This document shows, one piece after another, positions 1 through 51,030 of a stretch of 51,030 bases of DNA. Below the pieces are notes generated by a model. That model had not been told where the DNA came from and ran no database searches. It saw only the letters and a program-made list of their open reading frames with translations. Source of the stretch: Parabacteroides sp. (GTDB taxonomy: Bacteria > Bacteroidota > Bacteroidia > Bacteroidales > Tannerellaceae); assembly GCA_022775005.1 (NCBI GenBank), contig JALFJR010000032.1, positions 1 through 51,030 of the forward strand, read 5' to 3'. The translations under genes and the position numbers were made by a program. The first letter of the stretch is position 1; each line of letters starts with the position of its first letter.

Positions 1-114
1 TATGCTGTCTCCTCGCAGAGTCAGCTATGGACAATTGTGAGAAGTATTAGGGTTGGAGTGTACCTTGACGAAGCAGGAGCTACAATCGGCCCATATTTTT
101 TTAACCCCTTAGAA

Positions 115-124
115 AAGGAGGTAA
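115..124 (+). promoter_or_regulatory. Strong Shine-Dalgarno site of the HU-like gene
   Basis: The sequence AAAAGGAGGTAA ends three bases before the ATG at 127 and includes the full GGAGGT core. Bacteroidetes genes usually lack such a core, and most genes in this window have only A-rich leaders. It decides the start at 127 over the upstream in-frame ATG at 37. Confidence 0.7.
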
Positions 125-126
125 AT

Positions 127-588
127 ATGGCCTATAAGGTCAGAAGAGCGAAGCGAATGATTGGCTTCGGCGTGAACAAAAAGGAACGGTATGTGATCGT
201 ACCCGATCGCGGACCGGTAGTGACTAACAAGCAGATTTGCGCAAAAGTGGTGCAACGCATCAGTACGACCGAAAAGATGGTCAGCGCAATTCTCGATGCC
301 GTGGTGGAACAGATGATTGACCATTTTATGAATGGCCACTCTGTGCAGTTGGAAGGGTTAGGGACGTTTATTCCCACCATTTCAACGAAAAGCTCCATGG
401 TGGAAAAAGAGGTGAATGTCAACTCCATTCAAAGAATGCGGTTGAGATTCTACCCCTGTAAGGCGATTCAAATGCAGATGGACAGGATCGTTTTCGAGTT
501 CGATGTCTGCGACAGTACGCAGGATGAGAAGAAAGCGACAGAGACGACTCCCTCTGAGCCGGAACCTGAGAATCCGGATACCGTTTGA
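127..588 (+). CDS. HU-like DNA-binding protein (Bacteroidales type)
   Basis: A 153-residue protein of the HU/IHF-related family that Bacteroidales encode in many copies. Residues about 1-125 resemble the HU-like domain: a basic N-terminus, a helical stretch around VVQRISTTEKMVSAILDAVV, and the conserved turn VQLEGLGTFIPTIST, which corresponds to the G-x-GxF region of HU. A low-complexity acidic and proline-rich tail follows (DEKKATETTPSEPEPENPD). The reading frame is open from 37, but the strong ribosome site fixes the start at 127. The gene stands alone, with a terminator directly behind it and convergent ribosomal genes beyond. Such proteins probably bind or bend DNA; a specific role cannot be read from the sequence. 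Confidence 0.8.
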   Translation: MAYKVRRAKRMIGFGVNKKERYVIVPDRGPVVTNKQICAKVVQRISTTEKMVSAILDAVVEQMIDHFMNGHSVQLEGLGTFIPTISTKSSMVEKEVNVNSIQRMRLRFYPCKAIQMQMDRIVFEFDVCDSTQDEKKATETTPSEPEPENPDTV

Positions 589-609
589 AGCCGTCGCAGG
601 TAAAACGTT

Positions 610-651
610 AGGCTGTGTCGTAATTACATTTTACGGCTCAGCCTTTCTTTT
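610..651 (+). terminator. Rho-independent terminator of the HU-like gene
   Basis: Arms 610-623 and 631-644 pair over 14 positions with one T-T mismatch and one G-T pair. The loop is 7 nt and the sequence TTTCTTTT follows. It lies 21 bp after the stop codon. Confidence 0.85.
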
Positions 652-740
652 AGGGTGATGGGCATTTAGAAATTCAGGAGACAGACTTTTGAGGGATTTT
701 CCAAAACATCCAGTTCTCGGGCATTAAGATGCCAATGAGG

Positions 741-781
741 AAGAAAAAAAAACTTCCTTCCGAATACTCAGAAGGAAGTTT
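741..781 (-). terminator. Rho-independent terminator of the rpmB-rpmG operon
   Basis: A perfect 11-bp inverted repeat (750-760 and 771-781, 10-nt loop). Read on the minus strand it is followed by a run of T residues. It lies 19 bp beyond the stop of the DUF4295 gene. Confidence 0.9.
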
Positions 782-800
782 CTCCATATCATGGTTCAAT

Positions 801-953
801 TTATTTAGCGAAGTAGTCTTTTACAGCCTCATTAGGAATCATCTCCTCCTGGAAGATGTATGCACCCGTTTTCGGAGACTTAACCATCTTGATCACCTTT
901 GAATAAGTACGACCATCACCTTTCTTAAATGTTGCGACTGCTTTTTTTGCCAT
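801..953 (-). CDS. DUF4295 small protein, ribosomal operon
   Basis: A 50-residue basic protein beginning MAKKAVATFKKGDGRTYSKV and ending EAVKDYFAK. It matches the Bacteroidetes-specific DUF4295 family, which regularly follows rpmG and is thought to be ribosome-associated by context. It is too short for routine ORF cut-offs. It lies 15 bp downstream of rpmG and 19 bp upstream of a strong terminator, so it is the last gene of the operon. Its N-terminus (MAKKA) resembles that of the neighbouring L33. The molecular function is unknown. Confidence 0.9.
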   Translation of the reverse strand: MAKKAVATFKKGDGRTYSKVIKMVKSPKTGAYIFQEEMIPNEAVKDYFAK

Positions 954-968
954 TGTTTAAATCTCCTA

Positions 969-1157
969 TTACTTAATTTCTTTGTGTAACGTCATCTTCT
1001 TCAAAATGGGGTTGTATTTCATCAACTCCAAACGCTGGGTAGTATTCTTTCTATTCTTTGTGGTGATATAGCGAGACATACCCGGCATACCGCTTTCCTT
1101 ATGCTCAGTGCACTCAAGGATTACCTGTACTCTATTACCTTTTGCTTTCTTTGCCAT
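969..1157 (-). CDS. rpmG: 50S ribosomal protein L33
   Basis: A 62-residue basic protein with the L33 pattern: [14 protein letters not shown] near the N-terminus, then [23 protein letters not shown], with the conserved TTKN and KYNP segments. The usual zinc Cys pairs are absent apart from a single Cys, so it looks like the zinc-independent (C-minus) type. L33 sits near the E site of the large subunit. It lies 19 bp after rpmB and 15 bp before the DUF4295 gene, and is presumably co-transcribed with both. Confidence 0.95.
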
Positions 1158-1176
1158 TTTCTAAATCCTCCACAAA

Positions 1177-1416
1177 TTATGCATTCAAATATCCCTTTTC
1201 AGCAGCCATCTTGATAGCAGCATCCAAGCCTAACTTATTAATTGTACGCAAGCCAGCAGCAGAAATATTGAGGCTTACCCAGCAATCCTGCTCTACCCAG
1301 TAGAACTTCTTTGTAAACAGGTTGACATTGAACTTACGTTTCGTTCTTCTCTTTGAGTGAGAAACGTTGTTTCCAACCATTGCTCTTTTTCCAGTAATTT
1401 GACAAATCTTAGACAT
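1177..1416 (-). CDS. rpmB: 50S ribosomal protein L28
   Basis: A 79-residue protein with the L28 signature: [21 protein letters not shown] at the N-terminus, then [13 protein letters not shown], and the C-terminal [17 protein letters not shown]28 is a late-assembling component of the large ribosomal subunit. It is the first gene of the minus-strand operon rpmB-rpmG-DUF4295; a Bacteroides-type -7 element lies about 130 bp upstream. Confidence 0.96.
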
Positions 1417-1546
1417 CTCTTCTAATCTTTTTTTACTTTAAAATTATTACGAAATTTAAGTCAACTCCTGCTATGTGTCTTCCCTTTCTGAACCAGCATC
1501 ACGAACAAAAACGAAGATTCTAATAGAGTCTCATCTTTACAGCGTG

Positions 1547-1575
1547 CAAAGGTAGTAATTATTTTTATACACAAA
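1547..1575 (-). promoter_or_regulatory. Probable promoter of the rpmB operon
   Basis: On the minus strand TACCTTTG (1547-1554) fits the Bacteroides -7 consensus TAnnTTTG. TTTG (1572-1575) lies 17 bp upstream, slightly closer than the usual 19-21 bp. Confidence 0.6.
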
Positions 1576-1638
1576 CATTCCCGCCGCTTTTTTTTCGGTT
1601 ATTCTTCCCCATCTTACGCCATTTTCACGGCGATAGAC

Positions 1639-2778
1639 CTACAAAGCACCCTTGGTTGAGGGCAATTCATAGCGATAAACGTCTCGACGAATGGCCATCT
1701 TGATCGAGCGGGCCAACGCCTTGAAGATACCTTCAATCTTATGATGCTCATTAGTGCCCTCGGCATGGATATTCAAGTTCATCCGGGCAGCATCGCTCAA
1801 ACTCTTAAAAAAGTGCAAAAACATCTCGGTCGGTATATCGCCCACCTTCTCCCGTTTGAACTCCGCCTCCCATACCAACCAGGGGCGCCCGCCGAAATCC
1901 AAGGCTACCCGGCAAAGGCAATCATCCATCGGCAAGCAATAGCCATAGCGCTCTATGCCCCGCTTATCGCCCAACGCCTTAGCCAAAGCCTCTCCCAAGG
2001 CCAACGCCGTATCTTCGATCGTATGATGCTCGTCCACCTCCAGGTCGCCCTTCACGGCAATGCGCAGGTCTGTGCCCGAATGCTTACCGATCTGCTCCAG
2101 CATGTGATCAAAAAAGCCCAAGCCAGTGTGTATATCGGTCTTTCCCGTCCCATCCAAGTTCCAATCAACCAAGATGTCGGTCTCCTTGGTGGTTCGGCGC
2201 ACCTCGGCTCTACGCTCTCCAGCGAACAGGAACTCGCTGATGCGATCCCAATCGTCAGTGATCAATACGGGTCGCAAAGGAACGGCATAGGCAGCCAATG
2301 CCTGCTCGGCGGCCTCATCTTGCGGATGGAGCCAGATGCCCTTTGCCCCCAAGTTATAGGCCAACTCCATATCAGTCAGCCGATCGCCGATCACATAGCT
2401 GTTCGCCAGGTCATACTCACCCGTCAAATAACGGCCCAACATACCCAATCGAGGTTTCCGGTTGGGCGATTGCTCCTCTGGCAAGGAGGGATCGATCAAG
2501 ATGTTATCGAAGGTGATCCCCTCTCCTGCCAAGGTTTTTAGCATTAAGTTATGCGCCGGCCAAAAAGTCTCCTCGGGAAAGGAGGCCGTGCCCAATCCGT
2601 CTTGGTTGGAGACCATCACAAACTCGAAATCGAGCTGCTTGCGGACGAAATAGAGCGCACGCATCACCTTGGGCACAAAGGCCAACTTCTCTAAACTATC
2701 TAACTGGTAATCTACGGGAGGTTCCTCTACTAAGGTACCATCCCGATCAATGAAAAGGACTCGCTTCCCGGCTTTCAT
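1639..2778 (-). CDS. hisB: Bifunctional histidinol-phosphatase / imidazoleglycerol-phosphate dehydratase
   Basis: A 379-residue fusion catalysing the sixth and eighth steps of histidine synthesis. Residues 1-about 175 form a HAD phosphatase: DRDGT at 11-15 holds the nucleophile and general acid Asp, and GDRLTD at 131-136 the metal-binding motif. Residues about 190-379 form the dehydratase, with FDHML (223-227), HHTIED (251-256) and EHHKIEG (344-350) supplying the manganese-site histidines and glutamates. The zinc loop known from the E. coli phosphatase domain (Cys, His, Cys, Cys) is replaced here by D, S, S and N between 96 and 107. The start overlaps the end of hisC by four bases (ATGA type), which implies translational coupling. 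It is the last gene of hisG-D-C-B. Confidence 0.96.
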
Positions 2779-3815
2779 GGCTGTACCTCCTCGCTTAACG
2801 CATCCAACAATAAGTCATTCTCTGCCGGCAAGCCGATCGTGATGCGTAAACAGCCTTCGCATTTCTGCACCCGGTTGCGGTTACGCACGATGATGCCTCG
2901 ATCTACCAATGCTTTGTAGAGTTGATCCGCATCCCCCACACGCACCAGCAGGAAGTTCGCATCCGATGGGAACACCTCAAAGCCAAAAGGCGCCTCGCTT
3001 AACCGTTTGGCCATACGTGCTCGTTCCGCCAAGATTGCCTTGACCTCCTGACGCATCTCCGCCTCGTTCTCCATCAATTCCAACGCCTTGTTCTGCACCA
3101 GCAGATTGATATTGTAGGGATACTTGATCTTGTTGAGCACATCAATGATCGCTGGAGCCGCAAAGGCCATGCCCAAACGAATAGCGGCTGCACCCCAAGC
3201 CTTCGAGAAGGTCTGCAGTACAATCAGGTTGGGATGCTGTGTCAACTCAGACAAGAAACTGGGTTGCGCAGAGAAATCGATATAGGCCTCATCGACGACC
3301 ACCAATCCCTCAAAATCACGCAGCAGCTGATAGATTGCCTCCCGATTCAGGCTATTGCCACTTGGGTTGTTGGGTGAGCAAAGAAAAATCACCTTCGTAT
3401 GCGCATCAACCGCCGCCCACAAAGCGGGAATATCCAAATCAAAGTGATCATCCAAGGCCACCTTCCGACACTCCACGTCATTGGTCTCCGCAGCCACCTC
3501 ATACATGCCATACGAAGGGGCAATCGTCACTATATTATCTTCTTTCGGCTCACAGAAAGCCCGAATCACCAGGTCAATCGCCTCATCGCTACCATTCCCC
3601 AAGAAGATGGAGGCTGAATCCATCCCTTTTAATTGCGAGATGCGTGCCTTCACCTGTCGCTGCAAAGGATCGGGGTAACGGTTAATCGGTTCATTCCACG
3701 GGTTCTCGTTCGCATCCAAAAAAACAGAGGCATTCCCCTGAAATTCATTGCGTGCCGATGAATACGGACGCATACGCCAGACGTTGGGTCTGACCAACTC
3801 TTCTAAACTTCTCAT
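2775..3815 (-). CDS. hisC: Histidinol-phosphate aminotransferase
   Basis: A 346-residue PLP-dependent fold-type I aminotransferase that converts imidazole-acetol phosphate to histidinol phosphate with glutamate. Visible motifs are the substrate-side LDANENPW (33-40), SPNNPSGN (147-154), DEAYIDF (175-181) and FSKAWG, where K205 should form the PLP Schiff base. The length is normal. It overlaps hisD at its start and hisB at its end by four bases each, so translation of the three genes is probably coupled. Confidence 0.95.
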
Positions 3816-5095
3816 AAGGCATTCAATCGTACGGTTACTGCATTTCGATGTGCTTCTAACTGCTCTCCCTCCGCCATGGTGCGAATGGTCTCGCCCAACG
3901 AGCGGATACCTTCCGAAGTAATCTCCTGGAAGGTGATTTTCTTGATGAAACTATCCAAGTTCACCCCGCTATACGCCCTCGCATACCCATTGGTAGGCAG
4001 GGTGTGATTCGTGCCCGAGGCGTAATCACCAGCACTCTCAGGCGTATAAGGGCCCATAAAAACACTGCCCGCATTTTCCATTTGCTGTGCGATCGTCGCA
4101 TAATCGGCGGTCTGCAAGATCAGATGCTCCGGGGCATAGAGATTGGTGAAATCGATCACCTCTTGTTGATCACGCAACAAAATAATCCGGCTGTGCGCCA
4201 AAGCCTTCTCCGTGATCTCCCGGCGAGGCAAACGGGCCAACTGTCGCTCAATCGCCTGCTTCACCGGCTCTATCAAGGCCTCCGTGGTCGTAACCAGCAT
4301 AGCTTGGCTATCCACACCATGCTCAGCTTGCGACAGGAAGTCGGCCGCAATAAAGTCCGGGTTAGCGGTTTGATCTGCCACGACCTCCACCTCAGAAGGG
4401 CCCGCAGGCATATCAATCGCCACCTCTTTCAGACTCACCCACTGCTTAGCCGCCGTCACATACTGATTACCCGGGCCAAAAATCTTATAGACTTTCGGTA
4501 CAGATTCCGTACCATAAGCCATCGCCGCAATCGCCTGGATACCGCCTGCTTTAAATATCTTATTCACACCAGCTACTTGTGCCGCATAGAGCACAGCCGG
4601 GTGTACCTTGCCCGTCGTCTTATCGGGCGGAGTACAAAGCACGATCTCCCGACAACCCGCGATACGCGCAGGCACCGCCAGCATCAATACAGTCGAAAAA
4701 AGCGGTGCCGTGCCACCCGGAATATATAAGCCAACCTTCTCGATCGGCATCGCCTTCTGCCAGCAACGCACGCCCGGCGTTGTCTCCACCTCCACACCCG
4801 CAAAGCGCTGTGACGCATGGAAACGCTCAATGTTGGCTTTCGCACGCTGAATGGCCACTTTCAACTCCTCTGAAACAGCTTGCTCAGCCGCTGCCATTTC
4901 CTCGTCAGAGACCCGCAAGTCAGCCAAGACCACTTTATCAAATTGCTCCTCATAGGCTTTCACGGCAGTATCGCCCTCTTGACGAACACGCTCCAACACG
5001 GTGCGTACCGTGTCGAACAGTGTAGTGACATCCAATGCCGGTCGCTTCGCTAACGCCGGCCACTCGGCACGGGATGGGTATCTAACTATCTCCAT
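3812..5095 (-). CDS. hisD: Histidinol dehydrogenase
   Basis: A 427-residue zinc enzyme that oxidises L-histidinol to L-histidine in two NAD-dependent steps. Family features include VPKVYKIFGPGNQYV, the block DMPAGPSEVEVVAD, SQAEHGVDSQAML with zinc and catalytic His/Glu residues, and the C-terminal SAGDYASGTNHTLPT. The length is typical. It starts 26 bp after hisG and overlaps hisC by four bases. Confidence 0.96.
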   Translation of the reverse strand: MEIVRYPSRAEWPALAKRPALDVTTLFDTVRTVLERVRQEGDTAVKAYEEQFDKVVLADLRVSDEEMAAAEQAVSEELKVAIQRAKANIERFHASQRFAGVEVETTPGVRCWQKAMPIEKVGLYIPGGTAPLFSTVLMLAVPARIAGCREIVLCTPPDKTTGKVHPAVLYAAQVAGVNKIFKAGGIQAIAAMAYGTESVPKVYKIFGPGNQYVTAAKQWVSLKEVAIDMPAGPSEVEVVADQTANPDFIAADFLSQAEHGVDSQAMLVTTTEALIEPVKQAIERQLARLPRREITEKALAHSRIILLRDQQEVIDFTNLYAPEHLILQTADYATIAQQMENAGSVFMGPYTPESAGDYASGTNHTLPTNGYARAYSGVNLDSFIKKITFQEITSEGIRSLGETIRTMAEGEQLEAHRNAVTVRLNAL

Positions 5096-5121
5096 ATCTT
5101 TCAGTTCTTCATCGCATAAAA

Positions 5122-5973
5122 CTACAAAATCATCTTCTCAATCGGCAACACCAAGATGCCCTCTGCACCCAAAGCCTTCAACTTACCGATAATTTCCCAG
5201 AAATGGCTCTCAGCAATCACTGATTGAATAGACACCCAGTCTCCATTAGCTAACGGGGTCACTGTCGGACTCTTCATACCCGGCAACAGCTCGATAATCT
5301 CCGGCAGGCACTCCTTCGGGGCATTCAGCAACACATACTTCTTGCCCTCTGCCTCCTGAATAGCAGCAAAACGGAACAACAGTTCATCCAAAATAGCCTG
5401 CTTCTCCGCCGAAAGTCCCGGATGCGCAATCAACAATGCCTCGCAAGGAAGGACAACCTCTACCTCCTTCAGCTGGTTGCTGACCAAGGTACTGCCAGAG
5501 CTGACAATATCAAAAATCGCATCCGCCAAGCCAATGCCCGGAGCGATCTCCACAGAGCCACTGATCACGTGGATGTCTGCCTTCACCCCTTGCGCCTGCA
5601 GATAACGATTCAAGATACCGGGATAGGAGGTAGCAATCGTCTTGCCTTCAAACCATTGCACCCCGTTATACTCCTCCTCTTTCGGGATCGCCAGTGAAAG
5701 GCGACAACGGCTGAAGCCCAACCGCTTCACCAAGCGAGCCTTCTCCCCTTTCTCTACATACTCATTCTCGCCGACGATACCTACATCAGCCACGCCATTA
5801 GCTACCGACTCTGGAATATCATCGTCACGCAAGAATAACACCTCCACAGGGAAGCCCTTGGCCGCCAATAGCAAAATACGTTTTCCCTTATTCAATCTGA
5901 TGCCTGCCTCTTCGAGCAGCATCATGGTCTCGTCAAACAGACGCCCCTTGGATTGTACCGCAATTCTCAACAT
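5122..5973 (-). CDS. hisG: ATP phosphoribosyltransferase, long form
   Basis: A 283-residue enzyme for the first, committed step of histidine synthesis (ATP plus PRPP). It starts MLRIAVQSKGRLFDETM, has DDIPESVANGVADVGIVG and the PRPP-binding segment IVSSGSTLV. Residues about 210-283 form the C-terminal regulatory domain of the long form, which in other species binds histidine and makes HisZ unnecessary. It is the first gene of the operon. Its start is preceded by an attenuator leader (6013-6140), so it is likely controlled both by feedback and by His-tRNA supply. Confidence 0.96.
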   Translation of the reverse strand: MLRIAVQSKGRLFDETMMLLEEAGIRLNKGKRILLLAAKGFPVEVLFLRDDDIPESVANGVADVGIVGENEYVEKGEKARLVKRLGFSRCRLSLAIPKEEEYNGVQWFEGKTIATSYPGILNRYLQAQGVKADIHVISGSVEIAPGIGLADAIFDIVSSGSTLVSNQLKEVEVVLPCEALLIAHPGLSAEKQAILDELLFRFAAIQEAEGKKYVLLNAPKECLPEIIELLPGMKSPTVTPLANGDWVSIQSVIAESHFWEIIGKLKALGAEGILVLPIEKMIL

Positions 5974-6012
5974 ACCTATATTATATTTTATTTTCTTATT
6001 CCCTTTTCCAAT

Positions 6013-6041
6013 AAAAAAGGCTCACCGCAATTCGGCAAGCC
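6013..6041 (-). terminator. Attenuator terminator of the his operon
   Basis: On the minus strand a 9-bp stem (6033-6041 with 6019-6027, two G-T pairs, 5-nt loop) is followed at once by six T residues (6013-6018). It lies between the leader peptide and hisG, 40 bp before the hisG start, so termination here would prevent expression of the operon. Confidence 0.85.
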
Positions 6042-6091
6042 CTTTTCCTCTATCTCAAACAGTACATACATACCCATCAGCCCGCCGAACT
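6029..6091 (-). promoter_or_regulatory. Antiterminator pairing in the his leader
   Basis: On the minus strand AGTTCGGC (6084-6091), starting at the leader peptide stop codon, can pair over eight positions (one G-T) with GCCGAATT (6029-6036). That second segment is the 5' arm and loop of the terminator, so the two structures exclude each other. A ribosome stalled at the His codons leaves the first strand free; one that reaches the stop codon covers it. Confidence 0.75.
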
Positions 6092-6140
6092 ATTGCCCGT
6101 CGCAATGATGATGGAGATGTAATGTCGCTATTACTTTCAT
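6090..6140 (-). CDS. hisL: His operon leader peptide
   Basis: A 16-codon open frame encoding MKVIATLHLHHHCDGQ, with four His in five residues (8, 10, 11, 12). It begins about 14 nt after the predicted transcription start and ends before a terminator/antiterminator pair in front of hisG. This is the layout of a ribosome-mediated attenuator in which low charged His-tRNA stalls translation. The peptide itself probably has no other function. It is far too short for standard gene finders. The call rests on codon content, position and the RNA folding alternatives. Confidence 0.85.
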   Translation of the reverse strand: MKVIATLHLHHHCDGQ

Positions 6141-6160
6141 TTCGTTTTCTAATTACGCCG

Positions 6161-6190
6161 CAAAGTTACAAGAATTATTGAAACCACCAA
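6161..6190 (-). promoter_or_regulatory. Promoter of the his operon
   Basis: On the minus strand TAACTTTG (6161-6168) fits TAnnTTTG, and TTG (6188-6190) lies 19 bp upstream, matching the Bacteroides spacing. Transcription would start near 6154, just ahead of the leader peptide. Confidence 0.8.
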
Positions 6191-6220
6191 TAAAAAAAGA
6201 AAAATATCACATAATCTCGC

Positions 6221-7129
6221 TTATCCTCCCACCACAGCAGTAATACCATACGCTTGAAACTGGGCTATACAACGGGTGAGAGTCTCTTCCGAAGGGACAG
6301 CCATAGACAAATGGTGCGGATTATAGATCGTACCTCGCTTCTCATGTTTCCCTTTGCCAATGTCATGATAGGGTAAAAGGTTGACTACCTTGCGTTTCCA
6401 AGGCAGAGAGGCCAAAAAAGAAGCCGACTGATCAATATTCTCCTCATCCGCATTGACACCCTCTATCAAAGGGATGCGAATCCAAAAATCCATACCGGTC
6501 TCAGCGATCATCCGTAGGTTAGCCAAAATCCGTTCATTGGGAACACCCGTGAAGGCTTTGTGCTTGTCAGAATCCATCTGTTTCAAATCCACTAAGAACA
6601 ACTCGCAGCACGCCATGATGCGCTTTACCACCTCCTCCGACGCAAACAGCGTCGTATCAACTGCTCGATGGATACCCAATGCTCCACAACGATCCAGCAT
6701 CTCCGCTAAATCATCTGGGTGCATCAACGGTTCACCGCCACAGAAAGTGACTCCCCCTCCCGACTCATCCATGAAGAGCATCTCTTTCTCAATCTCTCGC
6801 ATAGCCTCCTCGAAAGTGTAGTCTTTCCCAGAGATCTCCATCGCCATCGCCGGGCAAACCGAAGCACAATGTCCACAAACCACACAACGAGTGGAATCAG
6901 TCACGATGCCTTGCTCTTCCGTCCAACGCAAAGCTTGATGGGGACAGGCCCGCACACAAGCCTGACAACCCATACATTTCTTACGAGTATAAAGCTTTTC
7001 CGGCCGAGATGATCCACCCTCCGGATTATGGCACCATACACAAGAGAGCGGACATCCTTTCATAAACAAGGTGATCCGGATGCCCGGCCCATCATTTATC
7101 GCATAACGTTTGATATCAAACAGCCGCAT
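6221..7129 (-). CDS. hypE: Glycyl-radical enzyme activating protein (HypD activase)
   Basis: A 302-residue radical-SAM enzyme that would install the glycyl radical on the adjacent dehydratase. The radical-SAM cluster motif is C26-x3-C30-x2-C33 within FMKGCPLSCVWCHNPEG. Two 4Fe-4S ferredoxin motifs follow (C52, 55, 58, 62 and C82, 85, 88, 92), as in activases of the larger glycyl-radical subfamilies, and GGGVTFCGGEPL is a SAM-binding glycine motif. The frame is open from 7162, but the ATG at 7129 gives the canonical N-terminus MRLFDIKRYAINDGPGIR and lies 4 bp after the stop of the enzyme gene, whereas the longer start would overlap it. The partner assignment rests on adjacency. Confidence 0.88.
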   Translation of the reverse strand: MRLFDIKRYAINDGPGIRITLFMKGCPLSCVWCHNPEGGSSRPEKLYTRKKCMGCQACVRACPHQALRWTEEQGIVTDSTRCVVCGHCASVCPAMAMEISGKDYTFEEAMREIEKEMLFMDESGGGVTFCGGEPLMHPDDLAEMLDRCGALGIHRAVDTTLFASEEVVKRIMACCELFLVDLKQMDSDKHKAFTGVPNERILANLRMIAETGMDFWIRIPLIEGVNADEENIDQSASFLASLPWKRKVVNLLPYHDIGKGKHEKRGTIYNPHHLSMAVPSEETLTRCIAQFQAYGITAVVGG

Positions 7130-7133
7130 ACGA

Positions 7134-9572
7134 TTAGAAACACTCTTGCTCAGTACGCGCAATCACGTCTGCCTGCAAGTCTGCATTCATGTCGTTGAAA
7201 TAATCACTGTAACCGGCAACACGCACCAACAGATCACGATATTCCTCCGGACAACGTTGTGCTGCGTGTAAGGTTTCCGTATCCACCATATTAAATTGGA
7301 TATGGTGACCTCCCAACGCAAAATAACTGCGAATCAATGAGGCCAACTTTGCGATGTCCTCATCTCGCTTCAACAAGCTGGGCATAAAGCGTTGATTGAG
7401 CAATGTACCCCCACTCTTCGTTTGATCCAACTTGCCAAGCGACTTGATCACCGCAGAGGGTCCGTGTGTATCTGCTCCATGCGACGGAGAGGTTCCGTCA
7501 GAGATGGCTCTACCAGCCAAGCGACCATTAGGGGTTGCTCCCATGATTTTGCCGAAATAGACATGACAAGTGGTAGAAAGCATGTTCAAATGGAAACACT
7601 CACCCTTAGTATTGGGTTTGCCCTCGATCGCCTCATACAAATCATCAAATACCTTTACCGCAATCTCATCCGCATAATCGTCGTCATTGCCAAAGAACGG
7701 CGTTCGATTGAGAATCATTTGTCGCATCGGTTCATGACCGACAAAATTATCTTCCATAGCTTTCAGTAAGGCATCCATCGTAAAGTGTTTCTCCTCGAAT
7801 ACATGCTTACGCAACACTGAGAGGCTATCAGTGATCGTGCCTAAACCTGTACATTGAATATAAGTAGTGTTGTATCGTGGTCCGCAGTTATAATAGTCTT
7901 TTCCTTTCGCAATGCAATCATCAATAAAAAGGGAGAGGAAGGTAGCCGGCGCATACTTCGCAAACATCCGGTCGATATAGTTGCTGACACGTACCTTCAT
8001 ATCCACAAAATAGTGTATCTGTTTCAAAAAGGCAGCGTACAGCTCCTCATAGTTTTGGAACAAACGAGGATCTCCCGTGTGCAAACCAACCTGTCGTCCT
8101 GAAACAGGATCTATACCATCATGGAGTGTTACCTCCAATACCTTCGGCACATTCAGATAACCAGTCAACACATAGGCTTCTTTACCAAAAGCACCCACCT
8201 CGATACAGCCACTACAGCCACCCTCACGGGCATCACGCAAAGACTTTCCTTGGCGCATCAACTCCTCTACATACACATCTGGATTGAACACGGATGGATA
8301 GCCATGTCCTTGACGAATTACCTTGCAACCAGCCCTCAAAAAACGTTCTGGTGTACGTACGCTAACATGAATCGCACTACCGGGTTGAAGCAGGTGCAAT
8401 TCCTCAATCGTCTCCAACATAATATAAGAAACCTCACTTACACCATCGCTGCCATCAGCTTTAATACCTCCGATATTCAAATTTGTAAAATCGTTGTAAG
8501 TGCCACTCTCTTTAGCCGTGATACCTACCTTTGGAGGTGCAGTGTGGTTATTCACCTTGATGAAGAAGCAAGACATCAGTTCTTTCGCCTCATCACGGGT
8601 TAAGGTCCCGGCCGCAACCTCTCGCTCATAGAAAGGAGCTAAATGCTGATCGAAATGACCAGGATTCATCGCATCCCATCCATTCAACTCCGTAATAGTA
8701 CCTAAATGAATGAACCAATACATCTGGATCGCTTCCCAATAGGTACGCGGTGCATGCGCGGGTACCCAACGACATACCTCCGCAATCTTCAACAACTCAG
8801 CCTTTCGCTGGGGATCTTTCTCCGTCAGCGACATTTCATCCGCCAAATCAGCATGGCGCTCAGCAAACAGGATAGCGGCGTCACAAGAGATCAACATCGC
8901 TGTCAATTCTTCCTGCTTATCAGTTGCCTCCGGATCATTCATGAAATCCAAAGCAGCCAGTTCTTTAGCAATACGTGCTTTCAAATCAAGCAAGCCATAT
9001 TGATAGATCTTCCCATCCAAAGCGGTATGACCTGGTGCACGCTGCTCCATAAATTCAGTAAACATTCCCAACTCGTAAGCCTCTTTCCAGTCTTGAGGTA
9101 CATGGTTGAAAATACGCTCCCGCTGGGTACGTCCCAGCCAATAAGGAATCACCTCACGAGCATAGGTCTCAATATCCTCTTCGCTAATCGTATAACGTTG
9201 CAACTCACGGGTATTCAAGACATGCAAATCCTCTACACTGTGACAGGTCAGCTCCGGAAAGGTTGGAACAGCTTTTGGCTTGGGACCACGCTCACCCACA
9301 ATCAACTCGTCCGCTCCGATGTAAATGGTCTTATGCTTGCAAATCTCCAAGAAGTTGAGCGCACGCAAGATAGGAATAGGATACTTACCCTCATTCTCCT
9401 GGTAAAAACGGGTCTCGATCAGCGCACGCTCGATCGAAAGAGAGGGTTCTGCTTCAAATGACTCTTGACGAAGTCGTTTGATACGGGCACTCATGCCATA
9501 ATTGTTCGCCACATGAGAAGGGGCGAAATCCGTCGCATAGCGCGAGACGGAAAAGGTCGTTGCTGTTTGCAT
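7134..9572 (-). CDS. hypD: trans-4-hydroxy-L-proline dehydratase (glycyl radical enzyme)
   Basis: An 812-residue glycyl radical enzyme. Radical glycine: G787 in VRVAGYSDYFND. Thiyl-radical site: C456 with general base E458 in GGCSGCIEVGAFGKEAY. The C-I-E triplet followed by GKEAY separates dehydratases of the HypD type from pyruvate formate-lyase, which has adjacent Cys-Cys. Segments such as SIERALIET, TEFMEQRAPGHT and GNDDDYADEI agree with HypD as I remember it. HypD converts trans-4-hydroxyproline to pyrroline-5-carboxylate, which ProC reduces to proline, so gut anaerobes can use host collagen or plant hydroxyproline. No proC is in the window. About 26 residues precede the usual start; the ATG at residue 27 is an alternative. 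The symbol hypD is also used for an unrelated hydrogenase gene. Confidence 0.87.
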   Translation of the reverse strand: MQTATTFSVSRYATDFAPSHVANNYGMSARIKRLRQESFEAEPSLSIERALIETRFYQENEGKYPIPILRALNFLEICKHKTIYIGADELIVGERGPKPKAVPTFPELTCHSVEDLHVLNTRELQRYTISEEDIETYAREVIPYWLGRTQRERIFNHVPQDWKEAYELGMFTEFMEQRAPGHTALDGKIYQYGLLDLKARIAKELAALDFMNDPEATDKQEELTAMLISCDAAILFAERHADLADEMSLTEKDPQRKAELLKIAEVCRWVPAHAPRTYWEAIQMYWFIHLGTITELNGWDAMNPGHFDQHLAPFYEREVAAGTLTRDEAKELMSCFFIKVNNHTAPPKVGITAKESGTYNDFTNLNIGGIKADGSDGVSEVSYIMLETIEELHLLQPGSAIHVSVRTPERFLRAGCKVIRQGHGYPSVFNPDVYVEELMRQGKSLRDAREGGCSGCIEVGAFGKEAYVLTGYLNVPKVLEVTLHDGIDPVSGRQVGLHTGDPRLFQNYEELYAAFLKQIHYFVDMKVRVSNYIDRMFAKYAPATFLSLFIDDCIAKGKDYYNCGPRYNTTYIQCTGLGTITDSLSVLRKHVFEEKHFTMDALLKAMEDNFVGHEPMRQMILNRTPFFGNDDDYADEIAVKVFDDLYEAIEGKPNTKGECFHLNMLSTTCHVYFGKIMGATPNGRLAGRAISDGTSPSHGADTHGPSAVIKSLGKLDQTKSGGTLLNQRFMPSLLKRDEDIAKLASLIRSYFALGGHHIQFNMVDTETLHAAQRCPEEYRDLLVRVAGYSDYFNDMNADLQADVIARTEQECF

Positions 9573-9615
9573 TATAATGTATTTAAAAAGTGAAAACTAT
9601 AGATTGACTGGCCAC

Positions 9616-9633
9616 GCACTTTCGTCAAAGTGC
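9616..9633 (-). promoter_or_regulatory. Palindromic hairpin upstream of hypD
   Basis: A perfect 7-bp inverted repeat (GCACTTT / AAAGTGC, 4-nt spacer) ends 44 bp before the hypD start. It could be an operator or a 5' stem-loop of the transcript. There is no U-tract on the minus strand, so it is not a terminator of the usual type. I could not assign a convincing promoter. Confidence 0.45.
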
Positions 9634-9740
9634 TCAGCCTATCCAAACGTTACCTCTGCAATGCTACCGCTTGGCATAGAGAATCAAGCAGCTAAATAGT
9701 TTTCGATAGCTCTTTAAATACATATAAACTTACTAACGAG

Positions 9741-9770
9741 GAAAAGAGGGTGTATCAGAATACACCCTCT
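9741..9770 (-). terminator. Terminator of tdh
   Basis: A perfect 10-bp stem (9745-9754 and 9761-9770) with a 6-nt loop, followed on the minus strand by TTTTCC. It starts 8 bp after the tdh stop and separates tdh from hypD. Confidence 0.85.
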
Positions 9771-9777
9771 CCTATCT

Positions 9778-10731
9778 TCACTTAATCAATTTATCTTTTA
9801 ACTTCGCTAACATGTCACGAGTCATCGCATCCAGGTCATACTCCGGTTTCCAGCCCCACTCCTCACGGGCACAGGTATCATCCAACGAGTTCGGCCAAGA
9901 CTCGGCAATCGCCTGTCGCAACGGATCTACCTTGTATTCCATACGGAAGTCAGGCACATATTTCTGGATCTTATGGCAAATAATCTCTGGATCAAAACTC
10001 ATGGAAGCGATGTTGAAAGAGTTACGATGCACAAACTTTGAGGAATCGGCCTCCATGATCTCGATCGCTGCACGCAAGCCATCGGGCATATACATCATGT
10101 CCATAAAGGTACCTGCTGCGATCGGGCACTCAAACGTCTCCCCTTTCACCGCAGAATAGTAGATATCCACCGCATAATCCGTTGTACCACCACCCGGAGG
10201 AGTCACGTAAGAGATCAAACCCGGGAAACGAACCGAACGAGTGTCCACACCAAAACGAATAAAATAGTAATCACTCAGCAGCTCACCCGACACTTTTGTC
10301 ACACCATACATGGTACGAGGGTTACGAATCGTATCCTGGGGTGTCTTATCTTTCGGAGTATTATTACCAAATACGCCAATCGAACTAGGGGTGAACACTG
10401 CACATTTCATTTCTCTGGCCACCTCCAACACATTGAATAGGCCTCCCATACCAATTTTCCAAGCCAATTGGGGTTTCGTCTCCGCTACGGCTGAAAGAAG
10501 AGCGGCCAAGTTATAGATCGTGTCGATCTTGTATTTAGAGACCGTCTCCGCAATCTGCTGCTCGTTGGTGATGTCCACCAACGCCGACGGACCAGACTCC
10601 AACAATTCACCTTTAGGTTCTGCTCCCGGAATATAGCCAGCCACTATATTACCACTATAAATACTTCTCAATTTCATGGTTAACTCCGAACCTATTTGTC
10701 CGGTAGAACCGATCACCAATACATTCTTCAT
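9778..10731 (-). CDS. tdh: L-threonine 3-dehydrogenase, SDR (epimerase-like) type
   Basis: A 317-residue NAD-dependent extended short-chain dehydrogenase. It has the Rossmann motif GSTGQIG (8-14), NLAALLSA near 74-81, the catalytic Ser in FTPSSIGVFG (116/117), and Y142-x3-K146 in YGVTK. Length and the segments RFPGLISY, GGGTTDYAV and MDMMYMPDGLRA agree with the SDR-type threonine dehydrogenases of Bacteroidetes and animals rather than with the zinc MDR type of E. coli. The product, 2-amino-3-ketobutyrate, is the substrate of the enzyme encoded by the divergent kbl, which strongly supports the assignment over a sugar epimerase. Confidence 0.92.
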   Translation of the reverse strand: MKNVLVIGSTGQIGSELTMKLRSIYSGNIVAGYIPGAEPKGELLESGPSALVDITNEQQIAETVSKYKIDTIYNLAALLSAVAETKPQLAWKIGMGGLFNVLEVAREMKCAVFTPSSIGVFGNNTPKDKTPQDTIRNPRTMYGVTKVSGELLSDYYFIRFGVDTRSVRFPGLISYVTPPGGGTTDYAVDIYYSAVKGETFECPIAAGTFMDMMYMPDGLRAAIEIMEADSSKFVHRNSFNIASMSFDPEIICHKIQKYVPDFRMEYKVDPLRQAIAESWPNSLDDTCAREEWGWKPEYDLDAMTRDMLAKLKDKLIK

Positions 10732-10764
10732 CGCATTTAATGAGATTTAAGTAGTTCTCGCTGA

Positions 10765-10772
10765 CAAAGGTA
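10765..10772 (-). promoter_or_regulatory. -7 element upstream of tdh
   Basis: TACCTTTG on the minus strand matches TAnnTTTG and lies 34 bp before the tdh start. No convincing -33 element is visible. Confidence 0.55.
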
Positions 10773-10896
10773 AAGTTTACTTTCGAATTTATGGCTGATT
10801 CGCTCAAAAATTTCAAAAAAAAGAACGACCTTTGTGTGTCGCTTTGCTACTGTTGCCAGCGACCTATCAAAATAAACTAAATAAAACAGAGTATCT

Positions 10897-12087
10897 ATGT
10901 ACGGAAAACTAAAAGATTTCTTGACAAATGAGCTGGAATCCATCAAAGCGGCCGGCTTGTACAAAAATGAGCGTATCATCACAACTCCTCAACGAGCTGA
11001 CATCAAAGTGAACGCTGGAGCGGACGTGCTCAACTTTTGTGCGAACAATTATTTGGGTCTGTCAGACAACACCCGTCTGATCCAGGCAGCGAAAGAGGCG
11101 ATGGACACCCACGGCTATGGTATGTCGTCTGTTCGTTTCATCTGCGGTACACAAGACTTGCACAAACAATTGGAGGCAGCTATCTCCGATTATTTCCATA
11201 CCGAGGACACGATTCTTTATGCCGCTTGCTTCGATGCCAACGGTGGTCTGTTTGAGCCTTTGTTCGGAGAAGAGGATGCGATTATCTCCGATGCGTTGAA
11301 CCATGCTTCTATCATCGACGGCGTACGCCTTTGCAAGGCGAAACGGTATCGCTATGCCAATGCGGACATGGCCGACCTTGAGCGTTGTCTACAAGAGGCA
11401 CAAGCCCAACGTCATCGTATCATTGCTACTGACGGTGTCTTCTCAATGGACGGTAATGTAGCGCCAATGGATAAGATCTGCGAATTAGCTGAGAAATACG
11501 ATGCCTTGGTCATGGTGGATGAGTCTCACTCCGCAGGTGTTGTAGGTCCGACAGGACATGGTGTAGCCGAGCAATTCGGAGTATATGGTCGAGTAGATGT
11601 CTTCACGGGTACATTGGGTAAATCATTCGGTGGTGCTATGGGTGGATTTACGACTGGTCGGAAAGAGATCATCGACATGTTGCGCCAGCGCTCACGTCCC
11701 TACCTATTCTCCAACTCTGTCGCTCCTGCCATCATAGGTGCCAGCTTAGAGATGTTCAAGATGTTGAAGGAAAGCGATGCCCTGCACACCAAGTTGATGC
11801 AAAATGTCACCTACTTCCGTGAAAAGATGTTGGCTGCCGGCTTCGACATCAAGCCGACGCAATCCGCTATCTGCGCCGTAATGTTATATGACGCTAAGCT
11901 TTCACAAGACTTTGCAGCTAAGATGCAAGAAGAGGGAATATATGTGACAGGTTTCTATTATCCAGTAGTTCCGAAGGGGCAGGCACGTATCCGCGTACAG
12001 CTCTCAGCTGGTCATGAGACCGCTCATCTCGATAAAGCAATTGCTGCTTTCATCAAGGTAGGCAAGGAGTTAGGCGTCATCAAGTAA
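10897..12087 (+). CDS. kbl: Glycine C-acetyltransferase (2-amino-3-ketobutyrate CoA ligase)
   Basis: A 396-residue PLP enzyme of the alpha-oxoamine synthase family. It cleaves 2-amino-3-ketobutyrate with CoA to glycine and acetyl-CoA. Motifs: NFCANNYLGLS (46-56), FICGTQDLH (81-89), VDESHSAGVVG (207-217), and GTLGKSFGGAMGG with the Schiff-base lysine K242. The length is that of Kbl. It is transcribed away from tdh across a 165-bp gap, so the two steps of threonine degradation are encoded back to back. Related synthases (KBL versus BioF, serine palmitoyltransferase) are excluded mainly by the tdh context. Confidence 0.94.
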   Translation: MYGKLKDFLTNELESIKAAGLYKNERIITTPQRADIKVNAGADVLNFCANNYLGLSDNTRLIQAAKEAMDTHGYGMSSVRFICGTQDLHKQLEAAISDYFHTEDTILYAACFDANGGLFEPLFGEEDAIISDALNHASIIDGVRLCKAKRYRYANADMADLERCLQEAQAQRHRIIATDGVFSMDGNVAPMDKICELAEKYDALVMVDESHSAGVVGPTGHGVAEQFGVYGRVDVFTGTLGKSFGGAMGGFTTGRKEIIDMLRQRSRPYLFSNSVAPAIIGASLEMFKMLKESDALHTKLMQNVTYFREKMLAAGFDIKPTQSAICAVMLYDAKLSQDFAAKMQEEGIYVTGFYYPVVPKGQARIRVQLSAGHETAHLDKAIAAFIKVGKELGVIK

Positions 12088-12103
12088 ATATTATCCAACC
12101 ACT

Positions 12104-12189
12104 TATGATTTATGATTTATAATTTTAGGGTTTATAACTGTTCGCTGAAAGCACAATCATAAATCATAGAATTATAAATCATAAATCGT
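12104..12189 (+). repeat. A/T-rich 7-bp microsatellite forming an 18-bp inverted repeat
   Basis: The gap between kbl and mntH consists mostly of 7-bp units: TATGATT, TATGATT, TATAATT on the left, and AATCATA, AATCATA, GAATTAT, AAATCAT, AAATCGT on the right, the last abutting the mntH ATG. The left and right blocks are inverted copies: 12107-12124 and 12170-12187 are perfectly complementary over 18 bp. It could act as a terminator-like hairpin for kbl or hide the mntH start. Confidence 0.85.
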
Positions 12190-13443
12190 ATGTCATTGCT
12201 TGACAAACTAAAAATCAACCATCACCCCCATTCGGGTGCATTGGATCTGCTGAAATATATTGGTCCAGGACTATTAGTTACCGTAGGGTTCATTGATCCC
12301 GGAAATTGGGCGACTAACTTGGCCGCCGGCTCTATTTTTGGCTATGCCCTACTTTGGGTCGTCACCTTCTCTTCCATCATGCTGATCATTATCCAGCACA
12401 ATGTGGCACACTTGGGTATCGTTACAGGATTATGCCTTTCCGAAGCCGCCAATCGTTATTTACCCACTTCTTTAAGTCGGCCCATTATCCTCTCCGCTAT
12501 GTTAGCCAGTATCTCTACCTCTTTAGCTGAGATATTAGGAGGTGCGATTGCTCTACAGATGTTATTCGGTCTCCCCATCAAAGCAGGTGCTGTAATTGTC
12601 ACAGCAGTCTGTGTAGGTATGTTGTTCAGCAACACTTATAATAAAATTGAGCGTTGGATCATAACCTTCGTTTCCATTATTGGCCTCTCTTTCCTCTATG
12701 AATTATTCTTAGTAGATGTCGATTGGGGACAAGCTGTCACCGGCTGGATCAAGCCCTCTTTTCCTGACAATTCGCTATTAATCATTATGAGCGTATTAGG
12801 TGCTGTAGTCATGCCTCATAATCTGTTTCTCCATTCAGAGGTGATTCAAAGTCGAGAGTGGAACTTAAAGGAACCAGCTATCATCAAGAAGCAATTGAAA
12901 TATGAATTTTATGATACGCTTCTCTCTATGGGAATCGGCTGGGCAATCAATTCTGCTATGATTATTTTAGCCGCAGCAACTTTTTTCCAAGCGGGACACC
13001 CCGTGGAAGAGCTGGATCAAGCTCAACAACTGTTGGTACCATTGGTTGGCAATAATGCCGGTATCATCTTTGCGGCTGCTTTATTGTTGGCGGGCATTTC
13101 TTCAACCATCACTTCTGGCATTGCCGGAGCCTCAATTTTCGCTGGATTCTTTGGGGAAGCCTATAATCAAGGCGACCTTCATTCCAAGACGGGAATGCTG
13201 CTCTCCTTCTTGCCCGCATTAGCGCTTATCTTCTTGATAAGTGATCCTTTTGAAGGATTAATCATTTCACAGATGCTATTAAGCGTACAACTACCAATCA
13301 CCATTTTCACCCAGGTCTATCTGACATCCAATAAACGTGTCATGGGCACTTACGTCAATAGCCGATCTACCACCTTGTTGCTTGTTAGCTTGGCCTCTTT
13401 AGTGACCATCCTAAATATAGCGCTTCTCATCAGTCTCGTTTGA
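12190..13443 (+). CDS. mntH: NRAMP-family divalent metal (Mn/Fe) transporter
   Basis: A 417-residue inner-membrane protein with about 11 hydrophobic segments, a proton-coupled importer of Mn2+ or Fe2+ by family. The metal-binding motifs are present: DPGN at 36-39 in helix 1 and MPHN at 208-211 in helix 6 (family A-x-x-MPH), so a transition-metal substrate is likely rather than the magnesium or aluminium variants. The start follows directly on an A/T microsatellite and has no Shine-Dalgarno site. No promoter of its own was seen, so it may depend on read-through from kbl through the inverted repeat. Confidence 0.9.
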   Translation: MSLLDKLKINHHPHSGALDLLKYIGPGLLVTVGFIDPGNWATNLAAGSIFGYALLWVVTFSSIMLIIIQHNVAHLGIVTGLCLSEAANRYLPTSLSRPIILSAMLASISTSLAEILGGAIALQMLFGLPIKAGAVIVTAVCVGMLFSNTYNKIERWIITFVSIIGLSFLYELFLVDVDWGQAVTGWIKPSFPDNSLLIIMSVLGAVVMPHNLFLHSEVIQSREWNLKEPAIIKKQLKYEFYDTLLSMGIGWAINSAMIILAAATFFQAGHPVEELDQAQQLLVPLVGNNAGIIFAAALLLAGISSTITSGIAGASIFAGFFGEAYNQGDLHSKTGMLLSFLPALALIFLISDPFEGLIISQMLLSVQLPITIFTQVYLTSNKRVMGTYVNSRSTTLLLVSLASLVTILNIALLISLV

Positions 13444-13454
13444 AAAGAATTTTC

Positions 13455-13462
13455 TACCTTTG
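13455..13462 (+). promoter_or_regulatory. -7 element upstream of glnS
   Basis: TACCTTTG fits TAnnTTTG and lies 53 bp upstream of the glnS ATG, just behind the mntH stop. No -33 element at the usual distance was found. Confidence 0.6.
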
Positions 13463-13515
13463 CGTCAAATTGCGACATAAAGATTGACTAAAAACTATAC
13501 ATACATAAATATTAT

Positions 13516-15258
13516 ATGACAAGCGAAATCAATATCAACGAGGAAGAAGGCAAAAAAAGCTTGAACTTTATCGAAGCTGCTGTAGAGAAGGATTTAGCCG
13601 CCGGCAAGAATGGAGGACGTATACAAACCCGTTTCCCGCCCGAGCCGAATGGTTACCTGCACATCGGTCATGCCAAAGCCATTTGTCTTGATTTCGGTAT
13701 CGCAGAGCGACACGGAGGTGTCTGCAACTTGCGTTTTGACGATACCAATCCGACGAAAGAGGATGAGGAATATGTAGAGGCTATTAAGGAGGACATCCAA
13801 TGGTTGGGTTATCACTGGGGTAACGTCTATTACGCTTCTGATTACTTCCAGCGACTTTGGGATTTCGCTATCCGTTTGATCCAAGAGGGAAAAGCCTATA
13901 TTGATGAACAAACTTCCGAGCAAATCGCCCAGCAGAAAGGTACCCCCACGCAACCAGGCGTGGAAAGTCCCTACCGTAACCGTCCGATTGAAGAGAGTTT
14001 AGAGCTCTTCAAGAAGATGAACACTGGTGAGATTGAGGAGGGTGCCATGGTCTTACGAGCAAAGATAGACATGGCCAATCCGAATATGCACTTCCGCGAC
14101 CCAATCATCTATCGTGTGGTGAAACACCCTCACCACCGTACTGGCACTACGTGGAAAGCCTACCCAATGTATGACTTTGCTCATGGACAGAGCGATTTCT
14201 TTGAAGGAGTGACTCACTCATTGTGTACTTTAGAATTTGTGGTACACCGCCCTCTCTATGATCTCTTCGTTGATTGGCTGAAAGAGGGTAAAGATTTGGA
14301 TGATAACCGTCCACGGCAGACTGAGTTTAATAAACTCAACTTAAGCTATACCTTGATGAGTAAACGCAACCTACTAACCTTGGTAAAGGAGGGATTGGTA
14401 AATGGCTGGGATGATCCCCGTATGCCGACTATTTGTGGCTTCCGTCGTCGCGGCTACTCTCCAGAGTCAATTCGTAAGTTCATCGACAAGATTGGTTACA
14501 CCACTTACGATGCATTGAATGAGATCTCTTTGTTAGAGAGTGCCGTCAGAGAGGATCTGAACGCCCGAGCTATCCGTGTATCGGCCGTAATCAATCCGGT
14601 CAAGCTGATCATCACCAACTATCCGGAAGGACAGGTGGAGGAATTAGAGGCCATCAACAACCCGGAGGATCCGACAGCGGGTACCCACCAGATCGAGTTC
14701 AGCCGTGAATTGTGGATCGAGCGAGAGGACTTCATGGAGAATGCACCGAAGAAATATTTCCGCATGACACCGGGCCAAGAGGTTCGTCTGAAGAATGCTT
14801 ACATCGTGAAATGTACTGGCTGCAAGAAGAATGAGCAAGGTGAGGTAGAAGAGGTTTATTGCGAATACGATGCCAACACTCGCAGCGGTATGCCCGATGC
14901 TAACCGTAAAGTGAAGGGCACATTGCACTGGGTTAGCCAAGCACATTGCCTACAAGCGGAAGTGCGTTTATACGATCGTCTATGGAAAGTAGAGAATCCG
15001 CGTGATGAGTTGGCTGCTATCCGGGAGGCTAAGCAATGTGAGGCTTTGGAGGCGATGAAAGAGATCATCAATCCTGATTCACTGGAGATCAGAACAAACT
15101 GTTACATCGAAAAGTTTGTAGCTACGCTACCTAAACTATCCTATTTGCAGTTCCAGCGCATTGGTTATTTCAACATTGACACTGATTCTACTCCCGACCA
15201 TTTAGTATTCAACCGCACTGTCGGGCTAAAGGATACTTGGAGCAAGATCAATAAATAA
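13516..15258 (+). CDS. glnS: Glutaminyl-tRNA synthetase
   Basis: A 580-residue class I aminoacyl-tRNA synthetase that charges tRNA-Gln directly. It shows TRFPPEPNGYLHIGHAKA with the HIGH motif at 49-52, RFDDTNP, and the KMSKS-like LMSKR near residue 280. These mark GlnRS rather than a glutamyl-tRNA synthetase. The C-terminal anticodon-binding beta barrels follow (about 345-580). A cysteine-bearing insert (KCTGCKKNEQGEVEEVYCEYD, about 433-453) is an addition to the core. It leads an apparent operon with the TPR protein (19-bp gap) and the DUF368 protein. Confidence 0.95.
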   Translation: MTSEININEEEGKKSLNFIEAAVEKDLAAGKNGGRIQTRFPPEPNGYLHIGHAKAICLDFGIAERHGGVCNLRFDDTNPTKEDEEYVEAIKEDIQWLGYHWGNVYYASDYFQRLWDFAIRLIQEGKAYIDEQTSEQIAQQKGTPTQPGVESPYRNRPIEESLELFKKMNTGEIEEGAMVLRAKIDMANPNMHFRDPIIYRVVKHPHHRTGTTWKAYPMYDFAHGQSDFFEGVTHSLCTLEFVVHRPLYDLFVDWLKEGKDLDDNRPRQTEFNKLNLSYTLMSKRNLLTLVKEGLVNGWDDPRMPTICGFRRRGYSPESIRKFIDKIGYTTYDALNEISLLESAVREDLNARAIRVSAVINPVKLIITNYPEGQVEELEAINNPEDPTAGTHQIEFSRELWIEREDFMENAPKKYFRMTPGQEVRLKNAYIVKCTGCKKNEQGEVEEVYCEYDANTRSGMPDANRKVKGTLHWVSQAHCLQAEVRLYDRLWKVENPRDELAAIREAKQCEALEAMKEIINPDSLEIRTNCYIEKFVATLPKLSYLQFQRIGYFNIDTDSTPDHLVFNRTVGLKDTWSKINK

Positions 15259-15277
15259 AAACGTTCACGTAAGGAAC

Positions 15278-16747
15278 ATGTTGAGCGGCGAAGAACTTTA
15301 TAAGCGCTACAAGAAAGGTGGTAGTACAGACATATCCCCCCAGTTTTCCTCAGAGGAGTGGGTATGTCTGTATACTTATTTAAGTCAGCAAAACAATGAG
15401 GATGCTTTCCATGTATTAGAACATGCCATTCAAGATCACCCTCATTGCTCTCCTTTATTGATCCAAAAGGTTAAGCTCGACCTATTTGATGGTTTCTTCG
15501 ACGAGGCATTCGCCCTTTTATCGGAAGAGTTATCTAATGCTCCAGAGCGTGATATCAAGCCACTCTGGATTGATTTCTATTTCAGCACAGGAGAGGATGA
15601 TTATGCCAAACAATTATTAGACAATCTGTTCGCAGAGCAACCAGATTATATAGAAACCGCATTAGAATATATCATTCCTGTCTTACGAGATGCAGAGGAG
15701 ACAGTTCGTATAGAATATGCAGGTTATATGAGACGAGCCGCAGAAATATTTCCTCGAAACCACATTCTCCTGGAAGAATGGCGAGACGAATTAAAAGAAG
15801 AATCGCGTATGGAAGAGGCTGTGAAAGTGTGTAACCAATTAATCGACCTGGAACCCTACTCATTTGATTATTGGGACGATTTAGCACGCATCTACACCGT
15901 ACTACGCCGCTATGAACAAGCCATTGAAGCTTTTGATTTAGCCCTCACCATTAACTGTAGTGAGTGCAAAGAAGTAACACAAGCTAAAATTCTCAAAGGC
16001 TATTGCCTTTATATGAATGGTAGCTACGAGAAAGCGGTTGAATTATACAAAGAATTTCAAGGTGACGCCTGCAATGAGATAACAGTCAATGCATTTGTGT
16101 CACACTGCCATGTTCACATGAAGAACTATGAAGAGGCTTATACAATGTTGCTTGAACTAATAAAGCATGATGAATTGGACTCTTATACCTTCTCTGTACA
16201 TGATTTTGTGATCTGCTGTGTTGAATTAAATAAGCATGAAGAAGCATATCGGACCTTGAAAGAGGCAGTCAACAAACATCCACTTGACGCAAGATTATTG
16301 CTGATGTTCTCATTACTGGGCATTTGGAACGAAAATAAGATAGATGAAATCAAACAAATATTAGACAGATCAATGGCATTATTAAACCCCACTGTCAATG
16401 ATCCATCAATTATTGCCAAATGCTATAAGCTGTTAGAGATTGGAAAATCCTACTTAGAAGAGGGTGATAAGGTGAATGCATTGGTTTATTTTGATTTAAT
16501 CCTTAGGATTCACCCAGAGATGGAGGAATTAAAGGAACCTTTAGAAAGAATCTTTGAGGATGAAGAGAATCCCAAATTGGCTCAAGCTAATCACATGCTG
16601 AGTTTAATCACTCTTGGAGAAGCTACCGAGGAGGAATTGGCAGAGTATTTATGTAAAGAGGATTATCAAGACACCATTGACGAAGATATTTCCGCAAAGC
16701 AGAACTTGATCCAGCAATTTTTTGCAAACGACAAGAGCAACAATTAA
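15278..16747 (+). CDS. Tetratricopeptide-repeat protein
   Basis: A 489-residue acidic, soluble-looking protein made of TPR-like helical pairs, e.g. YWDDLARIYTVLRRYEQAIE and ILKGYCLYMNGSYEKAVELY, with the small-residue and Tyr/Ala pattern of the fold. No signal peptide or enzymatic motif is visible. TPR proteins are protein-binding scaffolds; the partner is unknown. It lies 19 bp after glnS and 10 bp before the DUF368 gene, so all three are probably co-transcribed. Base composition is more A/T-rich than in the surrounding genes. Confidence 0.8.
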   Translation: MLSGEELYKRYKKGGSTDISPQFSSEEWVCLYTYLSQQNNEDAFHVLEHAIQDHPHCSPLLIQKVKLDLFDGFFDEAFALLSEELSNAPERDIKPLWIDFYFSTGEDDYAKQLLDNLFAEQPDYIETALEYIIPVLRDAEETVRIEYAGYMRRAAEIFPRNHILLEEWRDELKEESRMEEAVKVCNQLIDLEPYSFDYWDDLARIYTVLRRYEQAIEAFDLALTINCSECKEVTQAKILKGYCLYMNGSYEKAVELYKEFQGDACNEITVNAFVSHCHVHMKNYEEAYTMLLELIKHDELDSYTFSVHDFVICCVELNKHEEAYRTLKEAVNKHPLDARLLLMFSLLGIWNENKIDEIKQILDRSMALLNPTVNDPSIIAKCYKLLEIGKSYLEEGDKVNALVYFDLILRIHPEMEELKEPLERIFEDEENPKLAQANHMLSLITLGEATEEELAEYLCKEDYQDTIDEDISAKQNLIQQFFANDKSNN

Positions 16748-16757
16748 TCCAAATAGA

Positions 16758-17672
16758 ATGACTGCAAAAAGAGGAATCAAAGCATACAGTTTTTTAGTAT
16801 TGAAAGGCATGGGTATGGGAGCGGCAGATGTCGTCCCTGGTGTGTCAGGGGGTACGATCGCATTCATCGTGGGGATCTACGAGGAATTGATCAACTCCAT
16901 CAAGAGCATCAACGCTGAGAACTTGCGATTACTATTCAGCGGCCAGTTCCGCTCCTTTTGGAAAGGAATCAATGCCAACTTTCTATTATCCATTGTATTA
17001 GGAATTGGTATCAGCATCTTCTCGTTGGCTAAGATCATCACCTACCTATTAGTGAGTCAGCCCATTTTAGTGTGGGCCTTCTTTTTCGGATTGGTATTGT
17101 CCTCCACCTGGTTTGTTTCCAAGGAGATCAAGCAATGGCAGGTAAAAACAGTGATTAGCTTTGTGGTCGGTGCGCTCTTGGCTTTCTATATCACAGTGGC
17201 GACACCTGCTGAGACCCCGACTCATCCCCTATTCATTTTCCTATGTGGGGCAATCGCCATCTGTGCCATGATCCTTCCTGGTATTTCTGGAAGTTTCATC
17301 TTGGTGCTCTTAGGCAAGTATTTCTACATCATGGAGGCAGTGAAGACCTTTCGGGTGACCGTCATGCTCACGTTTTTAGCCGGTGCATTTATTGGCATCA
17401 CCACATTCTCACGTGTACTTTCTTTCGCCCTGCGTCGTTTCCACGATGCTACCATTGCCCTGTTGTCAGGCTTTATGTTAGGTTCGCTGAACAAGGTCTG
17501 GCCCTGGAAAGAAACTATAGAGACCTACACGGACAGTCATGGTGTCGTTAAGCCATTGGTGGAGCAGAATATCGCCCCCAATACCCAAGTGATCGAAGCT
17601 GTCGGTCTGATGATCTTAGGCTTTGTCTTGGTCTATGCCTTGGAGAAACTCTCCACACGCAAGGCATCGTGA
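16758..17672 (+). CDS. DUF368 membrane protein, candidate polyprenyl-phosphate flippase
   Basis: A 304-residue protein with about eight to nine hydrophobic segments. The N-terminal KGMGMGAADVVPGVSGGT and the second half-motif AICAMILPGISGSFILV are the paired signatures of DUF368. Members of this family (PopT in published work) recycle undecaprenyl phosphate across the inner membrane for cell-wall and glycan synthesis; the function here is inferred from family membership. The frame is open from 16722 inside the TPR gene, but the ATG at 16758, 10 bp after that gene's stop, gives the family N-terminus. Confidence 0.85.
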   Translation: MTAKRGIKAYSFLVLKGMGMGAADVVPGVSGGTIAFIVGIYEELINSIKSINAENLRLLFSGQFRSFWKGINANFLLSIVLGIGISIFSLAKIITYLLVSQPILVWAFFFGLVLSSTWFVSKEIKQWQVKTVISFVVGALLAFYITVATPAETPTHPLFIFLCGAIAICAMILPGISGSFILVLLGKYFYIMEAVKTFRVTVMLTFLAGAFIGITTFSRVLSFALRRFHDATIALLSGFMLGSLNKVWPWKETIETYTDSHGVVKPLVEQNIAPNTQVIEAVGLMILGFVLVYALEKLSTRKAS

Positions 17673-17684
17673 AGAGGCTAATTG

Positions 17685-17704
17685 GTCTATTATTCAAAAT
17701 AGAC
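17685..17704 (+). terminator. Weak hairpin after the DUF368 gene
   Basis: A 7-bp stem (17685-17691 with 17698-17704) and 6-nt loop lie 12 bp after the stop codon. The T-rich stretch is not directly adjacent, so termination here is uncertain. Confidence 0.35.
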
Positions 17705-17860
17705 TACAGGTTTTGCTTTTGAGTTGAAGCGTAAGCTCAGTGGAGGCAAGACATGTCATTTTTACGCATTATTAGCCGAGATTAGGGTCTTTAAACAGAA
17801 TGATCGGTGATTCTACGCCAAAATGCAGCCTGTTTTAAATGCCTCGTTTGGAAAAATGAG

Positions 17861-17868
17861 TATCTTTG
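17861..17868 (+). promoter_or_regulatory. -7 element of the oxidoreductase operon
   Basis: TATCTTTG fits TAnnTTTG and lies 47 bp before the ferredoxin-subunit start, within a 243-bp gap. A TTTG at 17847 is too close for -33, so the upstream element is unclear. Confidence 0.55.
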
Positions 17869-17915
17869 GGGCCGTAGAAGAGGTGTATCTTCGATGAATA
17901 AAAAAACTATATAGT

Positions 17916-18143
17916 ATGTCAAATTTTAAAGGCGCTGTGGTTGTCAACACAGAACGATGCAAAGGGTGCAACCTGTGTGTAGTGGCATGTCCCGCTAATG
18001 TGTTGGAACTACATCCGCGAGAAGTCAACAACAAAGGTTATCATTATGTCTATATGAAACAGCCAGAGGCTTGCGTGGGATGCGCAAGTTGCGGACAGGT
18101 TTGCCCGGATGGCTGCTTAACGGTTTACAGAGCTAAATTATAA
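17916..18143 (+). CDS. korD: 2-oxoacid:ferredoxin oxidoreductase, ferredoxin-like (delta) subunit
   Basis: A 75-residue protein with two 4Fe-4S motifs: C15-x2-C18-x2-C21-x3-C25 and C53-x2-C56-x2-C59-x3-C63. It carries electrons between the catalytic subunits and external ferredoxin. It is the first gene of the operon, 14 bp before the alpha subunit. The order delta-alpha-beta-gamma is usual for 2-oxoglutarate or branched-chain 2-oxoacid oxidoreductases; the symbol is provisional because the substrate cannot be read from sequence. Confidence 0.88.
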   Translation: MSNFKGAVVVNTERCKGCNLCVVACPANVLELHPREVNNKGYHYVYMKQPEACVGCASCGQVCPDGCLTVYRAKL

Positions 18144-18157
18144 AAGTCGTATTGAGT

Positions 18158-19243
18158 ATGACAACAGATATCACATTGATGAAAGGGAACGAAGCGATCG
18201 CCCATGCCGCCATACGGTATGGCGTGGATGGTTACTTCGGCTATCCCATTACGCCACAATCGGAGATATTGGAGACCTTAATGGCGCAAATGCCTTGGCA
18301 GACCACCGGTATGGTTGTCTTGCAAGCAGAAAGTGAATTAGCCGCGATCAATATGGTCTATGGGGGTGCAGCGACTGGCAAAAAGGTCATGACCTCCTCC
18401 TCCAGTCCGGGAGTCAGCCTGAAGCAAGAGGGCATTTCCTATTTAGCGGGTGCGGAATTGCCCTGCTTGATCATCAACGTCATGCGAGGGGGCCCTGGTT
18501 TGGGTACGATCCAACCGAGTCAAGCCGACTATTTCCAGACCGTCAAAGGAGGTGGACATGGCGACTACCGATTGATCGCCTTGGCTCCCGCCTCTGTGCA
18601 AGAGATGGCTGATTTCGTCGGATTAGGCTTTGACCTCGCTTTTAAATATCAGAATCCAGCGATTATCTTAGCTGATGGCATCATCGGCCAAATGATGGAG
18701 AAGGTCACGTTGCCTCCTTTCCACCCCCGTCGCAGTGAGGAGGAGATCATTGCGCAATGCCCGTGGGCAGCTCGTGGCAGACGGACGAACCGTCAGCCGA
18801 ATGTGGTCACCTCCTTGGAGCTGGATCCTGCGAAGATGGAGGAGAACAACCTCCGTTTCCAAGCAAAATACCAAACGATCGAGGAAAAAGAGGTGCGCTA
18901 CGAGGAGTTCCTCTGTGCGGATGCGGAATATCTGCTGATCGCCTTTGGCTCTTCGGCCCGTATCTGTCAGAAGGCGGTCGAGAACGCACGAGCGGAGGGC
19001 ATCAAGGTGGGCCTGTTGCGACCCATCACGCTCTGGCCGTTCCCCTCTAAGATCCTAACTTCGTATGCCTATCAAGTCAAAGGAATGCTCTCCGTGGAGC
19101 TGAACGCAGGCCAGATGGTGGAGGATGTCCGCTTGGCGGTCAACGGAAAGGTCAAAGTGGAGCATTTCGGCCGCTTAGGCGGTATTGTGTTTACCCCGGA
19201 TGAGGTCTTGGCGGCCTTGAAGGATAAATTGATTCACGCATGA
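18158..19243 (+). CDS. korA: 2-oxoacid:ferredoxin oxidoreductase, alpha subunit
   Basis: A 361-residue alpha subunit of a CoA-dependent 2-oxoacid:ferredoxin oxidoreductase (the oxoglutarate and branched-chain 2-oxoacid types are the main options). The N-terminal pyrimidine-binding domain shows KGNEAIAHAAIRYG and FGYPITPQSEI, with AESELAAINMVYGGAATG and TSSSSPGVSLKQEG following; the transketolase-C-like domain is in the last third. The ATG at 18158 is preferred over the TTG at 18152. Its stop overlaps the start of a previously unmarked small gene (ATGA at 19240-19243). Confidence 0.9.
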   Translation: MTTDITLMKGNEAIAHAAIRYGVDGYFGYPITPQSEILETLMAQMPWQTTGMVVLQAESELAAINMVYGGAATGKKVMTSSSSPGVSLKQEGISYLAGAELPCLIINVMRGGPGLGTIQPSQADYFQTVKGGGHGDYRLIALAPASVQEMADFVGLGFDLAFKYQNPAIILADGIIGQMMEKVTLPPFHPRRSEEEIIAQCPWAARGRRTNRQPNVVTSLELDPAKMEENNLRFQAKYQTIEEKEVRYEEFLCADAEYLLIAFGSSARICQKAVENARAEGIKVGLLRPITLWPFPSKILTSYAYQVKGMLSVELNAGQMVEDVRLAVNGKVKVEHFGRLGGIVFTPDEVLAALKDKLIHA

Positions 19244-19410
19244 AAAGAAACAACAAAACAGACGAGATTCTCACACTCTGCTTCATGCTGCTGGCTATCG
19301 CAGCTGTCGTATGCTATTTCGCGGTGAGCGACAAGAGTGTGTTTATGTATTGTGGAGGAGCGGCCATCCTGTTGCGATTGGTTCAATACGTCCTCCGCTT
19401 TATCAATTGA
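19240..19410 (+). CDS. Small two-helix membrane protein in the oxidoreductase operon
   Basis: A 56-residue open frame beginning MKRNNKTDEILTLCFMLLA and ending VQYVLRFIN. Two hydrophobic segments (about 10-28 and 34-51) are joined by a short polar turn, and the N-terminus is positively charged. The start overlaps the alpha-subunit stop (ATGA) and the stop lies 8 bp before the beta subunit, so it fits precisely into the operon and is very likely translated by coupling. I recognise no family. By context it might anchor the oxidoreductase at the membrane; that is only inference. Confidence 0.75.
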   Translation: MKRNNKTDEILTLCFMLLAIAAVVCYFAVSDKSVFMYCGGAAILLRLVQYVLRFIN

Positions 19411-19418
19411 AAAGGAAT

Positions 19419-20183
19419 ATGGAACTCAACGAGATCATAAAACCGGAAAACTTGGTCTATGCGAAGCCCAAGTTGATGAACGACAACCCTATGCACTACT
19501 GTCCCGGTTGCAGCCACGGGGTTATCCATAAACTGATTGCCGAGGTGATTGCCGACCTGGGTCTGGAAGAGAAGACCATCGGTATCTCACCCGTTGGCTG
19601 TGCGGTGTTTGCCTACAACTACTTGGATATCGACTGGGTGGAGGCTGCCCATGGACGTGCACCGGCCATCGCCTCTGCCATCAAGCGGTTGAACCCGGAT
19701 AAGATGGTCTTCACCTATCAGGGGGATGGCGACTTGGCCGCGATCGGTACGGCCGAGACGATCCATGCGGCTAATCGTGGGGAGAACATTGTGATTATCT
19801 TCGTGAACAATGCCATCTATGGCATGACCGGTGGCCAAATGGCCCCGACGACCTTGGAGGGAATGCCCACCGCTACCTGTCCCTACGGACGTAACATCGC
19901 CTTGAACGGCTATCCGTTGAAGATCAGCGATCTCTTAGCGCAATTGGAGGGCACCTGCTTGGTGACTCGTCAGAGCGTGCAGACACCAGCGGCCGTACGC
20001 AAGGCCAAACGCACGTTGACGAAGGCGTTCCAGAATGCCATGGCGGGCAAAGGCACCTCAGTCGTGGAGTTTGTCTCCACCTGCTCTTCGGGCTGGAAAA
20101 TGACACCCGAGAAGGCCAACAAATGGATGGAAGAGAACATGTTCCCCTTCTACCCGTTGGGCGACTTAAAAAACAATGAATAA
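19419..20183 (+). CDS. korB: 2-oxoacid:ferredoxin oxidoreductase, beta subunit
   Basis: A 254-residue thiamine-diphosphate subunit. CPGCSHG (28-34) contributes cluster cysteines, GCAVFAYNY and PYGRN match the family, and GDGDLAAIG followed by NNAIYGMTGGQMAPTT forms the ThDP/Mg-binding motif. The reading frame is open from 19311, but the ATG at 19419 with AAAGGA just upstream gives the proper N-terminus. It lies 8 bp after the small membrane-protein gene and 17 bp before the gamma subunit. Confidence 0.92.
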   Translation: MELNEIIKPENLVYAKPKLMNDNPMHYCPGCSHGVIHKLIAEVIADLGLEEKTIGISPVGCAVFAYNYLDIDWVEAAHGRAPAIASAIKRLNPDKMVFTYQGDGDLAAIGTAETIHAANRGENIVIIFVNNAIYGMTGGQMAPTTLEGMPTATCPYGRNIALNGYPLKISDLLAQLEGTCLVTRQSVQTPAAVRKAKRTLTKAFQNAMAGKGTSVVEFVSTCSSGWKMTPEKANKWMEENMFPFYPLGDLKNNE

Positions 20184-20200
20184 GCAAAGGCAAGCAAACA

Positions 20201-20743
20201 ATGAAAAAGGAAATTATCATAGCCGGATTCGGTGGCCAAGGGGTCTTGTCGATGGGCAAGATCCTGGCCTACGCAGGCCTGTTGGAGGGGAAAGAGGTTA
20301 GCTGGATGCCCTCCTACGGACCGGAGCAACGAGGGGGAACGGCCAATGTGACCGTGATCTTGAGCGACGAGCGCATCAGCTCGCCGGTCCTCAACCAATA
20401 TGACATCGCAATTATCCTGAACCAGCCCTCCATGGATAAATTTGAAGACAAGATCAAACCAGGGGGTATCTTGATTTACGACGGCTACGGCATCCATACG
20501 CTGACCGATCGCACCGACATCACGATCTATCGGGTGGATGCGATGGATACCGCTACGGAGATGCGTAACGAGAAGGCCTTCAATATGTTGATCTTGGGTG
20601 GACTGCTGCAAGTGCAGCCCTTGGTGAAGATCGAGAATGTGCTGTTAGGGTTGAAGAAATCACTGCCCGAACGGCATCACCACCTGCTGCCCATGAACGA
20701 GGCTGCGATCCACAAAGGCATGGAGATCATCCAACAAGTCTGA
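20201..20743 (+). CDS. korC: 2-oxoacid:ferredoxin oxidoreductase, gamma subunit
   Basis: A 180-residue subunit with the family N-terminus EIIIAGFGGQGVLSMGKIL and the motif SYGPEQRGGTANV, which belong to the CoA-binding gamma domain. Together with the upstream delta, alpha and beta genes it completes a four-subunit enzyme that oxidatively decarboxylates a 2-oxoacid to acyl-CoA and reduced ferredoxin, or works reductively in anaerobes. The porin gene follows after only 11 bp. Confidence 0.92.
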   Translation: MKKEIIIAGFGGQGVLSMGKILAYAGLLEGKEVSWMPSYGPEQRGGTANVTVILSDERISSPVLNQYDIAIILNQPSMDKFEDKIKPGGILIYDGYGIHTLTDRTDITIYRVDAMDTATEMRNEKAFNMLILGGLLQVQPLVKIENVLLGLKKSLPERHHHLLPMNEAAIHKGMEIIQQV

Positions 20744-20754
20744 ACTCCCAGAAA

Positions 20755-22836
20755 ATGCGCTCCATGAAGTATCTCTATCTCATACTCTTATTGTGGGTCG
20801 GCGTGGGCTCCATCGGGGCGCAGGGAAGAAGCTCTCGTACCTCTTCCAGCCGAGGTCGTTTCTCGCTCTCCAACCTGTCGGCCACGAACCGAGAGATTCC
20901 CGACAGCCTCTTACAGACTGATAGCGCCGCCCTGAAGGCCAAACGGATCACCGCCTACGCCCTCACCCCGCTCCTGGGGGAGCGCTATGTGGCTCCGATG
21001 GACACCAACAAGCTCAACTATGCGATCAGCACCCTGCCAGAGTCCTACACCTTGGCTGCGGGTTATTTGGCTAACGTGGGCTCACCTTTCCAGACAAAGA
21101 TTTTCAGTGAGCGCAAAGAGGCACGTGATTTCATCTTCGCGGATGCCTACGATCCCTATATCACTACCCCCACCAACGCCCTGTTCTACGACACGAAAGT
21201 GCCTTATACCCAAGTGGCCTACACCACTGGGGGAGCGAGCCAGAGCAAGATGGATCGACTGAAAGGGGTGATGACACTCAACTTCGGCAAGCGCATCAAT
21301 GTCGGTGGGGAGCTGGACTATATTTATAGTCGAGGCTACTACAACTCGAATGGCAATAAGCTGTTGAGCTATCGCCTGTTCGGAAGTTACCAGACCGACC
21401 GCTACGAGATGCACGCCTACCTCAGCAATTTCAACTTCGTCAACTACGAGAATGGTGGATTGACGAACGACCGCTATATCACCGACATCGAGAACCTCCC
21501 GGAGAGCCAGCGGAAGATCGACAGCAAGTCATTCCCCGTGCGCTTCACCGACACCTGGAACCGTGACCGTGGGAAGACGTATTTCCTCACCCACCGCTAC
21601 AACTTGGGATTCACCAAGGAGCTGGATGAGACGGATGAGGAGGGCTATGCCAAGGAGATCTTCGTGCCCGTCTCCAGCATCATTCATACGATCGACTACA
21701 CCGACAATCGCCGACGTTTCATCTCGAACGATGCCTACATCGACACCTGCTATGCACGGGTCTATGGCCTCGACCAATCGCTCAACGACCAAATGTCCAC
21801 TTGGAACCTCAAGAACACCGTGGCTTTGGCGATGCGGGAGGGCTTCCAAGATTGGGCGAAGTTTGGCTTGACCGCTTTCGCTACCTTCGAGAAGCGCCGT
21901 TTCCGTTTGGCGGCTCCCGTGCCCGGTGTGGATTATGGGGATTATCCCCCGCTCAACAACTACCCCTCCTCGTTGGATTTCAACAACTCCACTGTCTATG
22001 ACGAGTTCACCACCTACATCGGTGGAGAGCTTTCCAAACGGCAAGGTAGCCTGCTGACCTACAACGTCCGAGGTGAGGTAGCCATTGCGGGAAGCGATGC
22101 GGGAGAGATCCGGGTCGAGGGCAACCTGCAGACCAAGTTCAAACTGTTCCGCAAGGATGCGACCATCCAAACGGAGGCCTACATCAAGAACCTCACCCCG
22201 GCCTTCTTCCAGCGCCACTTTCACGGCCGTTATTTCTGGTGGGACCAATCGCTGAGCAAGACGCAACGGATCTATGCGGGTGCGAAGATCAATCTGGAAT
22301 CAACCCGCACGCAGCTCTCTGGAGGGGTCGAGAGCATCCAAAACTATGTCTTTTTCGGCAAGGATGGACGGCCTCAACAAAGCAGCAAGAACATCCAGGT
22401 GATCACCCTTCGACTCAAGCAGGACATCCGTTACCGGGCGTTCGGCTGGGAGAACGAGGCGGCCTACCAGCTCTCCAGCGAGAAGGCGGAGCTGCCCCTG
22501 CCAACCGTCAGCCTCTTCTCCAACATCTATCTGGCTTTCAAGGCCGCAAAGGTATTGACGATTCAGATCGGAGGCAACCTCTATTATCATACGGATTATT
22601 ACGCCCCCTATTACGAGCCCGCCACGCAGCAATTCCAGCTGCAAGACGAGGTGAAGGTGGGCAATTACCCGTTGATCAACGCCTATGCCAACTTCCACTT
22701 GAAGCAGGCTCGCTTCTTCATCATGGCCTACAACTTAGGGTCGAAGTTCGTGAAACCCAACTACTTCTCGTTGGCGCACTATCCGTTGGATCCGATGACA
22801 CTGCGCATGGGTATCTCCGTCACGTTTAACAACTAA
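20755..22836 (+). CDS. Putative outer-membrane porin (Bacteroidetes type)
   Basis: A 693-residue exported protein. A signal peptide (MKYLYLILLLWVGVGSIGAQG) is followed by a Ser/Arg-rich stretch and then long alternating beta-strand segments rich in Tyr and Phe, ending in an aromatic strand (LRMGISVTFNN), as expected of a beta barrel. It fits the Bacteroidetes 'putative porin' family. An ATG at 20764 (MKYLYL) is an equally good start. It lies 11 bp behind the oxidoreductase gamma subunit and 15 bp before a binding-protein gene, so it may be part of the same transcript. The substrate is unknown. Confidence 0.75.
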   Translation: MRSMKYLYLILLLWVGVGSIGAQGRSSRTSSSRGRFSLSNLSATNREIPDSLLQTDSAALKAKRITAYALTPLLGERYVAPMDTNKLNYAISTLPESYTLAAGYLANVGSPFQTKIFSERKEARDFIFADAYDPYITTPTNALFYDTKVPYTQVAYTTGGASQSKMDRLKGVMTLNFGKRINVGGELDYIYSRGYYNSNGNKLLSYRLFGSYQTDRYEMHAYLSNFNFVNYENGGLTNDRYITDIENLPESQRKIDSKSFPVRFTDTWNRDRGKTYFLTHRYNLGFTKELDETDEEGYAKEIFVPVSSIIHTIDYTDNRRRFISNDAYIDTCYARVYGLDQSLNDQMSTWNLKNTVALAMREGFQDWAKFGLTAFATFEKRRFRLAAPVPGVDYGDYPPLNNYPSSLDFNNSTVYDEFTTYIGGELSKRQGSLLTYNVRGEVAIAGSDAGEIRVEGNLQTKFKLFRKDATIQTEAYIKNLTPAFFQRHFHGRYFWWDQSLSKTQRIYAGAKINLESTRTQLSGGVESIQNYVFFGKDGRPQQSSKNIQVITLRLKQDIRYRAFGWENEAAYQLSSEKAELPLPTVSLFSNIYLAFKAAKVLTIQIGGNLYYHTDYYAPYYEPATQQFQLQDEVKVGNYPLINAYANFHLKQARFFIMAYNLGSKFVKPNYFSLAHYPLDPMTLRMGISVTFNN

Positions 22837-22851
22837 GCCCTCCCATGCCCG

Positions 22852-23673
22852 ATGAAAAAGCGTCATGTCATCCTGCTCTGCTACGTCATCCTGCTCCTGG
22901 CAGTGTTAGCCACCATGGTGCGGCTCTTCACCCGCTCGCATACCCCGTCATTCACCTCACGAGACTATCCGGAGATCGCCGAGGAGGGCATCCTACGGGT
23001 GATCACCGAGTATGACCAGTTAGGCTATTACGTCTCTGGCGACACGATCCAAGGCTTTCAGTATGAGCTCAGCCAAGTCATCTCCCGCCTTTCTGGATTT
23101 GAGGTGCAGATCCAATTGGAGATGAGCCTCACTAAGAGCTACGAGGCACTGGCCACGGGACAATGCGACCTGATCGCACGCAACCTCCCAATCACAACCC
23201 AGCTCAGAGACACCTTCCTCTTCACCGATCCCATCGTGCTCAACAAGCAAGTCTTGGTGCAACGCAAACGCCCCGAGGGCGACTCGCTGCTGATTCGCAA
23301 CCAGCTGGACCTGGCCCGCAAGGCCCTCTATGTCCCCCAAGACTCTCCTGCCCTCTTCCGCATTCACAACTTGGCGCAAGAGATTGGCGATACCATCTTC
23401 GTCGTTGAGGAGCAACGTTACTCCTCCGAGCAGCTAATGATCATGGTAGAGGCAGGCGAAGTTGACTATGCTGTCTGCGACCAACAGATTGCCAAAGCAC
23501 TGCAAAAGCGCCTCCCAAATGTGGATATAGAGACAGACATCAGTTTCACACAGTTACAATCATGGGCCGTTCGAAAAAGTTCCCCAATCCTGCTCGACAG
23601 CCTAAATAGCTGGTTCCAGCAGCTTAAGCAATCCGGCTTTTACGAAACTATCTATCATAGGTATTATAAATAG
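22852..23673 (+). CDS. Periplasmic substrate-binding protein, family 3-like
   Basis: A 273-residue protein with an N-terminal membrane anchor or signal (KRHVILLCYVILLLAVLATMV) and a bilobed binding-protein domain: GILRVITEYDQLGYYVSGDT, FQYELSQVISRLSG, YEALATGQCDLIARNLPIT and VDYAVCDQQIAKALQ. This pattern matches solute-binding family 3, including the sensor-like domain of MltF. No permease or ATPase gene is adjacent and no lytic transglycosylase domain follows, so it may be a sensor or chaperone for the neighbouring porin rather than part of an ABC importer. It is the last gene of the block. Confidence 0.72.
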   Translation: MKKRHVILLCYVILLLAVLATMVRLFTRSHTPSFTSRDYPEIAEEGILRVITEYDQLGYYVSGDTIQGFQYELSQVISRLSGFEVQIQLEMSLTKSYEALATGQCDLIARNLPITTQLRDTFLFTDPIVLNKQVLVQRKRPEGDSLLIRNQLDLARKALYVPQDSPALFRIHNLAQEIGDTIFVVEEQRYSSEQLMIMVEAGEVDYAVCDQQIAKALQKRLPNVDIETDISFTQLQSWAVRKSSPILLDSLNSWFQQLKQSGFYETIYHRYYK

Positions 23674-23721
23674 CTAACGTCTGCACACAACAAGCTGGAT
23701 CCCCGTTGCCTCCCCTTTACA

Positions 23722-23780
23722 AAGATTACCAATGACCGAGCTTCAAGATTACTAATGACCGGGCTTCAAGAATAGTAATG
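23722..23780 (+). repeat. 23-bp tandem repeat, about 2.5 units
   Basis: Unit 1 (23722-23744) and unit 2 (23745-23767) differ at two positions; a 13-base diverged third unit follows (23768-23780). The unit contains AATGACCGAGCTTC. The function is unknown. Confidence 0.85.
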
Positions 23781-24009
23781 TCTAACCCTGATCACTTGCA
23801 AACGTAACGCATGCTTCCGATGGCATCACATCCTTTCCAAGTGATCCAAACAAGATCAACTTACGAATTTCAACAGAACAATCCACTTTTCATTTCAAAT
23901 AATCAATACAAAAGAATAAAAGAAGACAATATGTAAGTTTCAAGAACCCACTACTTACTTTTCTCCAAAATTACAACCAAACAAGCAATGACATAATGAT
24001 ATAAATTTC

Positions 24010-24017
24010 TACTTTTG
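24010..24017 (+). promoter_or_regulatory. -7 element upstream of gltB
   Basis: TACTTTTG matches TAnnTTTG and lies 50 bp before the gltB ATG. No clear -33 element is visible, which may indicate an activator-dependent promoter. Confidence 0.55.
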
Positions 24018-24067
24018 CTGACCAATATGACAAACAAATAGTTTTTACACAAACAAAAGGTCAACAA

Positions 24068-27000
24068 ATGAGGACACAAGAAAATCATTTTAACAGCAAA
24101 CAAGGATTGTACGATCCGGCCAACGAGCACGACGCTTGTGGTGTAGGTATGATCGTCAACATCCACGGCGAAAAGTCGCACGACATTGTTGAGTCTGCCT
24201 TGAGAGTGTTAGAGAACATGCGTCACCGCGGCGCAGAGGGTGCCGATAATAAGACAGGTGATGGCGCAGGAATCATGGTACAGATTCCCCATGAGTTTAT
24301 CCTGTTGCAAGGTATTCCCGTCCCTGAGAAGGGTAAGTACGGAACCGGTCTGATTTTTCTTCCCAAGGCGGAAGCTGCGCAATCGAGCATCCTCACCATC
24401 ATGCTGGAGGAGATCGAGAAAGAGGGCTTGACCTTGATGCACCTGCGAAAGGTGCCTGTCAATTCAGCTATCCTGGGCAAGGACGCATTGGCTACGGAGC
24501 CAGACATTAAACAGATCTTCATCACAGGATGCAACGACCAGCAAGAGCTGGAATTGAAACTCTACTTGATTCGCAAGCGCATCGAGAAGAAGGTGACTGA
24601 GAGCGAGATCGACGGCAAGTCTGATTTCTATATCGCTTCGCTCTCCACCCGTAACATTATATATAAAGGTATGTTGGAGTCTATGCAGCTCCGCCACTAT
24701 TTCCCCGACTTGACACAGCCCTACTTCACGAGTGGCTTGGCCTTGGTACACTCTCGTTTCAGTACCAACACCTTCCCCACTTGGAGTTTGGCACAGCCTT
24801 TCCGCCTGTTGGCGCATAACGGCGAGATCAATACAATCCGAGGTAACCGTGGCTGGATGGAGGCCCGCGAGAGTGTGCTCGCCTCTCCCCGCATCCCCAA
24901 CATGAACGAGATTCGCCCGATCATCCAGCCGGGCATGAGCGATAGTGCCTCTTTGGACAATGTGCTGGAGTTTTTCGTGGCTTCAGGCATGAGCCTGCCA
25001 CACGCCATGGCCATGCTGGTACCGGAGAGCTTCAACGAGAAGAACCCGATCTCTGAGGATCTGAAGGCCTTCTATGAGTATCACTCCATCTTGATGGAGC
25101 CTTGGGACGGTCCCGCAGCTTTGCTTTTCAGCGATGGCCGTTATGCCGGTGGTATGCTGGATAGAAATGGTTTACGTCCGGCCCGCTACCTCATCACGAA
25201 GCATGACACGATGGTGGTCGCTTCCGAGGTGGGCGTGATGGATTTTGAACCCAACGAGATCAAGGAGAAAGGACGTCTGCAACCGGGAAAGATCCTCTTG
25301 ATTGATACCGAGCAGGGAAAGATCTACTACGATGGTGAACTGAAAGAGCAGTTGGCCAGCGCCCAACCCTACCGCAGCTGGTTGGAGAAAAACCGTGTGG
25401 AGCTGAACGAGCTGAAATCGGGCCGTAAGGTACCCCACAAGGTGGAGCAATTTGATAAACTGTTGCGCACCTTTGGCTACAGCCGTGAGGATGTGGATCG
25501 CATCCTGATCCCGATGAGTACCACTGCCGCAGAGCCCATCGGCTCTATGGGTAACGATACGCCATTAGCTGTACTCTCACGTCGTCCGCAGGTACTCTAC
25601 AACTATTTCCGTCAACAATTCGCCCAAGTGACCAACCCGCCGATCGACCCGATCCGTGAGGAGTTAGTGATGAGCTTGACCGAGTATATCGGTGCCGTAG
25701 GCAATAAGATCTTACTGCCTAATGAGGGACATTGCAAAATGGTACGCCTCAACCACCCGATCCTGACCAACACGCAGTTGGATATTCTGTGCAACATCCG
25801 CTACAAGGGTTTCAAGAGCGTGAAGCTGCCGACCCTGTTTGAGATAGAGAAGGGACACGTCGGACTGAAGAGCGCCCTCGAAGAATTGTGTCGCAAAGCG
25901 GAGCAATCGGTAGATGAGGGTGTCAACTACATCATCTTGAGCGATCGCAACGTGGATGAGAAGAAGGCGGTCATCCCTTCACTCTTGGCCGTCAGTGCCG
26001 TACACCATCATTTGATCTCCGTACAGAAACGTGTACAGACCGCTTTGGTGGTGGAGACCGGTGAGCTGCGTGAGGTGATGCACGCCGCCCTGCTGTTGGG
26101 CTTTGGTGCCAGCGCCGTCTGCCCCTACATGGCCTTCGCGATCCTCGACGACTTGGTAAGCAAGCAGGAGATCCAGCTCGACTACGATACCGCCGAGAAG
26201 AACTATGTCAAGGCGATCTGCAAAGGCTTGAAGAAGGTGCTGAGTAAGATGGGTATCAGTACGATCCGTAGCTATCGGGGAGCCAAACTGTTTGAGGCCA
26301 TCGGTTTGAGTCGTGACTTGGTGGATAGCTACTTCGGAGGGATCACCAGCAACATTGGTGGTATCCGACTGGAGGAGATCGCAGCCGATGCGATCGCTTT
26401 GCATCACGACGGTTTCGCACAGCCGGTTGATGAGCTGTTGCCCCACAAGGGTATCTACTCCTTCCGTAAGGATGGCGAGAAACATGCCTGGAACCCGGAG
26501 ACCATCTCGATGCTGCAATTGGCGACTCGCTTGGGTAGCTACAAGAAATTCAAGGAATATTCACACGCCATTGATGCCAAAGAAGAACCAATCTTCCTGC
26601 GTGACTTCCTCACCTTCAAACCAGGCAAGTCTATCCCCTTGGAAGAGGTGGAACCGGAAGAGGCCATCATGCGTCGCTTCGTGACTGGAGCGATGAGTTT
26701 CGGCTCTATCAGCAAAGAGGCACACGAGACCATGGCCATGGCCATGAACAAGATACATGGACGCAGTAACACCGGTGAGGGTGGCGAGGATTCTGCCCGT
26801 TTCGCTCCCCGGGAGGATGGGTTGTCGCTCCGTTCCGCCATCAAGCAGGTCGCTTCAGGCCGTTTCGGTGTCACCACGGAGTATTTGGTGAACGCCGATG
26901 AGATCCAGATCAAGATCGCCCAAGGTGCTAAACCGGGTGAAGGTGGTCAGCTTCCGGGCTACAAGGTGAACGAGATCATCGCCAAGACTCGTCACTCCAT

Positions 27001-28585
27001 TCCCGGTATCTCTTTGATCTCTCCTCCTCCTCACCACGATATTTACTCCATCGAGGACTTGGCACAGTTGATCTTCGACTTGAAGAATGTGAACCCTGCC
27101 GCGGAGATCAGCGTGAAGTTGGTATCCGAGAGTGGTGTCGGCACGATCGCAGCCGGTGTAGCGAAAGCGAAAGCCGATCGCATCGTGATCTCCGGTGCCG
27201 AAGGTGGTACAGGTGCCTCACCGATTAGTTCCATCCGCTATGCCGGTTGTCCGCCAGAGTTGGGTCTTTCCGAGACGCAGCAGACCTTGGTGTTGAACGG
27301 TCTGCGTGGACAGGTTCGTTTGCAGACCGATGGCCAGCTGAAGACCGGACGAGACATCGTGTTGATGGCGATGTTGGGTGCGGAGGAGTTTGGTTTCGCC
27401 ACTTCCGCCCTGATCGTATTGGGCTGCGTGATGATGCGCAAATGCCACATGAATACCTGCCCCGTAGGTGTAGCGACACAAAACGAGGAGTTGCGGAAAC
27501 GGTTCCACGGACGGTATGAGTATCTGGTGAACTTCTTCACCTTCTTGGCCCGCGAGGTGCGTGAGTATTTGGCAGAGTTAGGCTTCCACAAGATGGATGA
27601 ATTGATCGGCCGCAGCGATCTGTTGATCCGCAAGCCGTCCGACCAGATCCAGAAGCATGATCTGTTGGATTTCAGCCGACTGACCTATTTCCCTGCACAG
27701 GCCAAGACGCAAGCCATCCACCAAGAGAGCAAACAAATCCATGCGATCGACAACGTCAAAGACATCGATATTATCCGTCATGCCAAGGCAGCTATCGAAC
27801 AGCAACAAGAGGTGTCGTTGGATTATGCCATCGCCAATACCGATCGTTCAGTAGGCGCAATGCTTTCCGGTGAAATCGCCAAACGCTATGGCAATGCCGG
27901 ACTGCCCGACAATACGCTTCACATCAAGTTCAAGGGTTCAGCCGGACAAAGTTTCGGTGCCTTTCTGGCACACGGTGTGCACTTCCGGTTAGAGGGCGAG
28001 GCCAACGACTATTTAGGCAAGGGATTGAGTGGCGGACGCATCAGCTTAATGCCGCCAGTACGCTCTACCTTCATCGCAGAGGAGAATACGATTGCCGGAA
28101 ACACCCTGCTCTACGGAGCGACCAGTGGTGAGGTCTATATCAATGGTCGTGTGGGCGAACGCTTCTGCGTGCGTAACTCTGGTGCGATCGCCGTCGTAGA
28201 GGGTGTGGGCGACCACTGCTGCGAGTACATGACCGGTGGCCGAGTCGTTGTATTGGGTGAGACTGGACGAAACTTCGCTGCCGGTATGAGTGGTGGTGTG
28301 GCCTACGTCTGGAACAAGAACGACGATTTCGACTATTACTGCAACATGGAGATGGTGGAGCTCTCGTTGCTCGAGGACAGCACCGCTCGCAAGGAGCTGC
28401 ACGAGCTGATCCGCAAGCACTACCACTACACAGGCAGCCACCTGGCCGGCTTGATGCTCGACAACTGGAACAAGTATGTGGATGAGTTCATCCAGGTTGT
28501 CCCCATCGAGTACAAGAAGGTACTCCAGGAGGAGCAGATGCGTAAGCTGCAAGAGAAAATTGCCGAGATGCAAAGAGATTACTAA
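24068..28585 (+). CDS. gltB: Glutamate synthase, large (alpha) subunit
   Basis: A 1505-residue enzyme that makes glutamate from 2-oxoglutarate and glutamine. Domains: a class II glutaminase starting at the N-terminal nucleophile C24 (HDACGVGM; the first 23 residues are probably removed), a central domain, the FMN/3Fe-4S synthase domain with C1120, C1126 and C1131 ([12 protein letters not shown]), and the C-terminal GxGxG beta-helix domain. [11 protein letters not shown] is a family motif of the synthase domain. The length is typical. gltD follows after 23 bp; with glnN downstream it forms the GS-GOGAT cycle. Confidence 0.97.
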
Positions 28586-28608
28586 CAACACAAAACGGAG
28601 AAAACATC

Positions 28609-30036
28609 ATGGGAAATCCAAAAGCATTCCTCACTATACATAGACAAGAGGCGGGATACCGCCCCATTCATGAGCGCATCGACGACTTCAGCGAGGTGGA
28701 GCAGACCTTGAACAGTAGCGATCGTCGGACGCAAGCCTCACGCTGCATGGATTGCGGCGTACCCTTCTGCCACTGGGCCTGCCCGTTAGGCAACAAGCAA
28801 CCGGAGTGGCAAGACATGTTATATAAAGGGCGCTACAAAGATGCCTATCATGTCTTGGCGCAGACCGATGACTTTCCAGAGTTTACCGGACGCGTTTGCC
28901 CGGCACTCTGCGAGAAGAGTTGCGTGCTGAAGTTGAGCTGCGACGAGCCGGTCACCATCCGCGAGAACGAGGCCGCTATCGTGGAGGCTGCCTTCCGCGA
29001 GGGCTATATCCAGCCCATCCAGCCGGTGCGCAATGGCAAACGGGTAGCCGTGATCGGTAGTGGTCCCGCCGGACTGACCGCCGCCAACCGCCTGAACCAT
29101 TTAGGCTACGAGGTGACGGTGTATGAGAAGGATGAACTGCCGGGCGGTTTGCTCCGCTTTGGCATCCCCAACTTCAAGTTAGGCAAGAACATCATTGACC
29201 GCCGCATCCGCATCTTGGAGACGGAAGGCATCCAGTTCAAGCTGAACTGCCGGGTGGGCAAAGACATCCCCGCCGCCGAGTTGGTGAAGAACTATGATGC
29301 GGTCTGTGTCGCAATCGGCACGGAGATCGCTCGCGATCTGCCCATCGAAGGACGTAACCTAAAGGGCGTGCATTTCGCGTTGGAATTGTTAGGCCAGCAG
29401 AATCGTACGATCGAGGGCATCGAGATTCCGGCCAAGGAGCGAATCAGCTGCAAGGGCAAGAAGGTGTTAGTGATCGGAGGTGGTGACACCGGTAGCGATT
29501 GCGTAGGTACGGCCAACCGACAGGGTGCCGTCAGCGTGACACAGATCGAGATCATGCCGAAGCCGCCCGTAGGCCATAACCCCGCTACCCCCTGGCCGAT
29601 GTATCCGATGGTGCTGAAGACCAGTAGCAGCCACGAAGAGGGTTGCATCCGTCGTTGGAACTTGGCCTCCAACCGTTTCATCGGCGAGAAGAACACGCTG
29701 AAGGGCGTGGAGGTGGAAGAGGTGGCTTGGCTGCCCGATCCCAACGGTGGTCGTCCACAGATGCAGCTGACGGGCAAGAAGGAGGTGATCGAGGCCGACT
29801 TGGTCTTCTTGGCGATGGGCTTCGTGCATCCCGCACAAGAGGGCTTGATCCAGGAGTTGCAATTGGCGATCGACGGCCGCAAGAACATCGCAGTGGATGG
29901 AGCCCAAAGCATCAGTGCCAAAGGCATCTTCGCTTGTGGTGATGCCACGACCGGAGCCAGCCTCGTTGTCAAGGCGATGGCCTCGGGCCGCAAGACAGCC
30001 TATGAGATTGACAAATACCTGAAAAAGAACTCATAA
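28609..30036 (+). CDS. gltD: Glutamate synthase, small (beta) subunit
   Basis: A 475-residue FAD/iron-sulfur subunit that feeds electrons from NAD(P)H to GltB. Cluster cysteines: C46, C49, C54, C58 (CMDCGVPFCHWAC) and C97, C101, C105 (VCPALCEKSC). The FAD motif VIGSGPAGLTAANRL lies near residue 145 and the NADPH-side motif VIGGGDTGSDC near 285. It follows gltB by 23 bp. Its stop lies inside a 7-bp microsatellite leading to asnB. Confidence 0.95.
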   Translation: MGNPKAFLTIHRQEAGYRPIHERIDDFSEVEQTLNSSDRRTQASRCMDCGVPFCHWACPLGNKQPEWQDMLYKGRYKDAYHVLAQTDDFPEFTGRVCPALCEKSCVLKLSCDEPVTIRENEAAIVEAAFREGYIQPIQPVRNGKRVAVIGSGPAGLTAANRLNHLGYEVTVYEKDELPGGLLRFGIPNFKLGKNIIDRRIRILETEGIQFKLNCRVGKDIPAAELVKNYDAVCVAIGTEIARDLPIEGRNLKGVHFALELLGQQNRTIEGIEIPAKERISCKGKKVLVIGGGDTGSDCVGTANRQGAVSVTQIEIMPKPPVGHNPATPWPMYPMVLKTSSSHEEGCIRRWNLASNRFIGEKNTLKGVEVEEVAWLPDPNGGRPQMQLTGKKEVIEADLVFLAMGFVHPAQEGLIQELQLAIDGRKNIAVDGAQSISAKGIFACGDATTGASLVVKAMASGRKTAYEIDKYLKKNS

Positions 30037-30060
30037 TTCAAAACTCAAAATTCAAAATTC
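30037..30060 (+). repeat. 7-bp microsatellite between gltD and asnB
   Basis: TTCAAAA, CTCAAAA, TTCAAAA and TTC fill almost all of the 27-bp gap from the gltD stop to the asnB ATG at 30064. The period is exactly 7 bp, as in front of mntH. Slippage would change the spacing before the start codon. Confidence 0.85.
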
Positions 30061-30063
30061 TTT

Positions 30064-31728
30064 ATGTGTGGCATAACAGCTATATTTAATATACAGGGAG
30101 ATGTACATCACCTGCGAAAACAGGCGCTGGAAATGAGCAAACGGATCCGCCATCGCGGACCGGATTGGAGCGGACTCTACGAGGGAAAAAGCGCGATCTT
30201 GGCGCACGAGCGTCTCTCGATTGTCGATCCCGCTTCCGGTGGCCAACCGCTGATCAGTCCGGACGGCAAACAGATTCTCTGTGTCAACGGCGAGATCTAC
30301 AACCACCAACAGATCCGTGAGCAGCTGAAGGGTGAATATGAATTCCAGACCGGCTCCGATTGCGAGGTGATCTTGGCGCTCTACAAGAAAAAGGGCATCC
30401 ATTTCATCGAGGACTTGAGCGGTATCTTCGCCTTCGCCCTCTACGACGAGGAGAAGGATGTCTTCCTGATCGCCCGTGACCCGATCGGCGTGATACCTTT
30501 ATATATAGGTCATGATGCCGAGGGACACTTGATGGTCTCTTCCGAGCTGAAGGGCTTGGAGGGTTTTGCGACGGAGTATGAGCCCTTCCTCCCGGGACAC
30601 TACTATTACAGCGAGGAGAAAAAGATGACCCGCTGGTACACCCGCGACTGGATGGAGTATGACAACGTGAAAGACAACCCCGCCAGCGCACAGGATGTGC
30701 ACGATGCGTTGGAGGCTGCTGTTAAGCGGCAGTTGATGAGTGATGTGCCCTATGGCGTGCTGCTCTCCGGTGGACTCGATTCCTCCGTGACCTCTGCCAT
30801 CGCCAAGAAATACTCCGCGAAACGTATCGAGAGTGGCGACAAGGTAGATGCTTGGTGGCCGCAGCTCCACTCCTTCGCAGTCGGCTTGAAGGGGGCACCC
30901 GACTTGGTGGCCGCCCGCAAAGTGGCTGAGGCGATCGGTACGGTACATCACGAGATCAACTACACCATCCAAGAGGGATTGGATGCCCTGCGGGATGTGA
31001 TCTACTACATCGAGACCTACGACGTGACCACGGTGCGCGCCTCTACGCCGATGTATCTCCTGGCCCGTGTGATCCGCAGCATGGGTATCAAGATGGTGCT
31101 CAGTGGCGAGGGAGCCGACGAGGTGTTTGGCGGCTACCTTTACTTCCACAAGGCGCCCAATGCACAAGCCTTCCACGAGGAGACCTTGCGCAAGCTGAGC
31201 AAGCTCTACCTCTACGACTGCCTGCGTGCCAACAAGAGTCTCTGCGCATGGGGCGTGGAGGGACGTGTCCCCTTCTTAGACAAGGAGTTCTTGGATGTGG
31301 CGATGCGGCTCAATCCGGAGGCGAAGATGTGCCCGGGGCAGACGATCGAGAAAAAGATCCTGCGCGAGGCCTTCAGCGACATGCTTCCGCAAGAGATCGC
31401 TTGGCGCCAGAAGGAGCAATTCTCCGACGGCGTAGGTTACAGCTGGATCGACACGCTGAAGAAGATCACGGCCGATGCAGTCACGGATGAGGAGATGGCA
31501 AACGCAGCGCAACGCTTCCCCATCAATCCCCCGCAGAACAAGGAGGAGTATTACTATCGTTGCATCTTCGAGGAGCATTTCCCCAGCGAGAGCGCAGCGA
31601 AGAGTGTACCCAGTATTCCCAGCGTGGCCTGCTCTACCGCAGAGGCCTTGGCCTGGGATGCCGCCTTCAAGAACATGAACGACCCCAGCGGCCGTGCCGT
31701 GAAGGGTGTGCACGACGCTGCCTATTAA
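30064..31728 (+). CDS. asnB: Asparagine synthase, glutamine-hydrolysing
   Basis: A 554-residue enzyme that transfers glutamine amide nitrogen to aspartate using ATP. The N-terminal nucleophile C2 (MCGITAIFNI) begins the class II glutaminase domain, with MSKRIRHRGPD and VNGEIYNH. The synthetase domain has the PP-loop SGGLDSS at 235-241 and SGEGADEVFGGY. The length and the absence of other domains match bacterial AsnB. It lies 27 bp after gltD and is probably in the gltBD transcript. A second, ammonia-dependent synthetase (asnA) is encoded about 7 kb downstream. Confidence 0.96.
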   Translation: MCGITAIFNIQGDVHHLRKQALEMSKRIRHRGPDWSGLYEGKSAILAHERLSIVDPASGGQPLISPDGKQILCVNGEIYNHQQIREQLKGEYEFQTGSDCEVILALYKKKGIHFIEDLSGIFAFALYDEEKDVFLIARDPIGVIPLYIGHDAEGHLMVSSELKGLEGFATEYEPFLPGHYYYSEEKKMTRWYTRDWMEYDNVKDNPASAQDVHDALEAAVKRQLMSDVPYGVLLSGGLDSSVTSAIAKKYSAKRIESGDKVDAWWPQLHSFAVGLKGAPDLVAARKVAEAIGTVHHEINYTIQEGLDALRDVIYYIETYDVTTVRASTPMYLLARVIRSMGIKMVLSGEGADEVFGGYLYFHKAPNAQAFHEETLRKLSKLYLYDCLRANKSLCAWGVEGRVPFLDKEFLDVAMRLNPEAKMCPGQTIEKKILREAFSDMLPQEIAWRQKEQFSDGVGYSWIDTLKKITADAVTDEEMANAAQRFPINPPQNKEEYYYRCIFEEHFPSESAAKSVPSIPSVACSTAEALAWDAAFKNMNDPSGRAVKGVHDAAY

Positions 31729-31736
31729 ATAAAAAA

Positions 31737-31772
31737 ACGTTGCCCATCGGCGAAAAAAACGATGGGCAACGT
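31737..31772 (-). terminator. Strong hairpin with minus-strand U-tract
   Basis: A perfect 13-bp inverted repeat (31737-31749 with 31760-31772). On the minus strand the stem is followed by seven T residues (31731-31737); on the plus strand, where asnB ends, no T-run follows. It thus looks oriented to stop transcription arriving from the right, though no minus-strand gene lies there. Confidence 0.65.
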
Positions 31773-31875
31773 CTCAAAAAATCACGGGCAACGTTTTTCA
31801 AAACCACGGGCAACGTTTTCAAAAACGTTAGGCAACATTTTTCCAAACCATCGGCAATGAATTTTAGACCATTAA
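31761..31875 (+). repeat. 22-bp phased repeat array
   Basis: Five degenerate units with the core GGCAAC(G)TTTT-CAAAACC. The GGCAAC/GGCAAT core starts at 31765, 31787, 31809, 31831 and 31853, exactly 22 bp apart, although the units differ in sequence. The array lies between asnB and the promoter at 31913. Confidence 0.85.
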
Positions 31876-31912
31876 AAATAGCTATTACACCAAAGGAAAC
31901 GAAAAGAAAAGA

Positions 31913-31944
31913 TTTGGGAATCTATCATAACTTACTTATCTTTG
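31913..31944 (+). promoter_or_regulatory. Bacteroides-type promoter of the secreted-protein gene
   Basis: TTTG (31913-31916) and TATCTTTG (31937-31944) are separated by 20 bp, a full match to the consensus and spacing. Predicted transcription start near 31951, 22 bp before the ATG. Confidence 0.85.
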
Positions 31945-31972
31945 CGGCAATTTAGTTTTAAAATAAAAGCTT

Positions 31973-33697
31973 ATGAAGAAATTATTTACTTCTATGGGAT
32001 TGGCAGCCATGAGTTTATTCGCTGCTGCCCCTACGTTTGCACAACAGTCTTTAACCGCCAACCAAGCAGAAACTGTAGTTAAAACTGTATTCCCTGCCGT
32101 AATGGAGCAGGTAAAATTAGCCAGTGGCTTGGACATTCAGGCCATCGCTGAGGGTAACATGGATTGGACGCTCTATTCACGCATCCCGACTGTAACCGTT
32201 CAACCCGATAGCGCACGCGTCAAAGTGACAAGCCTGATGAGCATGGCTGGTTCCGACGAGGAGGGTTCCTCTGTGGTCATACCGCCTGCTATTGTCACTA
32301 TGCTTGGATTGGATAACTTGAAAATCAATTTCACGGACTATCAGAAGATCAACTTCAGCATGGGTGAGCTCACCTCTGAGATCAGCCTTCCGGGCACAAC
32401 GGCTGTCGATTTGAAGACACTGGGATCCATCAAGATCTTGATCGAGGCAGAACCCACTACGGACGCAAACGCTACCATGCCTTTCAAGAAACTGGTCTTG
32501 AAGAGCGAAGTGAGCCAGATGCTTGAATCGTTGGTACCAAGCATTCCCAACATCCCCGACTTTGTCAAAGCCATGCTGAAGAGCGGTACGATCCTGACCG
32601 TAAGCCAAAGCAGCGCCAATGGTGTCAACACCGTTACGACTGAATTTAGCGAAACAGGCATGGCGATTGCCCAAATGATGGCAGATGAAGGGGAGACTCC
32701 TGTCGCTAAGTTCAGCACAGCTACGGATATGACCAAGATGGCTACGGATAACTACTACACCGTCACAAGAACCGATTACCTCCCCAACGGTACGGCTATC
32801 GTCGATGAGGTAGAGACGGTTTACAACCCGACACAGACCTTGCCGTTGATTGCCGACTCCATCGTTACAAAGAACTATAAGAATGATGGCACGTTGAGCG
32901 ACATCACCAAGCGTGTCTTCAAGCTGAGCTCTACAGCAGGTGCTGCTAACAACTCCATCACGAAAGTGACTACAGATTCAATCACGGTTTATACAGACAA
33001 TGAGGTTTCTGCTTCTTTCGTGGAGAAAGACAGTACGATCCTGGTTGGTAACAAGATTCCGTTGGACTACAACAAAATTACCCTGTCGTTTATCCAGAGC
33101 GTGATTGCAGACATGGCCACTTTGGATAAGGTCGATATCCCCTTCGGTATGGTTCAATACGCGACGGATGAGGAGGGCAAATACATACAGGAGTCACAAA
33201 TCACCATGGACATGGAGCGCTTAGCAGCTGCGACAACAGCTGAGGCAGATACCATCCATTCAGAGATTACCTTGGCAGACTTCGATAACGACACTAATGC
33301 ATTGGATGCGGCAAGCGCGAATGTGATCTGCATCGGCTTGACCAAAGATCAAGCGATTATCTGCATGCACATGGGTGGCATAGACGCTGAAGAGGAGAAC
33401 AAGATCGCTACCATCTACGCAAAGAGCAACTTGCTCAGCATCGCTACAGACAATGAGGAGATCACCGCTCCGCAGTCTGACGTAACCTTCGGCCTCGAGG
33501 CTAACGGCATCTACGTCAACAACTGCAAGCAGGGTCGCTACACGATCGTTGACATGAACGGACGCATCGTTGCCAATGGCGTAATCGCTGGCGAGGGCGC
33601 ATACATCGCTACGCCGCAGCTGACAAGAGGCAGCATCTATGTCATTGCCGTACAAGACGAGCAAGGCTTAGTGAAGGCAGCGAAGTTCGCTAAATAA
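31973..33697 (+). CDS. Secreted protein of unknown function with sorting-domain-like C-terminus
   Basis: A 574-residue exported protein with signal peptide MKKLFTSMGLAAMSLFAAAP, probably cleaved after A23 (TFA/QQ). The middle is Thr-, Ser- and Asp-rich, with few aromatic residues and no catalytic motif that I recognise. The last 65 residues (GRYTIVDMNGRIV ... GSIYVIAVQDEQG ... AAKFAK) resemble the type IX secretion (type A) sorting domain, a beta-sandwich ending in a basic strand. Whether this organism has a type IX system cannot be told from the window. The gene is flanked by repeat arrays on both sides, has its own strong promoter and terminator, and stands alone. Confidence 0.7.
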   Translation: MKKLFTSMGLAAMSLFAAAPTFAQQSLTANQAETVVKTVFPAVMEQVKLASGLDIQAIAEGNMDWTLYSRIPTVTVQPDSARVKVTSLMSMAGSDEEGSSVVIPPAIVTMLGLDNLKINFTDYQKINFSMGELTSEISLPGTTAVDLKTLGSIKILIEAEPTTDANATMPFKKLVLKSEVSQMLESLVPSIPNIPDFVKAMLKSGTILTVSQSSANGVNTVTTEFSETGMAIAQMMADEGETPVAKFSTATDMTKMATDNYYTVTRTDYLPNGTAIVDEVETVYNPTQTLPLIADSIVTKNYKNDGTLSDITKRVFKLSSTAGAANNSITKVTTDSITVYTDNEVSASFVEKDSTILVGNKIPLDYNKITLSFIQSVIADMATLDKVDIPFGMVQYATDEEGKYIQESQITMDMERLAAATTAEADTIHSEITLADFDNDTNALDAASANVICIGLTKDQAIICMHMGGIDAEEENKIATIYAKSNLLSIATDNEEITAPQSDVTFGLEANGIYVNNCKQGRYTIVDMNGRIVANGVIAGEGAYIATPQLTRGSIYVIAVQDEQGLVKAAKFAK

Positions 33698-33732
33698 GTT
33701 CGGCATTTTTTGCAAATTTCATAGTCAAGGCC

Positions 33733-33780
33733 GGAGGTGAGTAGGCAGACATTTAAGCCGCCGCTCACCTCCATTTTTTT
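33733..33780 (+). terminator. Terminator of the secreted-protein gene
   Basis: A 9-bp perfect stem (33733-33741 with 33764-33772), an inner GGC/GCC pairing in the loop, then ATTTTTTT. It lies 36 bp after the stop codon. Confidence 0.88.
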
Positions 33781-33792
33781 ACACCACCCTCC

Positions 33793-34024
33793 GTTTCAAA
33801 TTTGAAATTACCTCCCGCGCAGTCGCCGAGCCCTCGTTTCAAATTTGAAATTGCCTCCCGCGCAGTCGCGAGCCCCCGTTTCAAATTTGAAATTGCCTCC
33901 CGCGCAGCCGCGAGCCCTCGTTTCAAATTTGAAATTACTCCTTGCAACGCCAGAAAGCCCCAATTTTTCGTAAAAAATCAGGTGCTGCGTGTGCGCGAGG
34001 TCCAATTTTTCGTAAAAAATCGGG
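33793..34024 (+). repeat. 42-bp phased palindrome array
   Basis: The palindrome GTTTCAAATTTGAAATT starts at 33793, 33836, 33878 and 33920, separated by similar GC-rich linkers containing CTCCCGCGCAGTCGCGAGCC. The same 42-bp step continues with a different near-palindrome, AATTTTTCGTAAAAAAT, at 33962 and 34004. Linkers of the first four units are alike, so it is not a CRISPR array. Confidence 0.9.
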
Positions 34025-34213
34025 GCCTGCCGACAAGCGGACTATCGACGTACGTCCCTTTTTTCACCCCGTAAACTTACAATCATCCCTTTCAGAAGTT
34101 AATTTATATTCATATCGTAAGCAATACGCCGTTTTTTGATTACAATATGAAACAGCGTTTTATTTTTCCTGACGAAACTCTTCACAACCCCGGCTATTTC
34201 TAACACAACGTCG

Positions 34214-34221
34214 TATATTTG
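34214..34221 (+). promoter_or_regulatory. -7 element upstream of dapF
   Basis: TATATTTG fits TAnnTTTG and lies 48 bp before the dapF ATG. No TTTG at the -33 distance. Confidence 0.55.
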
Positions 34222-34269
34222 CAGTGCAAACAAACAAAAAGACGCAATAAGCATAAGAAACGAAGTAAA

Positions 34270-35085
34270 ATGACAGACCTTATAAGATTCACGAAGATGC
34301 ACGGGCTGGGTAATGACTACATTTATGTCAATACGATGGAATACCCAATCGAGGAGCCGGAAAAGCTGTCGATCGCTTGGAGCAAACCCCACTTCGGCAT
34401 CGGATCGGATGGTTTGGTACTGATAGGACCCTCTACAAAAGCTGATTTCAGCATGCGCATTTTCAATGCGGATGGATCGGAAGCCATGATGTGTGGCAAC
34501 GCCTCTCGCTGCATCGGCAAATATGTCTATGAGGAGGGACTGACCCAAAAGACTACTGTTACCTTAGAGACACTATCCGGCATCAAAACGCTACAATTGA
34601 AAGTAAACCCGGAGAGCCACCTCGTGGAGGAGGTGACCGTCGATATGGGGCAACCCGTCGTTGGCGACAAGGCGCTCGAAGTGAAAGCGGGCGACCAGAC
34701 CTTTGTGGGAACGGTCGTATCGATGGGCAATCCGCACTTCGTGCTCTTCGTGGACGACATCACGCAGATCGACCTCACGGCAGTTGGCCCCTTGATTGAG
34801 CACCATCCCTACTTCCCCGACCGCACGAACGTGGAGTTTGTGCAGGTGTTGAGCGACGACAGCGTCAGGATGCGCGTCTGGGAACGGGGATCGGGCATCA
34901 CGCAGGCCTGCGGAACCGGCGCTTGCGCGACAGCCGTGGCCTCGGTGGTGAACGGAAAGACCGGACGGACGGTGCGGGTCAATATGGATGGCGGATCGCT
35001 CACGATCGAATGGTTAGCGGCAGACAGCCCTGTACGCATGACCGGCGGGGCGACGAAGGTTTTCGAAGGATTTATTAAGGCATAA
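34270..35085 (+). CDS. dapF: Diaminopimelate epimerase
   Basis: A 271-residue enzyme that interconverts LL- and meso-diaminopimelate for lysine and peptidoglycan. The two catalytic cysteines are C75 in MMCGNASR and C214 in [24 protein letters not shown] is the family N-terminus. The frame is open from 34219, but the ATG at 34270 gives the normal start. dapL follows after 36 bp, and the pair forms the last two steps of the DapL route. Confidence 0.96.
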
Positions 35086-35121
35086 GCAATGGAACCAGTA
35101 CATAAAACGAATCAACATAAT

Positions 35122-36351
35122 ATGGCATTAGTAAACGAACATTTCCTGAAACTGCAAAGCAACTACCTCTTCTCGGACATCGCGAAAAAGGTGAACGCCT
35201 TCAAGGTGACGCATCCGAAGAGCAAGATTATTCGCATGGGTATCGGCGACGTCACGCAGCCTTTGGCTCCGGCGGTAATCGAGGCGATGCACAAGGCGGT
35301 CGATGAGCAGGCACGCAAGGAGACTTTCCACGGCTACGGCCCAGAGCAGGGTTATCCCTTCTTGATCGACGCGATCATCAAGCATGATTACGCCAGCCGC
35401 GGCATCAGCTTGGAGCCGAGCGAGGTCTTCATCAGCGACGGCGCAAAGAGCGACTGTGGTAACATCGGCGACATGCTGCGCCACGACAACAGCATTGGCG
35501 TGACCGACCCGGTCTATCCGGTCTATATCGACTCGAACGTGATGAGCGGACGAACCGGCACGATGGAAAATGGACGCTGGACGGACGTGGTCTATATCCC
35601 CTGCACGGCGGAGAACCACTTCGTGCCCGACCTGCCCAGCCGCAGGGTGGATATCATCTACCTCTGCTACCCCAACAACCCGACGGGTACGACCCTGAGC
35701 AAGGAGGAGCTGAAGAAATGGGTCAACTACGCATTGGCCAATGACGTGATCATCATGTATGACTCGGCTTACGAGGCCTATATCCAAGATCCCTCCATCC
35801 CCCACTCCATCTACGAGATCAAGGGGGCGAAGAAGGTGGCGATCGAGTTTCGCAGCTTCTCGAAGACAGCGGGCTTCACCGGCGTGCGTTGCGGCTATAC
35901 GGTGGTGCCGAAAGAGCTTTGCGCCTTCACCCTGCAAGGCGAGCGGGTTCCGCTCAACCGGCTGTGGAACCGCCGTCAGTGCACGAAGTTCAACGGCACG
36001 AGCTACATCACCCAGCGCGGCGCCGAGGCGATCTACTCGCCGGAGGGCAAACAGCAAGTAAAGGCGACGATCGACTACTACATGACCAATGCCCGCATCA
36101 TGAAGGAGGGATTGCAAAACTGTGGCTTGGAGGTCTTCGGCGGCGACAACGCTCCCTACCTCTGGCTCAAGACACCCGACGGCCTCAGCTCGTGGAAGTT
36201 TTTCGACAAGCTGCTGTATGAGGTGAACATCGTCGGCACGCCGGGCGTAGGCTTCGGCCCAAGCGGCGAGGGCTACCTCCGACTGACCGCCTTCGGCGAC
36301 CGGGAGAGCACGCAAGAGGCGATGGAACGACTCAGGAAATGGTTACGATAG
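35122..36351 (+). CDS. dapL: LL-diaminopimelate aminotransferase
   Basis: A 409-residue PLP aminotransferase that converts tetrahydrodipicolinate directly to LL-diaminopimelate with glutamate, bypassing the acylated routes. It starts [20 protein letters not shown], which matches the DapL family, with [18 protein letters not shown] and [17 protein letters not shown] containing the Schiff-base K248. An in-frame ATG at 35089 would add 11 atypical residues. It shares a transcript with dapF. Both reactions draw on the glutamate made by gltBD nearby. Confidence 0.95.
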
Positions 36352-36401
36352 CAACATTTTAATTAAAAAATAAACAACAGGTTATCTCAAAAACAGATGG
36401 C

Positions 36402-36518
36402 AAAAAGGATCGTATAGAGGGGACATCGTCCGAATGTTGATTTTTATAGAATGTTATACCGCAAAACAAAGAACCATCCTTACACTAATGAAGAGGGCAC
36501 TCTCTATACGCCTTTTTT
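36402..36518 (+). promoter_or_regulatory. Long-range RNA helix with U-tract before glnK
   Basis: 36402-36408 and 36411-36421 (separated by a 2-nt bulge) pair with 36511-36517 and 36500-36510, giving about 18 bp with one G-T pair, closing about 80 nt. The downstream strand includes TTTTTT (36513-36518). The enclosed part has a small hairpin GGAC-ATC-GTCC (36421-36431). A second 6-bp hairpin TTTCCA-TAC-TGGAAA (36516-36530) overlaps the U-tract. It may be the dapL terminator, an attenuator for glnK-amtB, or a small RNA. Confidence 0.6.
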
Positions 36519-36558
36519 CCATACTGGAAAGGTAAAAACATAAAAAGATTGATAAGGC

Positions 36559-36915
36559 ATGAAGAAGATTGAGGCAATTATCCGCAAAAGTCGATTCGAA
36601 GAGGTGAAGGAGGCGCTCCTCGCCGCTGACATCGAATGGTTCTCTTACTACGACGTGAGAGGCATCGGCAAATCGCGCCAGGCGCGGGTCTATCGGGGCG
36701 TGATGTACGACACCAGCTCCATCGAGCGCATACTGATCAACATTGTCGTGCGCAACAAGAACGTCGAGAAGACCGTGCAGGCCATCTTGAAGGCCGCGCA
36801 GACCGGCGAGATTGGCGATGGCCGCATCTTCGTCATCCCCATTGAAGATGCTATCCGCATCCGCACGGGCGAGCGGGGCGACATCGCATTGTATAACGCA
36901 GAGCAGGAAGCATAA
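36559..36915 (+). CDS. glnK: PII family nitrogen regulatory protein
   Basis: A 118-residue PII signal protein that senses 2-oxoglutarate, ATP and ADP and typically plugs the ammonium channel AmtB encoded just downstream. Signature segments: MKKIEAIIRKSRFEEVKEAL, IGDGRIFVIPIEDAIRIRTGERG. In the T-loop, Y45 and Y50 correspond to E. coli Y46 and Y51 (the uridylylation site), but the loop is one residue shorter and position 39, a Gln that helps bind Mg-ATP-2-oxoglutarate in E. coli, is Ser (GKSRQARVYRG). Ligand binding may therefore differ. amtB follows after 51 bp. Confidence 0.93.
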   Translation: MKKIEAIIRKSRFEEVKEALLAADIEWFSYYDVRGIGKSRQARVYRGVMYDTSSIERILINIVVRNKNVEKTVQAILKAAQTGEIGDGRIFVIPIEDAIRIRTGERGDIALYNAEQEA

Positions 36916-36966
36916 CTTGAAAAGCAAACGTACATACAGACCAAATAACTAACAAACGAACGAATT

Positions 36967-38238
36967 ATGAATACACTACTTCTACAAATCAGCCCGGCTT
37001 TAGACAGCGGAAACACGGCGTGGATCTTGGTATCCACGATCCTGGTGCTGCTGATGAGCATCCCGGGCATCGCCCTTTTCTATGGCGGATTGGTCCGTCA
37101 GAAAAACGTATTGAGCATCTTGATGCAGACCTTGCTGATCGTAAGTGTGGTGAGCCTGCTCTGGATCGCATTTGGCTATAGCTTCGTGTTTGGCACCGGT
37201 TTGGCCGATTCTGCCCTGGGCAGCGTCATCGGCGGCTTCGATAAGCTCTTCTTGCATGGCATCACGCCCGACACGATCACGACAGGCGGCATCCCCGAGA
37301 TCCTGTTCGTGCTTTTCCAATGTATGTTCGCGGTCATCACCCCGGCCCTGATCCTCGGTGCCTTCGCCGAGCGCATCAAGTTCTCCGGCTTCATGGCCTT
37401 CACGATCGGCTGGGTCATCCTCGCCTACTTCCCGATGGCACATTGGGTGTGGGGCGGCGGTTTCCTGCAAGCGATGGGAGCGATCGACTTCGCCGGCGGA
37501 ACGGTCGTACACATCAACGCCGGCATCTCCGCCTTGGTGATGGCCCTTATGTTGGGCAAACGGTGGGACTACCGCATCGGACACCCCATCACGCCGCACA
37601 ACCTGACCTTCGTCTTCATGGGGACCTCGTTCCTTTGGTTAGGCTGGTTTGGCTTCAACGCCGGCAGCGGCTTGGCGGCGGATGGCATCGCGGCGAACGC
37701 CTTCTTAGTGACGCACATCGCCACCTGCGTGGCTGCGCTTACCTGGCTGACGTTGGACTGGGCGATCAATAAGAAACCGACTACGGTTGGTGCTTGCACG
37801 GGTGCCGTCTCCGGACTGGTAGCCATCACACCGGCTGCGGGCACGACCAATTTATTAGGTGCCCTCTTTATCGGATTGATCACGCCAATCGTCTGCTTCT
37901 ACATGGTGGCCTACATCAAGCCCCGCTTCAAATATGACGATGCGCTCGACGCATTCGGTGTGCATGGCGTTGGGGGTATCATCGGCTCTATCTTGACCGG
38001 TGTCTTCGCCACGCAGGCGATCTCTGGCGCAGATGGCGTGAAAGGTGCGCTCTACGGCGATTGGCATCAGTTGGGCGTACAGCTCTTGGCCACCGTGATC
38101 TGCATGGTGTTCAGTGCCATCGTCACCTACCTGTTGTATAAGGTAGTCGATGCGACGATTGGTATGCGTGTTGATCGCCGTGTGGAGGAAGAGGGCCTGG
38201 ACATCTACGAGCATGGCGAGAGTGCCTACAACAGTTAA
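36967..38238 (+). CDS. amtB: Ammonium transporter
   Basis: A 423-residue Amt channel with about 11 membrane segments in the inner membrane. The pore histidines are visible in GTVVHINAG and DAFGVHGVGGIIGS, and ALFYGGLVRQKN, FAERIKFSGFM and GWFGFNAGS are family motifs. The extracellular N-terminus looks uncleaved. Pairing with glnK is the usual arrangement for PII-gated uptake; asnA and glnN, which consume ammonium, follow in the same direction. Confidence 0.96.
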   Translation: MNTLLLQISPALDSGNTAWILVSTILVLLMSIPGIALFYGGLVRQKNVLSILMQTLLIVSVVSLLWIAFGYSFVFGTGLADSALGSVIGGFDKLFLHGITPDTITTGGIPEILFVLFQCMFAVITPALILGAFAERIKFSGFMAFTIGWVILAYFPMAHWVWGGGFLQAMGAIDFAGGTVVHINAGISALVMALMLGKRWDYRIGHPITPHNLTFVFMGTSFLWLGWFGFNAGSGLAADGIAANAFLVTHIATCVAALTWLTLDWAINKKPTTVGACTGAVSGLVAITPAAGTTNLLGALFIGLITPIVCFYMVAYIKPRFKYDDALDAFGVHGVGGIIGSILTGVFATQAISGADGVKGALYGDWHQLGVQLLATVICMVFSAIVTYLLYKVVDATIGMRVDRRVEEEGLDIYEHGESAYNS

Positions 38239-38292
38239 GACAAACAAATCAAAGAAAGAAATATACAATCAACAAGTAAAAAACAGAAGATT

Positions 38293-39327
38293 ATGTCACT
38301 TATCATTCCCAAAGACTACAAACAGACGCTGACTCCGGAATCTACCGAGCAGGCGATCCAATTGCTGAAGACCAGCTTCCAAGAGAAGCTGTCCAAGAAA
38401 TTGAACCTACGCCGCGTGACGGCTCCTCTCTTCGTCTTGAAAGGGACCGGCATCAACGACGACTTGAATGGCGTGGAGCGCCCCGTCACCTTCCCCATCC
38501 TCTGCATGGGCGATCGCAAAGCCGAGGTAGTACACTCCCTCGCCAAATGGAAACGCATGAAGTTAGGTTCCTATGGCATCCCGGCAGGCTACGGCCTCTA
38601 TACCGATATGAATGCCATCCGCAGCGACGAGGAGCTGGACAACCTCCACTCGCTCTATGTAGATCAATGGGATTGGGAGAAGACCATCCGTCCGGAGGAT
38701 CGCAACCTGGACTTCTTGAAGAAGACCGTGCGCCAGCTCTATGCCCTCTTGAAGGAGATCGAGACATTGGTCTATGAGCGCTATCCGCACATCACCCCGA
38801 CCCTGCCCGACGACATCACCTTCATCCATTCCGAGGAGTTGCTCCAGATGTATCCTGACGCTACCCCCAAAGAGCGGGAAGCGAAGGCTGCGGAGAAGTT
38901 TGGCGCCATCTTCATCATCGGCATTGGCGATGCGTTGAGCAACGGCGAGAAACACGATGGTCGTGCGCCGGATTATGACGACTGGAGCACGGTGAACAGC
39001 GATGGCTTCAGGGGCTTGAATGGCGACATCATCTTCTGGAATCAGGTGCTGCGCTGCCCGTTCGAGTTGTCGTCGATGGGCATCCGTGTCAGTCCTGAGT
39101 CGTTGCTGCGGCAGTTGGAGATCCGTGGTTGCATGGAGCGCACGGAGCTGCCCTTCCACAAAGCCCTGTTGGCGGGCGAGCTGCCTCCCTCTATCGGTGG
39201 CGGTATCGGGCAGAGCCGTCTCTGCATGTTCTTCTTGAAGAAGGCACACATCGGTGAGGTGCAAGCCTCGATCTGGCCCGAAGCGCAAATCGAGCGTTGC
39301 GAGCAACATCGAATCTATCTGTTGTAA
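38293..39327 (+). CDS. asnA: Aspartate-ammonia ligase (asparagine synthetase A)
   Basis: A 344-residue ATP-dependent enzyme that makes asparagine from aspartate and free ammonia; it resembles the catalytic core of class II aspartyl-tRNA synthetases. Motifs: NLRRVTAPLFV, GVERPVTFPI, VDQWDWEK, and the class II motif-3 segment GGGIGQSRLCMF. The length is typical. It sits 54 bp after amtB and 44 bp before glnN, which fits a role in using incoming ammonium. The organism also has AsnB, upstream. Confidence 0.96.
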   Translation: MSLIIPKDYKQTLTPESTEQAIQLLKTSFQEKLSKKLNLRRVTAPLFVLKGTGINDDLNGVERPVTFPILCMGDRKAEVVHSLAKWKRMKLGSYGIPAGYGLYTDMNAIRSDEELDNLHSLYVDQWDWEKTIRPEDRNLDFLKKTVRQLYALLKEIETLVYERYPHITPTLPDDITFIHSEELLQMYPDATPKEREAKAAEKFGAIFIIGIGDALSNGEKHDGRAPDYDDWSTVNSDGFRGLNGDIIFWNQVLRCPFELSSMGIRVSPESLLRQLEIRGCMERTELPFHKALLAGELPPSIGGGIGQSRLCMFFLKKAHIGEVQASIWPEAQIERCEQHRIYLL

Positions 39328-39371
39328 GCGTTCAAAATGGAAAATTCAATATTATTTTAATAGGTTAGGTT

Positions 39372-41558
39372 ATGTCAAAGTTAAGATTTAGAGTAGTAGA
39401 ATCCGCTTTCGAGAAAAAGGCGAGCGAGGTGACTCCTCCCGCCGTGAAAGCATCTGAGTACTATGGTGAATTGGTATTCAACCGCGAGAAGATGTTTAAG
39501 TATCTACCAGAGAAGGCTTTTGAGAAATTGGTAGAGACCATCGACAACGGTGCTCCGTTGGATCGGGAAACCGCAAACGCCGTAGCCGCAGGCATGAAAA
39601 AATGGGCAATGGAGAAGGGTGTCACCCACTATACGCACTGGTTCCACCCGTTGACTGAGGGAACGGCCGAGAAGCACGATGCCTTCATCGAGCATGACGG
39701 CAAAGGTGGCGTGATCGAAGAGTTCGAGGGCAAACTGTTGATCCAACAGGAGCCGGATGCTTCCAGCTTCCCCAACGGTGGTATCCGCAACACCTTCGAG
39801 GCTCGTGGCTACTCTGCTTGGGATCCCTCTTCACCCGCTTTCATCGTAGGCGATACGCTCTGCATCCCGACGGTATTCATCGCCTACACGGGTGAGTCGT
39901 TGGACTATAAGGCACCGCTCTTGAAAGCCTTGGAGGCGGTCAACAAGGCAGCCGTAGATGTCTGCCACTACTTCAACCCCGACGTGAAGAAGGTTTATGC
40001 TTACCTCGGCTGGGAGCAGGAGTACTTCTTGGTGGATGAGGGTCTCTATGCCGCACGTCCCGACCTGTTGATGACGGGCCGCACCTTGATGGGCCATGAG
40101 AGCTCAAAGAACCAGCAGTTGGAGGATCACTACTTCGGCGCTATCCCGACCCGTGTGATGGAGTTCATGAAAGAGTTGGAGATCGAGGCGTTGAAGTTGG
40201 GTATTCCTGTGAAGACTCGTCACAACGAGGTTGCCCCCAACCAGTTCGAGTTGGCTCCGATCTTTGAGGAGTGTAACTTGGCCAACGACCACAACCTGTT
40301 GATCATGGCCTTAATGCGCAAAATCTCTCGTAAGCATGGCTTCCGTGTCCTGCTGCATGAGAAACCCTTCAAGGGCGTGAACGGATCGGGTAAGCACAAC
40401 AACTGGTCGCTCGGTACGGATACCGGTATCCTCTTGATGGGCCCGGGCAAGACACCGGAGGACAACCTGCGCTTCGTCACCTTCATCGTGAACGTATTGA
40501 AGGCCGTTTACACACACAACGCTCTGCTGAAGGCCAGCATCTCCAGCGCCACCAATGCACACCGCTTGGGCGCCAACGAGGCACCTCCCGCAATCATCTC
40601 CAGCTTCCTCGGCTCACAGCTGTCACAGGTATTGGAGCACTTGGAAAATAGTGACACGGAAGACTTCCAGTTGGCTGGCAAGCAGGGCATGAAGCTCGAC
40701 ATCGCACGCATCCCTGAGCTGCTGATCGACAATACCGACCGAAACCGTACCTCACCCTTCGCCTTTACCGGCAACCGCTTCGAGTTCCGTGCGGTCGGCT
40801 CACAAGCCAACTGTGCATCCGCGATGCTCGTGTTGAACGCAGCCGTGGCTGAGCAGCTGCAAGCCTTCAAGGCCGAGGTGGATGAGAAAATCGCCGCCGG
40901 CAAGGAGAAATTCGCCGCAATTGTTGAGGTATTGCGCAAGGACATCAAGGAGTGCAAGGCGATCCACTTCGACGGCAACGGTTACAGCGACGAGTGGAAA
41001 GCCGAGGCAGCCCGCCGAGGCTTGGATTGCGAGACCAGCGTACCGTTGATCTTCGATGCCTACCTGCGTGACCGTAGCGTCCAGATGTTTGAGTCAACGG
41101 GTGTGATGAACCGCAAGGAGTTGGAGGCACGCAACGAGGTGAAATGGGAGATGTACACCAAGAAGATCCAGATCGAGGCACGTGTCTTGGGTGACTTAGC
41201 CATGAACCACATCATCCCGATGGCCACCAAGTATCAATCCTCACTGATCGACAACGTCTATAAGATGCGTGAGCTCTTCCCGGCTGACAAGGCGGCACAC
41301 CTCTCCTCTAAGAATATGGAGATCATCGAGGACATCGCCAACCGCACCATCTTCATCAAGGAGAAAGTCGATGAGATGGTCAATGCCCGCAAGGTGGCTA
41401 ACAAGATTGAGAGCGAGCGTGAAAAGGCGATCGCTTACCACGACCAGATCGTACCGATGATGGAGGCTATCCGTTACCACATCGACAAGTTGGAGCTCGT
41501 GGTTGACGACCAGATGTGGACGCTTCCGAAGTATCGTGAACTTTTATTTATCAGATAG
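39372..41558 (+). CDS. glnN: Glutamine synthetase, type III
   Basis: A 728-residue GSIII enzyme, the long form common in Bacteroidetes and cyanobacteria and unrelated in length to GlnA type I. It joins ammonia to glutamate with ATP. Motifs: THYTHWFHPLTEGTAEKHD, the metal/substrate strand KTRHNEVAPNQFELAP, NGSGKHNNWSLGTDTG, and NRTSPFAFTGNRFEFRAVGS near the phosphate site. A C-terminal helical extension (about 610-728) is typical of the family. It is the last gene of glnK-amtB-asnA-glnN and is followed by a strong terminator. Confidence 0.96.
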   Translation: MSKLRFRVVESAFEKKASEVTPPAVKASEYYGELVFNREKMFKYLPEKAFEKLVETIDNGAPLDRETANAVAAGMKKWAMEKGVTHYTHWFHPLTEGTAEKHDAFIEHDGKGGVIEEFEGKLLIQQEPDASSFPNGGIRNTFEARGYSAWDPSSPAFIVGDTLCIPTVFIAYTGESLDYKAPLLKALEAVNKAAVDVCHYFNPDVKKVYAYLGWEQEYFLVDEGLYAARPDLLMTGRTLMGHESSKNQQLEDHYFGAIPTRVMEFMKELEIEALKLGIPVKTRHNEVAPNQFELAPIFEECNLANDHNLLIMALMRKISRKHGFRVLLHEKPFKGVNGSGKHNNWSLGTDTGILLMGPGKTPEDNLRFVTFIVNVLKAVYTHNALLKASISSATNAHRLGANEAPPAIISSFLGSQLSQVLEHLENSDTEDFQLAGKQGMKLDIARIPELLIDNTDRNRTSPFAFTGNRFEFRAVGSQANCASAMLVLNAAVAEQLQAFKAEVDEKIAAGKEKFAAIVEVLRKDIKECKAIHFDGNGYSDEWKAEAARRGLDCETSVPLIFDAYLRDRSVQMFESTGVMNRKELEARNEVKWEMYTKKIQIEARVLGDLAMNHIIPMATKYQSSLIDNVYKMRELFPADKAAHLSSKNMEIIEDIANRTIFIKEKVDEMVNARKVANKIESEREKAIAYHDQIVPMMEAIRYHIDKLELVVDDQMWTLPKYRELLFIR

Positions 41559-41601
41559 TCTTATTCAGACAGTAGTTTTTTGTTGATTGTTTTGTGTTTG
41601 C

Positions 41602-41641
41602 GAGGGGGAGCCTGCTGTGAAGCAAGTCTCCCCCTCTTTTT
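41602..41641 (+). terminator. Terminator of the glnK-glnN operon
   Basis: A perfect 9-bp GC-rich stem (41602-41610 with 41628-41636), then TTTTT. It lies between the convergent glnN and esterase genes and may also serve the minus strand weakly. Confidence 0.9.
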
Positions 41642-41650
41642 GCTATCAGG

Positions 41651-43378
41651 TTACAACACCTTGAGCTTTTTCAGATAGTCACGAATCTGATCCAACCAGG
41701 TGTAGCTGCCCGTACCGGGTGAAGCATGATGGTAGAAGCAATGCTCGCTGAGTGCCAACGTGTGCAGCTCGCACTGGATGCCGATGCTCCGCATCTTTTC
41801 CCACACCTTCACAGAGTTCATCGCTGCCCAACCATCCGCATCGCCATGGATGAAGAACATCGGGGCGGTCTGCTTGTCGAAACTGAAATCGGGTACGATT
41901 ACGGCGCTATCGTCGTTACCACCTGTCGTGTTCGGGACATCGATGCCATCCGTGAGCACATAGGCGGGATAGATGCCCAAGCCCCACTGCACGTTGCAGG
42001 GCAGCTTGTCGATCTCGTCGATCGGCCAATAGGACTGGTGCATCGAAGAGGTGACTCCCATCAGCGTCAAGTGTCCACCCGCTGAGCTACCCATGATACC
42101 GATCTGATCCGGATTCAATCCGTAGGAGGCCGCCTTGCTACGCACCAAACGAACGGCACGCTGCAAATCCTGCCAAGCGGTCGTATGCTTCGCCAATCCC
42201 TTGGGACGGGGCGCACGGTGCTTCATCGTCACAACTGTCATGCCCAGATCGTTGAGGTAGCGACGAATCGGAGCTGCCTCGAAGCCATCCGGATCGTTCC
42301 GCTCATAAGCACCCCCACTATAAATGATCTGAATGGCATCCGTCTTCTTCACCTTCGGGAAATGCCACTCGATGTAGGGCTTACACTGGTGCTCCTGTGC
42401 GTCGGGCATCTTGCCTTCCGGCCAAACATCCTCCGTCACCTTCTCCCGACGGCCCTCATCGCTGGCAAAACGCACCATGATGTCCTCCTTCGGCGCTAAC
42501 TTCCGGTAGAACTCCATCTGGTTCATGAACTCAATGCCTCGCTCCAAGCCGAAGGCACCATGTCCCTCATTGGGATAGAGGTGCAGCTCCGCCGGAATAT
42601 GACGACGGCGCAATTCCCGATAGATCAATGTAGAGCCATTAGGCGAATAAATGTCATTGCCGCCATGATGGAGCGACATCGGGCAGGTCTTCTCGTCGAA
42701 CTTGAATACATCAGACAGCTTCACATCCACACCATAGCCTTGGCGAGTGGCCGGCGTACCGGTCTCCGCATCAGTGGTGACGTATGCCGGGGCGTTCACG
42801 ATGGCCCAGTTGATGTGGCAGGGGATGGTGTCCATGGCATCCACCCGCTCGTAGGCCGGGGTCTGTGAGCTAGTGGCCAACAACAATGCCAGATGGGAAC
42901 CGGCCGACATAGAGATCGTACCGATTTTCTCCGGATCGAATCCCCGCTTCTTGGCTTGGCTACGCACCAAGCGCACTGCCCGTTGCGCATCCTCCCAAGC
43001 GGTCTGGTAGATGGGCAAACCCACGGGACGTGGCGTGCGATAGACGAAGTTCACGCACTGGATGCCCTGCTTGGTCAAGGTCTCGTGCCACAATTTGATC
43101 AAGCCGACATCGCAACAGCTCTCGTAGGCTCCTCCAGAGATAAGGATCATGCAGGCCCCATTACGCACCGATGCGTCCGGCTGCTCGAACCACTCTAAAT
43201 AGGCCACCCGATGCTTATCCGCATTGAACTTCGGATCACCGGCCTCGTCAGTCATCGCTGCGATCTGATGATCTTGCCGATGGGGCATCTTCCCCTTCGG
43301 CCATACGGTTTCCCGCTCCCAAGCGTAACCGCTCCACCCACAAAGAAGAGCGACTACAAATAATAAGATTCTTTTCAT
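41651..43378 (-). CDS. Double-domain secreted alpha/beta-hydrolase (carbohydrate esterase-like)
   Basis: A 575-residue protein with a signal peptide (MKRILLFVVALLCGWSGYA) and two homologous hydrolase domains, about 24-300 and 317-575. Domain 1: oxyanion segment LISGGAYES (79-87), nucleophile S158 in SMSAG, D242 and H273. Domain 2: IYSGGAYER (352-360), S432 in GSSAG, D513/D515 and H546 or H550. Both repeats open with VWPxGKMP. Each resembles the esterases of the acetyl-xylan/feruloyl group. Both triads look intact, so it may carry two active sites. It is the last gene of a glycan-degrading operon, 25 bp after the preceding glycosidase, and would remove acyl groups from the same polysaccharide. 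Confidence 0.78.
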   Translation of the reverse strand: MKRILLFVVALLCGWSGYAWERETVWPKGKMPHRQDHQIAAMTDEAGDPKFNADKHRVAYLEWFEQPDASVRNGACMILISGGAYESCCDVGLIKLWHETLTKQGIQCVNFVYRTPRPVGLPIYQTAWEDAQRAVRLVRSQAKKRGFDPEKIGTISMSAGSHLALLLATSSQTPAYERVDAMDTIPCHINWAIVNAPAYVTTDAETGTPATRQGYGVDVKLSDVFKFDEKTCPMSLHHGGNDIYSPNGSTLIYRELRRRHIPAELHLYPNEGHGAFGLERGIEFMNQMEFYRKLAPKEDIMVRFASDEGRREKVTEDVWPEGKMPDAQEHQCKPYIEWHFPKVKKTDAIQIIYSGGAYERNDPDGFEAAPIRRYLNDLGMTVVTMKHRAPRPKGLAKHTTAWQDLQRAVRLVRSKAASYGLNPDQIGIMGSSAGGHLTLMGVTSSMHQSYWPIDEIDKLPCNVQWGLGIYPAYVLTDGIDVPNTTGGNDDSAVIVPDFSFDKQTAPMFFIHGDADGWAAMNSVKVWEKMRSIGIQCELHTLALSEHCFYHHASPGTGSYTWLDQIRDYLKKLKVL

Positions 43379-43403
43379 GTTTCAATCTATAAGTTATGTG
43401 TGT

Positions 43404-45668
43404 TTACAATGGACTGGTCGTCAACCATACCTCCGGACGTAAATCGCCAAGCTGCCCTGTGTCGGCCTTTCGATCCGTGTCGGGACGGTCGGTATTGACA
43501 TAGTTTGTGTTGCGGCCCAACGACATCACCACCACCTCGATCGGCTTACCCGCCATCTCCCGAGTGACCGGCAGGTAGTAGGTATAGTTGCGGTCGCTGT
43601 TCGCCGACTTATATTCCCAAGTGTTCGAGGTGAACGAGGGGGCACGATCGGGACAACCCACGAACTGGCCATCCACCTTAAAGCCAACCCAAGCGCCCTC
43701 CACACCATGCACGCCATTCACGGCGACACAGAGGTAGGAATCCTCCGCCAACCGATCCGCAGAAAGAGTGAAGGTCCCCTTCCATGTCCGGTTGGCCTTG
43801 CAGTCGGCGCTGCCATAGGTGCGGAACAGGTTGTTCGCACGCCAAGCGGAGCGATCCACCAACCGACCATCCCGGTAGCCCTCCACCTCGTTCAAGCGAA
43901 GCGGACAGGGAGAGAAACGGATGTAGCGCACGGCTCCCGCCTCACTGAGATCGATCGTCATCTCCTTTCCAGCCAGGAAGGTGATCTCCTTCCAGCTCTT
44001 CAGATCGGCGGAAACGTAGGCCTGCACACCCTCCTCCGATTTCAGGGGAGTCAACGAGTACTCATCGAAGGTGTGAATCACCAAGCGGTCAAGCCGCTGC
44101 ACCTCGCCCAGATCGAGATGGAAACCAGATTGCCCCTGCTGGCGTATGTCGCCCCAACGCATGGCGATGGAGAAGGCACTCTCCCGATCGCCGTCAAAGA
44201 GGTAGCGATCCCAGATCTCCCGGGTCTTGAAATAGGGTTGATTGAAGAAGGCCTCCCGAGCCGCCTTCACCTGCGGGATCTCGGTCTCGCCCGAACGCAG
44301 CAGCGAGCGTACCTCCAAGGCATTGTTGTCGGCGGCAAAACAGGTGGCGTAGTAGTAGCTCTCCACCTCCTCCGGCACGGCGCATGCCTCCAAGTCGGCC
44401 ACTTTATAATGGTAATAGGGTTTACGGGTGGTCAATACCTCCGGTACGATCTCCTGGTCGTCGCTCGCCTTCCCCTCAGTAGTCAAGCGAATCAAAGCCG
44501 TGCGGAAAGGCAATACCTCCACCTCGATGGTCGAGCCGAATGGCTTACTGCCCAGGTCCTCCACGAAGGGATAGTAGCTCTTCGCCTGCACCTTGCGCTT
44601 GCTCCTTTTTAGGCCAACCTCCTCGCCCAATTGAACCCGGTACTTCACCGGCTCCCAGGTCAGGTTACGCAGGGTCACGAAGCGGGTCTTGCCATCGCCT
44701 CGGCTGATCGCCTCCGGACCATAGTTGGCCTCCGGCAAACGCTGGCCATCCACCAGGATATCCCGATAGCGACGATGCAGGTTGTAGATATAGGCCAACT
44801 GCGGGAACTCATCGTCACGCAGCAGCCAGGGATTGGCATAGATCTGCGGAGCGAGAATCAGGTTGCGGTTGAAGGCCTGCAAGATCAGGTCATCCTGCCA
44901 GCCATCCAAGCAGGAGGAGAGGCAAACGCCATGATCCTCCGTCAAACGGGTCAGTCCCTCGGGGGCCTTACGGGCGATCGCCTGTCCCCGATGGTGCGGA
45001 GCGGTCATCCGATTGGTCATGAACACGTCGATATAGGTCTCAGCGCCACCCAACAGAAAGGTGGTAGAGTGACGGGTAGCCTCGCCCAATTGCAGACGGT
45101 GGTTCAGCAGGACAAAGTCTGGGGCGATCTCTCGCACACGGGTCATCATCCGGTCGAACGCATCATATTTCTCCGGACGCAACTGGCCACAAACCGCATC
45201 CATCTTGAAGAGACGGAAACCATAGTCACGCACCAAGCCAACCATCATCTCCTCCCGCTCCTTCGTCTCCTGCTCGGTCGTGCCGAAGCCATCGGGTCCG
45301 CCCCACAAACCAAAATGGATACCCAACTCCGACGCCTCCTGACTCAACGGCCCGAACCCTTGCGGGAACTGCCGCCAGAAACGATCCGACTTAGTGGAGC
45401 CATACATCTTCGCCCCATCCACGGCTCCCGCATCGAAGGCATAGATGTCGAGTTGCATCCCGAACCGCTCCTTCATCCAACGGAAGAAGTCGAGGTTGAT
45501 GCGGGTATGCGCATCCGTCGCTCCCTCGTTCGTGTTGTTGATCCATGAGAAATACTCAGCCTTGGAGGGGGTCCGCTCATCGGCACCACCCACCGGCCAC
45601 ACCTTTTGCTGCGCTTGGAGACCATAGGCCAACAGACCTATGGCTCCTACTAAAATCTCTTTTCTCAT
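43404..45668 (-). CDS. Secreted glycoside hydrolase-like protein (clan GH-D-like) with discoidin-like domain
   Basis: A 754-residue exported protein (signal MRKEILVGAIGLLAYGLQAQ). Residues about 35-330 form a TIM barrel: GIHFGLWGGPDGFG (116-129) and GFRLFKMDAVCG (150-161), where D157 in K-x-D is the place of the nucleophile in alpha-galactosidases of GH27/GH36. A beta-rich domain follows (about 330-410). The segment about 480-615 (LVIHTFDEYSLTP, VRYIRFSPCPLRLNEVEGY) resembles an F5/8-type (discoidin, CBM32-like) carbohydrate-binding module. A last beta domain ends the protein. I cannot name the exact family. It lies 26 bp after the DUF4965-type gene in the minus-strand operon. Confidence 0.68.
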   Translation of the reverse strand: MRKEILVGAIGLLAYGLQAQQKVWPVGGADERTPSKAEYFSWINNTNEGATDAHTRINLDFFRWMKERFGMQLDIYAFDAGAVDGAKMYGSTKSDRFWRQFPQGFGPLSQEASELGIHFGLWGGPDGFGTTEQETKEREEMMVGLVRDYGFRLFKMDAVCGQLRPEKYDAFDRMMTRVREIAPDFVLLNHRLQLGEATRHSTTFLLGGAETYIDVFMTNRMTAPHHRGQAIARKAPEGLTRLTEDHGVCLSSCLDGWQDDLILQAFNRNLILAPQIYANPWLLRDDEFPQLAYIYNLHRRYRDILVDGQRLPEANYGPEAISRGDGKTRFVTLRNLTWEPVKYRVQLGEEVGLKRSKRKVQAKSYYPFVEDLGSKPFGSTIEVEVLPFRTALIRLTTEGKASDDQEIVPEVLTTRKPYYHYKVADLEACAVPEEVESYYYATCFAADNNALEVRSLLRSGETEIPQVKAAREAFFNQPYFKTREIWDRYLFDGDRESAFSIAMRWGDIRQQGQSGFHLDLGEVQRLDRLVIHTFDEYSLTPLKSEEGVQAYVSADLKSWKEITFLAGKEMTIDLSEAGAVRYIRFSPCPLRLNEVEGYRDGRLVDRSAWRANNLFRTYGSADCKANRTWKGTFTLSADRLAEDSYLCVAVNGVHGVEGAWVGFKVDGQFVGCPDRAPSFTSNTWEYKSANSDRNYTYYLPVTREMAGKPIEVVVMSLGRNTNYVNTDRPDTDRKADTGQLGDLRPEVWLTTSPL

Positions 45669-45694
45669 ATCTTCATACGTTGCTGATCATCGAC

Positions 45695-47788
45695 TCACTT
45701 GCCCAACCGCTTCTCCAGCATACGAAGGAAGAAGCCACCGACCACGGAGCGTGCCTGGAATCCCCGCTGCTTACCGCTTGTGGTGAAATACCAGTCGCTA
45801 AGCGGAACACGGCTGGGGCTCTCGTTGGTGAAATCCCATACCGGCGACATCAACGCCTCGAAGTCCGCTTGGTTGCCCGTCAGGCAGGCCGACCAAAGAA
45901 TCCAGTCATTCTTTGTATAGTCCTCCCGGTTGTCGAGCGGCAGGCCGTAACGGTTCTGGATGGTCTTGTAGTAGGCCATCTCCGTAGCGGCTACCTCAGC
46001 GGGGAAGATATTCAGGTCGAGTAGGCGATCCCACACAAGATTGTACTTCTGGCTCCATGTGCCCGGCTTGTCGAAGGTAAGGCGGTAGTGGTCGCCATCG
46101 GCAGCCATCTTCACCCACTTCTCGGCCATCAAACGAGCCGCCTCCGTGTATTGCTTGGCGATCTCCTCCTTGCCCAGCATCTGCGCCAAACGACCATAGC
46201 CCGCGATACCCATGATCGCCTTGATGGAGAGGTTGGTGTTGTGGGCGAAATGGCCGGCGAAGTCATCCGTGCAAAGTTGGTTGGCCGGATCGAGACCCTC
46301 CTTTAACAGGTAGTCAGCCCAAGTAGTCAACACCTCCCAATGCTTGGCCGCATAGTCGGCGTTGCCCTCCACCACAGCGATCGCCGTGGTCAGCACCAAC
46401 ATGTTGCCGCTCTCCTCCACAGGCATATCCCCGTTGTAGGTCTGGCCGTTCGCAATCGGATAGGTACCCATGTCGTGTGCAGGAAAGGTTTTCTTCCACA
46501 AGCCACTCTCCGAGAAGCGGAAGATCGGATTCATCATGCCCTTCAGCAGCTCCGGGTTGTAACGCAGGAAAAGCGGTGCGGAGGGATAGGTCACATCCAC
46601 CGTACCGATCGAGCCGTTGCTGTAGCACTCCTTCGAGAGGAAGATTAGGTTGCCCTCCGGGTCGGTCACCAACTTATGCGCGGCGATCGCCTGTCGATAG
46701 GCCAAGGCACACAGCTCGGCATACTTTTGGCCACCGGCTGCCGCCGCCTCCGCCATCATCGTCGAGTCGAACGCCCCGCAACGGCGCATCATTTCCGTAT
46801 AACTTGCGTCGCCCTGCTCGAAAGCCTGCTGGATGGAGATTTGCCCCTCATGCGTCCAGTAGGCCGGACGGTTCTCGTGGAAATACTGGATAGCTTGGAT
46901 GTCGTCGTAGCCAATCAACGCATGACCCGCTACCGGCTGCTCACCCACTTTTCCAATCGGATCCACATAGGCTAACACCGCGTTTTCCGCACGCAGGTCG
47001 GAAGAGACCTTGGTAGGCTTCTCCGGCAATTTACCCTCCTTCAAGAAAGCCTCACGCGCCTCCTCTGCCGGAGCGATCACCCCTTGCAAACCCGCCTTCT
47101 TCGGCATGGCCAAATAGAAGTAACCCCAGTCGATCCGCACGCCGTCACCCTTGCGCTGCAAGATGGCCTGCTCCTCCGTGCCGGTCACGAGGTATTCCAA
47201 CCGATCTCCACTCACCTGTCGATACATCACAGGCTGATCGGCAGTGTTGACCGCTAACTGCGGCGTAGCACTCAGGAAGAGCTGCACGTCATGACGCTTG
47301 CCATCCGTGGCTTGCAGTTGGTAGGTCATATAATTATAAGGAGAGCTCATCGCATCCAGGTCGTCGAGCAACATCGGGGCAGTGAAGATCAGATCTAACT
47401 GCACACCCCCACAGTCGAAGGTGTAGAAGGTCTGTGTCGGCATCACCGTCACCTTCCGCTGCACCGCTTTCTCGCCAAACGGAGCGGCCTGTGCCACGCT
47501 GTCGTGCGAGAAATAAAAATCATTGCCACCCATGAAGCGGTAGGTCTGCCCATCCACACGCAGGCTACCCACCAAGGGATGCGCATGACCCGTCCAATGG
47601 CGCACCACATCGTCGTTCAACTGATCCGCAAACGACCAAGCGCTCATGAAGGGGTCGATTGTGATCAAAGGCACTGCCGGTGCCCGCAACGCATTTTCTG
47701 CAGCCGGCTGGTAAACCTCCACCGGCTTTTGCGGCTGACAGCTCATCATCGCTACCGCCGCACAAACTACTAATCCAATTCGTTTCAT
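45695..47788 (-). CDS. DUF5127/DUF4965/DUF1793 'glutaminase-like' lipoprotein
   Basis: A 697-residue lipoprotein: the signal MKRIGLVVCAAVAMMSC ends in the lipobox MMSC with C17 as lipid anchor. PLITIDPFMSAWSFADQLND, VRHWTGHAHPLVGSLRVDG and the C-terminal (alpha/alpha)6-barrel-like region with LVWDRLLDLNIFP, YGLPLDNREDYTKNDW and SDWYFTTSGKQRGFQARSVVGG match the family named after the Aspergillus glutaminase GtaA. Such proteins are common in Bacteroidetes carbohydrate loci, where a glycosidase-like role is at least as plausible as glutaminase activity. It is 26 bp upstream of the clan GH-D-like gene and 42 bp downstream of GH97. Confidence 0.78.
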   Translation of the reverse strand: MKRIGLVVCAAVAMMSCQPQKPVEVYQPAAENALRAPAVPLITIDPFMSAWSFADQLNDDVVRHWTGHAHPLVGSLRVDGQTYRFMGGNDFYFSHDSVAQAAPFGEKAVQRKVTVMPTQTFYTFDCGGVQLDLIFTAPMLLDDLDAMSSPYNYMTYQLQATDGKRHDVQLFLSATPQLAVNTADQPVMYRQVSGDRLEYLVTGTEEQAILQRKGDGVRIDWGYFYLAMPKKAGLQGVIAPAEEAREAFLKEGKLPEKPTKVSSDLRAENAVLAYVDPIGKVGEQPVAGHALIGYDDIQAIQYFHENRPAYWTHEGQISIQQAFEQGDASYTEMMRRCGAFDSTMMAEAAAAGGQKYAELCALAYRQAIAAHKLVTDPEGNLIFLSKECYSNGSIGTVDVTYPSAPLFLRYNPELLKGMMNPIFRFSESGLWKKTFPAHDMGTYPIANGQTYNGDMPVEESGNMLVLTTAIAVVEGNADYAAKHWEVLTTWADYLLKEGLDPANQLCTDDFAGHFAHNTNLSIKAIMGIAGYGRLAQMLGKEEIAKQYTEAARLMAEKWVKMAADGDHYRLTFDKPGTWSQKYNLVWDRLLDLNIFPAEVAATEMAYYKTIQNRYGLPLDNREDYTKNDWILWSACLTGNQADFEALMSPVWDFTNESPSRVPLSDWYFTTSGKQRGFQARSVVGGFFLRMLEKRLGK

Positions 47789-47830
47789 GCTATACTTTTT
47801 CTATACTTTCTGCTTTTTCTTTTTTACCAT

Positions 47831-49828
47831 TTACTTCTTAGCTATCCTCGCCACATAACCACCACCAGGAGCCATCTTCACCGTCAGTTTACGGTTGGCG
47901 GGAACAGGCAATACCTCTCGCTTGTAGTCACATGCGGCACGGTCTGCATTGATACCGTCCCGGAAGAGTTCGATTTGGTAGTCGCCCTCGCCGAGGAAAG
48001 AGAGGTCGAGCGTCAGCTCACGGGCATCCCAGTTGGTCAACGCACCGACATACCAATCACTGCCGCTGCGGCGGGCCAATGCGATATACTTCGCCACCTC
48101 ACCCTTCAAGGGGACGGTCTCCTCCCAGACGGTCGGCACCTGAGCGATAAAGCGAGTACACTCCTCCTCACGCATATAGTTGGTCGGCACGTCGCACAGC
48201 ATGTTGAAGGGCGAGTCGAAGATCACGTAGGTAGCCAACTGACGGCAACGAGTGCCTTGGCTCATCGGCTCTGAATTGACCGGACGATAATTACCCTTAG
48301 CCGCATTGCGCATCGCTCCCTGCGTGTAGTCCATCGGACCGGCCACCATACGGGTGAAAGGCAAGGTCACATCGTGTGTCACCATATCGACATCCTCTTT
48401 TGACCATTTCATCTGCTCCAAACCAAATACTCCCTCGTAGTTCAGCACGTTGGGATAGGTACGCTGCAAGCCAGTCGGTTTATACACGCCGTGGAAGTCG
48501 AGGATCATGTGATACTTGGCGCAAAGCTCCGCCGCCTCATAAGTAAAGCGCACCATCTCCTGATCGTCCCGATCCAAGAAATCCACCTTGAAACCTTTCA
48601 CACCCATGTCGGCATAGTGCTTCACCACCTTCTCCATATCCCGAGCGAAGGCCCAATAGCCAGCCCACAGGATAATGTCCACATTCTTCTGCTTACCGTA
48701 GTCCACCAACTCCTGCAAGTTAATCTCCGGGATCACCTGCAACATGTCGGCCTTCAGGTTCACCGCCCAACCCTCGTCGAGGATCACGTAGCCAATGCCA
48801 TGCTTCGCCGCGAAGTCTATATAATATTTATAGGTAGCATTGTTGATGCCCGCACGGAAATCGACACCGCTCAGGTTCCAGTCGTTCCACCAGTCCCAAG
48901 CCACCTTGCCCGGCTGGATCCAGTCAATCTCCTTCACTCGGGAGGGAGCCGCCAAACGATAGACCATGTCGCAATCCGCCAACTTCGCATCGTTGCCAGC
49001 AGAGAGGGCGAAAACACGCCACGGGAAAGTCCGCGTACCGGCTACCTTGGCAATGTAGTTCTCCCGCTCCTTCACCAGCATCTGCAAGCGGTTGTGACCG
49101 CCCTGCTCCACCCGTTTGGGACGGGGCGCATGGATCGCCTGCAACAGCGGTTGCTCCGTGGAGTTATTCAGATACATACCCGGATAATCCTCCAAGTCGG
49201 CCTCGGTGATCACCATTTTCCGGCCACCCTCCAAATCCACCATCAGTGGGAGAATCTTCAGTCGCTTGTCGTTGATCTTCGTGATCGGCTCATTCACGTA
49301 GGTTGTCTCAAAAGAATTAAAGAACTGCTCCTCGAAAGTCGGAGCCGTACTATTCACGAAGTTGGAGAAGGTCTTGTAGTCCTTCGCGAAGCGGAAAGCC
49401 GCCTCCTCATTGGCGATACAGATTGAGTCCTTCATCTTCGTGGTGAAGCGATAGGCCACGCCCTCGTCATAGGCACGGAGCACCAACCCATAGTTTCCCT
49501 TAAAGTCAAGGCGCAACTCATTGTAGTGATCCTTCACCTCACTCTTTTTATAGAAGGGCGAGGGGATCGTCTGATCCACCGACTGCCGCTTTACGTTCGT
49601 CACCTTGGGATTCGCACCCAGCACCTTCCCATCCGTCAGGGAGAGGGAGAGCGTGGAGTTCATCACCTCCTCGCCACCCTCAGAGAGGGCGAAATGGATC
49701 TGCTCGTCCATCGTCACCTCTACTTTCACCTGCTGGTCGGGGGATTGTAATTGATAGCGCTTCTGGGCCATCAACGGCCAAGCGCACAGGCCGCACAGGG
49801 CGACCGCTAACATACCTGTTCTTTTCAT
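47831..49828 (-). CDS. GH97 family glycoside hydrolase, probable retaining alpha-galactosidase type
   Basis: A 665-residue exported enzyme (signal MKRTGMLAVALCGLCAWPLMA). Domains follow GH97: an N-terminal beta-sandwich (about 22-290), a TIM barrel (about 300-560) and a C-terminal beta domain. In GFKVDFLDRDDQE D416 fits the nucleophile of the retaining subgroup (D415 in BtGH97b), and E465 in LNYEGVFGLE fits its acid/base. The inverting, SusB-like subgroup lacks this Asp. The substrate is likely an alpha-galactoside, but this is family inference. The frame is open to 49987, but the upstream part is translated repeat array; the ATG at 49828 begins the signal peptide. First gene of the four-gene operon. 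Confidence 0.9.
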   Translation of the reverse strand: MKRTGMLAVALCGLCAWPLMAQKRYQLQSPDQQVKVEVTMDEQIHFALSEGGEEVMNSTLSLSLTDGKVLGANPKVTNVKRQSVDQTIPSPFYKKSEVKDHYNELRLDFKGNYGLVLRAYDEGVAYRFTTKMKDSICIANEEAAFRFAKDYKTFSNFVNSTAPTFEEQFFNSFETTYVNEPITKINDKRLKILPLMVDLEGGRKMVITEADLEDYPGMYLNNSTEQPLLQAIHAPRPKRVEQGGHNRLQMLVKERENYIAKVAGTRTFPWRVFALSAGNDAKLADCDMVYRLAAPSRVKEIDWIQPGKVAWDWWNDWNLSGVDFRAGINNATYKYYIDFAAKHGIGYVILDEGWAVNLKADMLQVIPEINLQELVDYGKQKNVDIILWAGYWAFARDMEKVVKHYADMGVKGFKVDFLDRDDQEMVRFTYEAAELCAKYHMILDFHGVYKPTGLQRTYPNVLNYEGVFGLEQMKWSKEDVDMVTHDVTLPFTRMVAGPMDYTQGAMRNAAKGNYRPVNSEPMSQGTRCRQLATYVIFDSPFNMLCDVPTNYMREEECTRFIAQVPTVWEETVPLKGEVAKYIALARRSGSDWYVGALTNWDARELTLDLSFLGEGDYQIELFRDGINADRAACDYKREVLPVPANRKLTVKMAPGGGYVARIAKK

Positions 49829-49871
49829 GATAACTCTATTTTTATAACTAACTATTTCGGTCTTATGCCCA

Positions 49872-49879
49872 CAAAGGTA
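49872..49879 (-). promoter_or_regulatory. -7 element of the GH97 operon
   Basis: TACCTTTG on the minus strand fits TAnnTTTG and lies 43 bp before the GH97 ATG. The expected -33 region has no TTTG; the 41-bp repeat array begins about 40 bp upstream. Confidence 0.6.
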
Positions 49880-49914
49880 GCAGTTCTTATCGCACATTTT
49901 TGTAAAGTCATTAA

Positions 49915-50095
49915 AAAATGTTTTGAAACGGCTGCGCAGACCGCAAAATGCTTTCAAAATCGTTTGAAACGGCTGCACAGACCGCAAAATGCTTCCAAAA
50001 TCGTTTGAAACGGCTACGCGCTCCGCAAAACGCTTTCAAAATCCTCGGAAACCTCCGCGCGCTCTGCGAAACGCTTTCCGAGACGTCGGAAACCT
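49915..50095 (+). repeat. 41-bp phased repeat array
   Basis: TTTGAAAC starts at 49922, 49963 and 50004, and the diverged TCGGAAAC at 50045 and 50086: five positions exactly 41 bp apart. The first units share CGGCTGCGCAGACCGCAAAA and a junction TTTCAAA-ATCG-TTTGAAA that can form a 7-bp hairpin. The half-sites and the GCGCAG linker resemble the 42-bp array at 33.8 kb. Confidence 0.9.
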
Positions 50096-50104
50096 TTACT
50101 TGCA

Positions 50105-50164
50105 ACAAAACAAAGGGGGAACCCTCCATCTTTTAAACCATCCAACCTTGACGGAGGGCTCCCC
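50105..50164 (-). terminator. Terminator of the right-edge gene
   Basis: Arms 50116-50127 and 50153-50164 pair over 12 positions with one mismatch; on the minus strand TTTGTTTTG follows. TTTT on the plus side suggests it may work in both directions. Confidence 0.8.
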
Positions 50165-50211
50165 TTTTGCTGACCTCAACTAACTCAAAAAAATAAGATG
50201 ATAAATCTGAA

Positions 50212-51030
50212 TTATCGCTTGCTTTGCAATACTTCATAAGCAAAACGGGCATAATGTGCTTGCAGACCGACGGCATACTTTTCCAGCAGGCTTCGACCGA
50301 TACCCTCTTGATCGCCGCAGCGATAGAGCGCACCGGCCAAGAAGAGCTCCTTCAAGGCCCGGTTGCGGGTGGAGGTGTCCTCACTGCCCGGCACTACATC
50401 CCGCCGTGCCTCAGCAAAGGAAACCATCGCATGGTGGCGCATACCCGGCATTGAGAGCAGCTGAACCAACGGAGTCACTGCCTTTTCCTTTCCGGCTCCC
50501 TCGGCAGCGACCGCCACCGCCCGGAAATGGGAGAAGGCATCTTCTGGCTGCAATAGGCTGGCCTTTTCCGCCACTGCCTCCCAAGCCTGCGCATCGCCAC
50601 TGCCTCCCAAGGCCATGATCAACGCGTCCAATCGGCTGAGGCATTCGCCAAACTGTCCCATACCGGTATAATGCCAACCCTTGTCCCATGCGGTGTGACT
50701 GCGGATGGCCTCCGCCAAGCAGCTGCCCGCCGACGCGTCGCCCATCATACCCAGGATACCGGCCAACAGCACCTTCGCCTCCTCTGTCGTGGCCTTTTTC
50801 CATTCCGCCTGTACGAGCGGCAGGCTGCGTTGCGGGTCACTCAACAACAGCTCCAATCCCTGATAATGATCGGTCACCTGCTGAGCCGCCTGCCTCAACT
50901 CCTTTTGGCTATAGCCCTTGAAGGCCTTGTCGGTCAGCACACGCTCCGGCAAATTGCCCTTCTTGACTAAATGACGCTGGATCGGTTTCAGGTCGATCTG
51001 TCGGGGTGAGCGTCCCTGTTTCACGCAGCA
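50212..51030 (-). CDS. C-terminal part of a probable FAD-dependent oxidoreductase with helical repeats (partial)
   Basis: The last 270 or so residues of a gene whose 5' part lies beyond the right edge; the in-frame ATG at 51024 is probably internal. The visible part opens with RQIDLKPIQRHLVKKGNLPE, a linker pattern I associate with the end of the FAD domain in Bacteroidetes FAD-dependent oxidoreductases. It continues as Ala/Leu-rich helical pairs of HEAT type (EEAKVLLAGILGMMGDASAG, SRLDALIMALGGSGDAQAWEAVAEKA, KEKAVTPLVQLLSMPGMRHHAMVSFAEA). The FAD motif itself is not in the window, so the identification is tentative. It could be linked to the glycan operon downstream, but terminator and array separate them. 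Confidence 0.5.
   Translation of the reverse strand, partial: CCVKQGRSPRQIDLKPIQRHLVKKGNLPERVLTDKAFKGYSQKELRQAAQQVTDHYQGLELLLSDPQRSLPLVQAEWKKATTEEAKVLLAGILGMMGDASAGSCLAEAIRSHTAWDKGWHYTGMGQFGECLSRLDALIMALGGSGDAQAWEAVAEKASLLQPEDAFSHFRAVAVAAEGAGKEKAVTPLVQLLSMPGMRHHAMVSFAEARRDVVPGSEDTSTRNRALKELFLAGALYRCGDQEGIGRSLLEKYAVGLQAHYARFAYEVLQSKR

Follow-up and report, generated by a model that had tools for sequence, protein, structure and literature searches.

The stretch of DNA analysed here (51,030 nt of a Parabacteroides sp. contig, hereafter the window) carries on its minus strand, between pflA, which ends at 6221, and hisG, which starts at 5973, a promoter, a leader open reading frame (ORF) and a hairpin with a U tract in series. 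Further genes follow on the same strand that we take to be hisD, hisC and hisB, all four his names having been assigned from the translations. As judged from its translation, hisB (1639-2778, minus strand) looks like a fused two-domain gene, with a phosphatase and a dehydratase part. The features of the locus are the following.

6161-6190, minus strand: Bacteroidota-type promoter, read from the sequence as TTG (6190-6188) and TAACTTTG (6168-6161), of the form TAnnTTTG
6090-6140, minus strand: leader ORF of 16 codons, ATG at 6140, stop codon TAG at 6092-6090, predicted peptide MKVIATLHLHHHCDGQ
6058-6132, minus strand: helix 1:2, leader codons 6132-6095 with 6090-6058, from folds and the swap test described below
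6086-6099, minus strand: tip of helix 1:2, CGGGC (6099-6095) with GUUCG (6090-6086), enclosing the stop codon
6079-6090, minus strand: antiterminator strand 2, GUUCGGCGGGCU, conserved core CGGYGGGCU (6087-6079), located at the stop codon and immediately 3' of it
6030-6041, minus strand: strand 3, GGCUUGCCGAAU, conserved core GGCUUGCCG (6041-6033), common to the antiterminator 2:3 and the terminator 3:4
6013-6047, minus strand: predicted intrinsic terminator 3:4, 15-bp stem 6047-6033 with 6027-6013, 5-nt loop 6032-6028, U tract 6018-6013
5122-5973, minus strand: hisG, first gene of the putatively controlled operon, from its ORF and hisG relatives
5095-3812, 3815-2775 and 2778-1639, minus strand: hisD, hisC and fused hisB, downstream of hisG, from their ORFs

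A consensus promoter upstream of hisG had been proposed in the preliminary description of this DNA and can indeed be read as TTG followed by TAACTTTG; the latter conforms to TAnnTTTG, which we take to be the Bacteroidota promoter consensus and which 62 of 65 relatives carry at most 80 nt 5' of the leader ATG, its usual end being 20 nt before the ATG. The sigma-70 consensus is not applicable to this promoter, and a generic promoter and terminator scan listed neither it nor the window terminator; the terminator, we think, was missed because the U tract itself sits in the stem. The 16-codon leader with four His codons, also described before, stands in the sequence, its His part reading CAT CTC CAT CAT CAT with Leu as the second codon. 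The leader stop lies about 115 nt from hisG and the U-tract hairpin 39 nt 5' of it, and the RNA from 6155 to 6013 folds with a z of -3.7 against 200 shuffles. The terminator had been drawn at 6019-6041 plus the U tract; it is present and shares strand 3 with the competing helix, its stem being longer than proposed (15 bp, 6047-6033 with 6027-6013). Similarly, the suggested pairing of 6084-6091 with 6029-6036 does form, as part only of an unbroken 12-bp helix (6090-6079 with 6041-6030) in the masked fold. Its conserved core is 6087-6079 with 6041-6033, and the outer AGUU/AAUU end is not general because it needs an AA after GCCG that many relatives lack (GCCGUU is common). The locus therefore displays what is looked for in an attenuator: before hisG a predicted short ORF rich in codons for the end product (4 His codons out of 16), a predicted intrinsic terminator (6047-6013) between this ORF and the first gene and, in the folding model, an antiterminator that depends on ribosome position and excludes the terminator through the shared strand 3.

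Relatives of hisG were found in 112 of 123 genomes of the family, and the best 80 of 193 named loci were retained; the closest named hisG among the matches listed is 99% identical and belongs to a strain labelled Parabacteroides distasonis An897. Together with the window locus and five whole-genome loci that are apparently non-duplicate by contig, these 80 loci make up a near set of 86 upstream regions, in which an ORF counted as a leader if it began with ATG, was 8-26 codons long, contained close His pairs and lay within 330 nt. The ORF search identified leaders with 3-7 His codons 5' of hisG in 69 of the 86 loci, a typical peptide being MK...LHHHHHYNGQ. Sixty-five leaders were aligned, four having been dropped by hand: L055 (no TTCGG motif), L070 and L075 (wrongly chosen ORF) and L005 (unusual ORF end). 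The covariance model R1, built from the 65 aligned leaders, recovered full-length elements in 6 of the 21 loci that were not in the alignment, among them all four of those dropped by hand, so that ORF search and R1 together place the leader element in 71 of the 86 near loci. In L027 and L037 the distance from the R1 match to hisG downstream is about 0.5 and 1.1 kb. The full element was not found in 15 of the 86 loci, which include L062 and L079 with less than 170 nt of upstream sequence.

The hexamer GUUCGG is invariant in 65 of 65 rows, a figure that is overstated since the rows were partly picked on TTCGG[CT]. Five leaders (L031, L036, L048, L056 and L059) have a shifted frame, with the ORF ending inside strand 2 (GUU CGG UAG or UGA), and keep GUUCGG, which for this reason looks selected as RNA; in four of them, the exception being L036, it is preceded by CGGAC or CGGGC (CGRRC). 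From these sequences the RNA rather than the peptide looks to be what is conserved at the stop codon. Two further leaders (L017 and L042) do not have the usual stop, and, measured from the start of the TTCGG motif, their ORFs continue for another 24 and 15 nt. As regards codon usage, the 65 leaders contain 270 CAT and 51 CAC codons, and ten genes of the window 59 CAT and 39 CAC; the bias towards CAT in the leaders may reflect the involvement of the His codons in helix 1:2, or else codon choice.

The three helices are documented to different extents by this alignment. For the terminator 3:4, 95.6% of the cells in the 65 aligned leaders are paired and compensatory changes occur at 6 of 13 pairs. 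Taken together with the tip hairpin, 96.2% of the cells are paired, with double-sided changes in 32 cells versus 9.2 in shuffles, and slid versions of the two give only 32-60% pairing. The nine base pairs of the antiterminator core, CGGYGGGCU with GGCUUGCCG, form in 99.1% of 584 cells versus 29.5-52.2% when slid by 1-3 columns. None of these nine pairs shows a double-sided change, and 150 of 500 shuffles pair equally well because the columns barely vary. Alignment of the regions upstream of hisG, which the preliminary description had recommended, hence bears out the conserved His codons and compensatory changes in the terminator, the expected compensatory changes in the antiterminator 2:3 not being among its results. 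In sequence, strand 2 nearly duplicates strand 4 (CGGURAGCC).

Folds of the window and 25 leaders revealed an additional pairing, in which the leader codons generally pair with a U/G-rich stretch 3' of strand 2; most of these helices end in a CGRRC/GUUCG cap whose loop contains the stop codon. This tip is paired in 97.8% of cells, with one-sided changes only (G-U to A-U). The individual columns of helix 1:2 could not be resolved in the MAFFT alignment, from which RNAalifold recovered only the tip region and the terminator. We therefore rely on an alignment-free swap test on 49 of the 65 leaders (mutual identity at most 85%, 5000 permutations), where the leader-codon strand binds its own partner at -12.98 versus -10.91 kcal/mol for swapped partners (z -6.9, reached in 0 of 5000 permutations). 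In the same test the terminator arms score z -4.6 and strand 2 with strand 3 gives a weak signal (z -1.0, p 0.15); z is -0.06 and +2.3 for two control pairings. The permutation ignores relatedness, and the flat controls suggest that relatedness alone gives no swap signal. Two other candidate pairings were put aside. The short ATTGC/GCAAT hairpin over codons 12-16, which had been offered as a pause signal, occurs in 3 of 65 leaders and is rejected as a conserved part, the recurring early hairpin being helix 1:2 (leader codons with 6058-6083, CGRRC/GUUCG tip). AACGGGCAA, which spans codons 14-16 in many relatives, was considered as a second partner of strand 3; its conserved CGRRC is well explained by the tip hairpin, and leader codons upstream of the tip pair with strand 3 no better than swapped ones (z +2.3).

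How the position of a ribosome would affect these pairings was modelled by folding the leaders, truncated at the 3' end of strand 3, with the ribosome-covered bases masked; in keeping with the ribosome footprint, the leading edge was placed 12 nt downstream of the A-site codon's first base. Over the 65 leaders the mean probability of 2:3 is 0.08 with no ribosome (above 0.5 in 5 leaders), 0.92 with the last His codon in the A site (61 leaders above 0.5) and 0.00 with the ribosome at the stop, this zero following partly from the mask itself; an edge of 8 nt raises it to 0.26, with 4 of 65 leaders above 0.5, and edges of +10 to +14 nt give a similar picture. If it is instead the first His codon that occupies the A site, the four edges tested yield means of 0.65-0.73. 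For the window leader the corresponding values are 0.16 without ribosome, 1.00 at the last His codon and 0.00 at the stop codon, and a scan along the ORF favours 2:3 with the A site at codons 2-15 and loses it at codon 16 and the stop. Since a stall at almost any codon thus favours 2:3, the His specificity would come from the His run. The full RNA at equilibrium prefers the terminator in all three ribosome states, so that the switch would have to be kinetic and decided during transcription.

Computation thus provides the parts, their conservation, the mutually exclusive pairings and a shift of the fold with ribosome position, and we consider it very probable that the element controls the his operon as a ribosome-mediated transcription attenuator. 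RNA polymerase would start about 15 nt upstream of the leader ATG, a start placed from the promoter, with a ribosome following. When histidyl-tRNA is scarce the ribosome would stall on the His codons and block strand 1, leaving strand 2 to pair with the emerging strand 3; the terminator would then not form and hisG would be transcribed. With plentiful histidyl-tRNA the ribosome would reach the stop codon and cover strand 2 with its leading edge, 3:4 would pair and transcription would stop near 6013. If no ribosome is loaded, strand 1 would pair around and after strand 2 and 3:4 would again be free to form, so that helix 1:2 provides a state for the untranslated leader that the preliminary description had not given. 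Its central proposal, a ribosome-mediated his attenuator, is supported by the conservation, the co-variation and the ribosome-masking folds. Likewise, the expectation that stalling at His codons favours antitermination and completion of the peptide favours termination agrees with the modelled probabilities of 2:3 (0.92 versus 0.00, the stop value holding partly by construction). From this arrangement we infer that transcription and translation are coupled at the leader, that termination takes place in the cell and that the leader responds to histidine.

It could also be argued that the leader acts on translation or re-initiation, either by helping ribosomes to reach hisG or through a hairpin that hides the hisG start. 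Bacteroidota genes are often without Shine-Dalgarno sites, which may be counted in favour of such a control, and leader ORFs near a gene have been proposed to raise its translation via re-initiation in the available part of PMC4833913. Against it, the leader stop lies some 115 nt from hisG and the hairpin has a terminal U tract 39 nt before the gene. In a fold that includes the hisG start, the minimum free energy structure pairs the start weakly and the centroid leaves it unpaired, with an overall z of -1.4; this predicted lack of clear hiding of the hisG start speaks mildly against a translational switch, which we regard as very improbable.

Leaders of the same kind are not restricted to the near relatives. 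hisG is present in 196 of 393 Bacteroidales genomes, and among 80 Bacteroidales upstream regions, hand-picked from the rows listed and spread over families, 63 carry a His-rich leader ORF before hisG (60 with ATG starts only) and 60 match R1 over its full length on the leader strand at E <=1e-3. Opposite-strand R1 matches at this threshold occur in 7 of the 80 regions, mostly at the palindromic terminator end. In a sample of the phylum 171 of 198 genomes have hisG; of the 40 upstream regions taken from these other Bacteroidota, 32 contain a His-rich leader ORF, namely 25 of 25 from other orders of the same class and 7 of 15 from other classes. Allowing ATG starts only, the counts are 23 of 25 and, overall, 29 of 40. 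Leader ORFs are thus found in 95 of 120 distant loci against about 3% expected by chance, the any-start rule retrieving 45 of 1600 and 20 of 800 Markov-resampled sequences and 2 of 80 and 1 of 40 antisense ones. The compact example that had been pointed out in a Bacteroidales with a different promoter type keeps that distinction in its promoter and is not isolated, His-rich leaders standing before hisG across much of the phylum.

A breadth of this order weighs against the idea that the hairpin is merely the terminator of pflA and the His-rich frame a product of chance. pflA does end at 6221 on the same strand, where a terminator would be unremarkable, but it is separated from the terminator by an ORF and a promoter-like element, the latter also present in 62 of 65 relatives; the leader element recurs in 71 of 86 near loci and His-rich ORFs in 95 of 120 distant ones, versus about 3% by chance, and a conserved pairing connects the terminator arm with the bases at the leader stop. 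There is very little chance that this explanation holds. Hardly any credit can be given either to a function of the His-rich peptide itself, for example in metal binding, with RNA structure as a secondary matter: poly-His peptides do bind metals, but the frame shifts against the RNA in five leaders with the RNA pairing kept, and in other families peptide ends vary widely while His codons and the position before hisG stay constant.

In support of an attenuator, the pairing of strand 2 could also be followed in the distant set. A recognisable terminator is present in 92 distant leaders (86 loci). For these we took the segment that begins where the His run ends and extends to 25 nt beyond the stop codon; its binding energy with the terminator 5' arm of the same leader is -11.77 kcal/mol, versus -8.63 with swapped arms (z -12.7). 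Two controls on the 92 leaders, the sequence preceding this segment and the segment itself paired with the 3' arm, score z 0.18 and z -2.1, respectively. An earlier test, in which strand 2 was sought only after the stop in the other families, had given z -2.1, a weak signal because in many families the strand sits inside the last codons. Of the 92 leaders, 66 have z below -1; in 30 of these the strand that pairs is entirely 5' of the first post-stop base, in 20 it straddles that base and in 16 it follows it. The antiterminator strand therefore moves but remains close to the stop codon, within reach of a terminating ribosome, which would hide much of it. The 2:3 pairing is not evident in 26 of the 92 distant leaders (z not below -1), some of which, by eye L166 and L188, may pair with the loop and 3' arm instead.

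Seven of the 80 Bacteroidales regions (L166, L168, L173, L180, L183, L188 and L190) were seen by eye to contain two successive His-rich leader ORFs, each then followed by a terminator-like hairpin, and these are apparent tandem his attenuators. Both copies match R1 at E <=1.5e-5 in L168, L173, L180, L188 and L190.

When all these data are considered jointly, we lean towards a picture in which ribosome-mediated attenuation is the ancestral and standard his control across the class Bacteroidia, the antiterminator strand sliding freely round the stop codon (inside the last codons or just after them, depending on the family) provided that it is covered by a ribosome terminating at the stop codon and left free by one stalled at His codons, and in which some lineages carry two complete attenuators in tandem.

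Leader-peptide attenuation is known best from E. coli, and the enterobacterial his leader is longer and has more segments. In contrast, the window element consists of four segments with strand 2 at the stop codon, and its promoter is of a different type. With the E. coli/Salmonella his attenuator (RF00514), described in the available part of PMC9413887, it has in common the leader peptide with a run of His codons, the alternative hairpins, the intrinsic terminator and the regulatory logic. The Rfam His_leader model RF00514 did not match in the window at its gathering score, nor in 5950-6250 at E up to 10. More generally, no Rfam family reached its gathering score in the window; the best of three weak matches at E up to 10 in 5950-6250 was to Thr_leader (18.1 bits at E 0.41, the gathering score being 55), there was no T-box among the three, and in the window no T-box match reached the gathering score. 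The Firmicutes his attenuators of the B. cereus group, Peptostreptococcaceae and Erysipelotrichales belong to another phylum and can be likened to our element by description, having 3-5 His codons followed by terminator and antiterminator hairpins according to the same portion of PMC9413887. In Flavobacterium psychrophilum, of the same phylum, 'strong clues' for leader-peptide attenuation at amino-acid biosynthesis operons were reported in 2021, with no his leader named among the candidates in the available text of PMC9723704. Those portions of two further sources that were available mention leader-peptide-like sORFs in general, in a map of B. thetaiotaomicron (PMC7366714), and two RNA regulogs for Bacteroidaceae, in a survey of Rfam motifs over 255 genomes (PMC3766115). 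The literature searched, which leaves out most subscription journals, yielded no published his attenuator for Bacteroidota. The window element is ordinary in mechanism and new as a catalogued ribosome-mediated attenuator.

Its nearest catalogued kin is Bacteroid-trp (RF01692), a leader-peptide element from the same phylum that is published in PMC2864571, as far as the accessible text goes. RF01692 has no match in the window and none in 5950-6250 at E up to 10, and its codons are for Trp, those of the window for His. The same genome does contain such an element at L192 (1954-2085, minus strand), where a leader with WWW codons precedes a trpB-like gene and scores 77.3 bits with RF01692 (gathering 49); by eye its promoter is of the same kind as that of the his leader and its layout similar, and R1 matches its 3' part only (model positions 68-125, E 0.011). 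A Phe/Tyr-rich leader, MHRFSFTYYFYYFYFSKVKAGVCM, lies at L191 (251-397; G000:C61:23950-24096, plus strand) upstream of a pheA-type gene and an aminotransferase. By eye it has a terminator and a likely antiterminator; it is the second-best R1 match in the genome (E 2e-4) and gave no Rfam match at E up to 0.1. A further leader, MMNNVLHIDLVVVLLSVSR, precedes ilvD at L236 (G000:C79:8900-9900, minus strand) as a candidate branched-chain amino-acid attenuator, in which AGGAGAAAGG near the stop is complementary, by eye, to the terminator 5' arm CCUUUCUCCU. No clear pair of leader and terminator was seen by eye at L237 (G000:C2), upstream of a fused thrA-type aspartokinase-homoserine dehydrogenase gene. 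Given trp, pheA-type and ilvD leaders of similar build in the same genome, the his leader can be regarded as the histidine member of a set of amino-acid attenuators.

These findings offer a testable rule for the control of histidine synthesis in a major gut phylum whose RNA control is thinly catalogued. Furthermore, the antiterminator sliding round the stop codon represents a natural experiment on what the mechanism requires. Since a leader-peptide switch needs a ribosome close behind RNA polymerase, the leaders are ready-made probes of transcription-translation coupling in Bacteroidota, a coupling that is said to be absent in Bacillus subtilis. If a sliding attenuator is indeed ancestral and class-wide, close coupling of transcription and translation in Bacteroidota would be implied.
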